A DNA stretch of 64,000 nt from Qipengyuania proteolytica (lineage in GTDB: Bacteria; Pseudomonadota; Alphaproteobacteria; Sphingomonadales; Sphingomonadaceae). The DNA lies in assembly GCF_019711565.1 (NCBI RefSeq), contig NZ_JAIGNN010000001.1, forward strand, positions 744,001 to 808,000, read 5' to 3'. Of the stretch, positions 1 to 64,000 are shown one piece after another. The translations under genes were made by a program, and so were the position numbers. The number at the start of each line of letters is the position of its first letter. The stretch's first letter is position 1. A model generated the notes under the pieces. The model saw nothing but the letters and a program-made list of their open reading frames with translations. It was not told the DNA's origin and made no database searches.

Positions 1-9
1 GATGATCAT
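1..9 (-). CDS. First codons of a minus-strand gene cut by the window edge
   Basis: An ATG on the minus strand at 9..7 is followed by two Ile codons before the window ends. Nothing more of the protein is visible. In sphingomonads a small MJ0042-type zinc-ribbon protein that begins Met-Ile-Ile is often divergent from ftsE, so this may be its start, but that is inference from gene order only. The stretch 10-165 would be the shared divergent promoter region; I see no clear promoter or hairpin in it. Confidence 0.2.
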
Positions 10-165
10 GGTGAACCAACGCTTAGGGCGGCATGCGAATCACGACAAGCGAACAGCCTGTTCGCAAACCGCAGATGCGGCTTTTTTCCACATCGAAGCG
101 CGGGTATAGCCGCCGGCGACCATGACGGGCGCGGTATTTCCCCTCCAGCAAACGCCATTTGCGGC

Positions 166-891
166 ATGAGCGCCGAAGAGCGCGAGATCGTGCAGTTCGA
201 CAATGTCGGCCTGCGCTACGGGACCGATCGCGAGATCCTGTCGAATATTTCGTTCACGCTGTATCCGGGCAGTTTCTACTTCCTCACCGGGGCCAGCGGC
301 GCGGGCAAGACTTCGCTGCTCAAGCTGCTCTACCTCGCCCAGCGGCCATCGCGCGGGGCGATCCGCATGTTCGGCACTGACGTCATCACCCTGCCACGCG
401 ACCGCCTGCCGGCCTATCGGCGCCGCATGGGCGTCGTGTTCCAGGATTTCCGGCTGGTCGACCATCTGTCCGCTTTCGACAATGTCGCGCTCCCGCTGCG
501 GGTCTCCGGCGTGCGCGAGGCGGACTTGCAGGGCCCGGTCACCGACATGCTCGAATGGGTCGGCCTGGGCCACCGTGCCGATGCTCGCCCGGCGACGCTG
601 TCGGGTGGCGAGCAGCAGCGCGTGGCGATCGCCCGCGCGGTCATCGGGCGGCCCGACATGCTGGTCGCCGACGAACCGACGGGTAACGTCGACCCGGAAA
701 TGGCGCTCAAGCTCATCCGCCTGTTCGAGGCGCTCAACAGGTTGGGCACCACGGTGGTGGTGGCAACGCACGACGTGCACCTCATTCGCAAGGTGCCGGA
801 TTCGCTCATCATGCGGCTCGACAAGGGCCTGCTCGCTGATCCGACGGGGGCGCTGCGTTACCCGCCCAAGCGCGACGCGGGGCTGGCGTGA
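166..891 (+). CDS. ftsE: Cell-division ATP-binding protein FtsE
   Basis: Cytoplasmic ATPase of the FtsEX ABC-type complex, which at the division septum transmits ATP hydrolysis through FtsX to periplasmic peptidoglycan hydrolases. The 241-residue protein has every ABC motif in order: Walker A GASGAGKT (42-49), Q-loop Gln93, signature LSGGEQQ (145-151), Walker B DEPTG (169-173) and the switch His202. Length is usual for FtsE (about 220-240). Its stop overlaps the GTG start of ftsX (GTGA), so the two are translationally coupled and begin a four-gene run to plsC. The full motif set plus an adjacent ftsX makes this call nearly certain. Confidence 0.96.
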   Translation: MSAEEREIVQFDNVGLRYGTDREILSNISFTLYPGSFYFLTGASGAGKTSLLKLLYLAQRPSRGAIRMFGTDVITLPRDRLPAYRRRMGVVFQDFRLVDHLSAFDNVALPLRVSGVREADLQGPVTDMLEWVGLGHRADARPATLSGGEQQRVAIARAVIGRPDMLVADEPTGNVDPEMALKLIRLFEALNRLGTTVVVATHDVHLIRKVPDSLIMRLDKGLLADPTGALRYPPKRDAGLA

Positions 892-1820
892 AGCGTCCTC
901 CGGTCCTTGCCCGCGCGGTCGAACGCGGTCTTTCGCCCTTTCGCGGCAAGCGCGCCGCGCACCTCCTGCCGCGCGCGCGTCTGGGTGGACCGATGCCCTG
1001 GGTGATCGCGATCATGGTGGCGATCACCGTGCTGGCGACTGGCGGCGGGCTCGCGCTCTCGAACCTGGTGGCGCGGGCGAGCGGCGACCTTGCCGGCAGC
1101 GCGACGGTGCAGATCATCGATGCCGATCCGCAGACCCGCGCGGCGCAGGCCGAGGCGGCAGCAGCGATCCTCGGCGCAGACCCGGCCGTCGCCAGCGTGG
1201 GCATCCTGCCGGAGGAGCGGGTCGAGGCGCTGCTCGAACCCTGGCTCGGCGCCGGCGCCAGCGACGACGCCTTGCCGATCCCGGCGCTCATCGATGTTCG
1301 CCTGCGCGGCGAGGCCGATCAGGCAACGCTCGACCGCTTCCGTGACCTGCTGGCCGAAGACGCGCCCGACGCGCGGATCGATGCCCAGTCGGACTGGCTG
1401 GCCCCGGTGCTCTCGGCGCTGTCGACGCTGCGCTGGATGGCTTTCGGGGTGATCCTGCTGCTCGCCTTTACCGGGGCCGCGGCAGTCTGGCTGGCGGCGC
1501 GCAATGCACTCGACGCCAATCGCGACACGATCGAGATCGTCCATCTCCTCGGCGGCAATGACGATCAGATCGCGCGCATCTTCCAGCGCTCGATCCTGCT
1601 CGACGCGGTGGTCGGCGGCCTGCTCGGGCTCGTGCTCGGTTTCGCGGCTGTGCTGCTGATGGGCGCGCAGTTCGCAGTGCTCGATTCCGGTCTTGTCGCG
1701 GGCGGGGGGCTGGACACCGGCGACTGGCTGGTGTTGGGGCTGGTCCCGCTTTTCGCGATCGCCATTGCCGTCTACACGGCGCGCATGACGGTCCTGTCCT
1801 CGCTCGGGAAAATGTTGTGA
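888..1820 (+). CDS. ftsX: Cell-division protein FtsX
   Basis: Inner-membrane partner of FtsE. The 310-residue protein has a basic cytoplasmic N-terminus, a first membrane segment at about 37-58, a periplasmic domain of about 120 residues and three further hydrophobic segments in the C-terminal half (about 182-205, 235-260 and 275-300), which is the FtsX topology. The start is the GTG at 888 overlapping the ftsE stop. The periplasmic loop is Ala- and Asp-rich and would be the part that contacts a hydrolase activator. The 3' end overlaps the next GTG in the same GTGA manner, which indicates a tight operon. Confidence 0.94.
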   Translation: MKRPPVLARAVERGLSPFRGKRAAHLLPRARLGGPMPWVIAIMVAITVLATGGGLALSNLVARASGDLAGSATVQIIDADPQTRAAQAEAAAAILGADPAVASVGILPEERVEALLEPWLGAGASDDALPIPALIDVRLRGEADQATLDRFRDLLAEDAPDARIDAQSDWLAPVLSALSTLRWMAFGVILLLAFTGAAAVWLAARNALDANRDTIEIVHLLGGNDDQIARIFQRSILLDAVVGGLLGLVLGFAAVLLMGAQFAVLDSGLVAGGGLDTGDWLVLGLVPLFAIAIAVYTARMTVLSSLGKML

Positions 1821-2347
1821 TCCTGCGTTTCTTCGCCGCTGTCCTGCTGGTCTATGCCTTCGGCTTCCTCGGTTTCGCAGTGACGCTGCCGGGCCCGGTC
1901 GCCGACCAGAAGACCGACGCGGTGATCGTGCCGACCGGCGGACCGGGGCGGATCGCCCGCGGAATCGAGGTGGTGGAGCAGGGTCTTGCCGAGGAACTGT
2001 TCGTTTCGGGCGTCGATCCCGAGGTGAAACCGAACGAGTTCGCTGCCGAATTCGATGTCTCGCGCCGCCTGATGAACTGCTGCGTCACGCTCGGCTATCT
2101 CGCGGTCGACACGCGCAGCAATGCGGGCGAGGCGGCCGAGTGGCTCAAGGACAACGAGTATACCTCGGTCCGGCTGGTCACGACCGACTGGCACATGGCC
2201 CGCGCGGCGAACGAGTTCAGCGATGCGCTGCCGCCCGGCACCACGATCGTGAAGGATGCGGTCAAGTCCTCGCCGGATCTCGCCACGCTCTACCTGGAAT
2301 ACAACAAGCTGATCGCGGCGGCGATTTCGCAGGGGCTGCCGGTCTGA
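1817..2347 (+). CDS. YdcF/DUF218-family membrane-anchored protein
   Basis: A 176-residue protein of the YdcF-like (DUF218) family. A hydrophobic N-terminal anchor (about 2-24) is followed by a Rossmann-like domain that starts with TDAVIVPTGGPGRIARGIEV, the family's Gly-rich motif, and carries the RSNAGEAAEWL and TTDWHMARA blocks seen in DUF218 proteins. Proteins of this family have been linked to envelope metabolism (SanA, ElyC), but the exact substrate is not known. The GTG start overlaps the ftsX stop by GTGA, and plsC begins 7 nt downstream, so it is co-transcribed with division and phospholipid genes. Confidence 0.85.
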   Translation: MILRFFAAVLLVYAFGFLGFAVTLPGPVADQKTDAVIVPTGGPGRIARGIEVVEQGLAEELFVSGVDPEVKPNEFAAEFDVSRRLMNCCVTLGYLAVDTRSNAGEAAEWLKDNEYTSVRLVTTDWHMARAANEFSDALPPGTTIVKDAVKSSPDLATLYLEYNKLIAAAISQGLPV

Positions 2348-2354
2348 TCCAGCC

Positions 2355-3035
2355 ATGCGATTGTTGCGCAACCTTGCCTTTTATGTCGCGTTCTACATCG
2401 GCTCGCTGCTGATCACGACGGCCTCGCTGTTGTCGCTGCCGTTCAGCGTGGACATGTTCCGCGAACGGGTGCGCGACTGGCCGCGCTGGCAGCGCTGGTG
2501 CCTCGTCAACCTGCTCGGCTGCAGGATCGTGATCGAGGGCGAACCGCTCGATGAACCGGCGCTCTACGCGATCAAGCACGAGAGCTTCTTCGAGGCGATC
2601 GACGCGCCGCGCCTGTTCAGGCTGCCCTCGGTCTTCGCCAAGCAGGAGCTGTTCCGCATTCCCCTATGGGGCCGTGCGGCGACCGCTTTCGGCCTCGTCC
2701 CGGTCGAGCGAAATGCGGGGGCGAAGGCGCTGATGACAATGATCCGCTCGGCAAAGAAGCTGGCCGCGGACGGGCGCCCGCTGGTGATCTTCCCCGAAGG
2801 GACACGCGTCCCGCATGGCGAGCGGCGTCCGCTGCAATCGGGGTTCGCGGGGCTCTACAAGATGCTCGGCCTGCAGGTGGTGCCCGTCGCAGTCAACAGC
2901 GGGCCGGTCTATCACCGGGCGCTCAAGCAGCCGGGGACGATCACCTACAGGTTCGGTGAGCCTATCCCGCCGGGCCTGCCGCGCGAAGAGGTCGAGCAGC
3001 GCGTGCTCGACGCGATCAACGCGCTCAACGACTGA
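2355..3035 (+). CDS. plsC: 1-acyl-sn-glycerol-3-phosphate acyltransferase (PlsC family)
   Basis: Membrane acyltransferase that adds the second acyl chain to lysophosphatidic acid in phospholipid synthesis. The 226-residue protein has an N-terminal hydrophobic segment (about 8-30), the acyltransferase block 1 KHESFFEA near residue 74, and the block-3 motif FPEGTR near residue 147. Block 1 reads His-x4-Glu instead of the textbook His-x4-Asp; the rest of the family signature is intact. It is the last gene of the ftsEX operon. Two hairpins follow the stop codon and probably end the transcript. Confidence 0.9.
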   Translation: MRLLRNLAFYVAFYIGSLLITTASLLSLPFSVDMFRERVRDWPRWQRWCLVNLLGCRIVIEGEPLDEPALYAIKHESFFEAIDAPRLFRLPSVFAKQELFRIPLWGRAATAFGLVPVERNAGAKALMTMIRSAKKLAADGRPLVIFPEGTRVPHGERRPLQSGFAGLYKMLGLQVVPVAVNSGPVYHRALKQPGTITYRFGEPIPPGLPREEVEQRVLDAINALND

Positions 3036-3088
3036 GTTGTGCCGCGCGCAAGTTGATCAAATACATCCGGCTCGCGGATAGGGGCACG

Positions 3089-3136
3089 TTCTGGCGAGAT
3101 ACGCCAGAATGCGAAAACCCCGCACGGGTGGCGGGG
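3089..3136 (+). terminator. Two successive hairpins after plsC
   Basis: Two inverted repeats lie between the convergent plsC and acyltransferase genes: an 8-bp stem with a 5-nt loop (3089-3109), and a 6-bp GC stem CCCCGC/GCGGGG (3118-3123 with 3131-3136). Neither is followed by a long T-run, so they are weak intrinsic terminators at best. Their place between convergent genes is the main support. Confidence 0.45.
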
Positions 3137-3227
3137 CGTTCGGTCGGGTGGAGCTTACAAATCAAAGAGCAAGGGCAGGCTAAGATAAGGCGGGGCCTGT
3201 AGGAAAGTCATTTCACGATCTGTCAGG

Positions 3228-4274
3228 TCACGCGAAACTCGCGCGCCGCTCGCGCCGTGAGAAATACGCCCGCAACTTCTTCTGCGCGGGCTTCTCGAAC
3301 CAGTAGAACGACGCCGCCGCAATGAGCGACGCCACGCCCAGAACCAGCGGCAGGCCCACGAGGTGCGAGATCACGCCCCGCTCCACGAGCGCGGTGGCGG
3401 CGTCGATGACGAAGGCGTGGGTGAGGTAGAGCGAGTAGGAGATCGCGCCGTACCAGCGCATGACCGGATGCCGGAACAGCGCGAAAGGGCCGAGCACGAA
3501 AACCGCGCAGACGAGGAACAGCATGGGGAAAGCGAGCGTGATCGGGTCGAGGTAGTTCACCAGCGTCTCGATCTGGACATTGCGGCGCACTTGCGGCGGG
3601 GCGAGGACGGCGGCCAGCAGCACCAGCCAGCCGAACACGGCCAGCGGCCCTTTCCATTGCGCGCTCTCGGCCTTGCGCCTGAGCGGCTCGTAACAGGCGC
3701 CGATCGCGCTGCCGAACAGGAACAGGTGCAGCCAGGAAAACAGCACCGGGCCGTATCTGAGGCCGATCAGGTAAAGCCCCACCAGCGCGGTGAAATGCGC
3801 CGCCCCGAGGATCGCCGCGCAGAGCAGGAAGCGGCGCTGGTTCGCCGCGTACCACAGGCCCACGAAGACGACGTAGAAATGCAGCTCGACCGGGATCGTC
3901 CACAGCACCGACGAGCCCTTCAGCAGCAGCATGTTGCCCGCCACGTCCCTCCAGGTGAAGGCCTTGAGCAGCGAGACGTCGAACAGGATGAAGGCCAGCG
4001 CGACCAGCGAAGCGATCGCGTAATAGAGCGGCAGGACCCGCGTCGCCCGGTTGATGGCGTATTCGCGCAGGCTCTCGCGGTCGAGCGTCCTGCTGCAGTA
4101 GAGATAGGCCATCAGGAAGCCGCTCAGCCCGAAAAACAGCATCACGCCCATCTGGCCGAAGCCCTTGCCGAGGAATTCGGGGAGGAAGCCGAAGGCGGCG
4201 CAATGGGCGATGAGCACCACCAACGCTGCGAAGCCGCGCAGGCCGTCCAGAGCGGACAAGTGGTTCGATCCCAT
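3228..4274 (-). CDS. Acyltransferase 3 (OafA/YrhL-type) membrane protein
   Basis: A 348-residue multi-span membrane protein of the acyltransferase-3 family, which moves acetyl or similar groups from a cytoplasmic donor to sugars of surface polysaccharides, lipids or peptidoglycan. It opens with the family's LSALDGLRGFAALVVLIAH block (catalytic His in the first membrane span) and has about ten hydrophobic segments; the conserved Arg of SLYLTHAF-type late helices is also of family style. Monocistronic and convergent with plsC. The substrate cannot be read from the sequence, and no polysaccharide cluster surrounds it. An AAGAGG directly abuts the ATG, an unusually short spacing. Confidence 0.85.
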   Translation of the reverse strand: MGSNHLSALDGLRGFAALVVLIAHCAAFGFLPEFLGKGFGQMGVMLFFGLSGFLMAYLYCSRTLDRESLREYAINRATRVLPLYYAIASLVALAFILFDVSLLKAFTWRDVAGNMLLLKGSSVLWTIPVELHFYVVFVGLWYAANQRRFLLCAAILGAAHFTALVGLYLIGLRYGPVLFSWLHLFLFGSAIGACYEPLRRKAESAQWKGPLAVFGWLVLLAAVLAPPQVRRNVQIETLVNYLDPITLAFPMLFLVCAVFVLGPFALFRHPVMRWYGAISYSLYLTHAFVIDAATALVERGVISHLVGLPLVLGVASLIAAASFYWFEKPAQKKLRAYFSRRERRASFA

Positions 4275-4407
4275 CCTCTTTACCCCGTATGGTGCCAGCA
4301 GGCCCGCACTCGCTGAAACGGGCGCGCTGGCAGGTGTGAGGATGTGCGGTTATCGCCTCCGCAGCAATTCCCACTTGGGAGTACCCGCTATGCGCTGGGC
4401 GGGATCC

Positions 4408-5313
4408 CTAGTGATCCCCGCGCCCGAAGTCGGGCCGTGCGTCGTCCTGGCCTTCCTCGATGATCGAGCGGCGGATCGTGCGGGTGCGCTCGAACAGGTC
4501 GAACAGCGTGTCGCCGTCGCCGTTGCGGATGGCGCGCTGGAGGGCGGTGAGGTCTTCGGTAAAGCGGCCCAGCACTTCGAGCACCGCGTCGCGATTGGTC
4601 AGGAAGACGTCGCGCCACATGGTCGGGTCGCTGGCGGCGATGCGGGTGAAGTCGCGGAAACCCCCGGCGGAATACTTGATCACCTCGCCGCGGGTCACGT
4701 CTTCCAGATCGCTGGCGGTGCCGACGATGGTGTAGGCGATGAGGTGCGGGATGTGGCTGGTCACCGCGAGCACGACGTCGTGATGCGCGGGGTCCATGAT
4801 CTCGACCTTCGCGCCGAGGCCTTCCCAGAAAGCCGAGACATCGGCGACCGCTTCTTCGGGCGCACCCTCGGGAGGGGTGACGATGCACCAGCGGTGGCGG
4901 AAGAGTTCGGGAAAGCCCGCGTCGGGGCCGCTCTTCTCGGTGCCGGCGACGGGGTGCGCAGGGATGACGGTCGCGCCGGGGAGCGCCCTGGCGATGGCCT
5001 CGCCGACGCTGCGTTTCGAGGACCCGACATCGCTGACGATCGCGCCTTCGGGCAGCGCGTCTGCAATGGCTTCGGCGGCCGCGCCCATCGCACCGACGGG
5101 CACGCAAAGGATGACGAGATCGGCCTCGCGCACCGCCTCGGCGGCGGTCTCGCAAACCGTGCCGACCAGCCCGCGCGCGGCGGCGCGGCTACGGACCTCC
5201 TTGCTCGCATCCCAGCCGGTGGTGATCACGTGCGGCAGCATCTGCTGCGTGGCTAGGCCGACCGAGCCGCCGATCAGCCCGAGGCCGATGATCGCGACGC
5301 GCTCCACGCTCAT
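4408..5313 (-). CDS. tyrC: Prephenate/cyclohexadienyl dehydrogenase
   Basis: NAD-dependent oxidative decarboxylation of prephenate (or dehydrogenation of arogenate) in tyrosine synthesis. The 301-residue protein begins with the dinucleotide-binding fold [14 protein letters not shown] and continues with the helical prephenate dehydrogenase domain, including [11 protein letters not shown], the substrate-binding block. I start it at 5313 because that ATG overlaps the hisC stop as ATGA; a longer start 15 nt upstream is possible. Coupling to hisC suggests that the aminotransferase also serves aromatic amino acids. Separate TyrA and PheA (pheA lies at 61.2 kb) is the usual alphaproteobacterial arrangement. 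Confidence 0.92.
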
Positions 5314-6410
5314 GCGGGGGCCTCGCACAGTTCGCGTAGGACAGCAGCGATGGCGTCCATCTGCGCGTTAGTGCCCACGGTGATCCGCAGCGCCTGCGGC
5401 AGGCCCTGTCCGGGCAGGTGGCGCACGGCATAGCCCGCCCCGGCGATCGCATCGAGCGCGGTGGTCGCCGCAAGGTCGCCCTCGAACACCACCAGCACGA
5501 AATTCGCCTCGCTCGGCAGGGCGCGCAGGCCGTGGTTGCCCAGCGCCTCGACCTGTTCGACGAAGCGCGCGCGGGCGGCGGCATTGGCGTCGCGCGACTT
5601 CGCGACGAAGTCCTGGTCCGCCAGCGCCGCGAGCGCCGCGCGCTGCCCGCTGGCGGTCACGTTGAACGCCCCGCGCAGCCGGTTGAGCGCGTCGACGAGA
5701 TGCGGCGCGCCGGTCGCCCAGCCCACCCGCTCGCCAGCAATGCCATAGGCCTTGGCGAAGGTGCGGGTGACGAGGACGTTGTCATGCTGCGCGGCGAGAT
5801 CCATGCCGCCGTCGTCCACGCCGTGCGGCAGGAATTCCGCATAGGCCTGGTCGACCACCAGCAGCACGTCTTTCGGCAGGCCCGCATGCAGCCGCTCGAC
5901 CTCGGCGCGCGGCAGGAAGGTGCCGATGGGGTTGTTCGGATTGTCGAGCAGCACCACGCGCGTCCGCTCGGTCACCGCGGCGAGCAGTTTGTCGACATCG
6001 GGCGCGTAGTCATTGTCCTCTGCCTGTACGACTTCGGCCCCGACCTTGTAGGCGAGCAGCGGGTAGAGCGAGAAGGAGTAGCGCGAGAACAGCACCTCAT
6101 CGCCCGGCCCGGCAAAGGCCTGCACCGCGCCGTGGAGGCACTCGCCCGAGCCCGTGCCGCAGACGATCCGCGCGGGATCGATGCCGTGCAGCGCGCCGAT
6201 CGCCTCGCGCAACTGCGTCGCGTCGGGATCGGGATAGAGGTTGGGCTGGTGCCCGCCTGACAGCGCCTCGATGACCTGCGGACTGCAGCCCAAGGGGTTC
6301 TCGTTCGCCGACAGCTTGACCAGCGGACGCCCGTCGGCCGCCTTCGACTTGCCGGGCACATAGGCATGGATCGCCTCGATCCAGGGTTTGAGGATGGGTT
6401 TGTCTGCCAT
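5310..6410 (-). CDS. hisC: Histidinol-phosphate / aromatic aminotransferase
   Basis: PLP-dependent class I/II aminotransferase, about 366 residues. Clear HisC features: [10 protein letters not shown] near the N-terminus, the Gly-rich GTGSGE phosphate-binding loop, [18 protein letters not shown], and the PLP lysine in [17 protein letters not shown]. It acts on imidazole-acetol phosphate in histidine synthesis and, in many alphaproteobacteria, also on aromatic keto acids. The start is the ATG at 6410 ([10 protein letters not shown]); the reading frame stays open upstream but the extra 44 residues lack family resemblance. It is coupled to tyrC and divergent from metX. Confidence 0.93.
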
Positions 6411-6505
6411 GTTCGGCTTTGTCGCATGAAAGAATATCGCCCCTTCGACAAGCGCCAGCCTTGCGGTTAGAGGCAGGGTTTCATTGTTTCGTCCAAAGGT
6501 CCGAT

Positions 6506-7594
6506 TTGAACGCTCGCTCCGAAACGCTGGTCCTGCCCGCACCGCTGCCGCTCGACGGCGGGGGCGAGCTGGCGCGGGTGGAGGTCGCCTACGAGACCTA
6601 TGGCGCGCTCAATGAAGACCGCTCGAACGCGATCCTGCTGTGCCACGCGCTGACCGGCGACCAGTATGTCGCCTCGCCCCACCCGATCACCGGCAAGCCC
6701 GGCTGGTGGGAGCGGATGGTCGGGCCCGGCAAGCCGATCGATACCGACCGCTTCCACGTCATCTGCGCCAATGTTATCGGCAGCTGCATGGGTTCTACCG
6801 GCCCGGCGAGCGAGGCATCGGACGGCCGGCCCTATGCGATGCGCTTTCCCGTCATCACCATTCGCGACATGGTGCGCGCGCATGTCGGCCTGCTCGATGC
6901 GCTGGGGATCGAACAACTGCACGCGGTGGTCGGCGGATCGATGGGCGGGATGCAGGCGCTGAGCCTCGCGGCGAACTGGCCGGAGCGGGCGAGCCGCGTC
7001 CTGGTGATCGCCTCGACCAGCCGGCATTCGGCGCAGAACATCGCCTTTCACGAACTGGGACGGCAGGCGGTGATGGCCGATCCGCGCTGGAACCAGGGCG
7101 ACTATTACGGCGGCGAAGCGCCCGACAGCGGGCTCGCCGTGGCGCGCATGGCGGCGCATATCACCTACCTTTCCGAAGAGGCACTGACCGGCAAATTCGG
7201 GCGCAATCTGCAGGACCGTGACGCCAAGAGCTTCGGCTTCGACGCCGATTTCCAGGTCGAGAGCTACCTGCGCTACCAGGGCAGCGGCTTCACCCAGCGT
7301 TTCGACGCGAACAGCTATCTCTATATCACCCGCGCGATGGACTATTTCGACTTGGCCGAGGAGCATGGCGGCAAGCTCGCCGATGCCTTTGCAGGCACGA
7401 GCGCGCGCTTCTGCCTCGTCAGCTTCGATTCCGACTGGCTCTATCCCACGGCGGAGAGCCGCCACGTGGTCCACGCGCTCAATGCGGCGGGCGCGGCGGT
7501 GAGCTTCGTCGAACTATCCGCGCCGCACGGCCACGACAGCTTCCTGCTCGACGTGCCCGCGCTGGACCGCGTGATCGGGGGGTTCCTCGGATGA
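6506..7594 (+). CDS. metX: Homoserine O-acetyltransferase (MetX family)
   Basis: Alpha/beta-hydrolase that acylates homoserine at the start of methionine synthesis. Visible are the LLCHALTGD oxyanion block, the nucleophile elbow [10 protein letters not shown], the catalytic Asp in [10 protein letters not shown] and the catalytic His in APHGHDSF. I chose the TTG at 6506, preceded at 5 nt by AAAGGT, giving 362 residues; another TTG at 6419 would add 29 unlike residues and run almost into hisC. Whether acetyl- or succinyl-CoA is used cannot be decided by eye. metW overlaps its stop by 4 nt, a common metX-metW pair. Confidence 0.92.
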
Positions 7595-8190
7595 GCCCCA
7601 TCCGCAACCAAATACGGCCCGACCTTGCGGTAATCGCCAGCCACGTCACACCGGGTAGCCGGGTGCTCGATATCGGCTGCGGCGACGGCGAACTGATGCT
7701 CGCCCTGCGCGGCAAGGACTGCGACGTGCGCGGGATCGAGATCGACGGCGATTGCGTCGAGCGCTGCGTATCGCAGGGCCTCAGCGTGGTGCAGGGCGAT
7801 GCCGACCGCGACCTCGCCGACTATCCCGACAAGGGCTTCGACTACGCGATCCTCAGCCAGACGCTGCAGACCGCCGCGCGGCCCGACCGCATGCTCGACG
7901 AACTGCTCCGCGTCGGCCGCCGCGCCTTCGTGTCCTTCCCCAACTTCGCCCACTGGCGCACCCGTGCCGCCCTGATGTTCGGCGGCCGCATGCCCGTGAC
8001 CCGCGCGATCCCCGTCAGCTGGTACGCGACGCAGAACATCCACCACGTTACCGTGAAGGACTTCCGCGACCTCGCCGCCGAAAAGGGTGCCCGCATCGAA
8101 CGCGAATGGTTCTTTGCCGGCGAGCGCCAATTGGGACGCGCCGGCGCGAACGGGCGCGCGGAATTCGCGGTGTTCGAACTGTCGCGCTAG
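7591..8190 (+). CDS. metW: Methionine biosynthesis protein MetW
   Basis: A 199-residue class I SAM-dependent methyltransferase-like protein. It has the SAM-binding motif [13 protein letters not shown] near residue 24, the acidic loop [12 protein letters not shown], and the MetW-typical blocks [11 protein letters not shown] and [11 protein letters not shown]. MetW assists MetX in homoserine acylation in several bacteria; its precise chemistry is unsettled. ATGA overlap with metX couples the pair. Its 3' end overlaps the end of the convergent fghA by 4 nt. Confidence 0.92.
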
Positions 8191-9026
8191 CCCAGCCGCG
8201 CCGCATGCCACGCCACATGCTCGGCCATGAAGGTCGAGATGAAGTAATAGGAGTGGTCGTAGCCCTGCTGCATGCGGATTTCGGGCGACATGCCGGCCTT
8301 GGCGCAGGCCATGGCGAGGGCGCCGGTCTTGAGCTGCTCCTCGAGGAAATTGTCCGCCGTGCCCTGGTCGACGAGCAAATGGTCGAGCCGCGCGCCGTCC
8401 TCGATCAGCGCGACCGCGTCGTATTCGCGCCAGGCCGCGCGGTCCTCGCCAAGATAGCGGCCCAGCGCCTTCTCGCCCCACGGCACCTGTGACGGCGCGA
8501 CGATCGGGGAGAATGCGCTGACCGAGCGGAAGCGGCCGGGATTGCGCAGGGCGATGGTGAGCGCGCCGTGGCCGCCCATCGAATGGCCGGTGATCGCCTG
8601 GCGCGACAGGTCGACCGGGAATTCGCCCGCGACGACCTGCGGCAGTTCCTCCTCGATATAGCTGCGCATGCGGTAATGCTGCGCCCACGGCGCTTGCGTC
8701 GCGTCGACATAGAAGCCCGCGCCCTTGCCGAAGTCGTATTCGTCCGCCGCATCGGGGACGTCATCGCCGCGCGGGGAGGTGTCGGGCGCGACGAATATCA
8801 CGCGGTGTTCGGCGCAGGCCGCGCGGTACTCGCCCTTCTCGGTGACGTTGGCGTGGGTGCAAGTGAGGCCGGAGAGATACCACAGCACCGGTAGTTTGAC
8901 CCCCGGCATATGCGGCGGGACATAGACCGAGAAGGTCATCTCCGTCCCGGTCGCCGCCGAGCGGTGCGAGCAGACGAACTGGTCGCCGTTATAGGCCTTG
9001 TTCTGCGAGAGATATTCGAGGGTCAT
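8187..9026 (-). CDS. fghA: S-formylglutathione hydrolase
   Basis: Esterase D-type hydrolase that splits S-formylglutathione into formate and glutathione, the last step of glutathione-dependent formaldehyde removal. The 279-residue protein shows the oxyanion region LWYLSGLTCTHANV, the nucleophile elbow ITGHSMGGHGAL and the catalytic His in YDHSYYF. The start at 9026 (MTLEYLSQN) overlaps the stop of the YbaK-type gene as ATGA. It closes a six-gene minus-strand run that begins with the class III alcohol dehydrogenase at 11810, so both enzymes of the pathway are in one operon. Confidence 0.95.
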   Translation of the reverse strand: MTLEYLSQNKAYNGDQFVCSHRSAATGTEMTFSVYVPPHMPGVKLPVLWYLSGLTCTHANVTEKGEYRAACAEHRVIFVAPDTSPRGDDVPDAADEYDFGKGAGFYVDATQAPWAQHYRMRSYIEEELPQVVAGEFPVDLSRQAITGHSMGGHGALTIALRNPGRFRSVSAFSPIVAPSQVPWGEKALGRYLGEDRAAWREYDAVALIEDGARLDHLLVDQGTADNFLEEQLKTGALAMACAKAGMSPEIRMQQGYDHSYYFISTFMAEHVAWHAARLG

Positions 9027-9526
9027 CGGGGCTCCTGCACCGGGATTTCGGCGAGGCGCGGCTCGTGCCCCCAATGGCGCAGAAGGTCGAGTATGTGTGC
9101 GCCCGATAGCCCCAGCGTCGCGGTATTCCGCAGCGGGTGGACGTTGACCCGCTCCGCCTGCGCAAGGCCGGCATCGAGGACAACGGTCACGCTGCCCGGC
9201 GCCGCATTGATCATGGCGAGCGGGGTGACCGAGCCGGGCGTGATGCCTAGCAGGCGCTCCATGTCCTCGGCCTTGCCGAAGCTTACCCGCTTGCAGCCGA
9301 TCGCTTGTGGCAGCACCTTTAGGTCGACCCGCGCCTCGGCCGGCACGGTGACGAGCCAGAACGCGCCGCCCGCGTCCTTGAGGAACAGGTTCTTGGTATG
9401 CGCGCCGGGAATATCGGCATCGACCTTGCGGCTTTCCTCGACGGTGAAGACCGCGATGTGGTCGTGTTCGGCAAACGGGATCGCGAGCGACGCGAGATCC
9501 GCGCGCAGCCCGTCTTCGCCGCGCAT
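9023..9526 (-). CDS. YbaK/ProX-type aminoacyl-tRNA deacylase
   Basis: A 167-residue stand-alone editing domain related to the prolyl-tRNA synthetase INS domain (YbaK/PrdX family), which clears misacylated alanyl- or cysteinyl-tRNA. Family blocks include HDHIAVFTVEES, KNLFLKDAGGAFWLV, KRVSFGKAEDMERLLG and the GxxxP-like TPGSVTPLAMIN. The start at 9526 overlaps the upstream VOC stop (TGATG) and its stop overlaps fghA (ATGA). Why a translation-quality enzyme sits in a formaldehyde operon is not explained by known pathways; simple co-transcription is the safest reading. Confidence 0.88.
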   Translation of the reverse strand: MRGEDGLRADLASLAIPFAEHDHIAVFTVEESRKVDADIPGAHTKNLFLKDAGGAFWLVTVPAEARVDLKVLPQAIGCKRVSFGKAEDMERLLGITPGSVTPLAMINAAPGSVTVVLDAGLAQAERVNVHPLRNTATLGLSGAHILDLLRHWGHEPRLAEIPVQEPR

Positions 9527-9903
9527 CACAGCCAGCAGACGGCGCAGAACTTGTGCCCGTCGGGATCGCGCAGATAGGCGAGGTACATCTCGCCGAAAGG
9601 GCTGGAGCGGGGACCGGGCGGATCCTCGACCGCAACCCCGCCATTCGCGCATCCGGCGGCGTGCCAGGCGTCGACCATTTCGGTGGTCGCGACCTTCAGC
9701 CCGATCGTATTGCCGTTCGCAACCGTCGGCGGCTGCCCGTCGATCGGCTTGCCGACCACCAGCACGCCGCCGTCGTGGCGATAGACCAGCCGGCCCTTGG
9801 GATCGTCCTGCGCCGTGGGCCCGCCGATCGCGGCGAAGGTGGCATCGTAGAACCGGCGCGAGCTTTCGATGTCGCTCGCGCCGATGGTCAGGTGGTTGAA
9901 CAC
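9526..9903 (-). CDS. VOC-family (glyoxalase-like) protein, copy 2
   Basis: A 125-residue single-domain vicinal-oxygen-chelate protein. It keeps the fold's N-terminal HLTIGASDIESSRRFYDA pattern (putative metal His4) and the C-terminal LAYLRDPDGHKF segment. It is clearly a tandem duplicate of the gene just upstream (9914-10285): both share FYDATF, IGG, KPIDGQP, DAWHAAG, EDPPG and YLAYLRDPDG at matching positions. Proteins of this type can be glyoxalases, dioxygenases or resistance proteins; the chemistry here is unknown, but the operon suggests glutathione-linked aldehyde metabolism. Overlaps the next gene by TGATG. Confidence 0.85.
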   Translation of the reverse strand: MFNHLTIGASDIESSRRFYDATFAAIGGPTAQDDPKGRLVYRHDGGVLVVGKPIDGQPPTVANGNTIGLKVATTEMVDAWHAAGCANGGVAVEDPPGPRSSPFGEMYLAYLRDPDGHKFCAVCWL

Positions 9904-9913
9904 CGCAGCGCGC

Positions 9914-10285
9914 TCAGCCCATCCGGTGGAGGGCGCAGAGCTTGTTGCCGTCGGGATCGCGCAGATAGGCGAGATACATGCCCGAACCCGGACGCTCGCC
10001 CGGCGGGTCTTCGATCGCGGTGCCGCCCGCTTCCACGCCCGCCGCGTGCCAGGCGTCGGCCTGTTCGGGCGTCATCGCGAGGCCGATGGTGCAGCCGTTC
10101 CCGGCGGTCGCGGGCTGGCCGTCGATCGGCTTGGTGACGAGGAACGCGCCGCCATTGTGGAGGTACATCAGGCGGCCCTTGTCGTCGACGATCGCTTCCT
10201 TGCCGCCAATCGCCTTGAAGGTCGCGTCGTAGAACTTCTTCGAACGTTCGATGTCGTTCGATCCCACCATCATGTGACTGTACAT
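9914..10285 (-). CDS. VOC-family (glyoxalase-like) protein, copy 1
   Basis: A 123-residue VOC-superfamily protein that begins MYSHMMVGSNDIERSKKFYD and ends LAYLRDPDGNKLCALHR, the usual paired beta-alpha-beta framework of small glyoxalase-like proteins. The likely metal ligands are His4 and an acidic residue near the C-terminal strand. It is the upstream member of a tandem pair with 9526-9903, only 10 nt apart, which points to local duplication. A GGAGAGAG-type ribosome site precedes the ATG. Substrate unknown; the neighbours suggest a role near formaldehyde or other reactive aldehydes. Confidence 0.85.
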   Translation of the reverse strand: MYSHMMVGSNDIERSKKFYDATFKAIGGKEAIVDDKGRLMYLHNGGAFLVTKPIDGQPATAGNGCTIGLAMTPEQADAWHAAGVEAGGTAIEDPPGERPGSGMYLAYLRDPDGNKLCALHRMG

Positions 10286-10347
10286 CGGCTCTCTCTCCTT
10301 GGGTTTCGATTCGCCACCTTAAGCGCGGGGCGCGGGCTGGCAAGCGG

Positions 10348-10704
10348 TCAGATGTCGACCGCCAGCGTAGCCGTCGCCGCATCGCCGCTGTTGGGCGTGC
10401 CTTCGGTGTCCATGACGAACAGCTGCGCCTCGCCGTGCGGCGCGCGCGGGCGATGCTCGGTCCCGGCGGGCACGACGATCATCTCGCCGGGCGAGAGTTT
10501 CTCGGTCCGGTCGCGGAAGTCGATCTCGAGCTCGCCCTCGACGACCAGGAACAGCTCGTCCGTGTCGGGATGGCTGTGCCAGTGATACTCGCCCTCGACC
10601 TTGCACAGGCGGATCTCGTTGCCGTTGAAGCGGGCGACGATCTTGGGCGCCCAGTGCTCGGCGAACTGGCCGAACTTCTCGGCGAGGACGACCTTGCCCG
10701 CCAT
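10348..10704 (-). CDS. Small cupin-domain protein
   Basis: A 118-residue single-cupin protein. The two conserved cupin motifs are visible: WHSHPDTDELFLVVEGELEI (motif 1, metal ligands His, His, Glu) and GEMIVVPAGTEHRPRA (motif 2, with a third His). Such small cupins commonly bind one metal ion and act on small polar molecules or as sensors. Its start at 10704 overlaps the stop of the alcohol dehydrogenase (TGATG), so the two are coupled; it may act on a by-product of formaldehyde oxidation. No specific function is claimed. Confidence 0.85.
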   Translation of the reverse strand: MAGKVVLAEKFGQFAEHWAPKIVARFNGNEIRLCKVEGEYHWHSHPDTDELFLVVEGELEIDFRDRTEKLSPGEMIVVPAGTEHRPRAPHGEAQLFVMDTEGTPNSGDAATATLAVDI

Positions 10705-11810
10705 CAGTAGATCACGACCGAACGGATGCTCTCGCCCGAATGCATCAGGTCGAAGCCCTTGTTGATCTCCTCCAGCGTCAGCGTGTGGGTGATCATCGGG
10801 TCGATCGCGATCTTGCCGTTCATGTACCAGTCGACGATCTTGGGCACGTCGGTGCGGCCCTTGGCCCCGCCGAAGGCCGTGCCGCGCCAGTTGCGCCCGG
10901 TGACGAGCTGGAACGGGCGCGTCTCGATGGTCTTGCCCGCTTCCGCGACGCCGATGATGATCGAGGTGCCCCAGCCCTTGTGGCAGCATTCCAGCGCCTG
11001 GCGCATCACGTCGGTATTGCCGGTGCAGTCGAAGCTGTAGTCCGCCCCGCCGTCGAGCAGTTCGACGAGGTGCGCGACGACGTCCTTCGTCTCCTTCGGA
11101 TTGACGAAGTCGGTCATGCCGAACTTCTCGCCCCATTCCTTCTTGGACGGGTTGATGTCGACGCCGACGATGCGGTCCGCGCCGGCCATCTTCGCGCCCT
11201 GGATCACGTTGAGGCCGATCCCGCCGAGGCCGAAGACGACGACATTGTCGCCCGGCTTCACCTGCGCGGTGTTCACGACCGCGCCCACGCCGGTGGTGAC
11301 ACCGCAGCCGATATAGCAGCTGGTCTCGAACGGCGCGTCGGTACGGATCTTCGCGACCGCGATTTCGGGCAGGACGGTGAAGTTCGAGAAGGTCGAACAG
11401 CCCATGTAGTGGTAGATCGTCTGCCCGCGGTAGCTGAAGCGCGAGGTGCCGTCGGGCATCAGGCCCTTGCCCTGCGTCTCGCGGATCGCGCTGCACAGGT
11501 TCGTCTTGCCGGACAGGCACATTTTGCACTGGCGGCATTCGGGCGTGTAGAGCGGGATCACGTGGTCGCCCGGCTTCACGCTGGTGACGCCCGCGCCCAC
11601 TTCGCGCACGATCCCGGCGCCTTCATGGCCGAGGATGCTCGGGAAGATCCCCTCGCTGTCGAGCCCGTCGAGCGTATAGGCATCGGTGTGGCAGATGCCC
11701 GTCGCCATGATCTCCACCAGCACTTCGCCCGCCTTGGGCCCTTCGAGGTCGAGCTCGACGATCTCGAGCGGCTGCTTGGGGGCGAAAGCGACGGCGGCGC
11801 GGGTCTTCAT
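10704..11810 (-). CDS. frmA: S-(hydroxymethyl)glutathione dehydrogenase (class III alcohol dehydrogenase)
   Basis: NAD-dependent zinc enzyme that oxidises S-hydroxymethylglutathione to S-formylglutathione, the first enzymatic step of formaldehyde removal; class III enzymes also reduce S-nitrosoglutathione. The 368-residue protein has the catalytic zinc site ([16 protein letters not shown]), the structural zinc cluster [15 protein letters not shown], and the NAD fold [12 protein letters not shown]. Length matches class III ADH (about 370). It is the first gene of the operon ending with fghA. A short leader of about 100 nt separates it from the divergent gene at 11911; I see no frmR-like repressor in the window. 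Confidence 0.95.
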
Positions 11811-11910
11811 TGCAGGGTGTCTCCTCTTTGCGCGCCAGCGTTAGGCAAGCGGTCCGCGCGCCGCAAGCGAAGTTGCTTGCGGTTCATCCGGCCGGGTCTA
11901 GGAGGGCGGC

Positions 11911-12273
11911 ATGTCACTTGTTCTCGCCGCTTCGCTCCTGGCCGCCCAGGCCGCCGCTCCGCTCGCCGTCGATACGCCGTCAAAGCCGCTCACCATGGAG
12001 CAGCAGACCGCCGTGCGCTGCTCGGTCGCCTTCGCGTTGGCCGCGCAGCGCCAGAAGGCCGGCGAGGGCGCCGATCCGGGCTGGCCGGACCTGTCGACGC
12101 GCGGCCGCGAGTATTTCGTGCGGACCATGGCGCAGCTGATGGACGAAACCGGGGTCACCCGATCCGGTCTGGCCCAGTATATCCAGCCGGAAACCGCCGC
12201 GCTGGAGGCGCCGGGCCAGCTGGAGCAGGTGATGCCGTCGTGCCTCGTCATGCTCGAGGCTTCGGGCCTGTAG
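11911..12273 (+). CDS. Small exported protein of unknown function
   Basis: I do not recognise this 120-residue protein. It has a short N-terminal hydrophobic stretch rich in Ala and Leu (about 2-17) that looks like a signal peptide with an AQA-A type cleavage region, followed by a helical domain containing QQTAVRCSVAFALAAQRQKA and a second Cys near the C-terminus (MPSCLVML), which could form a disulphide with the first. A strong ribosome site GGAGGG precedes the ATG. Divergent from frmA. Probably a lineage-specific periplasmic protein. Confidence 0.65.
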   Translation: MSLVLAASLLAAQAAAPLAVDTPSKPLTMEQQTAVRCSVAFALAAQRQKAGEGADPGWPDLSTRGREYFVRTMAQLMDETGVTRSGLAQYIQPETAALEAPGQLEQVMPSCLVMLEASGL

Positions 12274-12348
12274 CAGCCGTTCAGATTTCGGTCAGCAGGG
12301 GGCGCCTATCATGCGCGCGATTGCTGAAATCTCCCGGAGATTCGTCCG

Positions 12349-12780
12349 TTGCGCCACCTGATCCTGCCCGCCGCAGCGCTTGCGGTTTTCTCGTCGCCCG
12401 CCGCCGCGCAGGACGCGCCTGACGCTGCGCCCGAAGCCGCCCCGCTTGCGGACATGGCCGAGCAGATGCGCGATCCCGAGCGCCAGCGCGACATGGCGCT
12501 GATGCTGCAGGCGATGACCGAAGTGCTGCTCGACATGCCGATTGCCCCGCTGGCCGAAGCCGCTGCCGAAATGGCGGGCGAGCAGGCGGAAAAGGTCGAT
12601 CCCGACCTCACGTTGCGCAAGCTCGCGCCCGATGCGGGCCGGGTTAGCGACGGCGTTGCGGTCGTGGTGCCGCGCGCGATGCAGGCGATGGGCGCGATGG
12701 CCGAAGGGGCCGAGGAAATGAAGCCCGCACTCCGATCGATGATGGCGCGTATGCGGGACATCATGGAACGCGCCGACTAG
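12349..12780 (+). CDS. Exported Ala/Met-rich protein of unknown function
   Basis: A 143-residue protein with a clear signal peptide (RHLILPAAALAVFSSPAAAQ, cleavage after about residue 20) and an acidic, Ala-, Met- and Glu-rich mature part predicted to be helical, with repeated QAM/AEMA segments. No family recognised. The start must be the TTG at 12349, since no ATG or GTG precedes the signal sequence; GGAG lies 9 nt upstream. It follows the previous small exported gene by 75 nt and could share its promoter. Confidence 0.65.
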   Translation: MRHLILPAAALAVFSSPAAAQDAPDAAPEAAPLADMAEQMRDPERQRDMALMLQAMTEVLLDMPIAPLAEAAAEMAGEQAEKVDPDLTLRKLAPDAGRVSDGVAVVVPRAMQAMGAMAEGAEEMKPALRSMMARMRDIMERAD

Positions 12781-12869
12781 ACCCCTCGCGCTAATCCGAA
12801 CGAATTTGGCACATGGCCCGCGTCCCCGGTGGACGCGCACCACGCGCTGGTGCATGAGCGGGCCATTCT

Positions 12870-13541
12870 ATGTGGCAGCTTCACCAGTTCCCCCTCTGTC
12901 CGTTCAGCCGCAAGCTGCGCCTGCTCATGGCGGAGAAGAACGTCGCCTACGAACTGGTGCGCGAGAACCCGTGGGAAGCGCGCGACGAGTTCTGGCAGCT
13001 GAACCCGGCGGGCCGCACGCCCGTGCTCCACGATCCCGACCGCCGCATTGCGCTCGCCGACAGCCGCGCGATCTGCGAGCTGCTGGAAGAAACGGTCGAC
13101 CGCAATCCGATGATCAACGGATCGGCGCTGCAACGCGCGGAAATCCGCCGGCTGGTCGCGCTGTTCGACGAGAACCTCTATGCCGACGTGACCGCGCCCG
13201 CGCTGCACGAGAAGATGAAGAAGCGCCTCGTCCTGCGCCAGTCGCCCGATGCGCAGGTGCTGCGCCAGATGGGCCGCCTGCTGCACGGCCATCTCGACTA
13301 TATCGACTGGCTGGTGGACACGCGGCAATGGCTGGCGGGATCGACGCTGAGCCTCGCCGACCTCGCCTGCGCGGCGCAGCTCTCGGTGGTGGAATATCTC
13401 GGCGCGCTCGACTGGAAGGGCCACGACCAGGCGCACGACTGGTACATGGTGATCAAGAGCCGCCCGAGCTTCCGCCCGCTGCTCGCCGAGAAGATGGAAG
13501 GCCTGCCCCCGCCGCGGGAGTATGCGGCGCTGGATTTGTGA
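12870..13541 (+). CDS. Glutathione S-transferase family protein
   Basis: A 223-residue protein with the GST two-domain plan. The thioredoxin-like N-terminal domain opens with LHQFPLCPFSRKLRLLMAEK (a Cys-Pro-Phe-Ser active-site region as in omega/beta-like GSTs), continues with LNPAGRTPVL (cis-Pro) and LADSRAICELLEE (glutathione gamma-Glu contact). The helical C-terminal domain contains WLAGSTLSLADLACAAQLS, the N-capping box region. Substrate unknown; detoxification or protein deglutathionylation are the usual roles. Monocistronic by spacing. Confidence 0.87.
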   Translation: MWQLHQFPLCPFSRKLRLLMAEKNVAYELVRENPWEARDEFWQLNPAGRTPVLHDPDRRIALADSRAICELLEETVDRNPMINGSALQRAEIRRLVALFDENLYADVTAPALHEKMKKRLVLRQSPDAQVLRQMGRLLHGHLDYIDWLVDTRQWLAGSTLSLADLACAAQLSVVEYLGALDWKGHDQAHDWYMVIKSRPSFRPLLAEKMEGLPPPREYAALDL

Positions 13542-13611
13542 GCCCTTTTTTCCACAGGCTCGCTGTAAGCTCGGCCAATACAGTACGAAAACTCGATAGA
13601 CTGGAGCGGTG

Positions 13612-13917
13612 ATGCAGGCTTCACTTTTTATGTTTCTAATGGAGGCTGTCGCTGGACCTGAGTGCCAATATCGGTCAGGCGCAAGACACGCCCTGCTAGT
13701 TCTCGTTCGGGGAAATGACTTAGATGGATCTCGGCGACCCGCCCTCGATTGCGTAGAAAAACAAGGATGGCAATTCGTCGAGGCTAAACGAGCCAAGGAA
13801 GTGTCGACCGACACCGCTGAAATTGCGGACGAAACGCTTCGTGCTGCCGCAACTCATGCGCTTGAAAGCGGCAATTCCATCATCGTTTATCAGGATGAAA
13901 TTCCGAACAACGCTTAA
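13612..13917 (+). CDS. Small hypothetical protein in a low-GC patch
   Basis: I do not recognise this 101-residue protein. It has no signal peptide or membrane segment; the middle reads as an alpha/beta protein (ALLVLVRGNDLDG, EKQGWQFVEAKR, then a helix rich in Ala, Glu and Thr). I take the ATG at 13612, 5 nt after GGAG, over the overlapping GTG at 13609. Base composition and codon choice (many A/T-ending codons) differ from the neighbours, which hints at transfer or relaxed selection. It lies tail to tail with mutM. Confidence 0.5.
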   Translation: MQASLFMFLMEAVAGPECQYRSGARHALLVLVRGNDLDGSRRPALDCVEKQGWQFVEAKRAKEVSTDTAEIADETLRAAATHALESGNSIIVYQDEIPNNA

Positions 13918-13944
13918 TCGCCAAGCGATTGGGCGCTCGTCGCG

Positions 13945-14760
13945 CTACCTCTGACAAACCGGGCAGAACCACGTGCTGCGTCCGCCCTGCACGATGCGCC
14001 GGATCGTGCCGCCGTCCTCGTGGTGGCAGGGCTCGCCCTCGCGGCCGTAGACGTGGAAGCGGGTGGCAAAATAGCCCAAGTTTCCGTCGGGCTGGGCGAA
14101 ATCGCGCAAGGTGCTGCCCCCGTCACGGATCGAGCGCTCCAGCACGTCCTTGATCGCGGGGACGAGGCGGCGCAGCTGCGGCATGGTCACCTTGCCGCCG
14201 GCCTTTCGCGGGCTGATCCCGCTGCGCCACAGCGCCTCGCACACATAGATATTGCCGAGGCCCGCCACGATCCGCTGGTCGAGCAGCAGAAGCTTGATCG
14301 CCTGCTTGCGCCCGCGCGTCGCCTCGCGCAGGTGTTCGACGGTGAGCGCATCGCCCAGCGGCTCCGGCCCCAGCGCGGCGAAGGGCTTCCACGTCACCAG
14401 CTCTTGCGTTGTCATCAAATCGACCGAGCCGAAGCGGCGCGGATCGTTCAGCGCGAAACGGTTGTGCGCGGTCTCGAGGATCAGGTGGTCGTGCCTGTCC
14501 TCGGCCTCCGGATCGATCCGCCAGCGCCCGCTCATGCCGAGGTGGAACACCATCGCATGGTCGCGGCTGGTATGGATCAGGCCGTATTTCGCCCGGCGCG
14601 TCAGATGCGTGACATTCGCCCCGGTCAGCGCCTGCACCAGACCGGCGGGGAAGGGGCGGCGCATGTCGGGCCGGTTGACCACGACGCGCGTGATCGTCTC
14701 GCCTTCGAGGAACCGCGCGAGGCCGCGGACGGTGGTTTCGACTTCGGGGAGTTCGGGCAT
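13945..14760 (-). CDS. mutM: Formamidopyrimidine-DNA glycosylase (Fpg/MutM)
   Basis: Base-excision-repair glycosylase/lyase that removes 8-oxoguanine and formamidopyrimidines. The 271-residue protein starts PELPEVETTVRG (catalytic Pro1 after Met removal, Glu2), has the helix-two-turn-helix region GLGNIYVCEALWRSGISP, and ends with the C-terminal zinc finger VYGREGEPCHHEDGG...CPVCQR; the first two zinc ligands read C-x2-type with His-His next to Cys, so the finger may be Cys-His variant or use a shifted ligand. Length is typical. The start is the ATG at 14760; the frame stays open upstream through the palindromic repeat but that part is not protein-like. Confidence 0.94.
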   Translation of the reverse strand: MPELPEVETTVRGLARFLEGETITRVVVNRPDMRRPFPAGLVQALTGANVTHLTRRAKYGLIHTSRDHAMVFHLGMSGRWRIDPEAEDRHDHLILETAHNRFALNDPRRFGSVDLMTTQELVTWKPFAALGPEPLGDALTVEHLREATRGRKQAIKLLLLDQRIVAGLGNIYVCEALWRSGISPRKAGGKVTMPQLRRLVPAIKDVLERSIRDGGSTLRDFAQPDGNLGYFATRFHVYGREGEPCHHEDGGTIRRIVQGGRSTWFCPVCQR

Positions 14761-14822
14761 GGTTGGGCTCGAGTAACAGGCGTTCCCTGTGGCGTCTATT
14801 CGCTCCCTGCGGTCGCTGCGCC

Positions 14823-14903
14823 CTGTTCCGTCCCGCTCCCCCTCCCGACCACCCACGGCACGGTATTCTATGGGTGGTCGGGAGGGGGAGCGGGATGGAA
14901 CAG
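14823..14903. repeat. Long intergenic palindrome (33-bp stem)
   Basis: A nearly perfect inverted repeat lies between the divergent mutM and ubiE. Arms 14823-14855 and 14871-14903 pair over 33 bp with only one non-Watson-Crick position (G14830 against T14896); 25 bp next to the loop are perfect. The 15-nt loop is 14856-14870. The arms are strand-biased, C-rich left and G-rich right. Such intergenic palindromes in bacteria are usually REP-like dispersed elements or non-autonomous mobile repeats. I cannot see whether other copies exist in the genome. Confidence 0.85.
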
Positions 14904-14906
14904 CAA

Positions 14907-14928
14907 GGGAAGCGCGGATGCGCTTCCC
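14907..14928. repeat. Short perfect hairpin beside the palindrome
   Basis: GGGAAGCG (14907-14914) and CGCTTCCC (14921-14928) form an 8-bp perfect stem around a 6-nt loop, directly after the right arm of the long palindrome. It may be part of the same element or a structure in the ubiE leader. No T-run follows, so it is not a standard terminator. Confidence 0.5.
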
Positions 14929-14996
14929 GCACGCCACAAAGACTCCTCCCCCTAACACCCTTTGCGCCCGCCACAATTCCCCCTAAGGCACCTGCC

Positions 14997-15728
14997 ATGA
15001 CCGACACAGTTTCCTTCGGCTACGAAGACATCGACGCGACCGAGAAAACCGGCCGCGTGGGCGAGGTCTTCTCCAATGTCGCCGCCAAGTACGACATTAT
15101 GAATGATGCCATGTCGGGCGGCATGCACCGCCTGTGGAAGAACCGCTTCGTCGCGCGGGTGAAGCCGCAGCCGGGCGAGGCGATCCTCGACATGGCGGGC
15201 GGCACGGGCGACATCGCCTTCCGCATGGCCGCGAAGGGCGCCAGCGTCACGGTGTCGGACATCAACCAGGACATGCTCGACGTCGGCATCGAACGCGCGA
15301 TGGAGCGCGGGATCGACGGGCTCGTCTGGAGCCGCCAGAACGCCGAGGAGCTGGCCTTTTCGAGCCGCACCTTCGATGCCTACACCATCGTCTTCGGCAT
15401 CCGGAACGTGACCTATATCGACAAGGCCCTGCGCGAGGCGCACCGCGTGCTGAAATACGGCGGGCGGTTCTTCTGCATGGAATTCAGCCAGACCGACTGG
15501 CCCGGCTTCAAGGAAGTCTACGACCTCTATTCGCACAACCTCATGCCCAAGATCGGGAAGGCGATCGCCAATGACGAGGACAGCTACCGCTACCTCGCCG
15601 AATCGATCCGCCGCTTCCCCAAGCCGGCCGAATTCGAAGCCATGATCCGCGCGGCGGGCTTCGAGAACACGCGGGTCGAGAAGATCCTCGGCGGCGCGGT
15701 GAATATCCATTCGGGGTGGAAGGTCTAG
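14997..15728 (+). CDS. ubiE: Ubiquinone/menaquinone C-methyltransferase UbiE
   Basis: SAM-dependent methylation of the demethoxy-quinone ring in ubiquinone (and menaquinone) synthesis. The 243-residue protein has VFSNVAAKYDIMNDAMSGG near residue 24, the SAM loop LDMAGGTGDIAFR, the conserved acidic SDINQDML and the UbiE/Coq5 block FGIRNVTYIDKALREA. Ends SGWKV, as in the family. The start is the ATG at 14997; the frame is open farther upstream only through the repeat. ubiB follows after 4 nt. Confidence 0.95.
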   Translation: MTDTVSFGYEDIDATEKTGRVGEVFSNVAAKYDIMNDAMSGGMHRLWKNRFVARVKPQPGEAILDMAGGTGDIAFRMAAKGASVTVSDINQDMLDVGIERAMERGIDGLVWSRQNAEELAFSSRTFDAYTIVFGIRNVTYIDKALREAHRVLKYGGRFFCMEFSQTDWPGFKEVYDLYSHNLMPKIGKAIANDEDSYRYLAESIRRFPKPAEFEAMIRAAGFENTRVEKILGGAVNIHSGWKV

Positions 15729-15732
15729 GGGC

Positions 15733-17289
15733 TTGGCAAGACCTTCGACGCATATTTTCCGCCTCCTCAAATGGGGCCGGACGCTGGCGAGGCATGGCGC
15801 CTTGCGCGGGATCGAGCGTGATCCCAACACGCCGCCGCCGGTCAAGCGGCTGGCGCGGATTGCACGGCTGGGCACGATCCAGCCGAGGGAGCCCGATTAC
15901 GCGGGCGCCTTCCGCGATATTGGCCCGGCCGCGATCAAGCTGGGCCAGACGCTGGCGACGCGGCCCGATCTCGTCGGCGAGGATGCGGCGCGCAACCTGC
16001 TGACGCTGCAGGACGATCTGCCCCCCGTTCCCTTCGAGCAGATCAGGCAGAGCATCGAGGTGAGCTTCGAGCAGCCGCTGGAAAACCTCTACGCCGAGTT
16101 CGATCCCGAACCGATCGGAGCCGCTTCTATCGCGCAGGTCCACCGCGCGGTGACGACCGAAGGCAGGCAGGTGGCTGTGAAGGTCCTGCGCCCGGGCGTG
16201 CGCGAGCAGTTCGCGCGCGACATCGACACCTACGAATGGGCCGCCGCGCATGTCGAGGCGATGGGCGGGGAAGCCGCCCGGCTGCGCCCGCGGCTCGTCA
16301 TCGCCAATTTCAAGCGCTGGACCAATCGCGAACTCGACCTCAGGCGTGAAGCCGCTTCGGCCTCCGAACTCGCCGAACACATGGTCGGCACGCCGGGCTA
16401 CGAGATTCCGGGGATCGACTGGGATCGCACCAACGGCCGGGTGATGACGGTCGACTGGATCGACGGGATCAAGATCAGCAATGTCGAGGCGCTGAAGGCT
16501 GCGGGGCACGATACCGCCGAGATCGCCAACCGCCTCGTGCTCGCCTTCCTCAAGCAGGCGATCGCGGCGGGCTTTTTCCATGCCGACATGCACCAGGGGA
16601 ACCTGTTCGTTAAGGCCGATGGCACCATCGTCGCGATCGATTTCGGCATCATGGGCCGGATCGACCGGCGCGCGCGCATGTGGCTGGCGGAAATCCTCTA
16701 CGGCCTCACGACCGGCAATTACCGCCGCGTGGCCGAGATCCATTTCGAAGCGCAATACGTGCCGAGCTATCACAATGTCGACGAGTTCGCGACGGCGCTG
16801 CGCGCGGTGGGCGAGCCGATGCGCGGCAAGCCGGTAAGCGAATTGTCGGTCGGCCAGATGCTCGACGGGCTGTTCGCCATCACCCGCGATTTCGACATGC
16901 AGACGCAGCCGCATTTGCTGCTGCTGCAGAAGACGATGGTGATGGTCGAAGGGATCGCCACTCAGCTCAATCCCAGCATCAACATGTGGGACACCAGCGC
17001 GCCCTATGTCCGCAGCTGGATCCGCGACGAGCTGGGGCCGGAAGCCGCCATCGCCGACCGGATCCGCGAGGATACCGAGACTCTGCTGCGCCTCCCCGAC
17101 CTGATCCGCCGGATCGAGGACCGCTATCCCGCCAAGGGCGGCGCGCCCGAACCGCCGCCGCTGCCGGACATCGAATTGGTGTGGGAAAAGCGTGCCCGAG
17201 AGGGGCGCGGCTGGCTCGGCTATGCCATGGCAGCGGGGCTTGGAGGTCTCGCGGTATGGGCGGCAGTGGCACAGGGCCTGATCGGCTGA
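15733..17289 (+). CDS. ubiB: Ubiquinone biosynthesis kinase-like protein UbiB
   Basis: UbiB/ABC1/ADCK-family atypical kinase-like ATPase needed for ubiquinone synthesis, attached to the inner membrane. The 518-residue protein has the family KxGQ motif (AIKLGQTLATRPDL), the Ala-rich loop GAASIAQVHRA, the invariant Lys in VAVKVLRPGV, the catalytic HADMHQGNLF and the metal-binding AIDFGIMG. A C-terminal hydrophobic tail (about 493-517) is the membrane anchor. The start is a TTG at 15733, 4 nt after ubiE. Its end overlaps the next gene by 34 nt. Confidence 0.94.
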   Translation: MARPSTHIFRLLKWGRTLARHGALRGIERDPNTPPPVKRLARIARLGTIQPREPDYAGAFRDIGPAAIKLGQTLATRPDLVGEDAARNLLTLQDDLPPVPFEQIRQSIEVSFEQPLENLYAEFDPEPIGAASIAQVHRAVTTEGRQVAVKVLRPGVREQFARDIDTYEWAAAHVEAMGGEAARLRPRLVIANFKRWTNRELDLRREAASASELAEHMVGTPGYEIPGIDWDRTNGRVMTVDWIDGIKISNVEALKAAGHDTAEIANRLVLAFLKQAIAAGFFHADMHQGNLFVKADGTIVAIDFGIMGRIDRRARMWLAEILYGLTTGNYRRVAEIHFEAQYVPSYHNVDEFATALRAVGEPMRGKPVSELSVGQMLDGLFAITRDFDMQTQPHLLLLQKTMVMVEGIATQLNPSINMWDTSAPYVRSWIRDELGPEAAIADRIREDTETLLRLPDLIRRIEDRYPAKGGAPEPPPLPDIELVWEKRAREGRGWLGYAMAAGLGGLAVWAAVAQGLIG

Positions 17290-18404
17290 CGGACGACGGG
17301 GCGGCGCCCGCCTGGGACCGCTTCGCCCACTGGCGCGCCTGGCCCGCAAGGGTGCTGCTTGCGGTGGTCACCGTGCTGCTGGTCCTCGCGGCGTTCACCC
17401 CGCTCACCGCGACCATGGATGGCGCGCCCGCAGAAGTCCCCGAATTCGCGCAGGCCGACGATGCCACGAGCGCCGGAGAAGAGCCCGAGCGCGACGAGGA
17501 CCTCGCTTTCTATGACCGCGTGATCGAGCGCGTCGCGGACGGCGAGAACTATTACGTTTTCATCGTCGAGGAGCAGCGCGCGCGGAACTATCCCGTCCGT
17601 CCCGGCGCGACCGTGCGCCTGCCGACGCTCGCCTATATCCATGCCTGGCTGGGCGAGCCGGGCATGATCGTCCTCTCGATCCTGCTCATGGTCGCCTGCA
17701 TCTGGGCGTGGTGGAAGCGGCTGGGCGAGGAGCCCGGCGGCAAACGCATGCAGCGGATCGGCGCAGCGCTGATGTTCATGGGCGGCTCGCTGGGCCTCAA
17801 CCGCGGTTATTTCGTGCTGCACGAGCTGTGGGCGGGTATGCTGATCGCGCTCGCTTTCGGCCTGCACCGGCCCGGGCGCTGGGGCTGGGCGCTGGCGGTC
17901 GCCGCACTGGCGCTGGCGATCCGCGAGCATGCGCTGCCCTTCGTACTTCTGCTCGGCGCGATGGCGGCCTGGCGGCGCGACTGGAAGGAGGCGGTCGCCT
18001 GGGGCGCGCTCGTGGCCGTGTTCCTCGCCGCGATGAGCTGGCACCTCGCGCAGGTCGAACCGCAGGTCCTGCCGAGCGATCCCGAAAGCCCCGACTGGTT
18101 CGTGTTGCGCGGCCTCTCCGGCTGGCTCGGCAATATCGTGCTGTCATCCAACCTGCGCTTCCTGCCGCATGAGGTGGCGGGACCGCTGGTGCTGCTGATG
18201 GCCCTGGGCTGGGCGGGCTGGAAATCGCCTGCCGGGACAACCGGCACCTTCCTCTACCTCGGCTACGGCCTCGCCTTCATGCTCGCGGGGCGGGCGAACA
18301 ATTTCTACTGGGGCGCGGTCGTGGCCCCGGCGATGTTCATCGGGCTGGCGTTCCTGCCGATTGCACTCCGGTCGCTGGTCACATCCGCCAAGGGCCGGGC
18401 ATGA
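17256..18404 (+). CDS. Polytopic membrane protein, first of a paralogous pair
   Basis: A 382-residue integral membrane protein of no family I can name with certainty. One hydrophobic segment near residue 33-50 is followed by a periplasmic loop containing DGENYYVFIVEEQRARNYPV, then seven or so more membrane segments; the layout recalls GT-C glycosyltransferase-like proteins. It is paralogous to the next gene: NYY/DYY loop, LHELWAGMLIALAFGL versus SHELQAGLLISLALAL, AIREHALPF versus AIRELAAPF, and NNFYWG versus ENFYWM. The start ATG lies inside ubiB (34-nt overlap), implying coupling. The function may be tied to envelope or quinone-lipid metabolism, but this is speculation. Confidence 0.75.
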   Translation: MGGSGTGPDRLTDDGAAPAWDRFAHWRAWPARVLLAVVTVLLVLAAFTPLTATMDGAPAEVPEFAQADDATSAGEEPERDEDLAFYDRVIERVADGENYYVFIVEEQRARNYPVRPGATVRLPTLAYIHAWLGEPGMIVLSILLMVACIWAWWKRLGEEPGGKRMQRIGAALMFMGGSLGLNRGYFVLHELWAGMLIALAFGLHRPGRWGWALAVAALALAIREHALPFVLLLGAMAAWRRDWKEAVAWGALVAVFLAAMSWHLAQVEPQVLPSDPESPDWFVLRGLSGWLGNIVLSSNLRFLPHEVAGPLVLLMALGWAGWKSPAGTTGTFLYLGYGLAFMLAGRANNFYWGAVVAPAMFIGLAFLPIALRSLVTSAKGRA

Positions 18405-19486
18405 CGCTGCCCGAACGCCCCTTTGCGCTCCTGCCGCGCTGGGCGGCCGCGCTGGTGCTGCTGCTCACGCTCCTGGCCTGCGGGTGGAATGCCCTCGCGC
18501 TCGACACCCGCAACACAGCGCACGAGAGCGATATCGAGCAGCGCCTCGATCGCGGAGAGAAGCTCGACATGGACCTCTACCGGCAGGTCCATGCCGCCGT
18601 GTCGCAGGGGGAGGACTATTACGTCGTCGCCGTGCAGGGAAACCGCGAGTTCGACTTCCCGACCAAGCCCTTCGTGACGGTGCGGACCCCGGTCATGGCT
18701 TGGTGCGCGGCGCTATGGGGGGACTTGGGCTGGCGCGTCATCGCTGCGATCCTCTGGGTCGCCAACGCGCTGGCGTGGCTGTTTGTGCTCGGTGGGCAGG
18801 TCGCGCGGCGCGAGCGGGATGCGGCGGTGACGCTGTCAATGCTGTTCGGTGCCGCCGCCTTCATTCCAGAGGTCGCGGTCTCGCACGAGTTGCAGGCCGG
18901 CTTGCTGATCTCGCTCGCGCTCGCGCTGTCGGCAACGCGGCTGTGGATCGCGGCGTTGATCGCCGCAGTCCTCGGCATCGCCATCCGCGAGCTGGCCGCG
19001 CCCTTCCTGCTGGCCTGGGCGGCCGTGGCGCTCGTCGCGGGGCGCAGGCGCGAATTCGCAGGCGTGCTGGTGGCGTCGATCCTCGTGGCGCTCGGCCTGT
19101 GGCTGCATGCGCAGGGGGTTGCGGCGCACCGCCTTCCCGGTGACATGACCTCCCCCGGCTGGCAGGGGCTCTTCGGACCCTCGCTCCCGCTCTATGGCAT
19201 TCACGTCACCACGCTGCTGCAGACCTTGCCGCTCTGGCTGGCGGGCCCGCTCGGCGTCTTGCCGCTGCTCGGCTGGATGGCGCTGGGCGGCAGGACCGGC
19301 GCTTTGGCAACGCTGTGGTTCGGCGGGTTCATGGCCGCCGTCGCGATCTTCGCGCGGCAGGAGAACTTCTACTGGATGGGGCTGTTCGTGCCTGCCTACG
19401 GGGTCGGCCTCGCCTTCGTGCCGCGCGCGCTGCGCGATCTCGGCCAAGCGGTCAGACCGACCGCTGCGGCCAGCCCCACGTCTTGA
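18401..19486 (+). CDS. Polytopic membrane protein, second of a paralogous pair
   Basis: A 361-residue membrane protein paralogous to the gene before it, coupled to it by ATGA. It has the same architecture: N-terminal membrane segment (about 15-33), an external loop with GEDYYVVAVQGNREFDFPTK, then about seven hydrophobic segments and the closing ENFYWMGLFVPAYGVGLAF motif. The conserved His-Glu (SHELQAG) and Arg-Glu (AIREL) pairs within membrane segments could be functional. Its 3' end overlaps by 35 nt the end of the convergent gene at 19452-19841. Confidence 0.75.
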   Translation: MTLPERPFALLPRWAAALVLLLTLLACGWNALALDTRNTAHESDIEQRLDRGEKLDMDLYRQVHAAVSQGEDYYVVAVQGNREFDFPTKPFVTVRTPVMAWCAALWGDLGWRVIAAILWVANALAWLFVLGGQVARRERDAAVTLSMLFGAAAFIPEVAVSHELQAGLLISLALALSATRLWIAALIAAVLGIAIRELAAPFLLAWAAVALVAGRRREFAGVLVASILVALGLWLHAQGVAAHRLPGDMTSPGWQGLFGPSLPLYGIHVTTLLQTLPLWLAGPLGVLPLLGWMALGGRTGALATLWFGGFMAAVAIFARQENFYWMGLFVPAYGVGLAFVPRALRDLGQAVRPTAAASPTS

Positions 19487-19841
19487 TCGCGAAACCGAGC
19501 ACGGCGATGTGGAGCCCTTCGACCGCCATCGGCACGATCCAGCCGTCGTAGGGCCCTTCGGCCACAAGGTTGATCGCGCGCCCGGTGAAGGCGATCGCGA
19601 ACAGGCCCAACGCAGGGAGCAGCACGTCCCCGCGCCGGCGCCACGCGCCCCAGCCCATCGACAGGGCCGAGATGTAGAAGAAGGCGGTCATGTCTCCCCG
19701 CAAGGTCGAACTGCCATGCGTGCTGGTGGTCGCGAGGCCGAAATCGGCTCCCGAAGTGACCGGATTCACAAGGAAACCCGTTCCCAGAACCAGGTCGAGA
19801 ATCGCCAGTGCCAGGATGATGGCGCTCAAGATGACGTGCAT
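19452..19841 (-). CDS. Small four-helix membrane protein (DUF4345-like)
   Basis: A 129-residue protein with four predicted membrane segments (about 2-24, 48-66, 74-94 and 102-120), resembling small DUF4345-type membrane proteins; I cannot confirm the family by eye. The start is the ATG at 19841, preceded at 6 nt by GGAG on the minus strand, instead of a GTG or ATG 10 codons upstream. The gene is divergent from coaBC and its 3' end overlaps the 3' end of the membrane-protein gene on the other strand. No function is proposed. Confidence 0.7.
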   Translation of the reverse strand: MHVILSAIILALAILDLVLGTGFLVNPVTSGADFGLATTSTHGSSTLRGDMTAFFYISALSMGWGAWRRRGDVLLPALGLFAIAFTGRAINLVAEGPYDGWIVPMAVEGLHIAVLGFAIKTWGWPQRSV

Positions 19842-19957
19842 TTTCCCCTCCGTTACCCCTTTTTCAACCATACGGCCCTACGGGTAATCCCGCAATCTGT
19901 CCGCGCTATGCGCTGGCCATGGAGAACGGGGGGCGCTAGCAAGCGCTTGATGACACG

Positions 19958-21745
19958 ATGGGAATGCACTCGCCGATCCGCGTGGAGCCACGCGCGAAGC
20001 ACGAAAACGAACGGGAAACGGGCGTGACAGGCCCGCGCATCCTGCTCGTCATCGGTGGCGGTATCGCCGCCTACAAGTCGTGCGAACTGGTTCGCATGAT
20101 CCGCAAGGCGGGGGGTTCTGTCACCTGCGTGCTGACCGAAGGCGGCCAGCAGTTCGTCACCCCGATGGCGCTCGCTGCGCTGAGCGAGAACAAGGTCTAC
20201 ACGTCGCTGTTCGATCTCAAGGACGAGGTCGAGATGGGCCATATCCAGCTCAGCCGGGAGGCCGACCTCGTGGTCGTGTGCCCGGCGACGGCCGACCTGC
20301 TCGCCAAGATGGCAGCGGGGATTGCGGACGACCTCGCCACCACTCTGATCCTCGCGACCGACAAGCCTGTGCTGACCGTTCCCGCGATGAATGTGAAGAT
20401 GTGGGAGCATTCGGCGACCCAGCGCAATGCGGACTGGCTGCGCCAGGCCGGCGTGAAGGTGATGGATCCGGACGAAGGCCCGATGGCCTGCGGCGAATTC
20501 GGTCCCGGTCGCCTGCCTGAGCCGGCGGCGATCCTCGCTCGCATTGCCGAGGAACTCGATCTCGACATCGAGGTGCCCGAACTGCCCGCACCCGCCGCTG
20601 CGCAGCTGGCGGCGCCGCAGCCGGCGCAGGACGAGGTCGAGGATGAGGCCGCCTCGCTCGTAGAAGCGCTCGAACCCGAGGACGAGGAAGAGGTCGTCAA
20701 GAGCGGCGGCGGGCTGGGCGGCCTGCTGTCGATGATCATCCCGCGCAGCACCCAGCGCCGCAGCCACGCGGAAATCGAGGCCGAGCTGGAGGCCCTGCCC
20801 GAAGACGACGAGCTGCTCGACGCCGAGGACTTCATCGAGGAGGAGGTGCCCGAAATCGATCCGGTCGATGCCGGTCCGCTGCTCGCGACCAAGGGCAAGG
20901 CCGCATCCGCGCCGCCGACCGATCCCGAGGCGATCAATCACGAGGTCGCGCGCAAGGGCGCAATGGCCAAGCCGCAGCCGATTGCCGGGGACCGCCAGAC
21001 GATCTCGGTCGCCTTCGCCGATTCTCCGCTAGCCGGGCAGATGGAATTCGATCCCGATCCCGAACACCGCCCGCTCTACGGCAGGCATGTGCTTGTCACG
21101 GCCGGCCCGACGCGCGAGCCGATCGACCCGGTGCGCTACATCGCCAACCGTTCGAGCGGGAAGCAGGGCTTCGCGATCGCCGCGATGGCCGCTGCCGCCG
21201 GGGCGCGGGTGACGCTGATTGCCGGCCCGGTGCACCTGCCGACCCCGGTGGGGGTCGACCGGATCGACGTCGAAACCGCCGAGGACATGGCCGAGGAAGT
21301 GCGCAACGCGCTGCCCGCGGATGCCGCCTTCATGGTGGCAGCCGTCTCCGACTGGAAGAGCCGCAGCATTGCCGCCGAAAAGATGAAGAAGCGCGGCAGT
21401 GCGCCGCCCGCGCTGATCCTGGCCGAGAATCCCGATATCCTCGCCAACACGGCCGCGGGCAAGAAACGCCCGGCGCTGCTGGTCGGCTTCGCCGCCGAGA
21501 CCGAGAACGTTGTCGAAAACGCCAAGTCCAAGCGCAAGCGCAAGGGCGCCGACTGGATCATCGCCAACAATGTGGCCTGGTCCGAAGGCGAAAGCGTCAT
21601 GGGCGGCGACATGAACCAAGTGCATGTGGTCACGTCGAACGGCGTCGAAAGCCTGCCGGAAATGCCCAAGGAAGAAGTCGCGCGCGAACTCGTGCGCATG
21701 GCAGCCGAAGCGCTCAATGGGGGCGGGAAGGATGCGGATGACTGA
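19958..21745 (+). CDS. coaBC: Bifunctional CoaBC with a long acidic linker
   Basis: Makes 4'-phosphopantetheine from phosphopantothenate and cysteine in coenzyme A synthesis. The N-terminal flavin decarboxylase domain (CoaC) shows [51 protein letters not shown] and [13 protein letters not shown]. The C-terminal ligase domain (CoaB) starts near residue 370 with [18 protein letters not shown] and NRSSGKQG. Usual CoaBC is about 400 residues; this one is 595, because about 165 residues (roughly 204-369) rich in Glu, Asp and Ala separate the domains. An in-frame GTG at 20024 would drop 22 unlike N-terminal residues and may be the true start. dut overlaps the end by 8 nt. Confidence 0.94.
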
Positions 21746-22196
21746 TCGTGTCGGGGTGCAGATCAAGCGGCTGCCCCATGGCCATGGTCTCGACCTGCCC
21801 GCCTACGCCACCAGCGGCGCGGCAGGGATGGACGTTGTCTCCGCCGAGGCGGTGACCTTGCGCGTCGGCCAGCGGCACGCCGTGGCGACGGGCCTCGCGG
21901 TGGCGATCCCGGACGGTTACGAAATCCAGGTCCGCCCGCGGTCCGGCCTAGCGCTCAAGCACGGCATCACCGTGCCCAACACGCCCGGCACGATCGACAG
22001 CGACTATCGCGGTGAATTGAAGGTCATCATGATCAACCACGGAGCGGACGATTTCGCGATTGCCCGCGGCGACCGCATCGCGCAGCTGGTGCTGGCACCG
22101 GTTACGCAGGCCGAATGGGAGGTGGTCGAACAGCTTGACGAAACCGCCCGCGGCGCGGGCGGATTCGGTTCCACCGGCGGACATAAAAAACTCTAA
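21738..22196 (+). CDS. dut: dUTP pyrophosphatase
   Basis: Trimeric dUTPase that splits dUTP to dUMP, keeping uracil out of DNA and feeding thymidylate synthesis. The 152-residue protein has the five family motifs, among them [11 protein letters not shown] (1), [11 protein letters not shown] (2), [13 protein letters not shown] (3), [13 protein letters not shown] (4) and the mobile C-terminal [10 protein letters not shown] (5). The start ATG at 21738 has GGGAAGG 6 nt upstream and overlaps the coaBC stop by 8 nt. The coaBC-dut order is widespread in alphaproteobacteria. Confidence 0.96.
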
Positions 22197-22282
22197 AAAT
22201 CAATACTTTACATTAGCGAAAGCCGTGGCAAAGGCGCGTTTGGGCAGATCGCCTGAGTGCCTTGTTGCAGGGAGAGTCGCGA

Positions 22283-23035
22283 ATGAAATCCGGTTACGCT
22301 GGGATGGCACTGGTTGCCATGCTTACTTTGGTGTCTTGCGGTGGGGAAGACGCACCCCCGGCCCCGCCGGTGGAAACTCCCACGCCTCCACCCACGCCGC
22401 CCGTCGTGGTCACCGATATCGATTTTGCGACCCAGGCCGCGCTCTGGAGCAGCGACTATGCCGACTATTCGCCCGGCATGGAAAGCGGTATCGCCTTCGA
22501 AAGCGGGCTGCGTGATCTTCCGGCGCCCCTCACCGGCAAGGGCCTGCTGCTGGGCGGTCGCAATGCGTCGGACGATCTGCTGATGTATGCGTTCAGCGCG
22601 TACCAGGGCTTCGCACCCGACACAGACTACAAGGTCAAGGCCACCGTCACGATTGCCACCAATGCGCCCGACAGCTGCTTCGGAGCAGGCGGGCCGCCGT
22701 CCGCCCTGTGGCTGCGGGCGGGCGCCGCCCCGCGTGCACCGGCCAAAGCCTATGACCCCGCCTTGCAGCTGGTGCGGGTCAATGTCGACAAAGGCGAACA
22801 GGCCGGAGACGGGACCGAAGCGGTCGTGCTGGGAGACATCGGCACGCCCGATGCAGGCGACTGCCTGTCCCCGACCTATGCGATCAAGGTCCTGCCGGAA
22901 CGCAGCGATGCGCCGGTGATCCGTTCCACCGCGGACGGCCGGCTGTGGCTGTTCCTCGGGACCGAGAGCGGTTTCGAGGCGCGCTCGGAATATTACCTCC
23001 TCAGCGCGCGCTTCACCTTCGAACCGCAGCCCTGA
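22283..23035 (+). CDS. Putative lipoprotein of unknown function
   Basis: A 250-residue protein with a lipoprotein signal: a short basic start, hydrophobic core and lipobox LVSC (Cys at about residue 17), followed by a Pro-rich stalk (PPAPPVETPTPPPTPP). The globular part looks beta-rich, with motifs DFATQAALWSSDY and YKVKATVTIATNAP and a probable Cys pair (DSCFG and GDCLS). I do not recognise the fold; extracellular carbohydrate-binding-like beta sandwiches look similar. The ATG at 22283 has GGGAGAG about 7 nt upstream. A terminator hairpin follows. Confidence 0.75.
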   Translation: MKSGYAGMALVAMLTLVSCGGEDAPPAPPVETPTPPPTPPVVVTDIDFATQAALWSSDYADYSPGMESGIAFESGLRDLPAPLTGKGLLLGGRNASDDLLMYAFSAYQGFAPDTDYKVKATVTIATNAPDSCFGAGGPPSALWLRAGAAPRAPAKAYDPALQLVRVNVDKGEQAGDGTEAVVLGDIGTPDAGDCLSPTYAIKVLPERSDAPVIRSTADGRLWLFLGTESGFEARSEYYLLSARFTFEPQP

Positions 23036-23050
23036 GCGGCCACTACCGAA

Positions 23051-23080
23051 GAGGGCGGCCTCCGCAAGGAAGCCGCCCTC
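23051..23080. terminator. Hairpin between convergent genes
   Basis: GAGGGCGGC (23051-23059) and GCCGCCCTC (23072-23080) form a 9-bp GC stem with a 12-nt loop, 15 nt after the lipoprotein stop and 31 nt before the end of the convergent DUF4136 gene. There is no strong T-run, so it could serve both directions as a weak or Rho-aided terminator. Confidence 0.55.
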
Positions 23081-23111
23081 TCGGTCAAACGCGATTGACG
23101 GGTGATCGGGA

Positions 23112-23816
23112 TCAGTCGATCCGGCGGACCGTCTTCTTTTCCGGTGCGATCGAGATACGCACCGTCTCGCCCGAATTGCCGGGGAATTCGGTGAACATCG
23201 CCTCGACCAAATTGGGCACGAGATACTGCAACCGGTTCGAGGTCGACATGGCCTGCGCCTTGCCTTCGAACAGCCGCTCGCCGGTAGTTGCACGGTCGAT
23301 CTTCATGTCGATGCCGCTGGTATAGACGGTGTAGCTGGTCACTTCCGGGCCGCCGAACCACGGGTCGTAGAAGCCGTAGCCCCAGCGCGAGCCGATGTAG
23401 CGCGGGCGGTAAAAGCCGCCGAAGCGCGAGCGGTAGAAGGGCCGGTGATAGCCATACCACGGATCGTAGAACGGATCGGAAAAGCCGGTGGTGCGCACGC
23501 GTTCGCGGCCGTTGTCGACACCGTAGTCGAACCGCACCAGCAGGCTCGCCGCGTCGGCCGAAGCCGCTTCGGCATAGCCGAGGCGCTGCATCTGCTCTTC
23601 CACGAGATCGGCATATTGCGAGAATTCGAGACCGCCCGCGAGCGCCGGATCGTCGGCGACGACGTAGAAGGTCTCCCCGGTCGGTGCCGGCAGCTGCGTC
23701 TGGAAGCGCGAGACATCGGCCTTGAACGGCGTCGCACAGGCGGCGAGGCCGGCAAGGATCATCGGCACGGAGGCGAGTTTGAGAGTGCGCCCCCAACCCT
23801 TTTTCAGGTCAGTCAT
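23112..23816 (-). CDS. DUF4136 lipoprotein
   Basis: A 234-residue lipoprotein: basic start (TDLKKGWGR), hydrophobic segment and lipobox LAAC at about residue 27. The mature part fits DUF4136: FQTQLPAPTGETFYVV, the GLEFSQYADLVEEQMQRLGY block, a central Tyr/Phe/Arg/Gly-rich stretch (many DPWYG and FYRPR-like units between about 118 and 158) and a C-terminal sandwich ending with TGERLFEGKAQ and VRISI. The family is predicted to sit on the inner leaflet of the outer membrane; its function is unknown. The start ATG at 23816 is supported by the lipoprotein signal that follows it. Confidence 0.82.
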   Translation of the reverse strand: MTDLKKGWGRTLKLASVPMILAGLAACATPFKADVSRFQTQLPAPTGETFYVVADDPALAGGLEFSQYADLVEEQMQRLGYAEAASADAASLLVRFDYGVDNGRERVRTTGFSDPFYDPWYGYHRPFYRSRFGGFYRPRYIGSRWGYGFYDPWFGGPEVTSYTVYTSGIDMKIDRATTGERLFEGKAQAMSTSNRLQYLVPNLVEAMFTEFPGNSGETVRISIAPEKKTVRRID

Positions 23817-23982
23817 ACTCAGTCCCTTTCGAACGGATGCGCATCGTATCACGATAACGCGGTGTTGCGCAGCCCGCCGCTTCCCCAAGGCGCACTGTCA
23901 GCGAATGTGCCGATATGTAGACGAACCGTTATGAACCCGGATTGAATGTCCGGATTCACAAATGTTGCAGTCTTTCCGCCGC

Positions 23983-24999
23983 TTAACGGACGAGACCGAG
24001 CGCCCGATAAGTCGCGTCGAGCGTGTCGCGACCGGCCTCGCGCGCTTGCGAGGCGCCGCGCGCGAGGATCGCGTCGAGCGCTTCCTGGTCGTCCTTCAGT
24101 TCGAGGAAGCGCGCGTTGATCGGGGCCAGCGTGTCGACCAGCAATTGGCCAAGCGCGGGTTTAAACGCACCGAAGCCCTGTCCGCCGAATTCGCCCAGCA
24201 CCCGCTCCACGCTCTTGCCGGCAATGGCGGCGTAGATCCCCACGAGGTTCTGCGCCTCGGCCCGGCCTTCCAGTTCCTTTTCGTTGTCCGGCAGGGGCTC
24301 GGGGTCGGTCTTGGCCTTCTTGACCTTCTTGATGATCGTGTCGGCATCGTCGGTCAGGCTGATCCGGCTCATGTCGGACGGATCGGACTTGGACATCTTG
24401 GCAGTCCCGTCGCGCAGGCTCATGATCCGCGCCGCGGCGGGCGGGATGTAGGGCTCGGGCAGGGTGAAAAGGGGCGCATCATCGGTGCAGAAGTCGTTGT
24501 TGAACTTCTGCGCGATGTCGCGGGCGAGCTCGAGGTGCTGCTTCTGGTCCTCGCCCACCGGCACGTGGGTCGCCTGGTAGAGCAGCACGTCGGCGGCCTG
24601 CAGCACCGGGTAGGTGAACAGCGCGACCGACTGGCCTTCGCGGTTCTTGCCCGCCTTGTCCTTCCACTGCGTCATGCGGTTCAGCCAGCCCATCCGGGCG
24701 GTGCCGTTAAGCAGCCATTGCAGCTCGGCATGGGCGGGGACCTGCGCCTGGTTGAACAGCACGGTCTTCGCCGGATCGACCCCGCAGGCGACCAGCGTGG
24801 CGACCATTTCGCGCGTGTTGCGCGTCAATTCGGCCGGGTCATGCGGTTGCGAGATCGCGTGGAGGTCGGCGAGGAAAATGAAGCATTCGCCGCCGGCGGC
24901 ATGCGCCTCGTCCTGCAGCTTCACGTAGTTGACGATCGCGCCGAGGTAGTTGCCGAGATGCGGCTTTCCGGTGGGCTGGATGCCCGAAACGACTCTCAT
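23983..24999 (-). CDS. trpS: Tryptophanyl-tRNA synthetase
   Basis: Class I aminoacyl-tRNA synthetase charging tRNA-Trp. The 338-residue protein has the HIGH-equivalent [13 protein letters not shown] near the N-terminus, [11 protein letters not shown], the family [17 protein letters not shown] and the KMSKS loop ([10 protein letters not shown]). I start at the ATG at 24999; a GTG 12 nt upstream is possible. The gene follows murJ on the same strand after 180 nt that contain one hairpin (25027-25046). Confidence 0.95.
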
Positions 25000-25179
25000 G
25001 GGAAGACTCACTTGTAGACTGGATGGGGCTGGCCGATGCGCCAGCCGGATTGGGGCTCTTTAGTTCAAGAGTTTCCAAGCCATCGCCAGGCCGCCCGCCC
25101 GCGCAGCATGAAGCGCGCCGGGGCCGAACGGGTCGAGAGGAGCGTGTCAGTCATCGCGCGCGGGCATAGCACAGGCATG

Positions 25180-26784
25180 TCAATCGGCAAGGTCGCCCGC
25201 TTCGGCAGAGGCCGGCGCGGGCGTGCGGCGGGTCAGGGCGGCAATGCGCTGCCGGTCGACTGCGCCGACCGCGAAGGCGACGCCGAAATAGACGATCGCC
25301 GAACAGGTGACGAGCGCAAGCAGGGCGCCGACCCGGGCGAAGAGTCCGGCGGCATACCAGCCGGTCAACAGATCGCGTGCGAACCACAAGGCGAGGCCCA
25401 TTGCGGCCGCTGCGACCAGCTGGCGCAGGATGCGGCCCACGAGAGCAAGGGGGACTGCGTAATAGCCGCGTCGCGCGAGCACGATGCAGAGATAGATCAC
25501 ATTGATCCAGGCCCCCACGACGCTGGCGAGCGCGATCCCCGCGACCCCGTAATCGGTCACCACGACGAAGTTCATCGCGACGAAAACCGCCAGCGAAATG
25601 AAGGCCGCATAGACCGGAGTACGCGTATCCGATCGCGCGTAGAAATTGGGCACCAGCACCTTGACCAGTACATAGGCCGGCAGGCCCAGAACCAGGATGG
25701 CGAGCACCTGGCCGGTAAGTTCGGCTTGCTCCAGACTGAAGCGACCGCCCTGGAACAGCATCGTGATGAAGGGCACGGCGCAGATCGCCATGGCCACCGC
25801 CGCCGGAATGGTCAGCAGCATGGCAAGCTCGATCGCATCGGACTGGATGCGATCGGCCCCTTCCTTGTTGTTGCTGCCGACGAAGCGCGACAGCGTGGGG
25901 AGGATCGCGGTCGAGAGCGCGATGCCGATGATGCCCAGCGGCAGCTGGTTCAACCGGTCGGCATAATTCATGTAGCTGATCGACCCGCTGTCGAGCTGGT
26001 TGAGAAAGTAGAGCTGGACGAGCGTGTTGATCTGGTAGGCCCCGCCGCCGATCGCCGCGGGCAACGCGATGATCGACAGGCGTTTCACCTCGGGCGTGAT
26101 GCGCGGCCACAGGAGCCGGGGACGAAAGCCTTCCACCCGCGTCCATATGTATAGCCAGGCAAGCTGCACCGTACCCCCGATCGTCACCGCCCATGCCTGA
26201 CCATACCCGACCTGCTCGATCGTCCAGCCCCTGTTCGACATGGCGTATTCGCCGAGCAGCAGGCTGGTGATGAGGATGAGGTTGAGAATGATCGGGAAGC
26301 TCGCCCCGGGCGCGAAGCGGCTGACCGAGTTGAGCATGCCGGTGAACAGCGTGACCAGGCTGACCAGCAGAATGTACGGGAACATGATCCGCGCGAAGTC
26401 GACTTCCATCGCGAAGGTCGCCGGATCTCCGCCCCCGTCGCCGAGCGCCATGATGACCCACGGCATCGCCAGCATCATGAGGGCGCAGAGCAGGATGAGC
26501 ACGGGCAGGAAGACGCTCAGCACATCGTCGGAGAAGCTGCGCGCGCTGTCGATCCCCCCCTCACCGTGCAGGCGTTTGGAGAACATCGGCACGAAAGCTG
26601 CCGAAAACGCGCCTTCCGCGAAGAGGCGGCGAAAGACGTTGGGGATGATGAATGCCTGGAACCAGGCGTCGGTGACGGCATTCGCGCCGAGGACGCGCGA
26701 GAAGATCATCTCGCGCGCCATCCCGGCGATACGGCTGACCATCGTCAGCCCGCCGATCGTCCCGACGTGTCTGAGCAGGCTCAT
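25180..26784 (-). CDS. murJ: Lipid II flippase MurJ
   Basis: Inner-membrane MOP-superfamily protein that moves lipid II to the periplasmic face for peptidoglycan synthesis. The 534-residue protein has about 14 membrane segments and family landmarks: the N-terminal GLTMVSRIAGMAREMIFSR, NVFRRLFAEGAFSAAFVPMF (including Arg residues of the central cavity), RFAPGASFPIILN, and DTRTPVYAAFISL. Length is typical. It is 28 nt downstream of secB on the same strand and likely shares its transcript. Confidence 0.95.
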   Translation of the reverse strand: MSLLRHVGTIGGLTMVSRIAGMAREMIFSRVLGANAVTDAWFQAFIIPNVFRRLFAEGAFSAAFVPMFSKRLHGEGGIDSARSFSDDVLSVFLPVLILLCALMMLAMPWVIMALGDGGGDPATFAMEVDFARIMFPYILLVSLVTLFTGMLNSVSRFAPGASFPIILNLILITSLLLGEYAMSNRGWTIEQVGYGQAWAVTIGGTVQLAWLYIWTRVEGFRPRLLWPRITPEVKRLSIIALPAAIGGGAYQINTLVQLYFLNQLDSGSISYMNYADRLNQLPLGIIGIALSTAILPTLSRFVGSNNKEGADRIQSDAIELAMLLTIPAAVAMAICAVPFITMLFQGGRFSLEQAELTGQVLAILVLGLPAYVLVKVLVPNFYARSDTRTPVYAAFISLAVFVAMNFVVVTDYGVAGIALASVVGAWINVIYLCIVLARRGYYAVPLALVGRILRQLVAAAAMGLALWFARDLLTGWYAAGLFARVGALLALVTCSAIVYFGVAFAVGAVDRQRIAALTRRTPAPASAEAGDLAD

Positions 26785-26812
26785 CGCCGCCCGCCTGCCG
26801 GACTATCCGCCC

Positions 26813-27343
26813 TCAAGCCTCGCCGGTCGGGGCAGGCACACCTTCGCCCTGCTGCGCGGCGCGCTGGGCGATCTGCTGCTGGTAGATGCCGCCGAAGTCG
26901 ATCGGGTCGAGCACCAGCGGCGGGAAACCGGCATCGCGCACGGCATCGGCAATGACGCGGCGGGCGAAGGGGAACAGCAGGCGCGGCGCTTCGGCGAACA
27001 TGAACGCGTGCGCATGTTCGTCGGGCAGGTTGCGGATGCCGATCAGGCCGCAATATTCCAGATCGACCAGATAGAGGTTGCCCTTGCTCGTCTTGGCCGT
27101 GGCGGTGACCTTGAGAACCACCTCGTGCACGTCGTCACCGGCGGCTTCGGCGCCGATGTTGAACTGCACGTCCAGCTGCGGCTGCTCGTTCCACTGGAAA
27201 CAGGCCGGGGCGTTGGGGTTCTCGACCGAAAGGTCCTTCACATATTGCGAGATCACGCCGACCGCAGGCTGGTTGTCCAGGCCGTTGGCGCCGGCGGCGG
27301 GATCGGGGTTCAGGTCGGTGAGGATGTCGCCTTCGTCGGCCAT
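26813..27343 (-). CDS. secB: Protein-export chaperone SecB
   Basis: Tetrameric cytosolic chaperone that holds preproteins unfolded and hands them to SecA. The 176-residue protein has QYVKDLSVENPNAP near residue 33, the EVVLKVTATAK strand, LEYCGLIGI (Sec-interaction region) and the C-terminal FAEAPRLLFPFARRVIADA and GGFPP-like block, followed by an acidic-light tail that in this group lacks the zinc-binding Cys cluster of SecA. It is divergent from timA, whose product is also linked to membrane protein handling. Confidence 0.95.
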   Translation of the reverse strand: MADEGDILTDLNPDPAAGANGLDNQPAVGVISQYVKDLSVENPNAPACFQWNEQPQLDVQFNIGAEAAGDDVHEVVLKVTATAKTSKGNLYLVDLEYCGLIGIRNLPDEHAHAFMFAEAPRLLFPFARRVIADAVRDAGFPPLVLDPIDFGGIYQQQIAQRAAQQGEGVPAPTGEA

Positions 27344-27584
27344 GGTATCGGTCTTTCAAGTCTGGTTCGAAACTGCCCGGACATGGCGCGGGGGCCGCAT
27401 CCCGGGTGTGTCGCGCGCGCCTAGCACCTGCTGCGCGCGCTAGCAATGCACGACCCGTCCGCCGCGCGACCGATTTCGCGCGCCATTTATCGAGGGAACA
27501 TTGCCGGTTTGTAATTCTTACCTATCTAGGGCAGGTAAGCGACATGCGCGCCTGCACACCCAAGGGACTAGCGGAAACGAACTT

Positions 27585-28244
27585 GTGATTACCGAAATCG
27601 TCATCCTCGCCATGATCGCGGCCTTCCTCGGCCTGCGTCTCTATTCGGTGCTCGGTCGCCGATCGGAGCATGAGGAAGAGGTGATCCCGCATCGCTTCGA
27701 ACGCAGCGATACGCCGCCCGCCGCTCCCGAAGCCGAAGCGCCGCGCGCCGTGCGCCCGCCGATTGCCCTGCGCGCCGGCGACAATCGCGTGCCTGCCAAT
27801 GAAGCGGGCATTCGCGCCATCGCGGCTGCCGACCCGCAGTTCGACCTGCTCGGCTTCCTCGACGGGGCCAAGGGCGCCTATGCGATGGTCCTCGAAGCCT
27901 TCTGGAAGGGCGACAAGGAAACCCTGCGCGAACTGACCGACGACGACGTCTACGAAGGCTTCAGCGCCGCGATCGATGCGCGCGAGGATGCGGGCGAGAC
28001 GCTCGACAACCGCCTGATCCGGATCGAGGACGCAACCGTCCGCAGCGCCGAGCTCGATGGCCGCACCGCGCGGATCGCCGTGCTGTTCGTCGCCGATATC
28101 GCCGCCGTCACGCGAGACAAGGACGGGACCGTCGTCGCCGGGTCGCTCGACGATGCGATCGAGAGCCGTGACGTCTGGACCTTCTCGCGCAATGTCGATG
28201 CGCGCGATCCGGCCTGGGTACTCGACGAGACCGACCAGGGCTGA
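27585..28244 (+). CDS. timA: Tim44/TimA-family membrane-anchored adaptor
   Basis: A 219-residue protein with one N-terminal membrane segment (about 3-18), a variable acidic/Pro-rich linker and a C-terminal Tim44-like domain (from about residue 85: DPQFDLLGFLDGAKGAYAMV, AFWKGDKETLRELTDDDVY). Bacterial Tim44-like proteins are inner-membrane adaptors. The start is GTG at 27585: the family N-terminus VITEIVILAMIAAFLG begins there. It overlaps (GTGA) the stop of a 14-codon ORF (27544-27588, starting ATG after AGGTAA), so translation may be coupled to a short leader peptide. mltA and smr follow. Confidence 0.87.
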   Translation: MITEIVILAMIAAFLGLRLYSVLGRRSEHEEEVIPHRFERSDTPPAAPEAEAPRAVRPPIALRAGDNRVPANEAGIRAIAAADPQFDLLGFLDGAKGAYAMVLEAFWKGDKETLRELTDDDVYEGFSAAIDAREDAGETLDNRLIRIEDATVRSAELDGRTARIAVLFVADIAAVTRDKDGTVVAGSLDDAIESRDVWTFSRNVDARDPAWVLDETDQG

Positions 28245-28277
28245 TCGCCCGTCAACCAGCATAAGGGGAGTGGTTTG

Positions 28278-29459
28278 ATGCGCAGCTGGCTTCTGCTTGC
28301 GGCGATGACCATGCTGTCGGCCTGCGTCAGTGTCGTACCCGAAAGCCGCCCTCCGGTCGCCCCGACGGCCCCCAATGTGGTGACGAGTGCGGCGCTCGCC
28401 GGGCTGCAGCGCGGGCCCGATATCGCCGGGCTCGGCTTCTCCTCTGCCGATGCCGGCGGTGCGCTCGCTTCCTTCCGCGAATCCTGTCCCAAGCTGCTCG
28501 CCCGGACGGACCAGAGCGGGCTGACCCAGCGCGACGACTGGCGTCCCGCGTGCGAAGCGGCAGCCGGTTGGCCGCTCGGCGATGCCAGGCGCTTCTTCGC
28601 AACCTATTTCGAACCGGTGCGGGTCGGCGACGGCGCAGCTTTCGCTACTGGCTATTTCGAGCCCGAAATCCGCGGCAGCCGCACCCGCCAGCCCGGCTAT
28701 GACGTGCCGGTCTACAAGATGCCCCCCGAACTCGTGCGCGCCTGGCCCGACGACATGCCCGAAAGCGAGCGCACCGGCCGCCCGCCGCTCGGTCGATATG
28801 ATGCGAGCGGCAAGTTCGTGCCCTTCTACGAACGCGCCGAGATCGTCGCGGGCGCGCTCGCCAATCGGGGGCTGGAAATCGCGTGGGCGGCCGATCCGGT
28901 CGAGTTCTTCTTCCTCCAGATCCAAGGCTCGGGCCTGCTGCGCCTGCCCGACGGATCGCTGATGCGGATCGGCTATGCGGGGCAGAACGGCCGCGAATAT
29001 GTCGGTATCGGTGGCGTCATGCGCGAACGCGGCCTGCTGGGCGAAGGGCCGGGCAAATATGCCGGTTCGATGCAGGGCATCATGCAGTACATCCGCGACA
29101 ACCCCGCCGAGGGGGAGGCGCTGATGAACCTCAACAAGAGCTGGATCTTCTTTCGCGAGCTGACCACCGACGGTCCGCTCGGCGCGCTGGAGATACCGGT
29201 GCGGCGCGAAGCCTCGGTGGCGGTCGATCCGAATTTCGTGCCGCTGGGCGCGCCGGTCTTCCTCGACCTCGACCGCAACGAGGCGGACGGGTTGTGGATC
29301 GCGCAGGACACCGGCGGAGCGATCAAGGGGGCGAACCGCTTCGACACTTTCTGGGGCAATGGTGAGGACGCGCGCCGCATCGCTGGCGGCATGAGCGGGC
29401 GCGGGTCTGCCGTGCTGCTGCTGCCGCGCGGCTCGCTCGCCCGCCTCGAGCAGCGATGA
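28278..29459 (+). CDS. mltA: Membrane-bound lytic murein transglycosylase A
   Basis: Outer-membrane lipoprotein that cleaves peptidoglycan glycan strands with formation of 1,6-anhydromuramic ends. The 393-residue protein has a lipobox (LSAC, Cys about 16), the MltA domain (TGYFEPEIRGSRTR, PPLGRYDASGKFVPFYERAEI, FFLQIQGSGLLRL, RIGYAGQNGREYVGIG) and the C-terminal 3D domain (IAQDTGGAIKGANRFDTFWG) whose Asp residues include the catalytic one. The ATG at 28278 has AAGGGGAGT upstream. smr overlaps its stop by ATGA. Confidence 0.94.
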   Translation: MRSWLLLAAMTMLSACVSVVPESRPPVAPTAPNVVTSAALAGLQRGPDIAGLGFSSADAGGALASFRESCPKLLARTDQSGLTQRDDWRPACEAAAGWPLGDARRFFATYFEPVRVGDGAAFATGYFEPEIRGSRTRQPGYDVPVYKMPPELVRAWPDDMPESERTGRPPLGRYDASGKFVPFYERAEIVAGALANRGLEIAWAADPVEFFFLQIQGSGLLRLPDGSLMRIGYAGQNGREYVGIGGVMRERGLLGEGPGKYAGSMQGIMQYIRDNPAEGEALMNLNKSWIFFRELTTDGPLGALEIPVRREASVAVDPNFVPLGAPVFLDLDRNEADGLWIAQDTGGAIKGANRFDTFWGNGEDARRIAGGMSGRGSAVLLLPRGSLARLEQR

Positions 29460-30010
29460 GCGCCCCGCGGGGCCTGAGCGAGGAAGAGGTCGCAGCCTGG
29501 GACAAGCTCGCCGCGACGGTCACGCCGCTGCATCCGGTGCGCGCGGTGCGTCAACCGCTGCCGGCGCTGGGCGGGGCGAAGCCCGCGAAACCCGATCCGG
29601 TCCGCCGCAAGGCGCCTGCCGCGATCCGTCAGCCCGCCCGGCCAGCGCCGTCCCCGCCGCCCCCGCAGGGTCTCGATTCGCATTGGGACCGGCGACTCAA
29701 GGCGGGGTCGATCCAGCCCGACCTCACGCTCGACCTGCACGGCCATAATCTTGACATGGCCTACGACCGGCTGATGGGCGGGGTGGCGCAGGCCCGCGCG
29801 CTCGGCATGCGCACGATCCTCCTGGTGACCGGCAAGCCGCGCCCGGTCGAGGCGGCCGATCGCATGGGCGCGCGCGGGGCGATCCGCGCCAAGGTGCTCG
29901 ACTGGCTCGCCGCCTCCAGCCACCATTCGGCCATCGCCGCCGTACGCCGCGCGGACCAGCGCCATGGCGGCGACGGCGCGCTCTATATCGTCCTCAAGCG
30001 CGAGCGTTGA
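29456..30010 (+). CDS. Smr-domain protein
   Basis: A 184-residue protein with a C-terminal Smr domain (from about residue 92), shown by DLTLDLHGHNLDMAYDRL and LLVTGKPRP, the DxHG and TGxG-like motifs of Smr endonucleases; the second motif is slightly altered (TGKP for TGKG). The N-terminal half is Pro- and Ala-rich and probably unstructured. Related small Smr proteins nick DNA or act on stalled ribosome mRNAs; which applies here is unknown. Coupled to mltA by ATGA, an arrangement common in alphaproteobacteria. The 3' end overlaps the convergent gene by 17 nt. Confidence 0.87.
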   Translation: MSAPRGLSEEEVAAWDKLAATVTPLHPVRAVRQPLPALGGAKPAKPDPVRRKAPAAIRQPARPAPSPPPPQGLDSHWDRRLKAGSIQPDLTLDLHGHNLDMAYDRLMGGVAQARALGMRTILLVTGKPRPVEAADRMGARGAIRAKVLDWLAASSHHSAIAAVRRADQRHGGDGALYIVLKRER

Positions 30011-30608
30011 GGGCGCGTTTCACGGTCAGCAGGACTGCTCCGACCAGGGCGAACAGCACTGCCAAGCCGATGATGTTCACGGCGATCTGACCCCAACCGA
30101 GCGTTCCGGCGTCGAGAAAGAAATAGGCGTAGAAACCGCTCGCCGCGCCATAGGCGAGCGCGAAGATCGCATAGGCCACCGGCGCGATCATCACCACGCC
30201 GACAGAGCGCATGAAAGCCGGGCTGCGTTCGGCGAAAGCCACCCACCACGCTATCGTCGCCAACGGCACCAGCGTGTGGTGGAACTGGTTGGTCACGCGG
30301 TCGAGACCTTTCGGGTGATGATCGCCCGCCAGCAGCAGCCAGTAGACGAGCGCCACGATGGCCAGCGCGCTCGCCAGCGCATGGAGGATTTCGGCCGCGA
30401 CCTTCCGGCCGATCGCGATCCAGCCCATGATCAGTCCGGCTGCCAGATTGCTCCAGATCGTGAAAAAGCGCAGCAGCAGCCCCGCTGCGACAATGGGCGA
30501 ACCATCGCGATCAAGGTTCAGCGCGGTCTGCAAGGCGAGCGCGCCGAGGGCGGCCACGGCGATGATGGCGGCTACCGGACGGGCGAGGGGCGACGACGGG
30601 GTGTCCAT
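29994..30608 (-). CDS. Pr6Pr-family six-helix membrane protein
   Basis: A 204-residue integral membrane protein with six predicted membrane segments. The pattern FFTIWSNLAAGLIMGW in the second segment and NQFHHTLVPLATIAWW (with paired His) in the fourth match the Pr6Pr / FAR-17a-AIG1-like group. Function unknown; related eukaryotic proteins are lipid hydrolases with a Thr and a His in membrane segments, and here the Thr of FFTIWSN and the His of HHTL are at comparable places, so a hydrolase is conceivable. Convergent with the Smr gene. Confidence 0.75.
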   Translation of the reverse strand: MDTPSSPLARPVAAIIAVAALGALALQTALNLDRDGSPIVAAGLLLRFFTIWSNLAAGLIMGWIAIGRKVAAEILHALASALAIVALVYWLLLAGDHHPKGLDRVTNQFHHTLVPLATIAWWVAFAERSPAFMRSVGVVMIAPVAYAIFALAYGAASGFYAYFFLDAGTLGWGQIAVNIIGLAVLFALVGAVLLTVKRALNARA

Positions 30609-30653
30609 CGCCGCCCCTTACCTTGCCGCACGCGACAGTCCAGTACCCTCCGC

Positions 30654-32237
30654 CTATTCGGCGGGTTCGGCCTCGCGGGCCTTGTCCTCAACGCCCATCG
30701 GTCCGATGGTCGCTTGGTCGGTGGTCGACTTGGCCGAGCCGAGCCCCGGTGCGGTCGACTCGCCGCCGATCATCTCGCGCACCTTGTCCTCGATCCTCTG
30801 GCCGATCGTCTCGTCGACGTTCTTCCAGTATTCGAAGGCGCGCTGGAGCACCTTTTCACTGACGCCATCGGCCAGGTGGCCGGCGACGTTGCCGACGAAA
30901 CGGTCGCGCTGCGCGTCGTCCATCACTTCGGTGACCAAGGCGCGGGCCTGGCTCCAGTCGTCATCGTCCTCGCGCAGGGTGTAGGCCTGGCGGACCATGT
31001 CGCCATCGGCCATCCATGTGGCCTCGCCCCCGACCTGCGGCTGCGCGGCGGGACCGCCGTAGGAATTGGGCGCATAGACCGGATCCACGGCGTTCTTCAC
31101 CCGCATGGCGCCCGCGCGCGAATAGGAATTGACCTGGTCGGCGTTCTTCGGCGCGTTGACCGGGATTTGCTTGTAATTGACCCCCAGCCGGTGGCGATGC
31201 GCGTCGGCATAGGAAAAACCGCGCGCCAGCAGCATCTTGTCGGGCGACAGGCCGATGCCTGGAACCATGTTGTTGGGCTCAAACGCCAGCTGTTCGATCT
31301 GCGTGTCCCAGTCGACCGGGTTTTCATTCAGCACCAGCTTGCCCACCTCGATCAGCGGGTAATCGGCATGCGGCCAGGTCTTGGTGAGGTCGAACGGGTT
31401 GATGCGATAGGTCTTCGCATCGTCATAGGGCATGATCTGCCACTTGAGCGTCCAGCTCGGGTAATCCCCCTTGTGGATCGCGTCGAACAGGTCGCGCCGA
31501 TGATAATCGCTGTCTTCGCCCGCCTTCTTCACGGCCTCGTCCTGCGTCAGATGCGCGTTTCCGCTCATCTCGCCGACGTCGGTCATGAAGTGGAACTTGA
31601 CCCAGAACTTCTCGCCCTCTTCGTTGATGAGCATGTAGGTGTGGCTGCCATAGCCGTTCATCTCGCGCCAGTTCTTCGGCACGCCGCGATCGCCCATCAG
31701 ATAAGTGACCTGGTGCGCACTTTCGGGGCTCAGCGTCCAGAAGTCCCACATCATGTCGTGGTCGCGCAGACCGTTATCGGCGCGGCGCTTCTGGCTGCGG
31801 ATGAAGTGCTGGAACTTCAGCGGATCACGGATGAAGAAGATCGGCGTGTTGTTGCCCACCATGTCGAAATTGCCGTCTTCGGTGTAGAACTTGACCGAGA
31901 AGCCGCGTGGGTCGCGCCAGGTATCCGGGCTGCCGCGTTCACCGGCTACGGTCGAGAAGCGCATCGCCGTGTCGGTCTTCACGCCCTTCTGGAACAGCTT
32001 GGCCTTGGTGTATTGCGACACGTCATGGGTGGTTTCGAAGTAGCCGAACGCACCGGACCCCTTCGCGTGCGGCTGGCGCTCGGGAATACGCTCCCGGTTG
32101 AAGTTCGCCATCTGCTCGATGAGGTAGTGATCGTTGAGGACGATCGGTCCATCGCGGCCAACGGTCAGCGAATGCTCGTCGCTCTGTACCGGGATACCGG
32201 CATCGGTGGTGGTGGGGGGAATCGTATGGTCGGCCAT
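30654..32237 (-). CDS. katA: Monofunctional heme catalase
   Basis: Decomposes hydrogen peroxide to water and oxygen. The 527-residue protein has the distal catalytic His in [12 protein letters not shown], the Asn of [11 protein letters not shown], and the proximal heme-ligand Tyr in [14 protein letters not shown], with the usual NYKQIPVN after it. Of the two adjacent ATG codons I take the second (32237), 7 nt after AAAGGG. A sigma-EcfG-type promoter lies at 32271-32296, so katA is probably part of the general stress response. It is separated from katG by 342 nt containing terminator hairpins. Confidence 0.95.
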
Positions 32238-32270
32238 CATGCAGCCCTTTCTTGGGGTGAGTACTCGGCC

Positions 32271-32296
32271 AACGGTCGAACGGCTCGCAGCGTTCC
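32271..32296 (-). promoter_or_regulatory. Sigma-EcfG-type promoter of katA
   Basis: On the minus strand GGAAC (32296-32292) is followed after exactly 17 nt by CGTT (32274-32271), the known -35/-10 pattern of the alphaproteobacterial general-stress sigma factor EcfG. The -10 element ends 33 nt before the katA ATG, a natural leader length. No ecfG, phyR or nepR gene is in the window. Confidence 0.65.
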
Positions 32297-32358
32297 TCAT
32301 CCCGCCGCGAGAATCAGCCTGCGAATCGCTTCCATGGCACCTGGCTTCGCTGACGGAC

Positions 32359-32389
32359 GAAAAAAGCCCCCGGCTTTTGGCCGGGGGCT
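32359..32389 (-). terminator. Intrinsic terminator after katG
   Basis: AGCCCCCGGC (32365-32374) and GCCGGGGGCT (32380-32389) make a 10-bp stem with a 5-nt loop. Read on the minus strand it is followed by a run of T, giving a classic intrinsic terminator downstream of katG and upstream of the katA promoter, so the two catalase genes are separate units. Confidence 0.8.
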
Positions 32390-32501
32390 CTCGGTGGACG
32401 ACCAGCCAGGCCGTCTGAAGTGAAACATTGGGCTCAAATATAACAAATGTCAAAGCGTTCCGCAGTTGCGATGAGCCGTTTGATGGCTCACGTCCCGAAA
32501 C

Positions 32502-32533
32502 GGGAAACCCCCGGCCTCGCGACCGGGGGTCCC
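32502..32533 (-). terminator. GC hairpin just after katG
   Basis: ACCCCCGG (32507-32514) pairs with CCGGGGGT (32523-32530), extended by GGG/CCC outside a 2-nt bulge. It lies 47 nt past the katG stop. No T-run follows in the minus direction; it may back up the stronger hairpin at 32365-32389 or stabilise the mRNA end. Confidence 0.45.
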
Positions 32534-32579
32534 TTGCGACCCGGACGGCTCTTATCGCCCCCGGGCAAGTGCGCAGCAT

Positions 32580-34796
32580 TCAGCCGTGGTATTTGGCGTA
32601 GCTGAGATCGAAGCGATCGGCGTCCATGACCTTGGTCCAAGCCTTGACGAAGTCGCGCACGAACTTCTCCTCGTTGCCGTTCTCGGCATAGACTTCCGCC
32701 ACCGCACGCAGGCGCGAATTGGAGCCGAACACGAGATCGGTACGCGTGGCGCGCCACAGGTCCTTGCCGGTCTTGCGGCAGGTGCCGACGAATTCCTCGT
32801 CGCCGCTTTCGTCCACGACTTCCCAGATCACGCCCATGCCGAGCAGGTTCACGAAGAAACTGTTGTTGAGCTTGCCCGGCGTTTCGGTGAGCACACCCAT
32901 CTTGTGACCATGTGTGGTATGCTTGGTGACGGCGCCCAGCGCACGCAGCCCGCCGACCAGCACGGTCATCTCGGGGATCGAAAGGCCGAGCAGGTGCGCA
33001 CGGTCGATCAGCATGTCCTCCGTCTTCACTGAGGCCTTGGTCTTGAGATAGTTGCGGAAACCGTCGGCAAACGGCTCCAGCGGTTCCCAGCTCTCGGCGT
33101 CGAACTGCTCGCGCGTCGCATCGCCGCGGCCCGTGGTGACAGGGACGGAGACATCGAAGCCCGCATCCCTAGCGGCCTTTTCGACCGCGGCCGAACCGGC
33201 GATGACGATGGCATCGGCCATAGACATCGAACCGCGCAGTTCGTCGAGCTTGGCCAGCACCTTGCCCAGTTCCTCTGGATCGTTGACCTTCCAGTTCCTG
33301 ATTTCGTCGAAGCGGATGTGCGCGCCGTTGGCACCGCCGCGATGGTCGGAATTGCGATAGGTCGAGGCCGAAGCCCAGGCTGCCTTGACCAGCTCGGCCA
33401 CGGTCAGGCCGCTATCGAGTACCTTTGCCTTGAAGGCCGCCACATAGCTGTCCGAAACCTGCGTGCCGGCGGGTACGGGGTCCTGCCAGATCAGGTCTTC
33501 GGCCGGGACTTCCGGGCCGAGGTAACGGACCTTGGGGCCCATGTCGCGGTGGCACAGCTTGAACCATGCGCGGGCGAAGGCATCGTCGAGCGCCGCCTGG
33601 TCGTCGCGGAAGCGTTCGGAGATCTTGCGATAGTCCGGGTCCCGCTTCAGCGCCATATCGGCCGTGGTCATCATGGTCGGGACCTTCTTGTTCGGGTCCC
33701 GCGCGTCGGGTGCCATGTCTTCCGGATCGGGATTGATCGGCTGCCACTGGTTCGCGCCTGCCGGGCTCTGGACGAGCTCGTAATCGTATTTGAACAGCAG
33801 GCGGAAGTAGTCGCCACCCCACTGGGTCGGGTTGGGCGTCCAGGCGCCCTCAATGCCGGAGGTGGTGATGTGACCCTTGCCGATTTCATCGGGGTCGGTC
33901 AGCCAGCCGAAGCCCATGCGGTGCAGGGTTTCGCCTTCGGGCGCGCCCGAGAACGTGTCGGACGGCTTGGCACCGTGGGCCTTGCCGAAGGCGTGGCCAC
34001 CGGCGGTCAGCGCCACCGTTTCCTCGTCGTTCATGGCCATGCGCGCGAAGGTTTCCTTCATGTCGCGCGCCATGCCTTCCCAGTCGTGCGGATTGCCGCC
34101 CGGACCTTCGGGATTGACGTAGATGAGGCCCATCTGGATCGCCGCGAGCGGATTTTCGAGCGCCTTGCCTTCATCGGGAAGGATGCGCGTCTTCGCACCG
34201 GTGTCGACCCATTCCTCTTCCGTGCCCCAGTAGACGGTTTCCGGATCGAACACGTCCTTGCGGCCGCCGCCGAAGCCGAACACCGGGCCACCCATCGACT
34301 CGATCGCGACATTGCCGGTAAGGATGAAAAGGTCCGCCCAGCTGATGTGCTTGCCGTATTTCTGCTTGATCGGCCACAGCAGGCGGCGGGCCTTGTCGAG
34401 GTTGCCGTTGTCCGGCCAGCTGTTGAGCGGAGCGAAGCGCTGCTGACCGCTGCCGCCGCCGCCGCGGCCGTCGCCGGTGCGATAGGTGCCCGCCGCGTGC
34501 CACGCCATGCGGATGAAGAAGGGGCCGTAGTGACCGTAGTCCGCCGGCCACCATTCCTGGCTGTCGGTCATCAGTGCGGTCAGGTCCGCCTTGAGCGCAT
34601 TGTAGTCGAGCGCGTTGAAGGCCTCGCAATAGTCGAAATCCTCGCCCATCGGGTCGGCCGCGCGGCCGCCTTCGGTCAGGATTTCGAGGTCGAGCTGGTC
34701 GGGCCACCAGTCGCGGTTGGTGCGGCCGAACAGCGCGCGGGTGCCGGCATCGCCGTGGAAGGGACAACCGCTCATTTCGCCGGTTTTAGCGTCCAT
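32580..34796 (-). CDS. katG: Catalase-peroxidase KatG
   Basis: Bifunctional heme catalase-peroxidase. The 738-residue protein has the distal site [11 protein letters not shown] (Arg, Trp and His), the proximal His in [14 protein letters not shown], and the duplicated C-terminal domain lacking heme ligands. The Trp of the distal site, with Tyr in LIYVNPEG and a later Met, would form the covalent adduct needed for catalase activity. Starts [16 protein letters not shown]. An imperfect ATCGAT-containing dyad lies about 80-110 nt upstream and may be a peroxide-sensor site. Confidence 0.96.
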
Positions 34797-34876
34797 GAAA
34801 TCTCTCTCCTCTCGTGAGACTCGGGGGGGAATGTTCGAGTTACCGGGGGAGGATGGCGGTTTGGCGAAAATGCGTC

Positions 34877-34904
34877 CAATCGATTAATCGGTTATGATTG
34901 ATTG
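34877..34904. promoter_or_regulatory. Imperfect dyad upstream of katG
   Basis: CAATCGATTA (34877-34886) and TGATTGATTG (34895-34904) are inverted repeats matching at 8 of 10 positions around an 8-nt centre, in an AT-rich patch 81 nt upstream of the katG start. It contains ATCGAT, which also occurs twice upstream of ahpC. An OxyR-type LysR regulator is the natural candidate binder, but no oxyR gene is in view. Confidence 0.4.
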
Positions 34905-34942
34905 TCTGATCCGATTTCTCGGCAGGGAGTGCCTCACCTGCG

Positions 34943-34981
34943 AAAAGCGCCGCCATCCGCTTTGGATGACGGCGCTTTTTA
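34943..34981. terminator. Strong bidirectional terminator after ahpF
   Basis: AAAAGCGCCGCCATCC (34943-34958) and GGATGACGGCGCTTTT (34964-34979) form a 16-bp stem with one mismatch and a 5-nt loop, with T-runs on both strands. It lies 20 nt beyond the ahpF stop and also shields the katG promoter from read-through. Confidence 0.85.
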
Positions 34982-35000
34982 CGGTCGAGAGGTGACTGCG

Positions 35001-36590
35001 TCAGGCGGCCTGCGCAATGTCATCGACCGCTTCGTTGCGGATCAGGTAGTCGAAGGCGGAGAGGCCGGCTTTCGAGCCCTCGCCCATGGCGACCACGATC
35101 TGCTTGTAGGGCACGTCGGTCACGTCGCCCGCGCCGAAGACGCCGGGCAGGTTGGTGCGGCCTTCCTCATCGGTCACGACTTCGCCGAACTTCGTCAGTT
35201 CGAGGCCGGACCCCTGCAGCCATTCGGTGTTGGGCACGAGGCCGATCTGCACGAACACGCCTTCCAACTCGATACGGCGCTCGGTGCCGGACTTGCGGTC
35301 CTTGAGCACCAGACCGTCGACCTTGCCGTCCTTGCCGGTGATCTCGGTCGTCTGGCCGCTGGTGACGATTTCGACATTGCTCATGGAGCGCAGCTTGGCC
35401 TGCAGCACTTCGTCCGCGCGCAGATTGTCGTCATACTCGATCAGGGTGACGTGGCCGACGATCTTGGCGAGGTCGATCGCCGCTTCGACGCCGGAATTGC
35501 CGCCGCCGATCACGGCGATGCGCTTGCCCTTGAACAGCGGGCCGTCACAGTGGGGGCAGTAGGCCACGCCCTTGTTGCGATACTCGGCCTCTCCGGGAAC
35601 GCCAAGGTTGCGCCAGCGCGCGCCGGTCGCGAGGATCAGGCTGCGCGCCTTGAGGCTTGCGCCATTGCCGAGCTCGACCGTATGGAGGCCGCCCTTCTCC
35701 TTGGCCGGGACGAGCTTCACTGCCTTGGCGAGGTCCATCAGGTCGATCTCGTATTCGCCGATGTGACGCTTCAGTTCGCCCGCCAGCTTCGGGCCTTCGG
35801 TATAGGGTGTGCCGGGCAGGTTCTCGATGCCGAGCGTGTCGTGCAGCTGGCCGCCGAAGCGCTCCGCCGCGATGCCGGTGCGAAAGCCCTTGCGCGCGGT
35901 GTAGATCGCGGTTGCTGCGCCTGCGGGCCCGCCACCGATCACGAGGACTTCGAACGGCTCCTTGGCCGACAGCTTTTCTGCCGCTTTCTCCTCGCTGCCC
36001 GTGTCGAGCCGGCTGAGGATTTCGGCCAGTTCCATCTTGCCGTTGTAGAACGGCTCGCCGTTGAGCAAGGTCGCGGGCACGGCCATGATGTCGCGCGCAT
36101 CGACCTCGTTCTGGTACGTACCGCCTTCGATCAGCGTCGCGGTGATGCGCGGATTTTCCAGCGCCATCAGCGTCAGCGCCTGCACCACGTCGGGGCAGTT
36201 GTGGCACGACAGTGAGAAATACATCTCGAAATTGTAGTCGCCTTCAAGCCCGCGGACCTGTTCGATCAGGTCGGCATCGACCTTCGGCGGGTGTCCGCCC
36301 GCCCACAACAGCGCGAGGACGAGGCTGGTGAATTCATGGCCCATGGGCAGGCCGGCAAAACGCACCCACTTTTCCGCATCGCTCGCGCGGCGGATCACGA
36401 AGCTGGGCTTGCGCGTGTCGGTGCCGTCGTAGCTGGCGCTGACCATGTCGTGCAGCGCGGCAATCTCTTCGAGCAGTTCGCGCGTCTGCGCGGATTTTGC
36501 ATCGTCGCCGAGCGAGGCAACGAGTTCGACCGGCTCGCGCAGGTTCGCGAGATAGGTCTTGAGCTGCTGCTTCATCGTGTCGTCGAGCAT
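35001..36590 (-). CDS. ahpF: Alkyl hydroperoxide reductase flavoprotein subunit AhpF
   Basis: NAD(P)H-dependent FAD enzyme that recycles AhpC. The 529-residue protein has an N-terminal double-thioredoxin-like domain with the redox pair SCHNC near residue 124, the FAD fold [12 protein letters not shown], the active-site disulphide YCPHC and the NAD fold [11 protein letters not shown], and ends with [12 protein letters not shown], the thioredoxin-reductase-like closing motif. Length is normal. I take the ATG at 36590, with GAGG 9 nt upstream, over one 15 nt farther out. ahpC precedes it on the same strand after 156 nt with two hairpins. Confidence 0.95.
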
Positions 36591-36631
36591 GGCTGTTGTC
36601 CTCAAAAAGATGGTGACGGTCGAAAAGGTAA

Positions 36632-36677
36632 AAGGCCCGGGGCGGGTTGGGAGGGGGGAAGTACGGCCCCGGGCCTT
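36632..36677. repeat. 12-bp inverted repeat in the ahpC-ahpF spacer
   Basis: AAGGCCCGGGGC (36632-36643) and GCCCCGGGCCTT (36666-36677) are a perfect 12-bp inverted repeat with a 22-nt loop. It lies between ahpC and ahpF, read in the minus direction before ahpF, and could attenuate transcription so that AhpC is made in excess of AhpF, or be an intergenic repeat. Confidence 0.55.
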
Positions 36678-36706
36678 CGGCGACCCGAGCGAGGCCCGGG
36701 CTTCTC

Positions 36707-36734
36707 GCGGGCCGTCAGGAGGAGGACGGCCCGC
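36707..36734 (-). terminator. Hairpin immediately after ahpC
   Basis: GCGGGCCGTC (36707-36716) and GACGGCCCGC (36725-36734) form a perfect 10-bp stem with an 8-nt loop, 12 nt past the ahpC stop. No T-run follows, so it may be a partial terminator or a 3' stabiliser that uncouples ahpC from ahpF levels. Confidence 0.55.
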
Positions 36735-36746
36735 AAGTGGGTGGGC

Positions 36747-37313
36747 TTAGATCTTGCCGACGAGGTCGAGCGAGGGGGCCAGCGTTTCGCTGCCTTCTTC
36801 CCACGCAGCCGGGCAGACCTGGCCGGGGTTGGCGCGCACGTACTGGGCGGCCTTGATCTTGCGCGCGAGTTCGTTGGCATTGCGGCCCACGCCTTCGCAG
36901 GTCTGTTCCATGATCTGGATCACACCGTCCGGATCGACCACGAAGGTCGCACGGTCGGCCAGGCCGACGCCTTCGCGCAGCACGTCGAAATTGGTCGCAA
37001 GCACGTGGTTCTGGTCGCCGAGGAACGGGAACTGCAGCTTGCCAATCTTTTCCGACGTATCGTGCCATGCCTTGTGGCTGAAGTGCGTGTCGGTCGACAC
37101 GGCATAGACTTCGACGTCCATCTTCTGGAGCATGTTGTACTGCTCGCCGAGGTCTTCGAGTTCGGTCGGGCAGACGAAGGTGAAGTCGGCCGGATAGAAG
37201 AAGAACACGGCCCACTTGCCGCGCACGTCGTCGTCGGTGACCTGGAAGAAGTCCTTGCCGGCCTGGAATGCGGTGGCGTTGAACGGTTTGATCTGGCTTC
37301 CGATGATACCCAT
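36747..37313 (-). CDS. ahpC: Alkyl hydroperoxide reductase subunit AhpC
   Basis: Typical 2-Cys peroxiredoxin that reduces hydrogen peroxide and organic peroxides. The 188-residue protein has the peroxidatic Cys in [13 protein letters not shown] (about residue 47) and the resolving Cys in [11 protein letters not shown] near the C-terminus; Thr and Arg of the active site are also present. The start is the ATG at 37313 ([11 protein letters not shown]), with GGAGA upstream. A pair of ATCGAT sites lies about 100 nt upstream. Confidence 0.96.
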
Positions 37314-37664
37314 GGTTGTTCTCCGTATTGGGGTGAAACTGATGGGTCTCAGATAAGAGGTGTTGCGATGCACAAAAGCGATATGTTGCGATTGCGAACA
37401 TCGGAATTATCGATCAAATCGATGGAACTTTCGAAAAGCGCAACAAAGGAGTGGTTTCATTGCGCTGAGCGCAACATGGTGGCGCGATTTAGTGGCCGTC
37501 TGGCGCAGCAGGACGCCTGTAGAAGCTTCGGGACATGCCCCGATCTACCGCCGCCTTGATTGCTGCCTTCTCGGCGTCCGTAGCTCCCGTTTCCGATTGC
37601 TTGGACTTCCGGGAGCGTTCGAACAGGCTCGTCAGCCTCCGCCAGCAATGACGGGCCGCGGCAA
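37314..37664. other. Stretch between ahpC and aroC
   Basis: These 351 nt contain the ahpC leader, an AT-rich region with the ATCGAT pair (37409-37423), and a small minus-strand ORF (37489-37674) that overlaps the end of aroC. An oxyR gene, often divergent from ahpC in related bacteria, is not here. No tRNA or other RNA gene is visible. Confidence 0.6.
37409..37423. promoter_or_regulatory. ATCGAT palindrome pair upstream of ahpC
   Basis: ATCGAT-CAA-ATCGAT is a 15-nt dyad with two identical self-complementary half-sites, 96 nt upstream of the ahpC start in an AT-rich patch. A related ATCGAT-TA-ATCG string occurs upstream of katG. This is the kind of site a peroxide-responsive regulator could use. 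Binding is inferred only from shared position and sequence. Confidence 0.4.
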
Positions 37665-37674
37665 TCACCCGCAC
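37489..37674 (-). CDS. Possible small basic protein coupled to aroC
   Basis: A 61-codon ORF beginning with a GTG that overlaps the last codons of aroC. The product would be basic (many Arg and Lys) with a helical segment [19 protein letters not shown]. No family is recognised. The overlap with aroC and coding-like residue composition support it; the absence of a ribosome site other than coupling, and a non-ATG start, argue against it. A second in-frame GTG lies two codons on. Confidence 0.35.
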
Positions 37675-38732
37675 TGCGCCCGGTGGAGGAGTTTGTGATC
37701 GGCCAGCACCAGCGCCATCATCGCCTCGACCACCGGCGTGCCACGGATGCCGACGCAGGGGTCATGGCGGCCCTTGGTGCGGACCTCGGTCGCCTCGCCG
37801 TCGCTGGTCACGCTTTCGACCGGCGTGAGGATCGAGCTGGTCGGCTTGAAGGCCACGCGGCAGGTGACCGGCTGGCCGGTCGAGATGCCGCCCGCTATCC
37901 CGCCGGCATGGTTCGCCTCGAAGCGCGGGCCGTCGTTGCCGGGTCGCATCGGGTCGGCGTTCTGCTCGCCCGTCAGGCGCGCGGCGCCGAAGCCGTCGCC
38001 GATTTCGACGCCCTTCACCGCGTTGATGCTCATCATGCCCGCCGCCAGATCGCTGTCGAGCTTGGCATAGATCGGTGCGCCCCAGCCTGCGGGCACGCCG
38101 CTGGCCACGCATTCCACCACCGCGCCGAGTGAGGAACCGGCGCGTCGCGCTTCGTCGACGAGGATCTCCCAGCGCTTGGCCGCCTCGCGGTCGGGGCACC
38201 AGAAGGGGTTCTCGCCGATCGCTGCGGGATCGAAATTCGCCGGGTCGATCGCATCGCCGCCGATTTCGGCGACATAGGCGGTGATCCGCACCTCCGGGAT
38301 CGCCATCCGCGCCACCGCGCCCGCCGCCACGCGCATCGCGGTCTCGCGCGCGCTCGACCGTCCGCCGCCGCGATAGTCGCGGAAGCCGTATTTCGCATCA
38401 TAGGCATAGTCGGCATGGCCGGGGCGATAGGTGTTGGCGATCTCCGAATAATCCTTTGATCGCTGGTCGGTGTTCTCGATCAGCAGGCTGATCGGCGTGC
38501 CGGTGGTCCTGCCCTCGAACACGCCCGACAGGATGCGCACGAGATCGGCCTCCTGCCGCTGCGTGGTGAACTTGTTCTGCCCCGGCTTGCGCGCGTCGAG
38601 GAAGGGCTGGATGTCCGCCTCGCTCAGATGGATCCCCGGCGGGCACCCGTCCACCACCGCGCCGATCGCGGGGCCATGGCTCTCGCCCCAGGTGGTAAAG
38701 CGCAAGGTCCGTCCAAATGTGTTCCAGCTCAT
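37665..38732 (-). CDS. aroC: Chorismate synthase
   Basis: Flavin-dependent last step of the shikimate pathway, converting EPSP to chorismate. The 355-residue protein has the three family signatures: [18 protein letters not shown] (1), a second one around [20 protein letters not shown], and [17 protein letters not shown] (3). Chorismate made here feeds tyrC (5 kb) and pheA (61 kb). Divergent from ruvA with an 80-nt gap. Confidence 0.97.
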
Positions 38733-38812
38733 GGAAACGCCTCATGCCCGCAATTGTGGGCGCAAGTCCATTGCCGCTGGACCAATCTTGTCTTGTGGCC
38801 CAAGAACAAACC

Positions 38813-39418
38813 ATGATTGCAAAGCTCAAGGGACTGCTCGACGAAACCGGCGCGGATTGGGCGGTGATCGATGTCGCGGGCGTCGGCTACCTCGTCCATT
38901 GCTCGGCCCGGACGCTCGCCGCGCTGGGCGAGGTGGGAGAGGCCTGCACGGTCTATACCGACCTCCAGGTGTCCGAGAACGACATGCGGCTGCTGGGCTT
39001 TGCCGAGGCCGCGGAGCGCGACTGGTTCCGCCTGCTCACGCAGGTGCAGGGCGTGGGCAGCAAGGTGGCGCTGGCGATCCTCTCCGCGCTCTCGACCGGC
39101 GAGCTTCAGCAGGCCTGCGCCAAGGGCGATGCGGCGATGGTCGCGCGGGCCAACGGCGTCGGGCCGAAGCTGGCGGGGCGGATCGTCAATGAGCTCAAGG
39201 ACAAGGCCGGCGCCTTGCCTGGTGGCGGCAAGGCGGGCGGAGGCGTTTCGGTAACGCCCGCGGGCGCGGCGAGCGCCGATGCGGTGAGCGCGCTCGAGAA
39301 CCTCGGCTTCAAGCCCGCCGTGGCGGCGCGCGCGGTCGCGGCGGCACAGGGCGAACTGGGCGAAGACGCGAGCGAGGGCGACCTCATCCGCGTGGCATTG
39401 AAAAGGGCGGCGGGATGA
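38813..39418 (+). CDS. ruvA: Holliday junction branch migration protein RuvA
   Basis: Tetrameric junction-binding protein that loads RuvB in recombination repair. The 201-residue protein has the N-terminal OB domain ([11 protein letters not shown]), two helix-hairpin-helix motifs ([13 protein letters not shown] and [16 protein letters not shown]), a Gly-rich linker and the C-terminal UBA-like RuvB-contact domain ([19 protein letters not shown]). The ATG at 38813 gives the family N-terminus. ruvC is not adjacent, and ruvB follows only after two other genes. Confidence 0.95.
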
Positions 39419-39879
39419 AAAAGGCGGTAGCTCTGGCTTTGGCGTTTGGCGGTCTTTTCGCAGCAAGTCCGGCCGTCGCTTGCGGGGAGGATCCCGTTCC
39501 GAACGCCATCGTCTTTGCCAATCCGCCATCAAGCAGGCCGGCCGGCTCGGTCCTGCTCAAGGTCGAGCAGATTCGAACAATTCCCCAATCCTATGCAGCT
39601 GTTTACCTTGTGGATGATGGCCCCGAGGCGATGGTAGGAAGGGCGTATCGGATCGCTCCGGACAATTTCTCGTCTTGTACCGGATGGGGCCGGAATAGTG
39701 GCTACGTCGCGGTCTTCACGACGCCAAGGGGCGAAGCATCTGACAAGTTTCTGGCCGCCGTGACCTACGAGCGGTCATGGAGCGACTACTTCTTCTCCTT
39801 GTTGGGCTGGGAACCATATCGGAATGCAGGAGACAGGGCGATTGAACCGCGATTGGAGATCGGTGTTGCTGAGGGTTAG
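39415..39879 (+). CDS. Exported protein of unknown function
   Basis: A 154-residue protein with a signal peptide ([21 protein letters not shown], cleavage near residue 22) directly followed by Cys23, and a second Cys in FSSCTGWG, so a disulphide is likely. The sequence is not of a family I know. Codon use and base composition are clearly lower in GC than ruvA and ruvB. Coupled to ruvA by ATGA, and its end overlaps the start region of the DsrE-like gene. Confidence 0.65.
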
Positions 39880-40390
39880 AACGACCACTCTGGTTGCTGT
39901 AATTGGCATGCTGGCGATCCCCGCCAACGCGCAGGACATGAGCGTCTTCAAGACCGGCCCGGTGTTTACCGACTTCGGGCCGCATGCGCCGGTCGCGGGT
40001 ATCGGTGAAGTACCCGCCGATACCGAGTTCTCGGTCGCCTTCGACGTTTCCGAAAAGGCCGAGGAAGGCAAGCGCAACCGCGGCTTCGAGAGCGCGGCGC
40101 GGTTCATCAACATGCATGTCGCGCACGGCGTGCCGGAAGAGAACATCCGCATCGCGGTGGTGGTCCACGGCAAGGCGGTGAACGACTTGCTGGCGAGCCC
40201 CGACAACGCCTCCGCCGACATGGTGCGGGCGATGCTCGACCACGGCGTGCGCTTCATCGTCTGCGGCCAGAGCGCCGCGGCCTATGGGGTCAAACAGGAG
40301 GACCTGCTGCCCGGCGTCGAAATGGCCCTCTCCGCCATGACCGCCCAAGCGCTGCTGCAACAACGCGGCTATACGGTGAACCCGTTTTGA
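39863..40390 (+). CDS. Exported DsrE-family protein
   Basis: A DsrE/DsrF-like (sulphur-relay fold) protein of about 175 residues with a signal peptide ([20 protein letters not shown], cut before QD). The mature domain has [25 protein letters not shown], then [16 protein letters not shown] with one Cys at the usual DsrE active-site position. Exported DsrE proteins are of unknown function. The start is uncertain: GTG at 39863 or TTG at 39866 have GGAG just upstream and give a clean signal peptide, while an ATG at 39824 would add 13 residues and overlap the previous gene more. It ends 1 nt before ruvB. Confidence 0.75.
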
Positions 40391-40391
40391 C

Positions 40392-41423
40392 ATGACTGAA
40401 CCCGTCCCCCTCCACTCCCCAGCCCGCCAGCCGGAAGACCCGGACGCCGCGCTGCGTCCCAAGAGCCTCGGCGAGTTCGTCGGGCAGAAGGCGGCGCGCG
40501 AGAACTTGCGTGTGTTTATCGAGGCGGCGAAGAACCGCGGCGAAGCGATGGACCATGTGCTATTCTTCGGGCCGCCGGGCCTCGGCAAGACCACGCTGGC
40601 GCAGATCGTCTCGAAGGAGCTGGGCGTCGGCTTTCGCGCCACTTCCGGCCCGGTGATCGCCAAGGCGGGCGACCTCGCCGCGCTGCTCACCAATCTCGAG
40701 CCCAACGACGTGCTCTTCATCGACGAGATCCACCGGCTCAATCCGGTGGTCGAGGAAGTGCTCTATCCGGCGATGGAGGACCGCGCGCTCGATATCATCA
40801 TCGGCGAGGGGCCCTCGGCGCGCAGCGTGCGGATCGATTTGCCGCCCTTCACGCTGGTCGGCGCGACGACGCGGCAGGGGCTGCTGACCACGCCTCTGCG
40901 CGACCGGTTCGGCATTCCCGTGAGGCTCAATTTCTACACCGAGGACGAACTGCTCAAGGTCGTCACCCGCGGGGCGGGCCTGCTTGGCATGGATATCGAC
41001 GAGGGCGGCGCCCGCGAGATCGCCCGCCGTAGTCGTGGCACGCCGCGTGTCGCCGGGCGCCTGATGCGCCGCGTGCGCGATTTTGCGAGCGTGCTGGGCG
41101 AGGGGGTCGTGACCACCCGTGTGGCCGACGAGGCGCTGACCCGGCTCGAGGTCGATTCGCTCGGCCTCGACGCTATGGACCGGCGCTATCTCACCATGAT
41201 CGCGACCACCTACAAGGGCGGGCCGGTGGGCGTGGAGACGCTCGCAGCCGGCCTGTCCGAACCGCGCGACACGGTGGAAGAGGTGATCGAGCCTTACCTC
41301 ATCCAGCTCGGCCTGATCGCCCGCACCGCGCGCGGCCGGATGCTCAACGACGGCGGCTGGTCGCATCTGGGGCTCGCCCCTCCCTCGCGGCCGCAGTCGG
41401 ACATGTTCGACGAACAGGGTTAG
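40392..41423 (+). CDS. ruvB: Holliday junction DNA helicase RuvB
   Basis: Hexameric AAA+ motor of RuvAB branch migration. The 343-residue protein has [18 protein letters not shown], Walker [10 protein letters not shown], Walker [12 protein letters not shown], sensor [18 protein letters not shown] (with Arg finger) and the C-terminal winged-helix domain ([19 protein letters not shown]). The ATG lies 1 nt after the DsrE-like stop, so it is in the same operon as ruvA. A compound hairpin follows at 41442-41472. Confidence 0.97.
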
Positions 41424-41441
41424 CAGTCGGGTAAGATTAGA

Positions 41442-41472
41442 GCTCCCAGCGGTCCCGTTTCGGGACGGGAGC
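41442..41472 (+). terminator. Two-tier hairpin after ruvB
   Basis: An inner perfect stem GTCCCG/CGGGAC with a TTT loop (41452-41466) is nested inside GCTCCC/GGGAGC (41442-41447 with 41467-41472) with a 4-nt bulge on one side. It lies 18 nt after the ruvB stop. No T-run follows. Likely the end of the ruv operon. Confidence 0.6.
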
Positions 41473-41632
41473 GCCACAAGCCTCGCAATTCCGCGAAAAA
41501 TTTACTTTCTGGCGCAATGTGTAAGTATTGCTCCGCCCGCAAATCGGTTAAGGACCGGAATCGGGTGGGCAGGGACCGGACAAATGGCGGGGGGCAATCT
41601 TCCGTTTTCCGGTCGCAGAGGGAAACGTAGCG

Positions 41633-42733
41633 ATGTCGGTCAAGTCAGCTCTTGCCAAATTGTCGGCCACCGCAGCAGGCGGTGCGCTGGTTGCCGGGGG
41701 TGCGGTGCACGTGGCCGAAAAGCCGGTGACCGACAGCCCGTCCTACAAGGCGCAGGCCGTCAAGCAGGTGAAGTATGTGAAGCAGGCCAAGCCGGTGAAA
41801 CGCGCGATTCCGCGCCGCCCGGTCCAGGCCCAGCGTACGATCCCGCCGCGGCAGATCGAATGCGTTCCCTACGATTCGCCCGATGCGGCGCGCAATCCCG
41901 ACAATATCTGCCCGCCCGTCTATCGCGAGGCGATGGTGCCGGTGCCGGTGCCCCCGCTGCCTGAAGCGGCCCCGATCGTGACCGGAGGCGGCGGCTCGCG
42001 CTCGATCCCGGGCGGCGGCTACGGCGGCGGCTATGGCGGCGGTTTCGGCGGAGGCTTCTTCGGCGGTTTCTTCAGCGGTTCGAGTGGCGGCGGCAGCGTG
42101 ATCGTCAACTCGACCACCACCACAGGCGGCGAACTGCCCCCGATCACGATCACCTCCACGACCTCGACCGGCGGCAGCTCGACTTCGACCTCGAGCGGCG
42201 GGATCACCTCGACCACCAGCACGGGCGAAGTTTCGACGTCCACGGGCGGTGTTTCGACCTCGACCGGCGGTGTTTCTACCTCTACCGGTTCGGTCTCGAC
42301 CAGCACCGGTGCGGTCACCAGCACCACTAGCACGGGCGCTGTCTCGAGTACGACGACCAGCTCGACCTCGGGCGATGTCTCGTCGAGTTCGTCCTCGTCG
42401 AGCAGCAGCTCGTCCTCGAGTTCGTCGTCGTCCTCCAGTTCTTCGAGCGGCGGTGTCTCGACCAGCTCGACCAGCACGGGCAATGTGACCACGAGCACCA
42501 GTTCGTCGTCGAGTTCCTCCTCGTCGTCTTCCTCGAGCAGCTCGTCGTCGAGCAGTTCCTCGTCCAGCTCCAGCTCGTCGAGCAGCAGTTCCTCGACCTC
42601 GGGCTCGACCACCGGCAGCACGAGCGGTACCGACGTGCCCGCACCGCCGATGATGGCGCTGTTCGGCATGGCCGCAGCCGCCGTGCTTGGCCGTCGCAAG
42701 CTGCGGGTGAAGAAGGGCGCGGGTCAGGTCTGA
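41633..42733 (+). CDS. Serine-rich low-complexity surface protein with PEP-CTERM-like tail
   Basis: A 366-residue protein with five visible zones: an Ala/Gly-rich hydrophobic N-terminus (about 1-27) that may act as an export signal; a Lys/Val/Pro-rich basic region with two Cys (about 43-110); a Gly-rich stretch of GGGY and GGGF units (about 117-154); Ser/Thr repeats of VSTSTGG heptads (about 160-245); and long near-pure Ser runs (about 250-320). It ends with VPAPP (335-339), a hydrophobic segment and an RRKLRVKK cluster, the layout of PEP-CTERM sorting tails, though VPAP replaces VPEP. It is probably exported, processed and heavily glycosylated. Preceded by 209 nt with a terminator and a GC-rich leader. 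Confidence 0.75.
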   Translation: MSVKSALAKLSATAAGGALVAGGAVHVAEKPVTDSPSYKAQAVKQVKYVKQAKPVKRAIPRRPVQAQRTIPPRQIECVPYDSPDAARNPDNICPPVYREAMVPVPVPPLPEAAPIVTGGGGSRSIPGGGYGGGYGGGFGGGFFGGFFSGSSGGGSVIVNSTTTTGGELPPITITSTTSTGGSSTSTSSGGITSTTSTGEVSTSTGGVSTSTGGVSTSTGSVSTSTGAVTSTTSTGAVSSTTTSSTSGDVSSSSSSSSSSSSSSSSSSSSSSSGGVSTSSTSTGNVTTSTSSSSSSSSSSSSSSSSSSSSSSSSSSSSSSSSTSGSTTGSTSGTDVPAPPMMALFGMAAAAVLGRRKLRVKKGAGQV

Positions 42734-42749
42734 TCCGGAATCGGGGCCG

Positions 42750-43466
42750 TCAGCGGTAGTTGCGGCTCCATTGGTCCTGCCGGTACCACTGCGTGATCAC
42801 ATATTTCTCGCCCGCCGCGACCGGCAGGGCAGCATGGCGCGTGTTCCGGTTCGGCCGCCCGCGCCGGTCCATGTTGTTCCAGGCGATCAGCAGTCCGGCC
42901 TCCGGTGTCACCGTCAGGTCGAGCTCGGGAAATTCGGTCTCGCCGCCTGATTCCACGGCATTGAGATAGACCATCGCGGTCCAGCTGCGCTGCCCGCCGC
43001 GGCGGCGTTCGTGCTGCCAGTGCGGACGTTCGACGCGGAAATAATCGCGGTGGTGGCGATACTCCTCGCCAATGCGATAGCGCTGGCCCTGGATCGTCTC
43101 CGCATGCTTGCGTTCGATGCCCAGGACGCTGTCGATCTTGCGACCCAGCGCCACGGTTTCGGGTGCGTCGGTGGCGAAGAAATGCGTCGAACTGGTCCGG
43201 CCCGTGGGGTTCTTTGCCTCCGAGAACAGTTTTGAAGGCTGGATCCTGCTCTCGATCACGCGGATCAGCCGTTGGCATTGCTGGGCGGTGAGAAAACTGG
43301 GCAGCAGGAAGAGGTCGGCCTTGCCGCCGCCGCGCGCCACGGCCTGCGGATTGAGGCGCAGCTTCTCGCGCACAGTATCGCCGATTGCCGCAAGCGTCGC
43401 GGGATCGGCCATCGGATCGGCTGGCTTGCGGCCGAGCAGGCTCGCGAGGCGCTCGACCAGCGCCAT
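42750..43466 (-). CDS. Prolyl 4-hydroxylase-like 2-oxoglutarate/Fe(II) oxygenase
   Basis: A 238-residue protein of the P4Hc type. The C-terminal domain has the iron triad pattern: His-x-Asp in EEYRHHRDYF, the distal His in NTRHAALPV and a basic 2-oxoglutarate contact (Lys in AGEKYVITQWY), plus SWTAMVYLNAVESGGETEF, the typical beta-strand with Gly-Gly-Glu-Thr. The N-terminal part FLLPSFLTAQQCQRLIRVIE is also family-like. Such bacterial enzymes hydroxylate proline or other residues in proteins. It is convergent with the serine-rich protein gene, 16 nt apart. Confidence 0.88.
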   Translation of the reverse strand: MALVERLASLLGRKPADPMADPATLAAIGDTVREKLRLNPQAVARGGGKADLFLLPSFLTAQQCQRLIRVIESRIQPSKLFSEAKNPTGRTSSTHFFATDAPETVALGRKIDSVLGIERKHAETIQGQRYRIGEEYRHHRDYFRVERPHWQHERRRGGQRSWTAMVYLNAVESGGETEFPELDLTVTPEAGLLIAWNNMDRRGRPNRNTRHAALPVAAGEKYVITQWYRQDQWSRNYR

Positions 43467-43492
43467 CCTAGAAAGCGGCCCCTGTCGCGACC

Positions 43493-43914
43493 TCAGTCAC
43501 GCGCGACCGGCTGGCCCGATTGTTCCCACGCGAGAATGCCGCCTTCGAGATGCACCGCGTCGCGCCCCGTCGCCGCGACCAGCTGCTCGGCCGCCAGACC
43601 CGAGCGACGGGCGGAGCGGCAGTACAATACGCGCGCGGCGCCTTGCGCATCGGGCAGGGCGGCCGGATCGAACCGGTCGAGCGGGATATTGATTGCGCCG
43701 GCGATGTGCCCCTCGGCGAATTCCTCGGGCGTGCGCACGTCGATCAGCTGGATCGCCTCGCCCGCATCGAGCCGCGTGGCGAGCGCCTGCGTCTCGATCG
43801 TCCGTACCTTCGGCGCGGCAGCCATGGCCGCGCCGTCGTCAGCCGGTGCCGCACCCGCCGAGCAGGCGGCGAGCAGGCCCGCCGCCATGCCGGAAAGGAG
43901 CGCGCGCGCCAGCA

Positions 43915-43915
<1 letters not shown>
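43493..43915 (-). CDS. Rhodanese-domain lipoprotein
   Basis: A 140-residue lipoprotein with lipobox LAAC (Cys about 18), then a single rhodanese domain: IQLIDVRTPEEFAEGHIAGAINIP, and the active-site loop YCRSARRSGLAAE with the catalytic Cys. It would handle sulphur transfer or thiol chemistry in the periplasm. Its ATG overlaps the stop of aconitase (TGATG), so it is translated from the acnA mRNA. That link to an iron-sulphur enzyme may be chance, since the protein is exported. Confidence 0.87.
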
Positions 43916-46587
<2,672 letters not shown>

Positions 46588-46806
46588 GCGCGATTGATCC
46601 TTTCTGAGCGACTGCCGCCTTGCGAGGAGGGGTTCGCAGGTGCGGCAAATGTGGCTGCGCCCTGCGCGCAAAGCGGGGAAAAATCAAGGGTCGGGCGCCC
46701 TTGAAAAACGGCTCGTCGGAACCCGGTGGCGCCTTCATCGGTTATTAAGGCAAAATCAAGGCAAGCGCGGGCGAGGTCCGATGCGGCCCCAATGAGGAGT
46801 CAGGAA

Positions 46807-46959
46807 ATGTCGTCGCTTCCGGAGGCGGGCAAACGCTCGCGCCAACCCGTTCGTGTAGCCGTTATCGCCGCCGCCATGGCGGTTGTCGGCTGCTTCACCG
46901 CCGCTTTCACCTTTGCCGACCAGCCCGCCCGGGCAGCGCAGGTCGAACAGCGACGCTAG
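46807..46959 (+). CDS. Small single-span membrane or exported protein
   Basis: A 50-residue ORF with a well-placed ribosome site (GAGGAG, 7 nt before the ATG at 46807). The peptide has a basic segment (GKRSRQPVR) followed by a hydrophobic stretch (VAVIAAAMAVVGCFTAAFTFA) ending in an ADQPARA-A type cleavage site, so it is either a signal peptide with a tiny mature part or a single membrane span. No family recognised. It is divergent from acnA and its end overlaps the DMT transporter by 4 nt. Confidence 0.55.
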   Translation: MSSLPEAGKRSRQPVRVAVIAAAMAVVGCFTAAFTFADQPARAAQVEQRR

Positions 46960-47846
46960 AGTGCGCTCGGGGCCTTTTGCCCGCGCGGTCTGCGCGTCGC
47001 GAACCAGCACGAGCCGATGATGATGGCCGTTCCGATCAGGGTCGGCGTGGTGAGCGTCTCGGCGAAGAACAGCCAGCCGAACAGCGAAGCCCACAGGAAG
47101 GCCGAATATTCGAGCGGGACCAGCACCTGCGCTTCGGCCCGGGCATAGGCCCAGGCAAAGGCCATCGCCCCGAACACCGTCAGGATCGCGGCGGCAAGAA
47201 GGTCTGTTGTTGCCCCGGCGTCCGGCATCACGAACAAGAACGGGACACCACCGCCCAGCAGGACCACGGAAACGCCGGAATGGAAGCTGGCGATTTCTGC
47301 AGGTCCGGCCATTTGCGACTGCCGCCGGATGAGGATGAAATTGTAGGCGTAAAGCAACGCCGAGACGAGAATCGCGGCAAGGCCCCACGCTGTGTCCCAA
47401 TCGAAATCCGATGCGCCGATCTTGCCGCCGACGATCACCAGGGTCCCGACAAAGCCGAGGATCGAGGCGATGATCGCCTCCCTGCGGATCGTTTCGCCGA
47501 GCAGTATCCGCGCGAGGTAGAGCGCGATCAGGGGGGCGATGAAGCTGATCGCGATCGCCTCGGCCACAGACAGCTTGGTCAGCGCATAGAAGAAGGTCAG
47601 CGCCATGAAGGTCGACACGACTCCGCGCTGCAAATGCACCAGCAATACCTCGCGCCGCGGCCATTTGCCGCCGCGCGCAAGCCACAGCGGGACGGCGATA
47701 CCGGTCGCGATCAGGGACCGCAGCCACGCAGCGCTGAAGGCCCCGAGCGCCAGGGCCGCACTCTTCATGAAGGCATCCATCAGCGACAGACTGGCGACTG
47801 CGAGTGCGGCCATGAGGATGGGCATCAGGGCATGGTCGCGGTGCAT
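46956..47846 (-). CDS. EamA/DMT-family transporter
   Basis: A 296-residue inner-membrane protein with ten predicted membrane segments in two EamA repeats. Landmarks are the first repeat's SAAWLRSLIATGIAVPLWLA, the closing FIAPLIALYLARILLGE of repeat 1, and the parallel EYSAFLWASLFGWLFFAE of repeat 2. Family members export small metabolites such as amino acids or take up S-adenosylmethionine; substrate unknown. Divergent from the L,D-transpeptidase at 47987. Confidence 0.87.
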   Translation of the reverse strand: MHRDHALMPILMAALAVASLSLMDAFMKSAALALGAFSAAWLRSLIATGIAVPLWLARGGKWPRREVLLVHLQRGVVSTFMALTFFYALTKLSVAEAIAISFIAPLIALYLARILLGETIRREAIIASILGFVGTLVIVGGKIGASDFDWDTAWGLAAILVSALLYAYNFILIRRQSQMAGPAEIASFHSGVSVVLLGGGVPFLFVMPDAGATTDLLAAAILTVFGAMAFAWAYARAEAQVLVPLEYSAFLWASLFGWLFFAETLTTPTLIGTAIIIGSCWFATRRPRGQKAPSAL

Positions 47847-47986
47847 TGGCCTGCTCTATCGCCGCTTGTCCTACGGGTCACCGACAATTCAGCGCCGCGA
47901 AAGCCGCGATGGTGGAAGAGGTTGCAAGAAATGACTATCATGCCGTCACCCGCCGCGGTCGGACGGCGGGGCAATTGGTGGAACGA

Positions 47987-49369
47987 ATGAACTACAAGAA
48001 ATTCCTGATCGGCACCGCGAGCGGCGCGGCGCTTCTCTCAACCGCCGCCTTCGCACAGCAGCGCGGGCCGGAAAACCTGCTGCCGCCCGAACAGACGGCC
48101 GCGCAGCCGCAGCAGAGCGTCGACGAGGCGTTCGGCGATATCCGCATGCAGTCGGGCGAAGTGGTGCAGGACATGCCGGTCCTCGTGGGCGAATGGTCGC
48201 TCGCCGCCGCCGCCGAACTGCTGGCCTTCATCCCCACCGTCGAGGCCGAGGGCCTGCGCCCGGAAGACTACAACAGCGCCGGCCTGCAGCAGGCGATCCT
48301 CGCTGGGGAGGGCGCCGCCCTGAACGAAGTGGCGAGCGAGATCTTCGTCTGGCTGGTCGAGGATCTGCGCGACGGGCGCACGCCGATGGAGGCGCGCAAG
48401 CAGTGGTTCGTGGTCGATCCCGATCCCGACACCAATCCGACCCATGTCCTGCTTGCCAATGCGCTCGCCAGCGGCAAGATCGCGAAGACGCTGACGTCGC
48501 TCAACCCGGTTTCGCCCGACTACGCGCAGCTCAAGGCGCGTCTGGCGACCGCGAAGGACCCCGCAGAGCGCAAGCTGATTCGCGCCAATATGGATCGCTG
48601 GCGCTGGCTCGGGCAGGACCTCGGCAAGCGGTACCTGCTGACCAACGTGCCCGAATACCAGCTGCGCCTGACGGTCAATGACAAGATCATCAAGAACTAC
48701 CGCGTGGTCGTCGGCAAGCCGGGCCGTACCGCGACCCCGCAGCTCGCCGAGATGGTCGAGGCGGTGATCTTCAACCCGACCTGGACGGTGCCGCAGTCGA
48801 TCGTGAAGGGAGAAGGCCTCGGCGCGAAGGTGCTGAACAATCCCGGCTGGGCGCGCGCCGCGGGCTACAAGGCGACCAAGGGCGCCAACGGCTGGGTCAC
48901 CGTGGTCCAGCAGCCCGGACCGACCAACTCGCTCGGGCTGATGAAGCTCGACATGCCGAACGAGCATGCGATCTTTCTTCACGACACGCCGAGCCGGCAC
49001 CTGTTCGCACAGGACGATCGCGCGCTAAGCCACGGCTGCATCCGCGTGCAAGGCGCGCGCGAGCTGGCCATTACCATGTCGATGCTCGGCAATGCGAAAA
49101 CCAAGGAAGACCTGCCGCGGATTCAGGAAGAGGTTTCCGAAATCACCGCAAGCGGGGAATACACGCGCTATGCGATGGAGCGGCAGTGGCCGGTCTACAT
49201 CACCTATTTCACCATGGGGGTGGACGTGAACGGGAATCTCACCAAGTTCGCCGACATCTACGGTCGCGACGCCCCGGTTCTCGCCGCGCTGGATGCGCCG
49301 CGCCAACGGGACCGCGCGCGCAAGACTAGCGAGGAAGCGGTCGAGATCATCGACGACATGCAGACCTGA
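47987..49369 (+). CDS. L,D-transpeptidase (YcbB/LdtD type)
   Basis: A 460-residue exported cross-linking enzyme that makes 3-3 bonds in peptidoglycan. It has a signal peptide (about 1-22, cut near AFAQQ), a large scaffold domain, and a YkuD catalytic domain with YRVVVGKPGR, FNPTWTVPQSI, HDTPSRHLFAQDDRALSHGC near the catalytic Cys at about residue 350, then IRV. The usual C-terminal peptidoglycan-binding domain of YcbB seems absent. The start ATG is at 47987; the frame is open upstream but not protein-like. Convergent with another L,D-transpeptidase. Confidence 0.9.
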   Translation: MNYKKFLIGTASGAALLSTAAFAQQRGPENLLPPEQTAAQPQQSVDEAFGDIRMQSGEVVQDMPVLVGEWSLAAAAELLAFIPTVEAEGLRPEDYNSAGLQQAILAGEGAALNEVASEIFVWLVEDLRDGRTPMEARKQWFVVDPDPDTNPTHVLLANALASGKIAKTLTSLNPVSPDYAQLKARLATAKDPAERKLIRANMDRWRWLGQDLGKRYLLTNVPEYQLRLTVNDKIIKNYRVVVGKPGRTATPQLAEMVEAVIFNPTWTVPQSIVKGEGLGAKVLNNPGWARAAGYKATKGANGWVTVVQQPGPTNSLGLMKLDMPNEHAIFLHDTPSRHLFAQDDRALSHGCIRVQGARELAITMSMLGNAKTKEDLPRIQEEVSEITASGEYTRYAMERQWPVYITYFTMGVDVNGNLTKFADIYGRDAPVLAALDAPRQRDRARKTSEEAVEIIDDMQT

Positions 49370-49382
49370 CCCGGTCTGTGGG

Positions 49383-50078
49383 TCAGTAGGCGCCGGGTAC
49401 CGTCCGCTCGAAGGTGCCGCCGCCTTCGCGGCGGAGCAGTTCGCGTGAGGCGACGCGGCTGCCGTCGCTCTGAATGCCAAGGCTCTCGGCATAGAGCAGG
49501 CGGCCGCCCGAGAGGTCGATCAGCGCGCGGTCGAACTGCTCCGGCCCCATGGCGAAACAGCCGTTGGAGCGGCCGAGTCGGCCCCAGCGGGAGACATGCT
49601 GGGGCGTGGCATAATCTGCCTGGTGCATCACGATCGCGCGCGGCAAGGCGTTTGAATTACTCGGATCGAGCCCGTCCAGCCGAATCGAGGTGCCGAACTT
49701 GCCGACATACCAGCTGCGCGTCATGTACGCGCCGCGGCTGGTGCAGTGCGAACCCTCGGTATTCGAATAGCGATCGAGCCAGCCATCATGTTCCGGGTCC
49801 GAGCCGTCGCCGTGGCTGACATGGTAGGCCTGCACTCGCTCGTTTTCGACATCGACGAAATAGAAGCGCCGCTCTGCCGAATGAACGCCGAAATCGGCGA
49901 TGCCGACGATATCCTTGCGCCAGATCCGCTGGCCGACACGGGCCAGCTGCTCGCGCGCGATGTCGAGCAGCACGCGGTCGCGCGCGGAATAAGAATTGAC
50001 CTGGGCGAAGACGCGCGTGGGCAGCGTTGCAGCCGCAGTCGCCGCCAGCGTACCCTTGAGAAGATCGCGTCGGTTCAT
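49383..50078 (-). CDS. Tat-exported murein L,D-transpeptidase-like protein
   Basis: A 231-residue protein with a twin-arginine signal (NRRDLLKGTLAATAAATLP...VFA, about 1-25). The catalytic domain has FYFVDVENERVQAYHVSHG, GAYMTRSWYVGKFG, IVMHQADYA and GRLGRSNGCFAMG, where Cys at about 172 replaces the usual SHGCIR context with SNGCF; this is the sub-family of murein L,D-transpeptidase catalytic proteins. It probably cross-links or trims peptidoglycan. The ATG at 50078 directly starts the Tat signal. It lies tail to tail with the YcbB-type enzyme, 13 nt apart. Confidence 0.85.
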   Translation of the reverse strand: MNRRDLLKGTLAATAAATLPTRVFAQVNSYSARDRVLLDIAREQLARVGQRIWRKDIVGIADFGVHSAERRFYFVDVENERVQAYHVSHGDGSDPEHDGWLDRYSNTEGSHCTSRGAYMTRSWYVGKFGTSIRLDGLDPSNSNALPRAIVMHQADYATPQHVSRWGRLGRSNGCFAMGPEQFDRALIDLSGGRLLYAESLGIQSDGSRVASRELLRREGGGTFERTVPGAY

Positions 50079-50123
50079 CTGAGCCTTGTTTAGCATACCG
50101 GCGATAGCCCGCCAATTAACAAC

Positions 50124-50148
50124 GGAACGGCTCTATGGCTGCTTCGTT
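50124..50148 (+). promoter_or_regulatory. Possible sigma-EcfG-type promoter
   Basis: GGAAC (50124-50128), 16 nt, then CGTT (50145-50148), a match to the EcfG pattern, ends only 9 nt before the ATG of the next gene. If real, the transcript would be nearly leaderless. This could equally be a chance match. Confidence 0.3.
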
Positions 50149-50157
50149 TCGGATCGC

Positions 50158-50646
50158 ATGCGGATCATCTATCCCTTGCTCATCGGCACGCTGGCCCTCG
50201 CTGGCTGCACGACGACCCCTGCCGGCGCTCCCGTCCAGGCCCCGACCGGAGTGGCGGCCACGGTGGACGGCGGAACGCGTGTGTTGGATGAAGCGGCGGC
50301 CAGGCGCCTCCTCTCCGCCAAGGGTGTGACCCTGCAATGGATCGGCTGGAACCAACGCGGCTCGGTCAATGCCCGGCGCGCGGGCGACACGATCCTGCTG
50401 ACGGCATCGCAGAGCCAGCCCGACGGCCCCGGACGCCTGTTCCTTGACGGACGTGTGACGGAAATCGGCAGCGACTATTTCGTGTTCGACGGTGTGGTGC
50501 GCATCAGCGATTCGCCCGACGTCGGCCGGCAATGCGAGCTGGACAAGTCCTGGCGTTTTGCCATCACGCAGGAACGCCCGTACTGGCGGCTGCGTGAATT
50601 CGAATGGTGCGACGGCCTGACCGACTATGTCGACATCTACTTCTAG
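50158..50646 (+). CDS. Small lipoprotein of unknown function
   Basis: A 162-residue lipoprotein: RIIYPLLIGTLALAGC gives a clear signal with lipobox LAGC (Cys about 17). The mature part has a beta-rich look with WIGWNQRGSVNAR, a strand-loop DGRVTEIGSDYFVFDGVVRI and two Cys (GRQCELD and EWCDG) that could pair. No family recognised. The frame is open upstream, but the signal fixes the start at 50158. Divergent from the Tat-exported transpeptidase. Confidence 0.75.
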   Translation: MRIIYPLLIGTLALAGCTTTPAGAPVQAPTGVAATVDGGTRVLDEAAARRLLSAKGVTLQWIGWNQRGSVNARRAGDTILLTASQSQPDGPGRLFLDGRVTEIGSDYFVFDGVVRISDSPDVGRQCELDKSWRFAITQERPYWRLREFEWCDGLTDYVDIYF

Positions 50647-50649
50647 GGT

Positions 50650-51180
50650 TTACTGGCCCAGCACCATCCGTTCGCCCTCGATACGTACCGGCTCGATAGT
50701 CTGGAGAAAGCTCTGGCCCAGGAGCGAAACGTCGAGGCCTTCAGGGACGATTACGCCTTCGACATTGGTTGCCTCATGGCCGCCGAGCGAGACCCGGTCG
50801 ATCCGCACGGGAACGCCATAGACCGGCCCGCTCGCACCCCGCGCAACGGGGCGCACGTCTGCGTCGCTCCAGTAGAGACCCGCAGCCTGCGCATCGGCGC
50901 CGGTCAGCGCGACCATGCTCGCGCCGGTATCGATCATGAAGTCGACCGAGGCGCCGTTGACGGAGACGTCGGCGTAGAAATGCCCATCGGCTGCGCGCGC
51001 GAGCACGGTTTCGCCCGCGCTCCACGAGGCAAAGGCGTTCTTACTGTCGCGGGCGGCGACTTCGGCCCGTGCCTGCTCGACGGCGGCGGCGTCCGAGGTC
51101 TCGGCTTCGGGGGAGACACCGCGAAAGGCGATGCCCGCGAAGCAGGCGATGGCGATTCCGAAGAGGGCAGCTTCACGCAT
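50650..51180 (-). CDS. Retropepsin-like aspartic protease
   Basis: A 176-residue protein with an N-terminal membrane segment (about 4-20) and a single retropepsin fold: VSVNGASVDFMIDTGASMVALTGADA holds the catalytic Asp-Thr-Gly, and the later LLGQSFLQTIEPV is the matching hydrophobic flap motif of TIGR02281-like clan AA proteases. As a single-domain enzyme it should work as a dimer in the periplasm. Convergent with the lipoprotein gene, 3 nt apart; ispG starts farther upstream on the same strand. Confidence 0.88.
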   Translation of the reverse strand: MREAALFGIAIACFAGIAFRGVSPEAETSDAAAVEQARAEVAARDSKNAFASWSAGETVLARAADGHFYADVSVNGASVDFMIDTGASMVALTGADAQAAGLYWSDADVRPVARGASGPVYGVPVRIDRVSLGGHEATNVEGVIVPEGLDVSLLGQSFLQTIEPVRIEGERMVLGQ

Positions 51181-51225
51181 GCGAGCGAATGTCGCAGCGA
51201 CAGCTTAAACTCTGGTAAAACGAAG

Positions 51226-52365
51226 TTATTCCGCTGCCTCGGCATGCGGATCGAAGGCGGTCGCGTCGCCCGCCTCGATCTGCGCCGCCTTGGCTTCGAC
51301 CAGCCGGACGATGTGGTCGAGCATGTCCTCGCTCTCGATATGGTGGTCCTTCACGCCCGAGAGATAGACCATGTGCTTGCCGCTGCCGCCGCCGGTCAGG
51401 CCGATATCGGTCTCGCGCGCTTCGCCCGGGCCATTGACGACACAGCCCAGGACCGAGAGGCTCATCGGCGTCTTGATGTGTTCGAGCCGCTTTTCGAGCG
51501 CCTCGACCGTGCGGATAACATCGAAGCCCTGGCGCGAACACGAGGGGCAGGAGACCACGCGCACGCCGCGGGTGCGCAGGCCGAGGCTTTTCAGGATTTC
51601 ATAGCCGACCTTCACCTCCTGCTCCGGCTCGGCGGAGAGCGAGACGCGGATCGTGTCCCCGATGCCTGCCCACAGCAGGCTGCCGATACCGATCGAACTC
51701 TTCACCGTCCCGCCGACGAGGCCGCCCGCCTCGGTGATGCCGAGGTGCAGCGGGCAATCCACCGCGTCAGCCAGCCCGTGGTAGGCGGCGACCGCAAGGA
51801 ACACGTCGCTGGCCTTCACCGCCACCTTGTATTCGTGGAAGTCGTGATCCTGCAGCAGCTTGATATGGTCGAGGGCGCTCTCGATCAGCGCCTCGGGGCA
51901 GGGCTCGCCGTATTTTTCGAGGAGGTCCTTTTCCAGCGACCCTGCGTTCACGCCGATGCGGATCGCGCAGCCGTTCGCCTTGGCGGCGCGCACGACTTCG
52001 GCGACACGCTCCGACGAGCCGATGTTGCCGGGATTGATCCGCAGACAGGCCGCGCCCTTGTCGGCCGCCTCGAGCGCGCGCTTGTAGTGGAAATGTATGT
52101 CCGCGACGATCGGCACGTTGGCCGCGCGGGTAATCTGGTCGAAATTCGCCGTCGCCTCTTCGGTCGGGCAGGACACGCGGATGATGTCCGCGCCGGCATC
52201 CTCACAGCGGCGGATCTGGTTGATCGTCGCCCCGACATCCTCGGTCGGCGTATTGGTCATGGTCTGGACGGTGATCGGGGCATCGCCACCAACGGGGACG
52301 TTGCCGACCATGATCTGGCGGGACTGGCGGCGCATGATGTCGCGCCATGGGCGTACGGAAGACAT
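51226..52365 (-). CDS. ispG: 4-hydroxy-3-methylbut-2-enyl diphosphate synthase IspG (GcpE)
   Basis: [4Fe-4S] enzyme of the non-mevalonate isoprenoid pathway. The 379-residue protein has the N-terminal TIM-barrel ([51 protein letters not shown] [10 protein letters not shown]) and the C-terminal cluster domain with [12 protein letters not shown] and [19 protein letters not shown], carrying the three cluster Cys. The start at 52365 gives the family N-terminus. Isoprenoids feed the ubiquinone pathway at 15-17 kb. Confidence 0.95.
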
Positions 52366-52435
52366 GGAGGGCGATATAGAGCCTGCGTGATGAAGGGGCA
52401 ATGACAGGCCGCGCGTCTTGCGGCATGAGGCGCAC

Positions 52436-53437
52436 ATGAAGGATCCCAACGATCATATCGTCTCCGATACGCCGCTCCTGTTCGGGCGCGTGCTCGACGG
52501 CGAAGGTGGTGCCCGCGCGATCGGCTGGGCGGAGGCGCAGGGGTGGGTGCCGCAGAAACAGGGTGAGGTGATGTGGCTCCACCTTTGTCGCCACTTCGAT
52601 GGCGTGGAACCCTGGCTCGAAACCGAACTCGGAATTCCCGAGCCGATTGCCGAATTGCTGACAAGCGATGCCAATCGCCCGCGCGCCTTTCGTGACGGCG
52701 AGACGCTGGTGGCCACGCTGCGGGGGATCAACTTCAACCCCGGAGCCGAGCCTGAAGACATGATCTCGATGCAGCTTTGGAGCGACGGGCAGCGCTTGAT
52801 AACCCTACGCCGACACCCGATGCAGACTCCGCGCGAAGTCATGGGCATGCTCGACCGGGGGAACGGACCGGTCGACGCCGGCGCCACGATCACGCTGCTT
52901 GCCGAGCTGCTGATCACGCGGATGAGCCAGTCGATCATCGACATGAACCAGGTGCTCGACGAGCTGGAGGACGAGGATCCCGAAAAGGATCCCGAAGGGA
53001 TGCTGAAGCGCATCTCCACCATTCGCCGCAACTGCCTCGGACTCAAGCGGCACATGGCCCCGCAGCACGAGGCGCTTGAGCAGATCAGCCGCGATTCCCC
53101 CTACTGGTTCGAGGAAGAGGACCGGCGGGAGATCGCAGAGAGCATCGCGCGCTTGCGGCGCTACATCGACGATATCGACATCAGCAAGGAAAGCGCGCTG
53201 GTGCTGCAGGACGAAATCCGCGCCCGCAGCCTCGCGAGCAGCGAACACGCCACCTACATGCTGACCATCGTGGCGGGCATCTTCCTGCCGCTCAGCTTCC
53301 TCACCGGCCTGCTCGGCATCAATGTCGGCGGCATGCCGGGCATGGACGATCCGGACGCGTTCTGGTTCGTCGTCGCGCTCTGCTCGTTGCTGTTCGTGGC
53401 GCTGATCGTGGTCTTCCGCCGCCTGCGGTGGCTCTAG
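52436..53437 (+). CDS. zntB: Zinc transporter ZntB / CorA-family protein
   Basis: A 333-residue CorA-superfamily protein: a large N-terminal cytoplasmic domain ([16 protein letters not shown], long helices with [20 protein letters not shown]) and two C-terminal membrane segments around the selectivity motif GINVGGMPG (Gly-Ile-Asn, ZntB style instead of Gly-Met-Asn of CorA). ZntB moves Zn2+ coupled to protons. It is adjacent, tail to tail, to the SigF/bufferin locus, which may be coincidence or a metal-homeostasis island. The ATG at 52436 is chosen; an alternative start is 18 nt upstream. Confidence 0.85.
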
Positions 53438-53441
53438 CGGA

Positions 53442-54101
53442 TCACCACCGCACCAGCGGCGGAACGGCGAGCCGGCCGACGAGCGCTGCCAGCGCCACGG
53501 GCAGGACATGCCACACGCCCAAATGGCCAAGGGTGTCGATCGGGCAGGCGAGGCCATAGGCGAAGCTGCCGATTGCCCCTGCGGCGACACCGGTAAAGGT
53601 GCCCGCAGCGGCCAGCGAAACCGGCGCTCCGCGGCGGAGCCACAGGACCAGTGCGGCGGCGGTCACGAGGCCAAAGCCGGTCCCCGCAGCGAAGCATTCG
53701 AAGCCGTAGGGATCGCCGAGGATTTCGGCGATGGAGCCGCCGATGCCGAGTGTCACGACCGCTGTCGCGGGCAGCAGGCCAAGCATGGCGAAAGACCAGC
53801 GTGCGCCCTCGTGGCTGTTGCCGACCCGCGGAGTCGCCATCCGCAGCACGGCCAGCGCGGAGGCCGCTCCGAGCAAGCCGAGCATGCCGTTGGCGATGAA
53901 GAACAGTGCCGAGGCGCGTCCGGCCAGGATGCCGCGCCACAAGCCGTCGATGAGTTCGACCAGCACCACCGTGGCGATGGCGGCCAGCGCGACCAGCGCG
54001 ATGCCGTGGACCAAGCGCACCGGACGGACTGGTGCGAGGTCCGCCGCAAGGTCGTCGATCAGGGAATTGGAAATTCTGCCGGTCTCGGGGTTCATTGTCA
54101 T
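53442..54101 (-). CDS. nrsF: Anti-sigma-F factor NrsF (DUF1109)
   Basis: A 219-residue membrane protein of the NrsF/DUF1109 family, which holds SigF inactive at the inner membrane until stress. It has a cytoplasmic N-terminus (LIDDLAADLAPVRPV, the sigma-binding part) and six membrane segments. Two cysteines, Cys136 (PYGFECF) and Cys186 (YGLACPI), lie 50 residues apart; in Caulobacter NrsF a conserved pair with the same spacing senses stress. The ATG at 54101 overlaps the sigma factor's stop as ATGA. It is the last gene of the bufA1-doxX-sigF-nrsF operon. Confidence 0.9.
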   Translation of the reverse strand: MTMNPETGRISNSLIDDLAADLAPVRPVRLVHGIALVALAAIATVVLVELIDGLWRGILAGRASALFFIANGMLGLLGAASALAVLRMATPRVGNSHEGARWSFAMLGLLPATAVVTLGIGGSIAEILGDPYGFECFAAGTGFGLVTAAALVLWLRRGAPVSLAAAGTFTGVAAGAIGSFAYGLACPIDTLGHLGVWHVLPVALAALVGRLAVPPLVRW

Positions 54102-54628
54102 TCTGCTTTCTCGATCAGCGCGGACAGCTTCTTCAGCCCGCGATGGATATTCACTTTGACCAGGCTTTCGCTCTGGCCGGTCCGTTCCGAGGCTTCGGCG
54201 ATCGTCAGCCCCTCGATCTTGACGAGTTCGATGACCTCGCTCTGCTTGTCGGGCAGGTGGACGAACAGCCGCTCGAGGCTCATGCGCGCCATCACCGCCT
54301 CCTCGTCGCTGTCTTCCGCCGCGTCCCAGTCGCCCAGTTCGTCCTCGGCATGGCGATAGACTTTGCGGAGGTGATCGACCCAGCGATAGCGCGCGATGGC
54401 GGCGAGCCAGGGAAGGAAGGGCCGGTCCGGATCCCAAGTGGCACGCTTGGTATGGACGGCCATCAGGACTTCCTGGACCAGATCGTCGAGCTGGGCGGGC
54501 GCGACGCGGCGGCGGAAATACCGCTCGAGCCACAGCTGCACTTCGGACAGCAGCACCCGGTAGGCCGCCTTGTCGCCGCCCTGCGAGGCTCGCATCAGAT
54601 GCGCGAGGCTGGCTTCGTCGGCGATCAT
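54098..54628 (-). CDS. sigF: ECF sigma factor SigF
   Basis: A 176-residue ECF sigma factor. Region 2 shows YRVLLSEVQLWLERYFRRR, the core-binding DDLVQEVLMAVHTKRATWD and PFLPWLAAIARYRWVDHLRK; region 4 shows LPDKQSEVIELVKIEGLTIAE and the helix-turn-helix GQSESLVKVNIHRGLKKL. It matches the SigF group regulated by NrsF, which responds to oxidative and heavy-metal stress. The ATG at 54628 has GGAGG 6 nt upstream. It lies downstream of bufA1 and doxX, so the SigF-type promoter at 55497-55522 would make it autoregulated. Confidence 0.92.
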   Translation of the reverse strand: MIADEASLAHLMRASQGGDKAAYRVLLSEVQLWLERYFRRRVAPAQLDDLVQEVLMAVHTKRATWDPDRPFLPWLAAIARYRWVDHLRKVYRHAEDELGDWDAAEDSDEEAVMARMSLERLFVHLPDKQSEVIELVKIEGLTIAEASERTGQSESLVKVNIHRGLKKLSALIEKAE

Positions 54629-54653
54629 CGCGTCCTCCCTGCGCTCTCGAGTA

Positions 54654-55112
54654 TCACTGCGCGCGCCGCGAGGCGAGCAGGGCATCGAGCGACAGCACGC
54701 CGCCGCCCCGCACGATCAGCACAGCTGCCATCGCGGCCCATATGATATGCGTCTGCCACCAGGCCTCGGGATAGACGAACAGCTGGATGACCATGGTCAT
54801 TACCAGCAGCGCCACAGCGGAGAGCCGGGTAAGAAGGCCGAGCACCAGGAGAATCGGGAACAGGTGCTCGGCCCAGGTCGCCATCGGGGTCATGATGGCG
54901 GGAGGAAAGGGGAGGCCAGCGTATTCGTATTCGAACAGGAAATAGGCCTGGTCGCTGATGGAAAGCAGCGAGCCTTCTTCGACCTTGGTCCTGCCCGAGC
55001 GCCAGAAGATCCCGGCGAGGGCGACGCGGGTAAGCAGCAGCGCCAGACCTTCCGGCAGCCGCGAACTCAGGAATGCGGTGAGTTTGTCGTATCCGGACAG
55101 CAGGCTCTGCAT
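54654..55112 (-). CDS. bufD: DoxX-family membrane protein (bufferin-operon type)
   Basis: A 152-residue DoxX-like protein with four predicted membrane segments and the DoxX motif LLLTRVALAGIFWRSGRTKVEEG; LFPILLVLGLLTRLSAVALLVMTMVIQLFVYPEAW is also characteristic. In bufferin operons a DoxX protein (BufD) commonly accompanies the precursor and its enzymes; its activity is not established, a redox or quinone-linked role being likely. Here it sits between bufA1 and sigF, with 32-nt and 25-nt gaps, in the minus-strand arm. Confidence 0.85.
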   Translation of the reverse strand: MQSLLSGYDKLTAFLSSRLPEGLALLLTRVALAGIFWRSGRTKVEEGSLLSISDQAYFLFEYEYAGLPFPPAIMTPMATWAEHLFPILLVLGLLTRLSAVALLVMTMVIQLFVYPEAWWQTHIIWAAMAAVLIVRGGGVLSLDALLASRRAQ

Positions 55113-55144
55113 GGCTTACCTCGCGTCTTGGCGGTCAGCGCCGG

Positions 55145-55432
55145 TCAGCGCTTGAGTTCGGTCAGCGAGCCCTTGCCCTTGGGCGTCTCGATCTTCACGC
55201 AGCTGCCCTTGGGGACGAGCTTCCAGGCATTGCCCTGGTAGTCGCGGGTGGAAGTGCCGGCGCAGCTGGTGCCCGGGCCCGCGGTGCAGTCGTTCTCGCC
55301 CGCCTTGGCGACGCCGTAGCACTTCTCCATCGCCGGCTTCTTCTGCGCGGCGGCGGGACTGGCGGCGAGGCCTGTGGTGACGCTGGCGGCAAACGCGAGG
55401 CCGGCGATCCGGGCAATCGAACTGGTGTTCAT
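55145..55432 (-). CDS. bufA1: Bufferin precursor peptide, BufA1 type (DUF2282)
   Basis: A 95-residue exported peptide: signal peptide about 1-29 (cut at AAA-QK), then a mature part with four Cys at 38, 49, 57 and 78 in [17 protein letters not shown] and [18 protein letters not shown], the DUF2282 signature of BufA1 precursors. Known relatives are ribosomal peptides whose cysteines are converted by an MNIO enzyme into heterocycles that bind copper in the periplasm. A perfect-spacing SigF-type promoter (one base off) lies upstream. No MNIO gene is on this strand, so modification would depend on BufB of the divergent arm. Confidence 0.9.
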
Positions 55433-55496
55433 GGCATGTCTCTCTCGAATAACTTTGGGGGGGCGTGCCGACGGTGTCGCCGGAACTGGCTGGTCA

Positions 55497-55522
55497 TTCG
55501 GGAGCGGGAGAAAACCCGTTAC
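55497..55522 (-). promoter_or_regulatory. SigF-type promoter for bufA1-doxX-sigF-nrsF
   Basis: On the minus strand GTAACG (55522-55517), 16 nt, then CGAA (55500-55497). This fits the known SigF pattern GTAACC-N16-CGAA with one change. The -10 end is 64 nt from the bufA1 ATG. It faces away from the plus-strand copy, the two -35 boxes being 24 nt apart. Confidence 0.8.
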
Positions 55523-55546
55523 AGGGCCGCCGAAAAAATTCGCGCT

Positions 55547-55572
55547 GTAACCGCCGATTGCGGGGCGGCGAA
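55547..55572 (+). promoter_or_regulatory. SigF-type promoter for bufA2-bufB-bufC
   Basis: GTAACC (55547-55552), exactly 16 nt, then CGAA (55569-55572): a perfect match to the SigF pattern known from Caulobacter. The -10 end is 51 nt from the bufA2 ATG, leaving room for a leader and the AAGGGA ribosome site. Confidence 0.85.
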
Positions 55573-55623
55573 CCGGGTCATGTGCACCCCCGCACACCCA
55601 GTTACCCAAAGGGATTTGATGCC

Positions 55624-55908
55624 ATGACCACCAGGACCAAGCCCGCCGTTGCAGCCGCCGCGGCCCTCTTCGCCCTTACCTCCATGAACGCGTTCGCCGC
55701 CGAGCCGCCCGTCGGCAGCAACGGCCGCGCGATCGGCGCGGGCGACACCGTGCATTGCTACGGTATCCACTCGTGCAAGGGCCAGGCTGACTGCGCCACC
55801 GCCGAGAACGAGTGCAAGGGCCAGAACGAATGCAAGGGCCACGGCTTCAAGGCGATGAAGGCGGGCGACTGCCTCGCCAAGGGCGGCACCATCGGCGACC
55901 TCGGCTGA
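55624..55908 (+). CDS. bufA2: Bufferin precursor peptide, BufA2-like
   Basis: A 94-residue exported peptide: signal peptide about 1-25 (cut at AFA-AE) and a mature part with six Cys (45, 51, 57, 64, 70 and 83). The core VHCYGIHSC is followed by a Cys-Lys-Gly repeat (CKGQADC, ECKGQ, ECKGHG) and a closing AGDCLAKGG. This is the second bufferin precursor family, often annotated as a small exported metal-binding protein. It is followed after 73 nt by the modifying enzyme gene bufB. Six cysteines give several possible modification sites. Confidence 0.88.
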
Positions 55909-55981
55909 CCGGTTTGGCGGTCCGGCCAATGCCCCCCGTCCCGCCGGGCCGCCACCCACTCCCTGTGACACGGAGCCCTCG

Positions 55982-56818
55982 ATGACCGACATCGCTCCCT
56001 TCGCCGGCTTCGGCCTCGGCCTCAGGCGGAGGCACTATGCGGACTTCCTCGAAGGCACTGTGCCGGTCGATTTCGTCGAGGTGATCTCCGAGAACTACAT
56101 GGTCGACGGCGGCAAGCCGCTGCGCTTGCTCGAGGAGGCGCGCGCCAGACACCCCGTCATCCTCCATGGCGTATCCATGTCGATCGGCTCGGCGCATGGT
56201 CTGGACGCCGACTATCTCGCGCGGCTCAAGGCGCTGGCCGACCGGATCGAGCCGCTCTGGATGTCCGACCATTTGTGCTGGACGCGCAGCAGCGCGCACA
56301 ACACGCATGACCTGCTGCCTTTGCCGCTGACCGCCGAAGCGCTCGACGTGGTATGCGACAATATCGAACGCGCGCAGGACGCGCTCGGGCGGCCGATGCT
56401 GTTCGAAAACCCTTCGAGTTATCTCACCTTCCCCGAAGACGAGATGGCCGAGTGGGAGTTCATCGCCGCGATGGCGCAGCGCACCGGCTGCTACCTGCTG
56501 CTGGACGTGAACAACGTCTATGTCAGCGCGCATAATCACGGTTTCTCGGCGCACGACTATCTCGATGGCCTCCCGCTCGATCGTGTGCGCCAGATCCATC
56601 TCGCGGGTCACCAGCCGGGTGACATCATCGTCGACACGCACGACCGCGCGGTGAGCGACGGCGTGTGGGCACTCTATGCCGAGGCGATGCGGCGGCTCGG
56701 CCCGGTTGCCACCATGATCGAGCGCGACGACAAGATTCCGCCGTTGCCGAACCTGCTCGACGAATTGGCCCGCGCGCGAGATTTCGCGACCCAAACGTGG
56801 GAGGCCGTGGCCGCATGA
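55982..56818 (+). CDS. bufB: MNIO-family peptide-modifying enzyme BufB (DUF692)
   Basis: A 278-residue TIM-barrel enzyme of the DUF692 family (multinuclear non-heme iron oxidative enzymes, related to MbnB). Likely metal ligands and landmarks: His62 (ILHGVSMSIG), Asp96-His97 (WMSDHLCW), His109 (NTHDLLPLP), Glu142 (FENPSSYLTF), Asp175 (LLLDVNNVYV), His206 and His210 (IHLAGH), Asp218-His220 (VDTHD) and Glu248 (MIERDD). It would convert precursor cysteines to heterocycles with oxygen. The set of ligands is complete, so the enzyme should be active. Overlaps bufC by ATGA. Confidence 0.93.
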   Translation: MTDIAPFAGFGLGLRRRHYADFLEGTVPVDFVEVISENYMVDGGKPLRLLEEARARHPVILHGVSMSIGSAHGLDADYLARLKALADRIEPLWMSDHLCWTRSSAHNTHDLLPLPLTAEALDVVCDNIERAQDALGRPMLFENPSSYLTFPEDEMAEWEFIAAMAQRTGCYLLLDVNNVYVSAHNHGFSAHDYLDGLPLDRVRQIHLAGHQPGDIIVDTHDRAVSDGVWALYAEAMRRLGPVATMIERDDKIPPLPNLLDELARARDFATQTWEAVAA

Positions 56819-57588
56819 CTGCGCTTGCCGAATTGCAGGAGGGTATGCTCGCGCGAATCCTCGCCGACGAATTGCCGCTCCCGCACGGATGGACCGCGCG
56901 ACACGAAGCGGGCCTCGAGATCTACCGCAACAACTACCGGACCGCGCTGGTCGAAGCCTTGCGTTCGACTTTCGAGCGGACCGAGCGGCTGGTCGGCGAG
57001 GAGAGCTTCCGCCGCGCCGCCGCGCATCATTGCATTGCGCATCCGCCGACGAGCTGGACGCTCGATCTCGCCGGCGCGGGTTTCCCGGATACCTGTGCCG
57101 AGCTGTTTGCCAACGATCCCGATGTCGAAGAGCTGGCAGCGCTCGAATGGGCGATGCATCGTGCCTTTCCCGCGCGCGACGCGGAGCCGCTCGACACGGC
57201 TGGCTTCGCGGCAACCACTGCTGAGTTCGGCGAAGCGGACTGGATCGGCCTGCTTCTCGATTTCCTGCCCGGGCTGTCGCTGGTCAGGACGCGGCATGAT
57301 CTCGTTGGCTTGTGGTCGTCGCTGGCAACCCTTGAGGGGGCGGCCGATGTCCGCAAGCTCGACGAGCCGCAATGCGCAGTCGTCTGGCGTGAAGGCGAGC
57401 GCCCCGTCTTCGTCCTGCGGCCGCTCTGGGAAGGCGGTGCGCTTGCCGCTCTCGCCGAAGGCGGCACCTTCGGCGAAGCCTGCGCACTGCTGGTCGACGA
57501 ACTTGGCGAGGAACGGGCCGTGACCAATGCCGGCGCGATGCTTGCGCGCTGGCTCGCCGACGGCATCATCGCCGGGATCGCTCAGTAG
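56815..57588 (+). CDS. bufC: Bufferin partner protein BufC (DUF2063)
   Basis: A 257-residue protein of the DUF2063 family, the usual partner of MNIO enzymes, thought to deliver the precursor peptide. The N-terminal helical domain has HEAGLEIYRNNYRTALVEAL and TFERTERLVGEESFRRAAAHH, followed by the DUF2063 middle part SWTLDLAGAGFPD and a C-terminal winged region with VLRPLWEGGALAALAEGGTF. The ATG at 56815 overlaps the bufB stop. The 3' end overlaps the convergent SDR gene by 7 nt. Confidence 0.9.
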   Translation: MTALAELQEGMLARILADELPLPHGWTARHEAGLEIYRNNYRTALVEALRSTFERTERLVGEESFRRAAAHHCIAHPPTSWTLDLAGAGFPDTCAELFANDPDVEELAALEWAMHRAFPARDAEPLDTAGFAATTAEFGEADWIGLLLDFLPGLSLVRTRHDLVGLWSSLATLEGAADVRKLDEPQCAVVWREGERPVFVLRPLWEGGALAALAEGGTFGEACALLVDELGEERAVTNAGAMLARWLADGIIAGIAQ

Positions 57589-58544
57589 GCGAAACTTTCC
57601 CCGACCAGCGTCTCGGAGAGAGCCCACAGCGCCTCCGCATTATCCGGATCGATCGCGTAGCTCTTCACCCCGCCGGTCGGGTTGTCGTCGTCCTGGTGTG
57701 CGACGTGGCAATCCTCGCAATAGACCCCGCCCGCGCCCTCGAGTTCATCGGCGGTGGCGACCCAGCACGTGGTCGCGGCCCCTTGCGGGATGGTCTTGAA
57801 ACCGCTCGGCTCCTCGCCGCTCTGCTCGGCGTTCTTCCTGATCCGGTCCATCATCCAGGCCCGGTCCTCCTCGGTCATGTGGCGGCCGAGATTGGTCATG
57901 ATCCCACCGGGATGCAGTGCGTAGGAATGGATACCCTTGTCCCCGAGGCGCTTCTCAAGCCCGACAGCGAACAGGATATTGGCGGTCTTCGACTGTCCGT
58001 AGGCGGTCCACTTATCGTAGTCGCGTGTCTCGTAACTCGGATCGTCGAGATGGACGTGGTCGAAATGATGCCCGCGGCTGGACAGGTTGACGATCCGCGG
58101 ATGATCACCCTTCTCGACCAGCGGCATCACCAGGTTGGTGAGGAGGAAGTGCCCGAGGTGGTTGGTGCCGAATTGCAGCTCGAAACCGTCGGCGGTGCGC
58201 TCCAGCGGCGGCGCCATGACGCCGGCGTTGTTGATCAGCAGGTCGATCTTGCCGAACCGCCCGTTCGCCTCTTTGGCGGCGGCACGCACACTGTCGAGCG
58301 AGGCGAGATCGCACACCAGCGTCTCGACCGTCGCACCGGTCGCATCCGCGATTTCCGTCGCCGCCTCGTCCAGCTTGTCGGCATCGCGCCCGGAGAGGAT
58401 GATGTGCGCTCCCTTGGCGGCCATCGCGCGGGCAGTCTCCTTCCCGAGGCCGGAATAGCCGCCGGTGATCAGCGCAGTGCGCCCCGACAGGTCCTTGCCC
58501 TCCAGGACCTCGTCCGCAGTGCTGGAAAATCCGAATTCGCTCAT
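57582..58544 (-). CDS. Short-chain dehydrogenase/reductase (retinol-dehydrogenase-like)
   Basis: A 320-residue SDR with the coenzyme motif ITGGYSGLGKETA, the NNAGV motif (LLINNAGVMAPPL), the catalytic Ser in IVNLSSRGHH and the Tyr-x3-Lys in YGQSKTAN. The overall form, with a long C-terminal tail, resembles the RDH/WWOX-like short-chain enzymes. The substrate is unknown. The ATG at 58544 has GAGGAG upstream. Its 3' end overlaps bufC's, but it is transcribed away from that operon and probably unrelated to it. Confidence 0.87.
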   Translation of the reverse strand: MSEFGFSSTADEVLEGKDLSGRTALITGGYSGLGKETARAMAAKGAHIILSGRDADKLDEAATEIADATGATVETLVCDLASLDSVRAAAKEANGRFGKIDLLINNAGVMAPPLERTADGFELQFGTNHLGHFLLTNLVMPLVEKGDHPRIVNLSSRGHHFDHVHLDDPSYETRDYDKWTAYGQSKTANILFAVGLEKRLGDKGIHSYALHPGGIMTNLGRHMTEEDRAWMMDRIRKNAEQSGEEPSGFKTIPQGAATTCWVATADELEGAGGVYCEDCHVAHQDDDNPTGGVKSYAIDPDNAEALWALSETLVGESFAY

Positions 58545-58583
58545 GGTGCCGTCTCCTCTCGGGCACGGACGTAACACGGAAAA

Positions 58584-58612
58584 GGGGCGCGAGTCCTGCA
58601 AACTCGCGCCCC
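58584..58612. repeat. 11-bp hairpin in a divergent intergenic region
   Basis: GGGGCGCGAGT (58584-58594) and ACTCGCGCCCC (58602-58612) form a perfect 11-bp stem with a 7-nt loop. It lies between two divergent genes (SDR and asparaginase), where a terminator is not expected. It could be an operator-like dyad, a remnant terminator or a repeat. Confidence 0.5.
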
Positions 58613-58813
58613 GTTCCTTGCGAACCGAATTATGGCTTCGGAGTTTTGTTAACGAGCGACCGCATTCTGCATTCCCGGCGCGGATTGGCTGCGCCGGTCA
58701 CGATAAAACCCTTTCCCCCAGGTTCCGTAACGACACGGCTATCACGATGTCGTATTTTTCCAAAACCTTCCGTGGGGATTGCGTGGATAACTTCGCGCGC
58801 TATCCCTTTGCGC

Positions 58814-59866
58814 ATGAGAAAACTCGCCATCCGGATAGTCGGTGCCTTAGCTGCATCAGTCGCCATCGGTGCCGTTCCCGCGGCCGCTCAGGACGAGGAG
58901 CCGCGCTGGTCCATTGCGATCCACGGCGGTGCGGGCACGCTCAAGCGTGAGGACATGACACAGGAGCGCGGTGCCGCCTATCGCACGTCGCTGCAGGCGG
59001 CGCTCGATGCGGGGGCGCACGTGCTGAAAGAGGGCGGCAGCGCTATGGACGCGATCGAAGCGGCCATCCTGCTGATGGAGGACGACGAGAAGTTCAACGC
59101 CGGTCGCGGCGCGGTCTATACGTGGGAAGGCGGACACGAACTCGACGCCTCGATAATGGACGGGCGCAACCGCGATGCGGGCGCGGTTGCAGGGGTTACC
59201 GGCATCCGCCATCCGATCCTGCTCGCGCGCAAGGTGATGACCGACAGCCCGCATGTCATGCTCGCCGGGAAGGGTGCGGAGGAATTCGCGGCCGAACAGG
59301 GCATCGAGACCAAGCCCCCCGAGTGGTTCGATACCGATGCGCGGCGCGAAGCACTCGAGCGACTGAAGGCAGAGAAGCTCTCGGCGATCGACGTCGACAT
59401 CAAGTTCGGAACGGTCGGAGCGGTGGCGCTCGACAAGGAAGGCAATCTGGCCGCAGGGACGTCGACTGGCGGGATGACCGGCAAGCGCTGGGGCCGCATC
59501 GGCGATGCCCCGATCATCGGCGCAGGTACTTATGCCGACAACCGCGCCTGCGCGGTCTCGGCGACTGGCTGGGGTGAGTTCTTCATCCGGGTGGGGGTGG
59601 CGAAGGAGATCTGTACACGCCTCACCTTCCGCTCGCTATTGCGGGGGGGAGAGCCTTTCGAGGAAGGCGTGGAACTGACCGATGCGGAAAGCCAGGCAGA
59701 GGTTGACGCGGTCATCGCCGACGTGGGCGAACTGGGCGGCGACGGGGGTGTTATCGTCGTGACGCCCGAAGGGCATGCCCTGTTTTCGATGAACACTTCA
59801 GGCATGTACCGCGGTCGCAAGACCAGCGAGGGTCTGAACGAAGTCGCCATCTACGCCGACGAATAG
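58814..59866 (+). CDS. Exported isoaspartyl peptidase / L-asparaginase (Ntn hydrolase)
   Basis: A 350-residue plant-type asparaginase with a signal peptide (about 1-25, cut after AAA). Family landmarks: SIAIHGGAGTL near the start of the mature part, MEDDEKFNAGRGAVYTWEG, and the autocleavage region KFGTVGAVALD, where the Thr at about residue 200 becomes the N-terminal nucleophile, followed by LAAGTSTGGMTGKRWGRIGD. It would degrade isoaspartyl dipeptides or asparagine in the periplasm. The ATG at 58814 precedes the signal; the frame is open upstream without family resemblance. Confidence 0.92.
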   Translation: MRKLAIRIVGALAASVAIGAVPAAAQDEEPRWSIAIHGGAGTLKREDMTQERGAAYRTSLQAALDAGAHVLKEGGSAMDAIEAAILLMEDDEKFNAGRGAVYTWEGGHELDASIMDGRNRDAGAVAGVTGIRHPILLARKVMTDSPHVMLAGKGAEEFAAEQGIETKPPEWFDTDARREALERLKAEKLSAIDVDIKFGTVGAVALDKEGNLAAGTSTGGMTGKRWGRIGDAPIIGAGTYADNRACAVSATGWGEFFIRVGVAKEICTRLTFRSLLRGGEPFEEGVELTDAESQAEVDAVIADVGELGGDGGVIVVTPEGHALFSMNTSGMYRGRKTSEGLNEVAIYADE

Positions 59867-59883
59867 GCGCTCCCGAAGGCACC

Positions 59884-59911
59884 AAAAAAGGGGCCGGATG
59901 TCTCCGGCCCC
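59884..59911 (-). terminator. Terminator of the OmpA-family gene
   Basis: GGGGCCGGA (59890-59898) and TCCGGCCCC (59903-59911) form a 9-bp stem with a 4-nt loop. In the minus direction the stem is followed by TTTTTT, so it is an intrinsic terminator 37 nt past the ompA-family stop. In the plus direction it may weakly end the asparaginase transcript. Confidence 0.8.
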
Positions 59912-59947
59912 TCCTCGGTGTTCTCGCTTTGGGGGGCGAAAACTCGG

Positions 59948-61048
59948 TTACATGCCCGAGCCCGGGCCGTAGGTGACTTCCACGCGGCGGTTCTGCAGTT
60001 CGCGGACACCGTCAGCAGTCGGCACGCGGAGCTGGTTTTCGCCGAAAGCTTCGCTGCTGATCCGGCCATCGGGGATGCCGCGCCCGGTCAGATAGCTGCG
60101 GACCGAAGCGTTGCGGCGTTCTGCGAGGCCCATGTTGTAGGTCGCCGAACCTGAGGTGTCGGTGTGGCCCGCGAGCATGACCGAAGCCGTGCCGCAATTG
60201 GTGTAAGCCGACACCGCATTGTCGAGGATCGTTGCCGCTTCGGGGGTGATCGTCGATTCGTCCCAGTTGAAGAAGACGATGTACGGGCCGGTCTCGCACA
60301 CAGCGTCGACCGCAGGCGGCGGCGGGGGCGGCGGCGGGGGAGGCGGCGGCGGGGGCGGCGGCGGGGGCGGGGGCGTTGCGGCGCCGCCGAAGTTGAATGC
60401 CACCGTGCCGAGCAGCGAATGGGTGGTGAAATCGCCCTTCCACGCAAGCGAGCCGTTTTCACCGCCAAGGGTGAAATCGTCGATGTGGAAATAGCGATAG
60501 CGCAGCGACACGTCGATCGTGTCGGTCAGCGGGGCACGCAGACCGGCGATGCCCTGCCAGGCAAACTCCCAATCGTCGCCTTCCAGGATGTTGGTGGTGG
60601 TGCCACCGGCAATAAGCTTCAGCTTCGGGTCGAGCTTGGCAGCACCGCCGCCTACGCCGAAGAAGAACTGGACACCGTCATCGGGGCCGAAGTCGGCCAG
60701 GATGTTGCCCATGAAGCTGGTCGACGAAGCGCTGCCGTCGATATTTGCGCCGTCGAAAGTCGTGCCGCCGACGGTCAGGGCGTCGAAATCGGTGTTGCGA
60801 TAAGCAGCTTCGACTTCCGTACGGAACTGGCCGAAATCGTGGCCGACGATGATCGCACCGTCGTATCCGAAATCGTCGGGCTTGATAGTAGCGCGGACAT
60901 CCCGGTTGGGATTGAGCTCGCGAACATCGATGTCCTGCCCGATCAGCGGACCGAACCCGAGTTCGACATAGCTCTGGCCGTCGCGCGCGACGGCCGGGGC
61001 GGCGAGCGCTGTTGAACAGGCGGCCGCAATAATAGTAATCTTTCGCAT
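59948..61048 (-). CDS. OmpA-family outer membrane protein with poly-proline hinge
   Basis: A 366-residue protein: signal peptide (about 1-21), an eight-strand-like outer membrane barrel (about 22-228: YVELGFGPLIG, alternating aromatic strands, RYRYFHIDDF), a hinge of 20 consecutive prolines, and a C-terminal OmpA peptidoglycan-binding domain with YIVFFNWDESTITPEA, LAGHTDTSGS, ERRNASVRSYL and the conserved Asn-Arg-Arg (LQNRRVEV). It anchors the outer membrane to the cell wall. A 169-nt leader and intergenic stretch (61049-61217) separates it from pheA; I see no gene there. Confidence 0.93.
   Translation of the reverse strand: MRKITIIAAACSTALAAPAVARDGQSYVELGFGPLIGQDIDVRELNPNRDVRATIKPDDFGYDGAIIVGHDFGQFRTEVEAAYRNTDFDALTVGGTTFDGANIDGSASSTSFMGNILADFGPDDGVQFFFGVGGGAAKLDPKLKLIAGGTTTNILEGDDWEFAWQGIAGLRAPLTDTIDVSLRYRYFHIDDFTLGGENGSLAWKGDFTTHSLLGTVAFNFGGAATPPPPPPPPPPPPPPPPPPPPAVDAVCETGPYIVFFNWDESTITPEAATILDNAVSAYTNCGTASVMLAGHTDTSGSATYNMGLAERRNASVRSYLTGRGIPDGRISSEAFGENQLRVPTADGVRELQNRRVEVTYGPGSGM
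60314..60373. repeat. Triplet repeat coding for 20 prolines
   Basis: An uninterrupted 60-nt tract of CCN codons on the minus strand (G-rich on the plus strand) encodes the proline hinge of the OmpA-family protein. The G-runs (GGGGG and GGCGGC units) fit a potential quadruplex-forming sequence and a slippage-prone repeat. Confidence 0.75.
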
Positions 61049-61217
61049 AGGTAATCCCTCATTCTGCGTCTGAGCGAATAGACACGAGGGTAAGTGGTCG
61101 GTCCGAGAAAAGGTTCCCGAAATACTTTTTTGTCGGGCCCTTTTTATATCGCAATGTCGCCTGTGGTGAACGGCTCACCGCAAGCCATGTGCATCGTTCC
61201 GCGCCGCACCCAGCCGG

Positions 61218-62111
61218 TTAACCGCGCTTGCGCACCTGGGGGTAGCTGCCCAGGAGGCGGACGTCGTTCGTCTGGAATGCCAGCTCCTCAAGCGCAGTAT
61301 CGACGTTCGGGTTCCCGGGCGCGCCTTCGATATCCGCAAAGAATTGCGTCGCGGCGAAGCTGGCGCCCTTCTGGTAGCTTTCGAGCTTGGTCATGTTGAC
61401 GCCGTTGGTGGCGAAGCAGCCGAGCGCCTTGTAGAGCGCGGCGGGGATGTTCTTCACCTCGAAGACGAAGGTCGTCATTGCCGGCGCGCCGTCCAGCTCT
61501 GCAGGATCCAGCGCCTCCTTCGCGAGTACGACGAAGCGCGTGGTGTTGTCGTGTGCGTCCTCGACCTCGCTCTCGACGATCGTCAGGCCATAAAGATCGG
61601 CCGCGAGCGGAGGGGCGATGGCGGCGATGAAGGGATTGCCGCTTTCCGCCACGAAGGCCGCCGCGCCGGCCGTGTCGGCGTGGCTCAGCCCGACGATGCC
61701 GCGTTCGGCAAGGAAGTGGCGCGACTGTCCGAGGGCCTGCGGATGGCTGTAGGCCGCTTCGAACGGCCCTTCGCCCAGCGCCATCAGCGCGTGGGTGATG
61801 CGCATGAAATGCTCGGCGACGATATGGAGGCCGCTTTCGGGCAGCAGGAAATGGATGTCGGCCACACGCCCGTGCTGCGAATTCTCGATCGGAATCATCG
61901 CGCAACCGGCGCGGCCGGTTTCGACCGCCTCCAATGCATCCTCGAAGCTGAAGCAGGGCAGCGGTAACGCTTCGGGCGCGAACTGCATCGCGGCCTGGTG
62001 CGAATTCGAACCGGGCGCACCGCCGAAGGCGATCGCGCGCATCGGCTCCGCCGCTGCGGCTTCGCGCATGGAATCGACCATTTCGAGGGCGGGTTTGGCA
62101 AACTGGCGCAT
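61218..62111 (-). CDS. pheA: Prephenate dehydratase
   Basis: Makes phenylpyruvate from prephenate in phenylalanine synthesis. The 297-residue protein has the catalytic domain IAFGGAPGSNSHQAA (family G-x2-G-(T/S)-(F/Y)-S-like variant), MIPIENSQHGRV, the Thr-containing DNTTRFVVL, and a C-terminal ACT domain (FEVKNIPAALYKAL, the regulatory LESYQKG) for phenylalanine feedback. It is a monofunctional dehydratase, matching the separate tyrC at 5 kb. Divergent from the cytochrome gene. Confidence 0.94.
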   Translation of the reverse strand: MRQFAKPALEMVDSMREAAAAEPMRAIAFGGAPGSNSHQAAMQFAPEALPLPCFSFEDALEAVETGRAGCAMIPIENSQHGRVADIHFLLPESGLHIVAEHFMRITHALMALGEGPFEAAYSHPQALGQSRHFLAERGIVGLSHADTAGAAAFVAESGNPFIAAIAPPLAADLYGLTIVESEVEDAHDNTTRFVVLAKEALDPAELDGAPAMTTFVFEVKNIPAALYKALGCFATNGVNMTKLESYQKGASFAATQFFADIEGAPGNPNVDTALEELAFQTNDVRLLGSYPQVRKRG

Positions 62112-62242
62112 GCCGGGGCGTTACGGGCGCCCTCCGCGCGGTTCAAGAGCTATTGCGCTAACCGGACTTGCGCCCGCGCGCTTGCTTCACTAGAGCGGCG
62201 CCCAACCACCAGACCAACAGTTTTCTTGCAGGCAAACACGCA

Positions 62243-62923
62243 ATGGACGACCGTTTCAACACCGCCGCCGGCTGGGTCCTTTTCGCCGGTATCGTGGCTC
62301 TCGGCAGCTCGATCGTGTCGGGCATGTATTTCCATGCCGACAACAGCGAGCTGGCCGAAGGCGCGGAACCCGGCTTCTTCATCGAAGGCGAAGCCGAGGA
62401 AGCCGGAGCGGCTGGCGAGATGTCGTTTGCCGAAGCGCTGAACTTGGCCAACGCGGCCGACGGTGAAAAGGTTTTCGCCAAGTGCAGCGCCTGCCACACC
62501 ATCGACCAGGGCGGGGCCAACGGCATCGGTCCGAACCTGTATGGTGTGATGGGCACAGCGATCGGCGCCCATGCCCCCGGTTTCGCCTATTCCAGCGCGC
62601 TGTCCGGCAAGGGCGGGACATGGGACTGGGACGCCATGAATGCGTGGCTCGCCAACCCGCGCGCCTTTGCTGACGGAACCAAGATGAGCTTCGCCGGCCT
62701 GCCCAAGATCGAGGATCGTGCGGCGGTCGCGCTCTACATGAACGCGCAGGGTTCGAACCTGCCCGTGCCCGAGTTCGTGCCGGCAGCTGCGGAAGAGCCG
62801 GCTGCCGATGCTGCCGACACTGCCGGTGCCGGCCCCGGCCCGGCCGAAGGCGTGCCGGTCGATGCGGTAGAGGCTGCGGGTGCCATGAGCGCGGACCAGC
62901 CGCTTCCGGAATCCGCCAACTGA
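62243..62923 (+). CDS. Membrane-anchored cytochrome c
   Basis: A 226-residue class I cytochrome c with a non-cleaved N-terminal anchor (about 11-29), an acidic linker, and one heme site CSACH (81-85) with the distal Met in KMSFAGLP. The heme domain continues GPNLYGVMGTAIG and FAYSSALSG. The C-terminal 50 residues are acidic, Ala- and Pro-rich. This is the CycM/c552 type that carries electrons between complexes III and IV. The ATG is at 62243. A strong terminator follows. Confidence 0.93.
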   Translation: MDDRFNTAAGWVLFAGIVALGSSIVSGMYFHADNSELAEGAEPGFFIEGEAEEAGAAGEMSFAEALNLANAADGEKVFAKCSACHTIDQGGANGIGPNLYGVMGTAIGAHAPGFAYSSALSGKGGTWDWDAMNAWLANPRAFADGTKMSFAGLPKIEDRAAVALYMNAQGSNLPVPEFVPAAAEEPAADAADTAGAGPGPAEGVPVDAVEAAGAMSADQPLPESAN

Positions 62924-62951
62924 CAGGCGCGGCACCGCACAAGGATCAAAG

Positions 62952-62977
62952 AAAGGCCCCGCTTCGGCGGGGCCTTT
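62952..62977. terminator. Strong bidirectional terminator
   Basis: AAAGGCCCCGC (62952-62962) and GCGGGGCCTTT (62967-62977) form an 11-bp stem with a TTCG tetraloop and T-runs on both strands. It separates the cytochrome c gene from the convergent rlmE and should end both transcripts. Confidence 0.9.
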
Positions 62978-62989
62978 TCTTTTCCTGCG

Positions 62990-63649
62990 TCAGCCCTTGA
63001 AGCCTTGCGCGATGACATACCACTCGCTCGAGCCCTTGCGGCTCGCGGGCGGCTTGGCATGCTTGACGGTTTTGAAGTGCTGCTTGAGCAGGGCGAGCAG
63101 GTCGTTGTCGGTCCCGCCCGCCAGCACCTTGGCGAGGAAAGTTCCGCCCGGCGCAAGGTTCTCGATCGCAAACCATGCGCCCGCTTCCACGAGGCCCATC
63201 GTGCGCAGGTGATCGGTTTGCTTGTGGCCGACGGTGTTGGCGGCCATGTCGCTCATCACGAGTTCCGCCTTGCCGCCCAGCGCCTCTTCGAGCACGCGCG
63301 GCGCATCATCATCCATGAAATCCATCTGGAAGATGGTGACGCCCTCGATCGGTTCGACCTCGAGCAGGTCGATGCCGACGACATGCGCCTGCGGTTTGAC
63401 CTTGCGCACCACCTGGCTCCAGCCGCCCGGCGCAATGCCGAGATCGACCACGCGGGTGACGCCCTTGAGCAAGCCGAACTTCTCGTCGAGCTCGATCAGC
63501 TTGTAAGCCGCGCGGCTGCGATAACCCTCGGCCTTGGCCTGTTTCACATAGGGGTCGTTGAGCTGCCGCTGGAGCCAGCGCGTCGACGATGCCGTGCGCT
63601 TCTTGGCGGTCTTGACCCGCGTCTCGCGGTCCTTGCCCGATCTAGACAT
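62990..63649 (-). CDS. rlmE: 23S rRNA 2'-O-methyltransferase RlmE (FtsJ/RrmJ)
   Basis: Methylates U2552-equivalent of 23S rRNA with SAM during late large-subunit assembly. The 219-residue protein has the N-terminal RSRAAYKLIELDEKFGLL, the SAM motif VVDLGIAPGGWSQVV, the catalytic Asp and Lys set in LVMSDMAANTVGHK and FLAKVLAGG, and the late Glu-containing SSEWYVIAQGFKG. The start overlaps the end of the Ppx/GppA gene by 8 nt, a common alphaproteobacterial pair. Confidence 0.95.
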   Translation of the reverse strand: MSRSGKDRETRVKTAKKRTASSTRWLQRQLNDPYVKQAKAEGYRSRAAYKLIELDEKFGLLKGVTRVVDLGIAPGGWSQVVRKVKPQAHVVGIDLLEVEPIEGVTIFQMDFMDDDAPRVLEEALGGKAELVMSDMAANTVGHKQTDHLRTMGLVEAGAWFAIENLAPGGTFLAKVLAGGTDNDLLALLKQHFKTVKHAKPPASRKGSSEWYVIAQGFKG

Positions 63650-64000
63650 CCTGTTCCCTCATTCGCTGGAGCGCGGCACGGCTGCGCTCGCCCTCGGCGT
63701 CGGCGGCGATCAGGCTGCGCAGGATACCCTCGCGGATCCCGCGGTCGGCCACGCCGAGCTGTTCGGCAGGCCAGATATCGAGGATCGATTCGAGAATGGC
63801 GCAGCCTGCGATCACGAGATTCGCGCGGTCGTCGCCGATGCAGGGAAGCTGGCGCCGCTCGCCTTCCGCCATCCTGGATAGCCGCGCGGAAATGTCGCGC
63901 ATCGCTTGGGAGGGCAGGATCAGGCCGTCGACCATCCGGCGATCGTATTGTGGCAGTTCGAGATGCAGGCTCGCCAGCGTCGTGACGGTCCCGCTGGTGC
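63642..64000 (-). CDS. Ppx/GppA phosphatase, C-terminal part (runs off the window)
   Basis: The last 119 codons of an exopolyphosphatase/guanosine pentaphosphatase-family protein whose 5' part lies beyond the window. Visible is the second actin-like half: TSGTVTTLASLHLELPQYDRRM, MVDGLILPS, the ending GCAILESILDIWPA and VADRGIREGILRSL, which are standard for the family (about 370-500 residues in full). It would hydrolyse polyphosphate or pppGpp. Overlaps the start of rlmE by 8 nt. Start and length unknown. Confidence 0.87.
   Translation of the reverse strand, partial: TSGTVTTLASLHLELPQYDRRMVDGLILPSQAMRDISARLSRMAEGERRQLPCIGDDRANLVIAGCAILESILDIWPAEQLGVADRGIREGILRSLIAADAEGERSRAALQRMREQDV

Follow-up and report, generated by a model that had tools for sequence, protein, structure and literature searches.

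A divergent bufferin locus with predicted SigF promoters on both arms and a single Buf2-class enzyme pair facing two precursor classes

Analysis of a 64,000-nucleotide stretch of DNA (the window) from the Erythrobacter-type bacterium Qipengyuania proteolytica points to a locus in which a single Buf2-class BufB-BufC pair probably matures precursors of two classes, BufA1 and BufA2, into copper-binding peptides upon metal stress that frees SigF, both arms of the locus being driven by predicted SigF promoters; we put the likelihood of this reading at about two in three. Judged by sequence, the sole enzyme pair at the locus is of the Buf2 class, yet one of its candidate substrates is a Buf1 precursor. 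A survey of 2025 left open whether one MNIO-partner complex modifies several precursors or whether the extra ones stay unmodified (PMC12452194). The two-arm loci, together with an Erythrobacter clade devoid of bufA2, provide matched enzymes from nature on which the specificity of MNIO-partner complexes can be tested directly, and they suggest which positions may recognise the Buf2 substrate. If the reading is true, a metal-stress response can gain a second metallophore by means of an extra precursor, without an extra enzyme.

Layout of the locus and its promoters

Positions 53442-57588 hold seven genes within about 4 kb, arranged as nrsF-sigF-doxX-bufA1 facing bufA2-bufB-bufC, in the order and orientation that the first-pass annotation had described as a two-arm divergent layout. 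The features, with refined gene starts, are as follows.

53442..54101, minus strand: nrsF, putative anti-sigma factor with six predicted membrane helices (PF06532, 130.9 bits)
54098..54628, minus strand: sigF, ECF sigma factor (Sigma70_r2, 41.0 bits; Sigma70_r4_2, 51.4 bits)
54654..55112, minus strand: doxX, DoxX/HvfX-like membrane protein (PF07681, 60.4 bits)
55145..55432, minus strand: bufA1, Buf1-class DUF2282 precursor with four Cys (PF10048, 89.6 bits, cut-off 22.4)
55497..55522, minus strand: predicted SigF-type promoter of the bufA1 arm (bufA1-doxX-sigF-nrsF), GTAACG-N16-CGAA
55547..55572, plus strand: predicted SigF-type promoter of the bufA2 arm (bufA2-bufB-bufC), GTAACC-N16-CGAA
55624..55908, plus strand: bufA2, Buf2-class precursor with six Cys (NF050166, 103.6 bits, cut-off 60)
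55982..56818, plus strand: bufB, Buf2-class MNIO maturase (NF050167, 379.7 bits, cut-off 310; PF05114, 367.3 bits)
56815..57588, plus strand: bufC, DUF2063 partner protein (PF09836, 70.0 bits)

The genes are closely packed: sigF/nrsF and bufB/bufC each overlap by 4 nucleotides, and the gaps are 25 (doxX-sigF), 32 (bufA1-doxX), 73 (bufA2-bufB) and 191 nucleotides (between the divergent bufA1 and bufA2). An Rfam scan of the whole window returned no matches. The proposed family calls (DUF692/MNIO, DUF2063, DUF2282 and BufA2) were borne out by Pfam and NCBIfam profile scores above cut-off. BufA1 belongs to the Buf1 precursors by its DUF2282 profile and four conserved Cys; BufA2, which has no Pfam match and was classified by NF050166 instead, belongs to the Buf2 precursors by that profile and its six Cys. 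The N-termini of both are signal-peptide-like as judged by eye, and a comparison of the two signal peptides by eye showed nothing clear. BufB is assigned to the Buf2-class MNIOs by its profile, its grouping with bufA2-linked enzymes and an Asp at the position of FonB Phe250. BufC, with a DUF2063 domain, a partner fold and an adjacent MNIO gene, is a PME-type 1 partner; its predicted structure (pLDDT 94.6) gave 8hci_A (TglHI complex) and 3dee as top fold matches. DoxX scored 58 bits against the HvfX model NF050144, under the cut-off of 80.

The divergent gap carries two exact GTAACS-N16-CGAA promoters, back to back. The window has no others, the expected number is 0.05, and two were reached in 0/100 shuffles. 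Both are kept in 16/16 named loci of the window type. The promoters on both arms support the shared SigF switch proposed by the first-pass annotation, which had mentioned neither these promoters nor the fact that the sole enzyme pair is Buf2-type although one of its candidate substrates is a Buf1 precursor. An ECF sigma factor, an anti-sigma factor of the NrsF family and SigF-type promoters together place the switch in the SigF/NrsF (ECF16) group. NrsF passed the Pfam model while scoring 39 bits against the NCBIfam NrsF equivalog, a strict model with a cut-off of 300, and has two Cys in total, at FECF and ACPI. That the locus is self-contained, as had been suggested, is less well supported, exact SigF-type promoters also being present upstream of both msrA genes of the same genome (G000). 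A genome-wide SigF regulon drawn from the motif alone was rejected: GTAAC-N17-CGAA has 23 exact matches in this genome and 14 for the reversed control, and most are probably due to chance.

In the mechanism that we propose, copper or another thiophilic metal would act on the two Cys of NrsF and release SigF. SigF would then transcribe both arms, including its own gene and that of its inhibitor, so that the response would both amplify and limit itself. BufC would present each precursor to BufB, BufB would convert Cys to thiooxazoles, and the exported products may hold copper in the periplasm.

One enzyme pair and two precursor classes

The genome encodes a single MNIO, BufB, the only maturase available to the DUF2282 precursor. 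In the tree BufB lies among the bufA2-linked MNIOs, separate from the bufA1-linked ones, and like the former it has Asp at position 250, a residue whose meaning is taken from PMC13097082. The combination recurs in relatives, which speaks against a chance arrangement. The two-arm order was found in 10/99 sampled genomes of the family, counting one (G018) in which bufB-bufC is split across contigs, and also in 16 of the 80 named BufB loci that ranked best. A DUF2282 gene lies beside a lone Buf2-type pair in 66 of these 80, and near one bufB (L199) no bufferin precursor was found. Precursor classes were assigned by Cys counts and separate profiles; iterated bufA1 and bufA2 profiles merged and mislabelled some.

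Shared maturation has to be weighed against the possibility that BufB-BufC modifies BufA2 only, BufA1 being exported with plain Cys to bind metal or thiols as such or to serve elsewhere. Antoine et al. named this alternative for several precursors with one enzyme pair (PMC12452194), and it agrees with the Buf2-type Asp250 of the enzyme. The classes can discriminate, since MNIO subgroups follow precursor families (PMC12452194), which counts against shared maturation, and FonBC, of a third class, distinguishes motif classes and left Cys-Lys type motifs unprocessed (PMC13097082). However, the four Cys are kept in 66/66 BufA1 encoded beside a lone Buf2-type pair, whereas both central Cys are lost in the precursor of G051, the lone DUF2282-bearing genome without an MNIO (32 of the 33 such genomes among the 99 have one). 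In addition, ten genomes keep the Buf2-type pair under purifying selection while their recognised precursors are DUF2282 only, and we regard modification of BufA2 alone as unlikely.

A C-terminal motif of BufA1, TPxGxG[ST]L, was considered as a mark of Buf2-type processing and rejected. Where BufA1 is encoded next to a lone Buf2-type pair, the tail is present in 66/66 cases from the named loci and 18/18 from the family sample, and where the pair is Buf1-type, in 0/15; it does not decide, because 3/4 loci with two pairs carry it too.

A clade without bufA2

The ten genomes (nine named and G041, all Erythrobacter) form one clade at 100/98, and bufA2 was lost in a single event, a point that counts against the shared reading. 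The BufA2 profile scored above cut-off in 0/10 of them, neither at the locus nor elsewhere in the genome, nine of the ten being assemblies of uncultured organisms with completeness not given. Each has exactly one MNIO and two or three DUF2282 genes. In 9/9 named loci a Buf2-type bufB-bufC lies opposite bufA1 with both SigF promoters. The dN/dS of BufB was 0.070-0.105 in 4/5 pairs, the fifth being saturated and several dS exceeding 1, and the substitution pattern indicates that the pair was kept under purifying selection after bufA2 loss. Because the pair is kept in this way opposite bufA1, Buf2-type enzymes likely act on DUF2282 precursors in this clade, and shared maturation at the window locus, where bufA2 is present, follows by extension. 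We lean towards a wider reading as well, in which Buf2-class MNIO-DUF2063 pairs would be dual-class maturases in many Pseudomonadota and the pair of this one clade would have been handed wholly to Buf1 after bufA2 loss, with positions of the Pro46/Asp250 type freed from conservation. Retuning of the active site was rejected as proof of a substrate switch: position 250 is still acidic in the clade (D in six and E in four of the ten).

It is improbable that the pair of this clade switched to a non-bufferin substrate after bufA2 loss, which would make the clade uninformative on BufA1. The search beyond the DUF2282 and BufA2 profiles was confined to nine loci, and this leaves some room for such a switch; still, in all nine the pair faces bufA1 and both SigF promoters are retained. 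No alternative Cys-rich exported ORF common to the nine was found nearby, and the filter used, which passes 24/26 known precursors, gave six ORFs in 6/9 loci that are mutually unlike. A second MNIO elsewhere that matures BufA1, which would make the locus simply two neighbouring clusters, one Buf1 and one Buf2, is very improbable. Both enzyme pairs do occur together in some relatives (G020 and 4/80 named loci), but exactly one MNIO is found in G000, barring a gene absent from its assembly (7 contigs, rated 100% complete), and in 9/10 window-type family genomes, G018 having two partial matches on different contigs.

Comparison with known systems

The first-pass annotation had suggested an undescribed variant. 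As far as regulation goes, this is less well supported: work on Caulobacter or surveys had already described the presence of a sigma factor in Buf1 clusters, the autoregulation of SigF and the response to copper. Buf1 clusters with sigma factor and NrsF genes are on record (PMC12452194). The SigF regulon of Caulobacter vibrioides comprises sigF-nrsF, CC3254-CC3257 (Buf1) and CC2907-CC2905 (the second bufferin operon); SigF controls both bufferin operons and sigF itself (PMC3511200, PMC8224329), its release by metal is known from Caulobacter only (PMC3511200), its regulon is copper-induced and a sigF mutant is copper-sensitive (PMC8224329). The window and Caulobacter have in common a SigF/NrsF switch with SigF-type promoters upstream of the precursor operons and of sigF (PMC3511200, PMC8224329), as well as the DUF2282, MNIO, DUF2063 and DoxX genes, the copper response itself having been shown in Caulobacter (PMC8224329). 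Unlike Caulobacter, where every precursor operon comes with an MNIO and a DUF2063 gene of its own, the window has one pair facing two precursors, and its sigF-nrsF come after bufA1-doxX within one arm.

The classic Buf1 cluster, bufA1-bufB-bufC-doxX(-sigF-nrsF), found in the relatives G042, G087 and G089, has the same gene families and an MNIO of the Buf1-linked group, whereas bufA1 of the window has no MNIO after it, being followed by doxX-sigF-nrsF with the sole MNIO in the opposite arm. HvfABC and FonABC (captophorins/oxazolin, fontiphorin) likewise combine an MNIO with a DUF2063 partner and yield copper-related thiooxazoles (PMC13097082), but from precursors with EGKCG repeats, and have Phe in place of Asp250. 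'Pep4' of Pseudomonas, with a DUF2282 peptide, DoxX, a hydrolase, a second peptide, DUF692, DUF2063 and a hydrolase (PMC8719888), differs from the window in its single strand, its hydrolases and its lack of sigF; it fits colinear mixed loci, which account for 19/80 named loci (gene content inspected in L162 and L172) and have a SigF-type promoter with at most one mismatch upstream of bufA1 in 2/19. The Buf2 clusters surveyed by Antoine et al. are without a sigma factor or NrsF gene (PMC12452194), whereas the window has sigF-nrsF in the opposite arm; among the named loci, sigF-nrsF stand directly before bufA2 in 18/80.

One maturase, probably for two precursor classes

All seven genes that the first-pass annotation had placed in two divergent arms were found in the window:

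52418-53437, CorA-like transporter gene, flanking the locus
53442-54101, minus strand, nrsF
54098-54628, minus strand, sigF
54654-55112, minus strand, doxX
55145-55432, minus strand, bufA1 (Buf1 precursor)
55624-55908, plus strand, bufA2 (Buf2 precursor)
55982-56818, plus strand, bufB (MNIO maturase)
56815-57588, plus strand, bufC (DUF2063 partner)
57591-58544, short-chain dehydrogenase gene, flanking the locus

Profile searches bore out the families it had named, with DUF2282, BufA2, MNIO, DUF2063, DoxX, NrsF (Pfam) and the sigma-70 regions all above cut-off; the window proteins did not reach the cut-off of the stricter NCBIfam models for NrsF and HvfX. The closest folds to the predicted BufC structure (pLDDT 94.6) are 8hci_A and 8hi7_A, two chains from TglHI complexes whose MNIO is chain D, and the DUF2063 protein 3dee. 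In the family genome G041 a dehydrogenase similar by eye to that of the window lies 3' of bufC, one gene farther away.

The genome of the window encodes one MNIO. A tree of 40 MNIO rows drawn from the family sample put the 13 adjoining bufA1 on a different branch from the 21 adjoining bufA2 (support 97/98 and 94/78, respectively; one unassigned row fell in each branch and four outside both), and the window BufB grouped with the bufA2-linked rows. An active-site Asp has been tied to Cys-Lys (BufA2-type) substrates by Gadgil et al. 2026 (PMC13097082). The residue at the position of window Asp250 is D in 84 of 92 Buf2-type rows (A and G in 4 each) and T in 10 of 18 Buf1-type rows (D in one, other residues in 7), some genomes being counted twice because they belong to both the family sample and the set of named loci. 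Together, the single MNIO, its placement in the tree and Asp250 indicate that the sole maturase is, by sequence, of the Buf2 class, although one of the two precursors is of the Buf1 class.

Among 99 family genomes drawn, including that of the window, DUF2282 was present in 33 and MNIO in 35; the two co-occurred in 32, with DUF2282 alone in 1, MNIO alone in 3 and neither in 63. The layout described by the annotation is correct and recurrent, being found in 10/99 genomes, and a variant with sigF-nrsF ahead of bufA2 in 5/99. A wider scan used an alignment of 18 BufB, mostly from such loci, as query. It confirmed 582 stretches, and the best 80 were sorted by layout; as the query is biased to loci with DUF2282 beside a lone Buf2-type pair, the counts are no census: 16 were window-type, 18 had sigF-nrsF in the bufA2 arm, 4 were divergent, their sigF lying at another site or not being seen, 19 were colinear (from genera that include Pseudomonas, Cupriavidus, Dyella and Massilia), 9 were divergent without bufA2, 4 had two enzyme pairs, 8 had bufA2 without nearby bufA1, 1 had bufA1 on the far side and 1 had no nearby precursor. 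A DUF2282 gene adjoined a lone Buf2-type pair in 66 of these best 80, and all 66 BufA1 keep four Cys. Among the BufB rows compared, the closest to the window's was that of same-genus G078 (81% identity), followed by Qipengyuania gaetbuli.

The 19 colinear mixed clusters (L160-L163, L165, L166, L172-L177, L179, L182, L185, L200, L203, L212, L213) read bufA1, then bufA2-bufB-bufC; L162 and L172 carry an alpha/beta-hydrolase-like gene (named by eye) between doxX and bufA2.

Loss of bufA2 in an Erythrobacter clade

Ten genomes, G041 and nine named ones recorded as uncultured Erythrobacter sp., have bufB as the first gene of the arm facing bufA1. SigF-type promoters are kept on both sides (that on the bufB side of G041 was read by eye), and the divergent gaps of the ten showed no BufA2-like ORF. 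Genome-wide profile searches detected BufA2 above cut-off in 0/10, a single 28-bit match under cut-off in the named genome G103 overlapping a DUF2282 match, and exactly one MNIO and two or three DUF2282 in 10/10; G041 is rated 100% complete and the nine named genomes carry no rating. The BufB of these genomes fall together in a single clade (100/98) within window-type loci in a tree of 42 rows (41 different), adjoining the Qipengyuania group that includes the window, which points to a single loss of bufA2.

BufB dN/dS was 0.070-0.105 in four of five bufA2-less pairs (the fifth was saturated) versus 0.055-0.193 in six bufA2-keeping pairs, and BufC dN/dS was 0.061-0.204 in four of five versus 0.172-0.304, several dS values exceeding 1. 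The nine named loci were also screened for further Cys-rich exported ORFs with a filter that recovers 24/26 known precursors; it returned six ORFs in six loci, and these look dissimilar to one another. Bufferin gene content, dN/dS and this filter thus indicate that the enzyme pair is retained while the recognised bufferin precursors are of the Buf1 class only.

Four BufB positions differ after the loss: Pro46 (91/92 Buf2-type rows, 1/10 after loss), Gly213 (83/92, 0/10), Gly240 (83/92, 0/10) and Asp250 (84/92; D 6, E 4 after loss, n=10). Since they come from one clade and position 250 is still acidic, these changes are only leads to substrate-related residues; not every one moves toward the Buf1 type, since Buf1-type rows have Pro46 in 9/13 and Gly240 in 13/13. 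G051 is a converse case: its DUF2282 remnant (L102) lacks both central Cys, and it is the only sampled DUF2282 genome without MNIO.

SigF-type promoters and a proposed circuit

The Caulobacter SigF promoter is GTAACC-N16-CGAA according to Kohler et al. 2012 (PMC3511200). GTAACS-N16-CGAA has exactly two matches in the window (0.05 expected), back to back inside the 191-nt divergent gap. In family regions holding 69 precursor genes, the motif (≤1 mismatch, ≤200 nt) preceded 34/47 BufA1 and 20/22 BufA2 genes, and the reversed motif 0/69. Named window-type loci had an exact match on both arms within ~330 nt in 16/16, the reversed control (≤1 mismatch) occurring in 2/32 stretches. These matches and controls support, at the sequence level, a two-arm SigF circuit.

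In Caulobacter, NrsF tethers SigF to the membrane, two NrsF Cys being important, chromate releases SigF, and its genes are induced by chromate and cadmium (PMC3511200); the regulon is copper-induced, and mutation of sigF confers copper sensitivity (PMC8224329). By analogy, metal stress would free SigF, both arms would be transcribed, and one BufB-BufC pair would mature BufA1 and BufA2. Because sigF and nrsF sit in an arm that would be induced, the response would both reinforce and restrain itself; this loop may be weak, since chromate elicits no strong autoregulation of sigF in Caulobacter (PMC3511200). The gene families suggest thiooxazoles and copper binding for the products. Preliminary results quoted by Antoine et al. 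(2025, PMC12452194) include the signal peptide in BufB-BufC recognition.

That paper places genes for a sigma factor and NrsF in Buf1 and not Buf2 clusters, and reports tandem precursors as well as genomes in which a single enzyme pair accompanies several precursors, leaving open what the latter means; a mixed gene set is listed for the Pseudomonas 'Pep4' cluster (PMC8719888). Neither a description of the divergent two-arm locus nor a report of a Buf1 precursor processed by a Buf2-type enzyme was found in the literature text, taken without figures, supplements, the original bufferin paper and most subscription papers. Most of the regulation is of a kind already described. What deserves specialist attention is the pairing of one Buf2-type enzyme with precursors of two classes, together with the natural test that gene loss provides.

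A SigF-type promoter (≤1 mismatch) was present in 2/19 colinear mixed clusters. Second, stand-alone DUF2282 genes (L093 in G041, L098 in G001, L101 in G089, L096 in G023) have an additional early Cys in a lipobox-like context and perhaps encode lipoprotein bufferins; an exact promoter precedes L093 and L101 and is absent before L096 and L098. Beyond the window, exact promoters lie 5' of both msrA genes of the same genome (C1:503610-503635 and C3:129392-129417; L116, L132). Among 30 MsrA loci inspected out of 42 matches, an exact promoter was present at 6/7 same-genus exported, 3/13 same-genus cytosolic and 0/10 other-family loci; SigF-type regulons repeatedly include Msr genes (PMC8315932). 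At C3:76664-76748 (L131) two SigF-type sites face each other 33 nt apart, a pairing that could be chance, the minus-strand site lying 69 nt ahead of a pyridine nucleotide-disulphide oxidoreductase gene.
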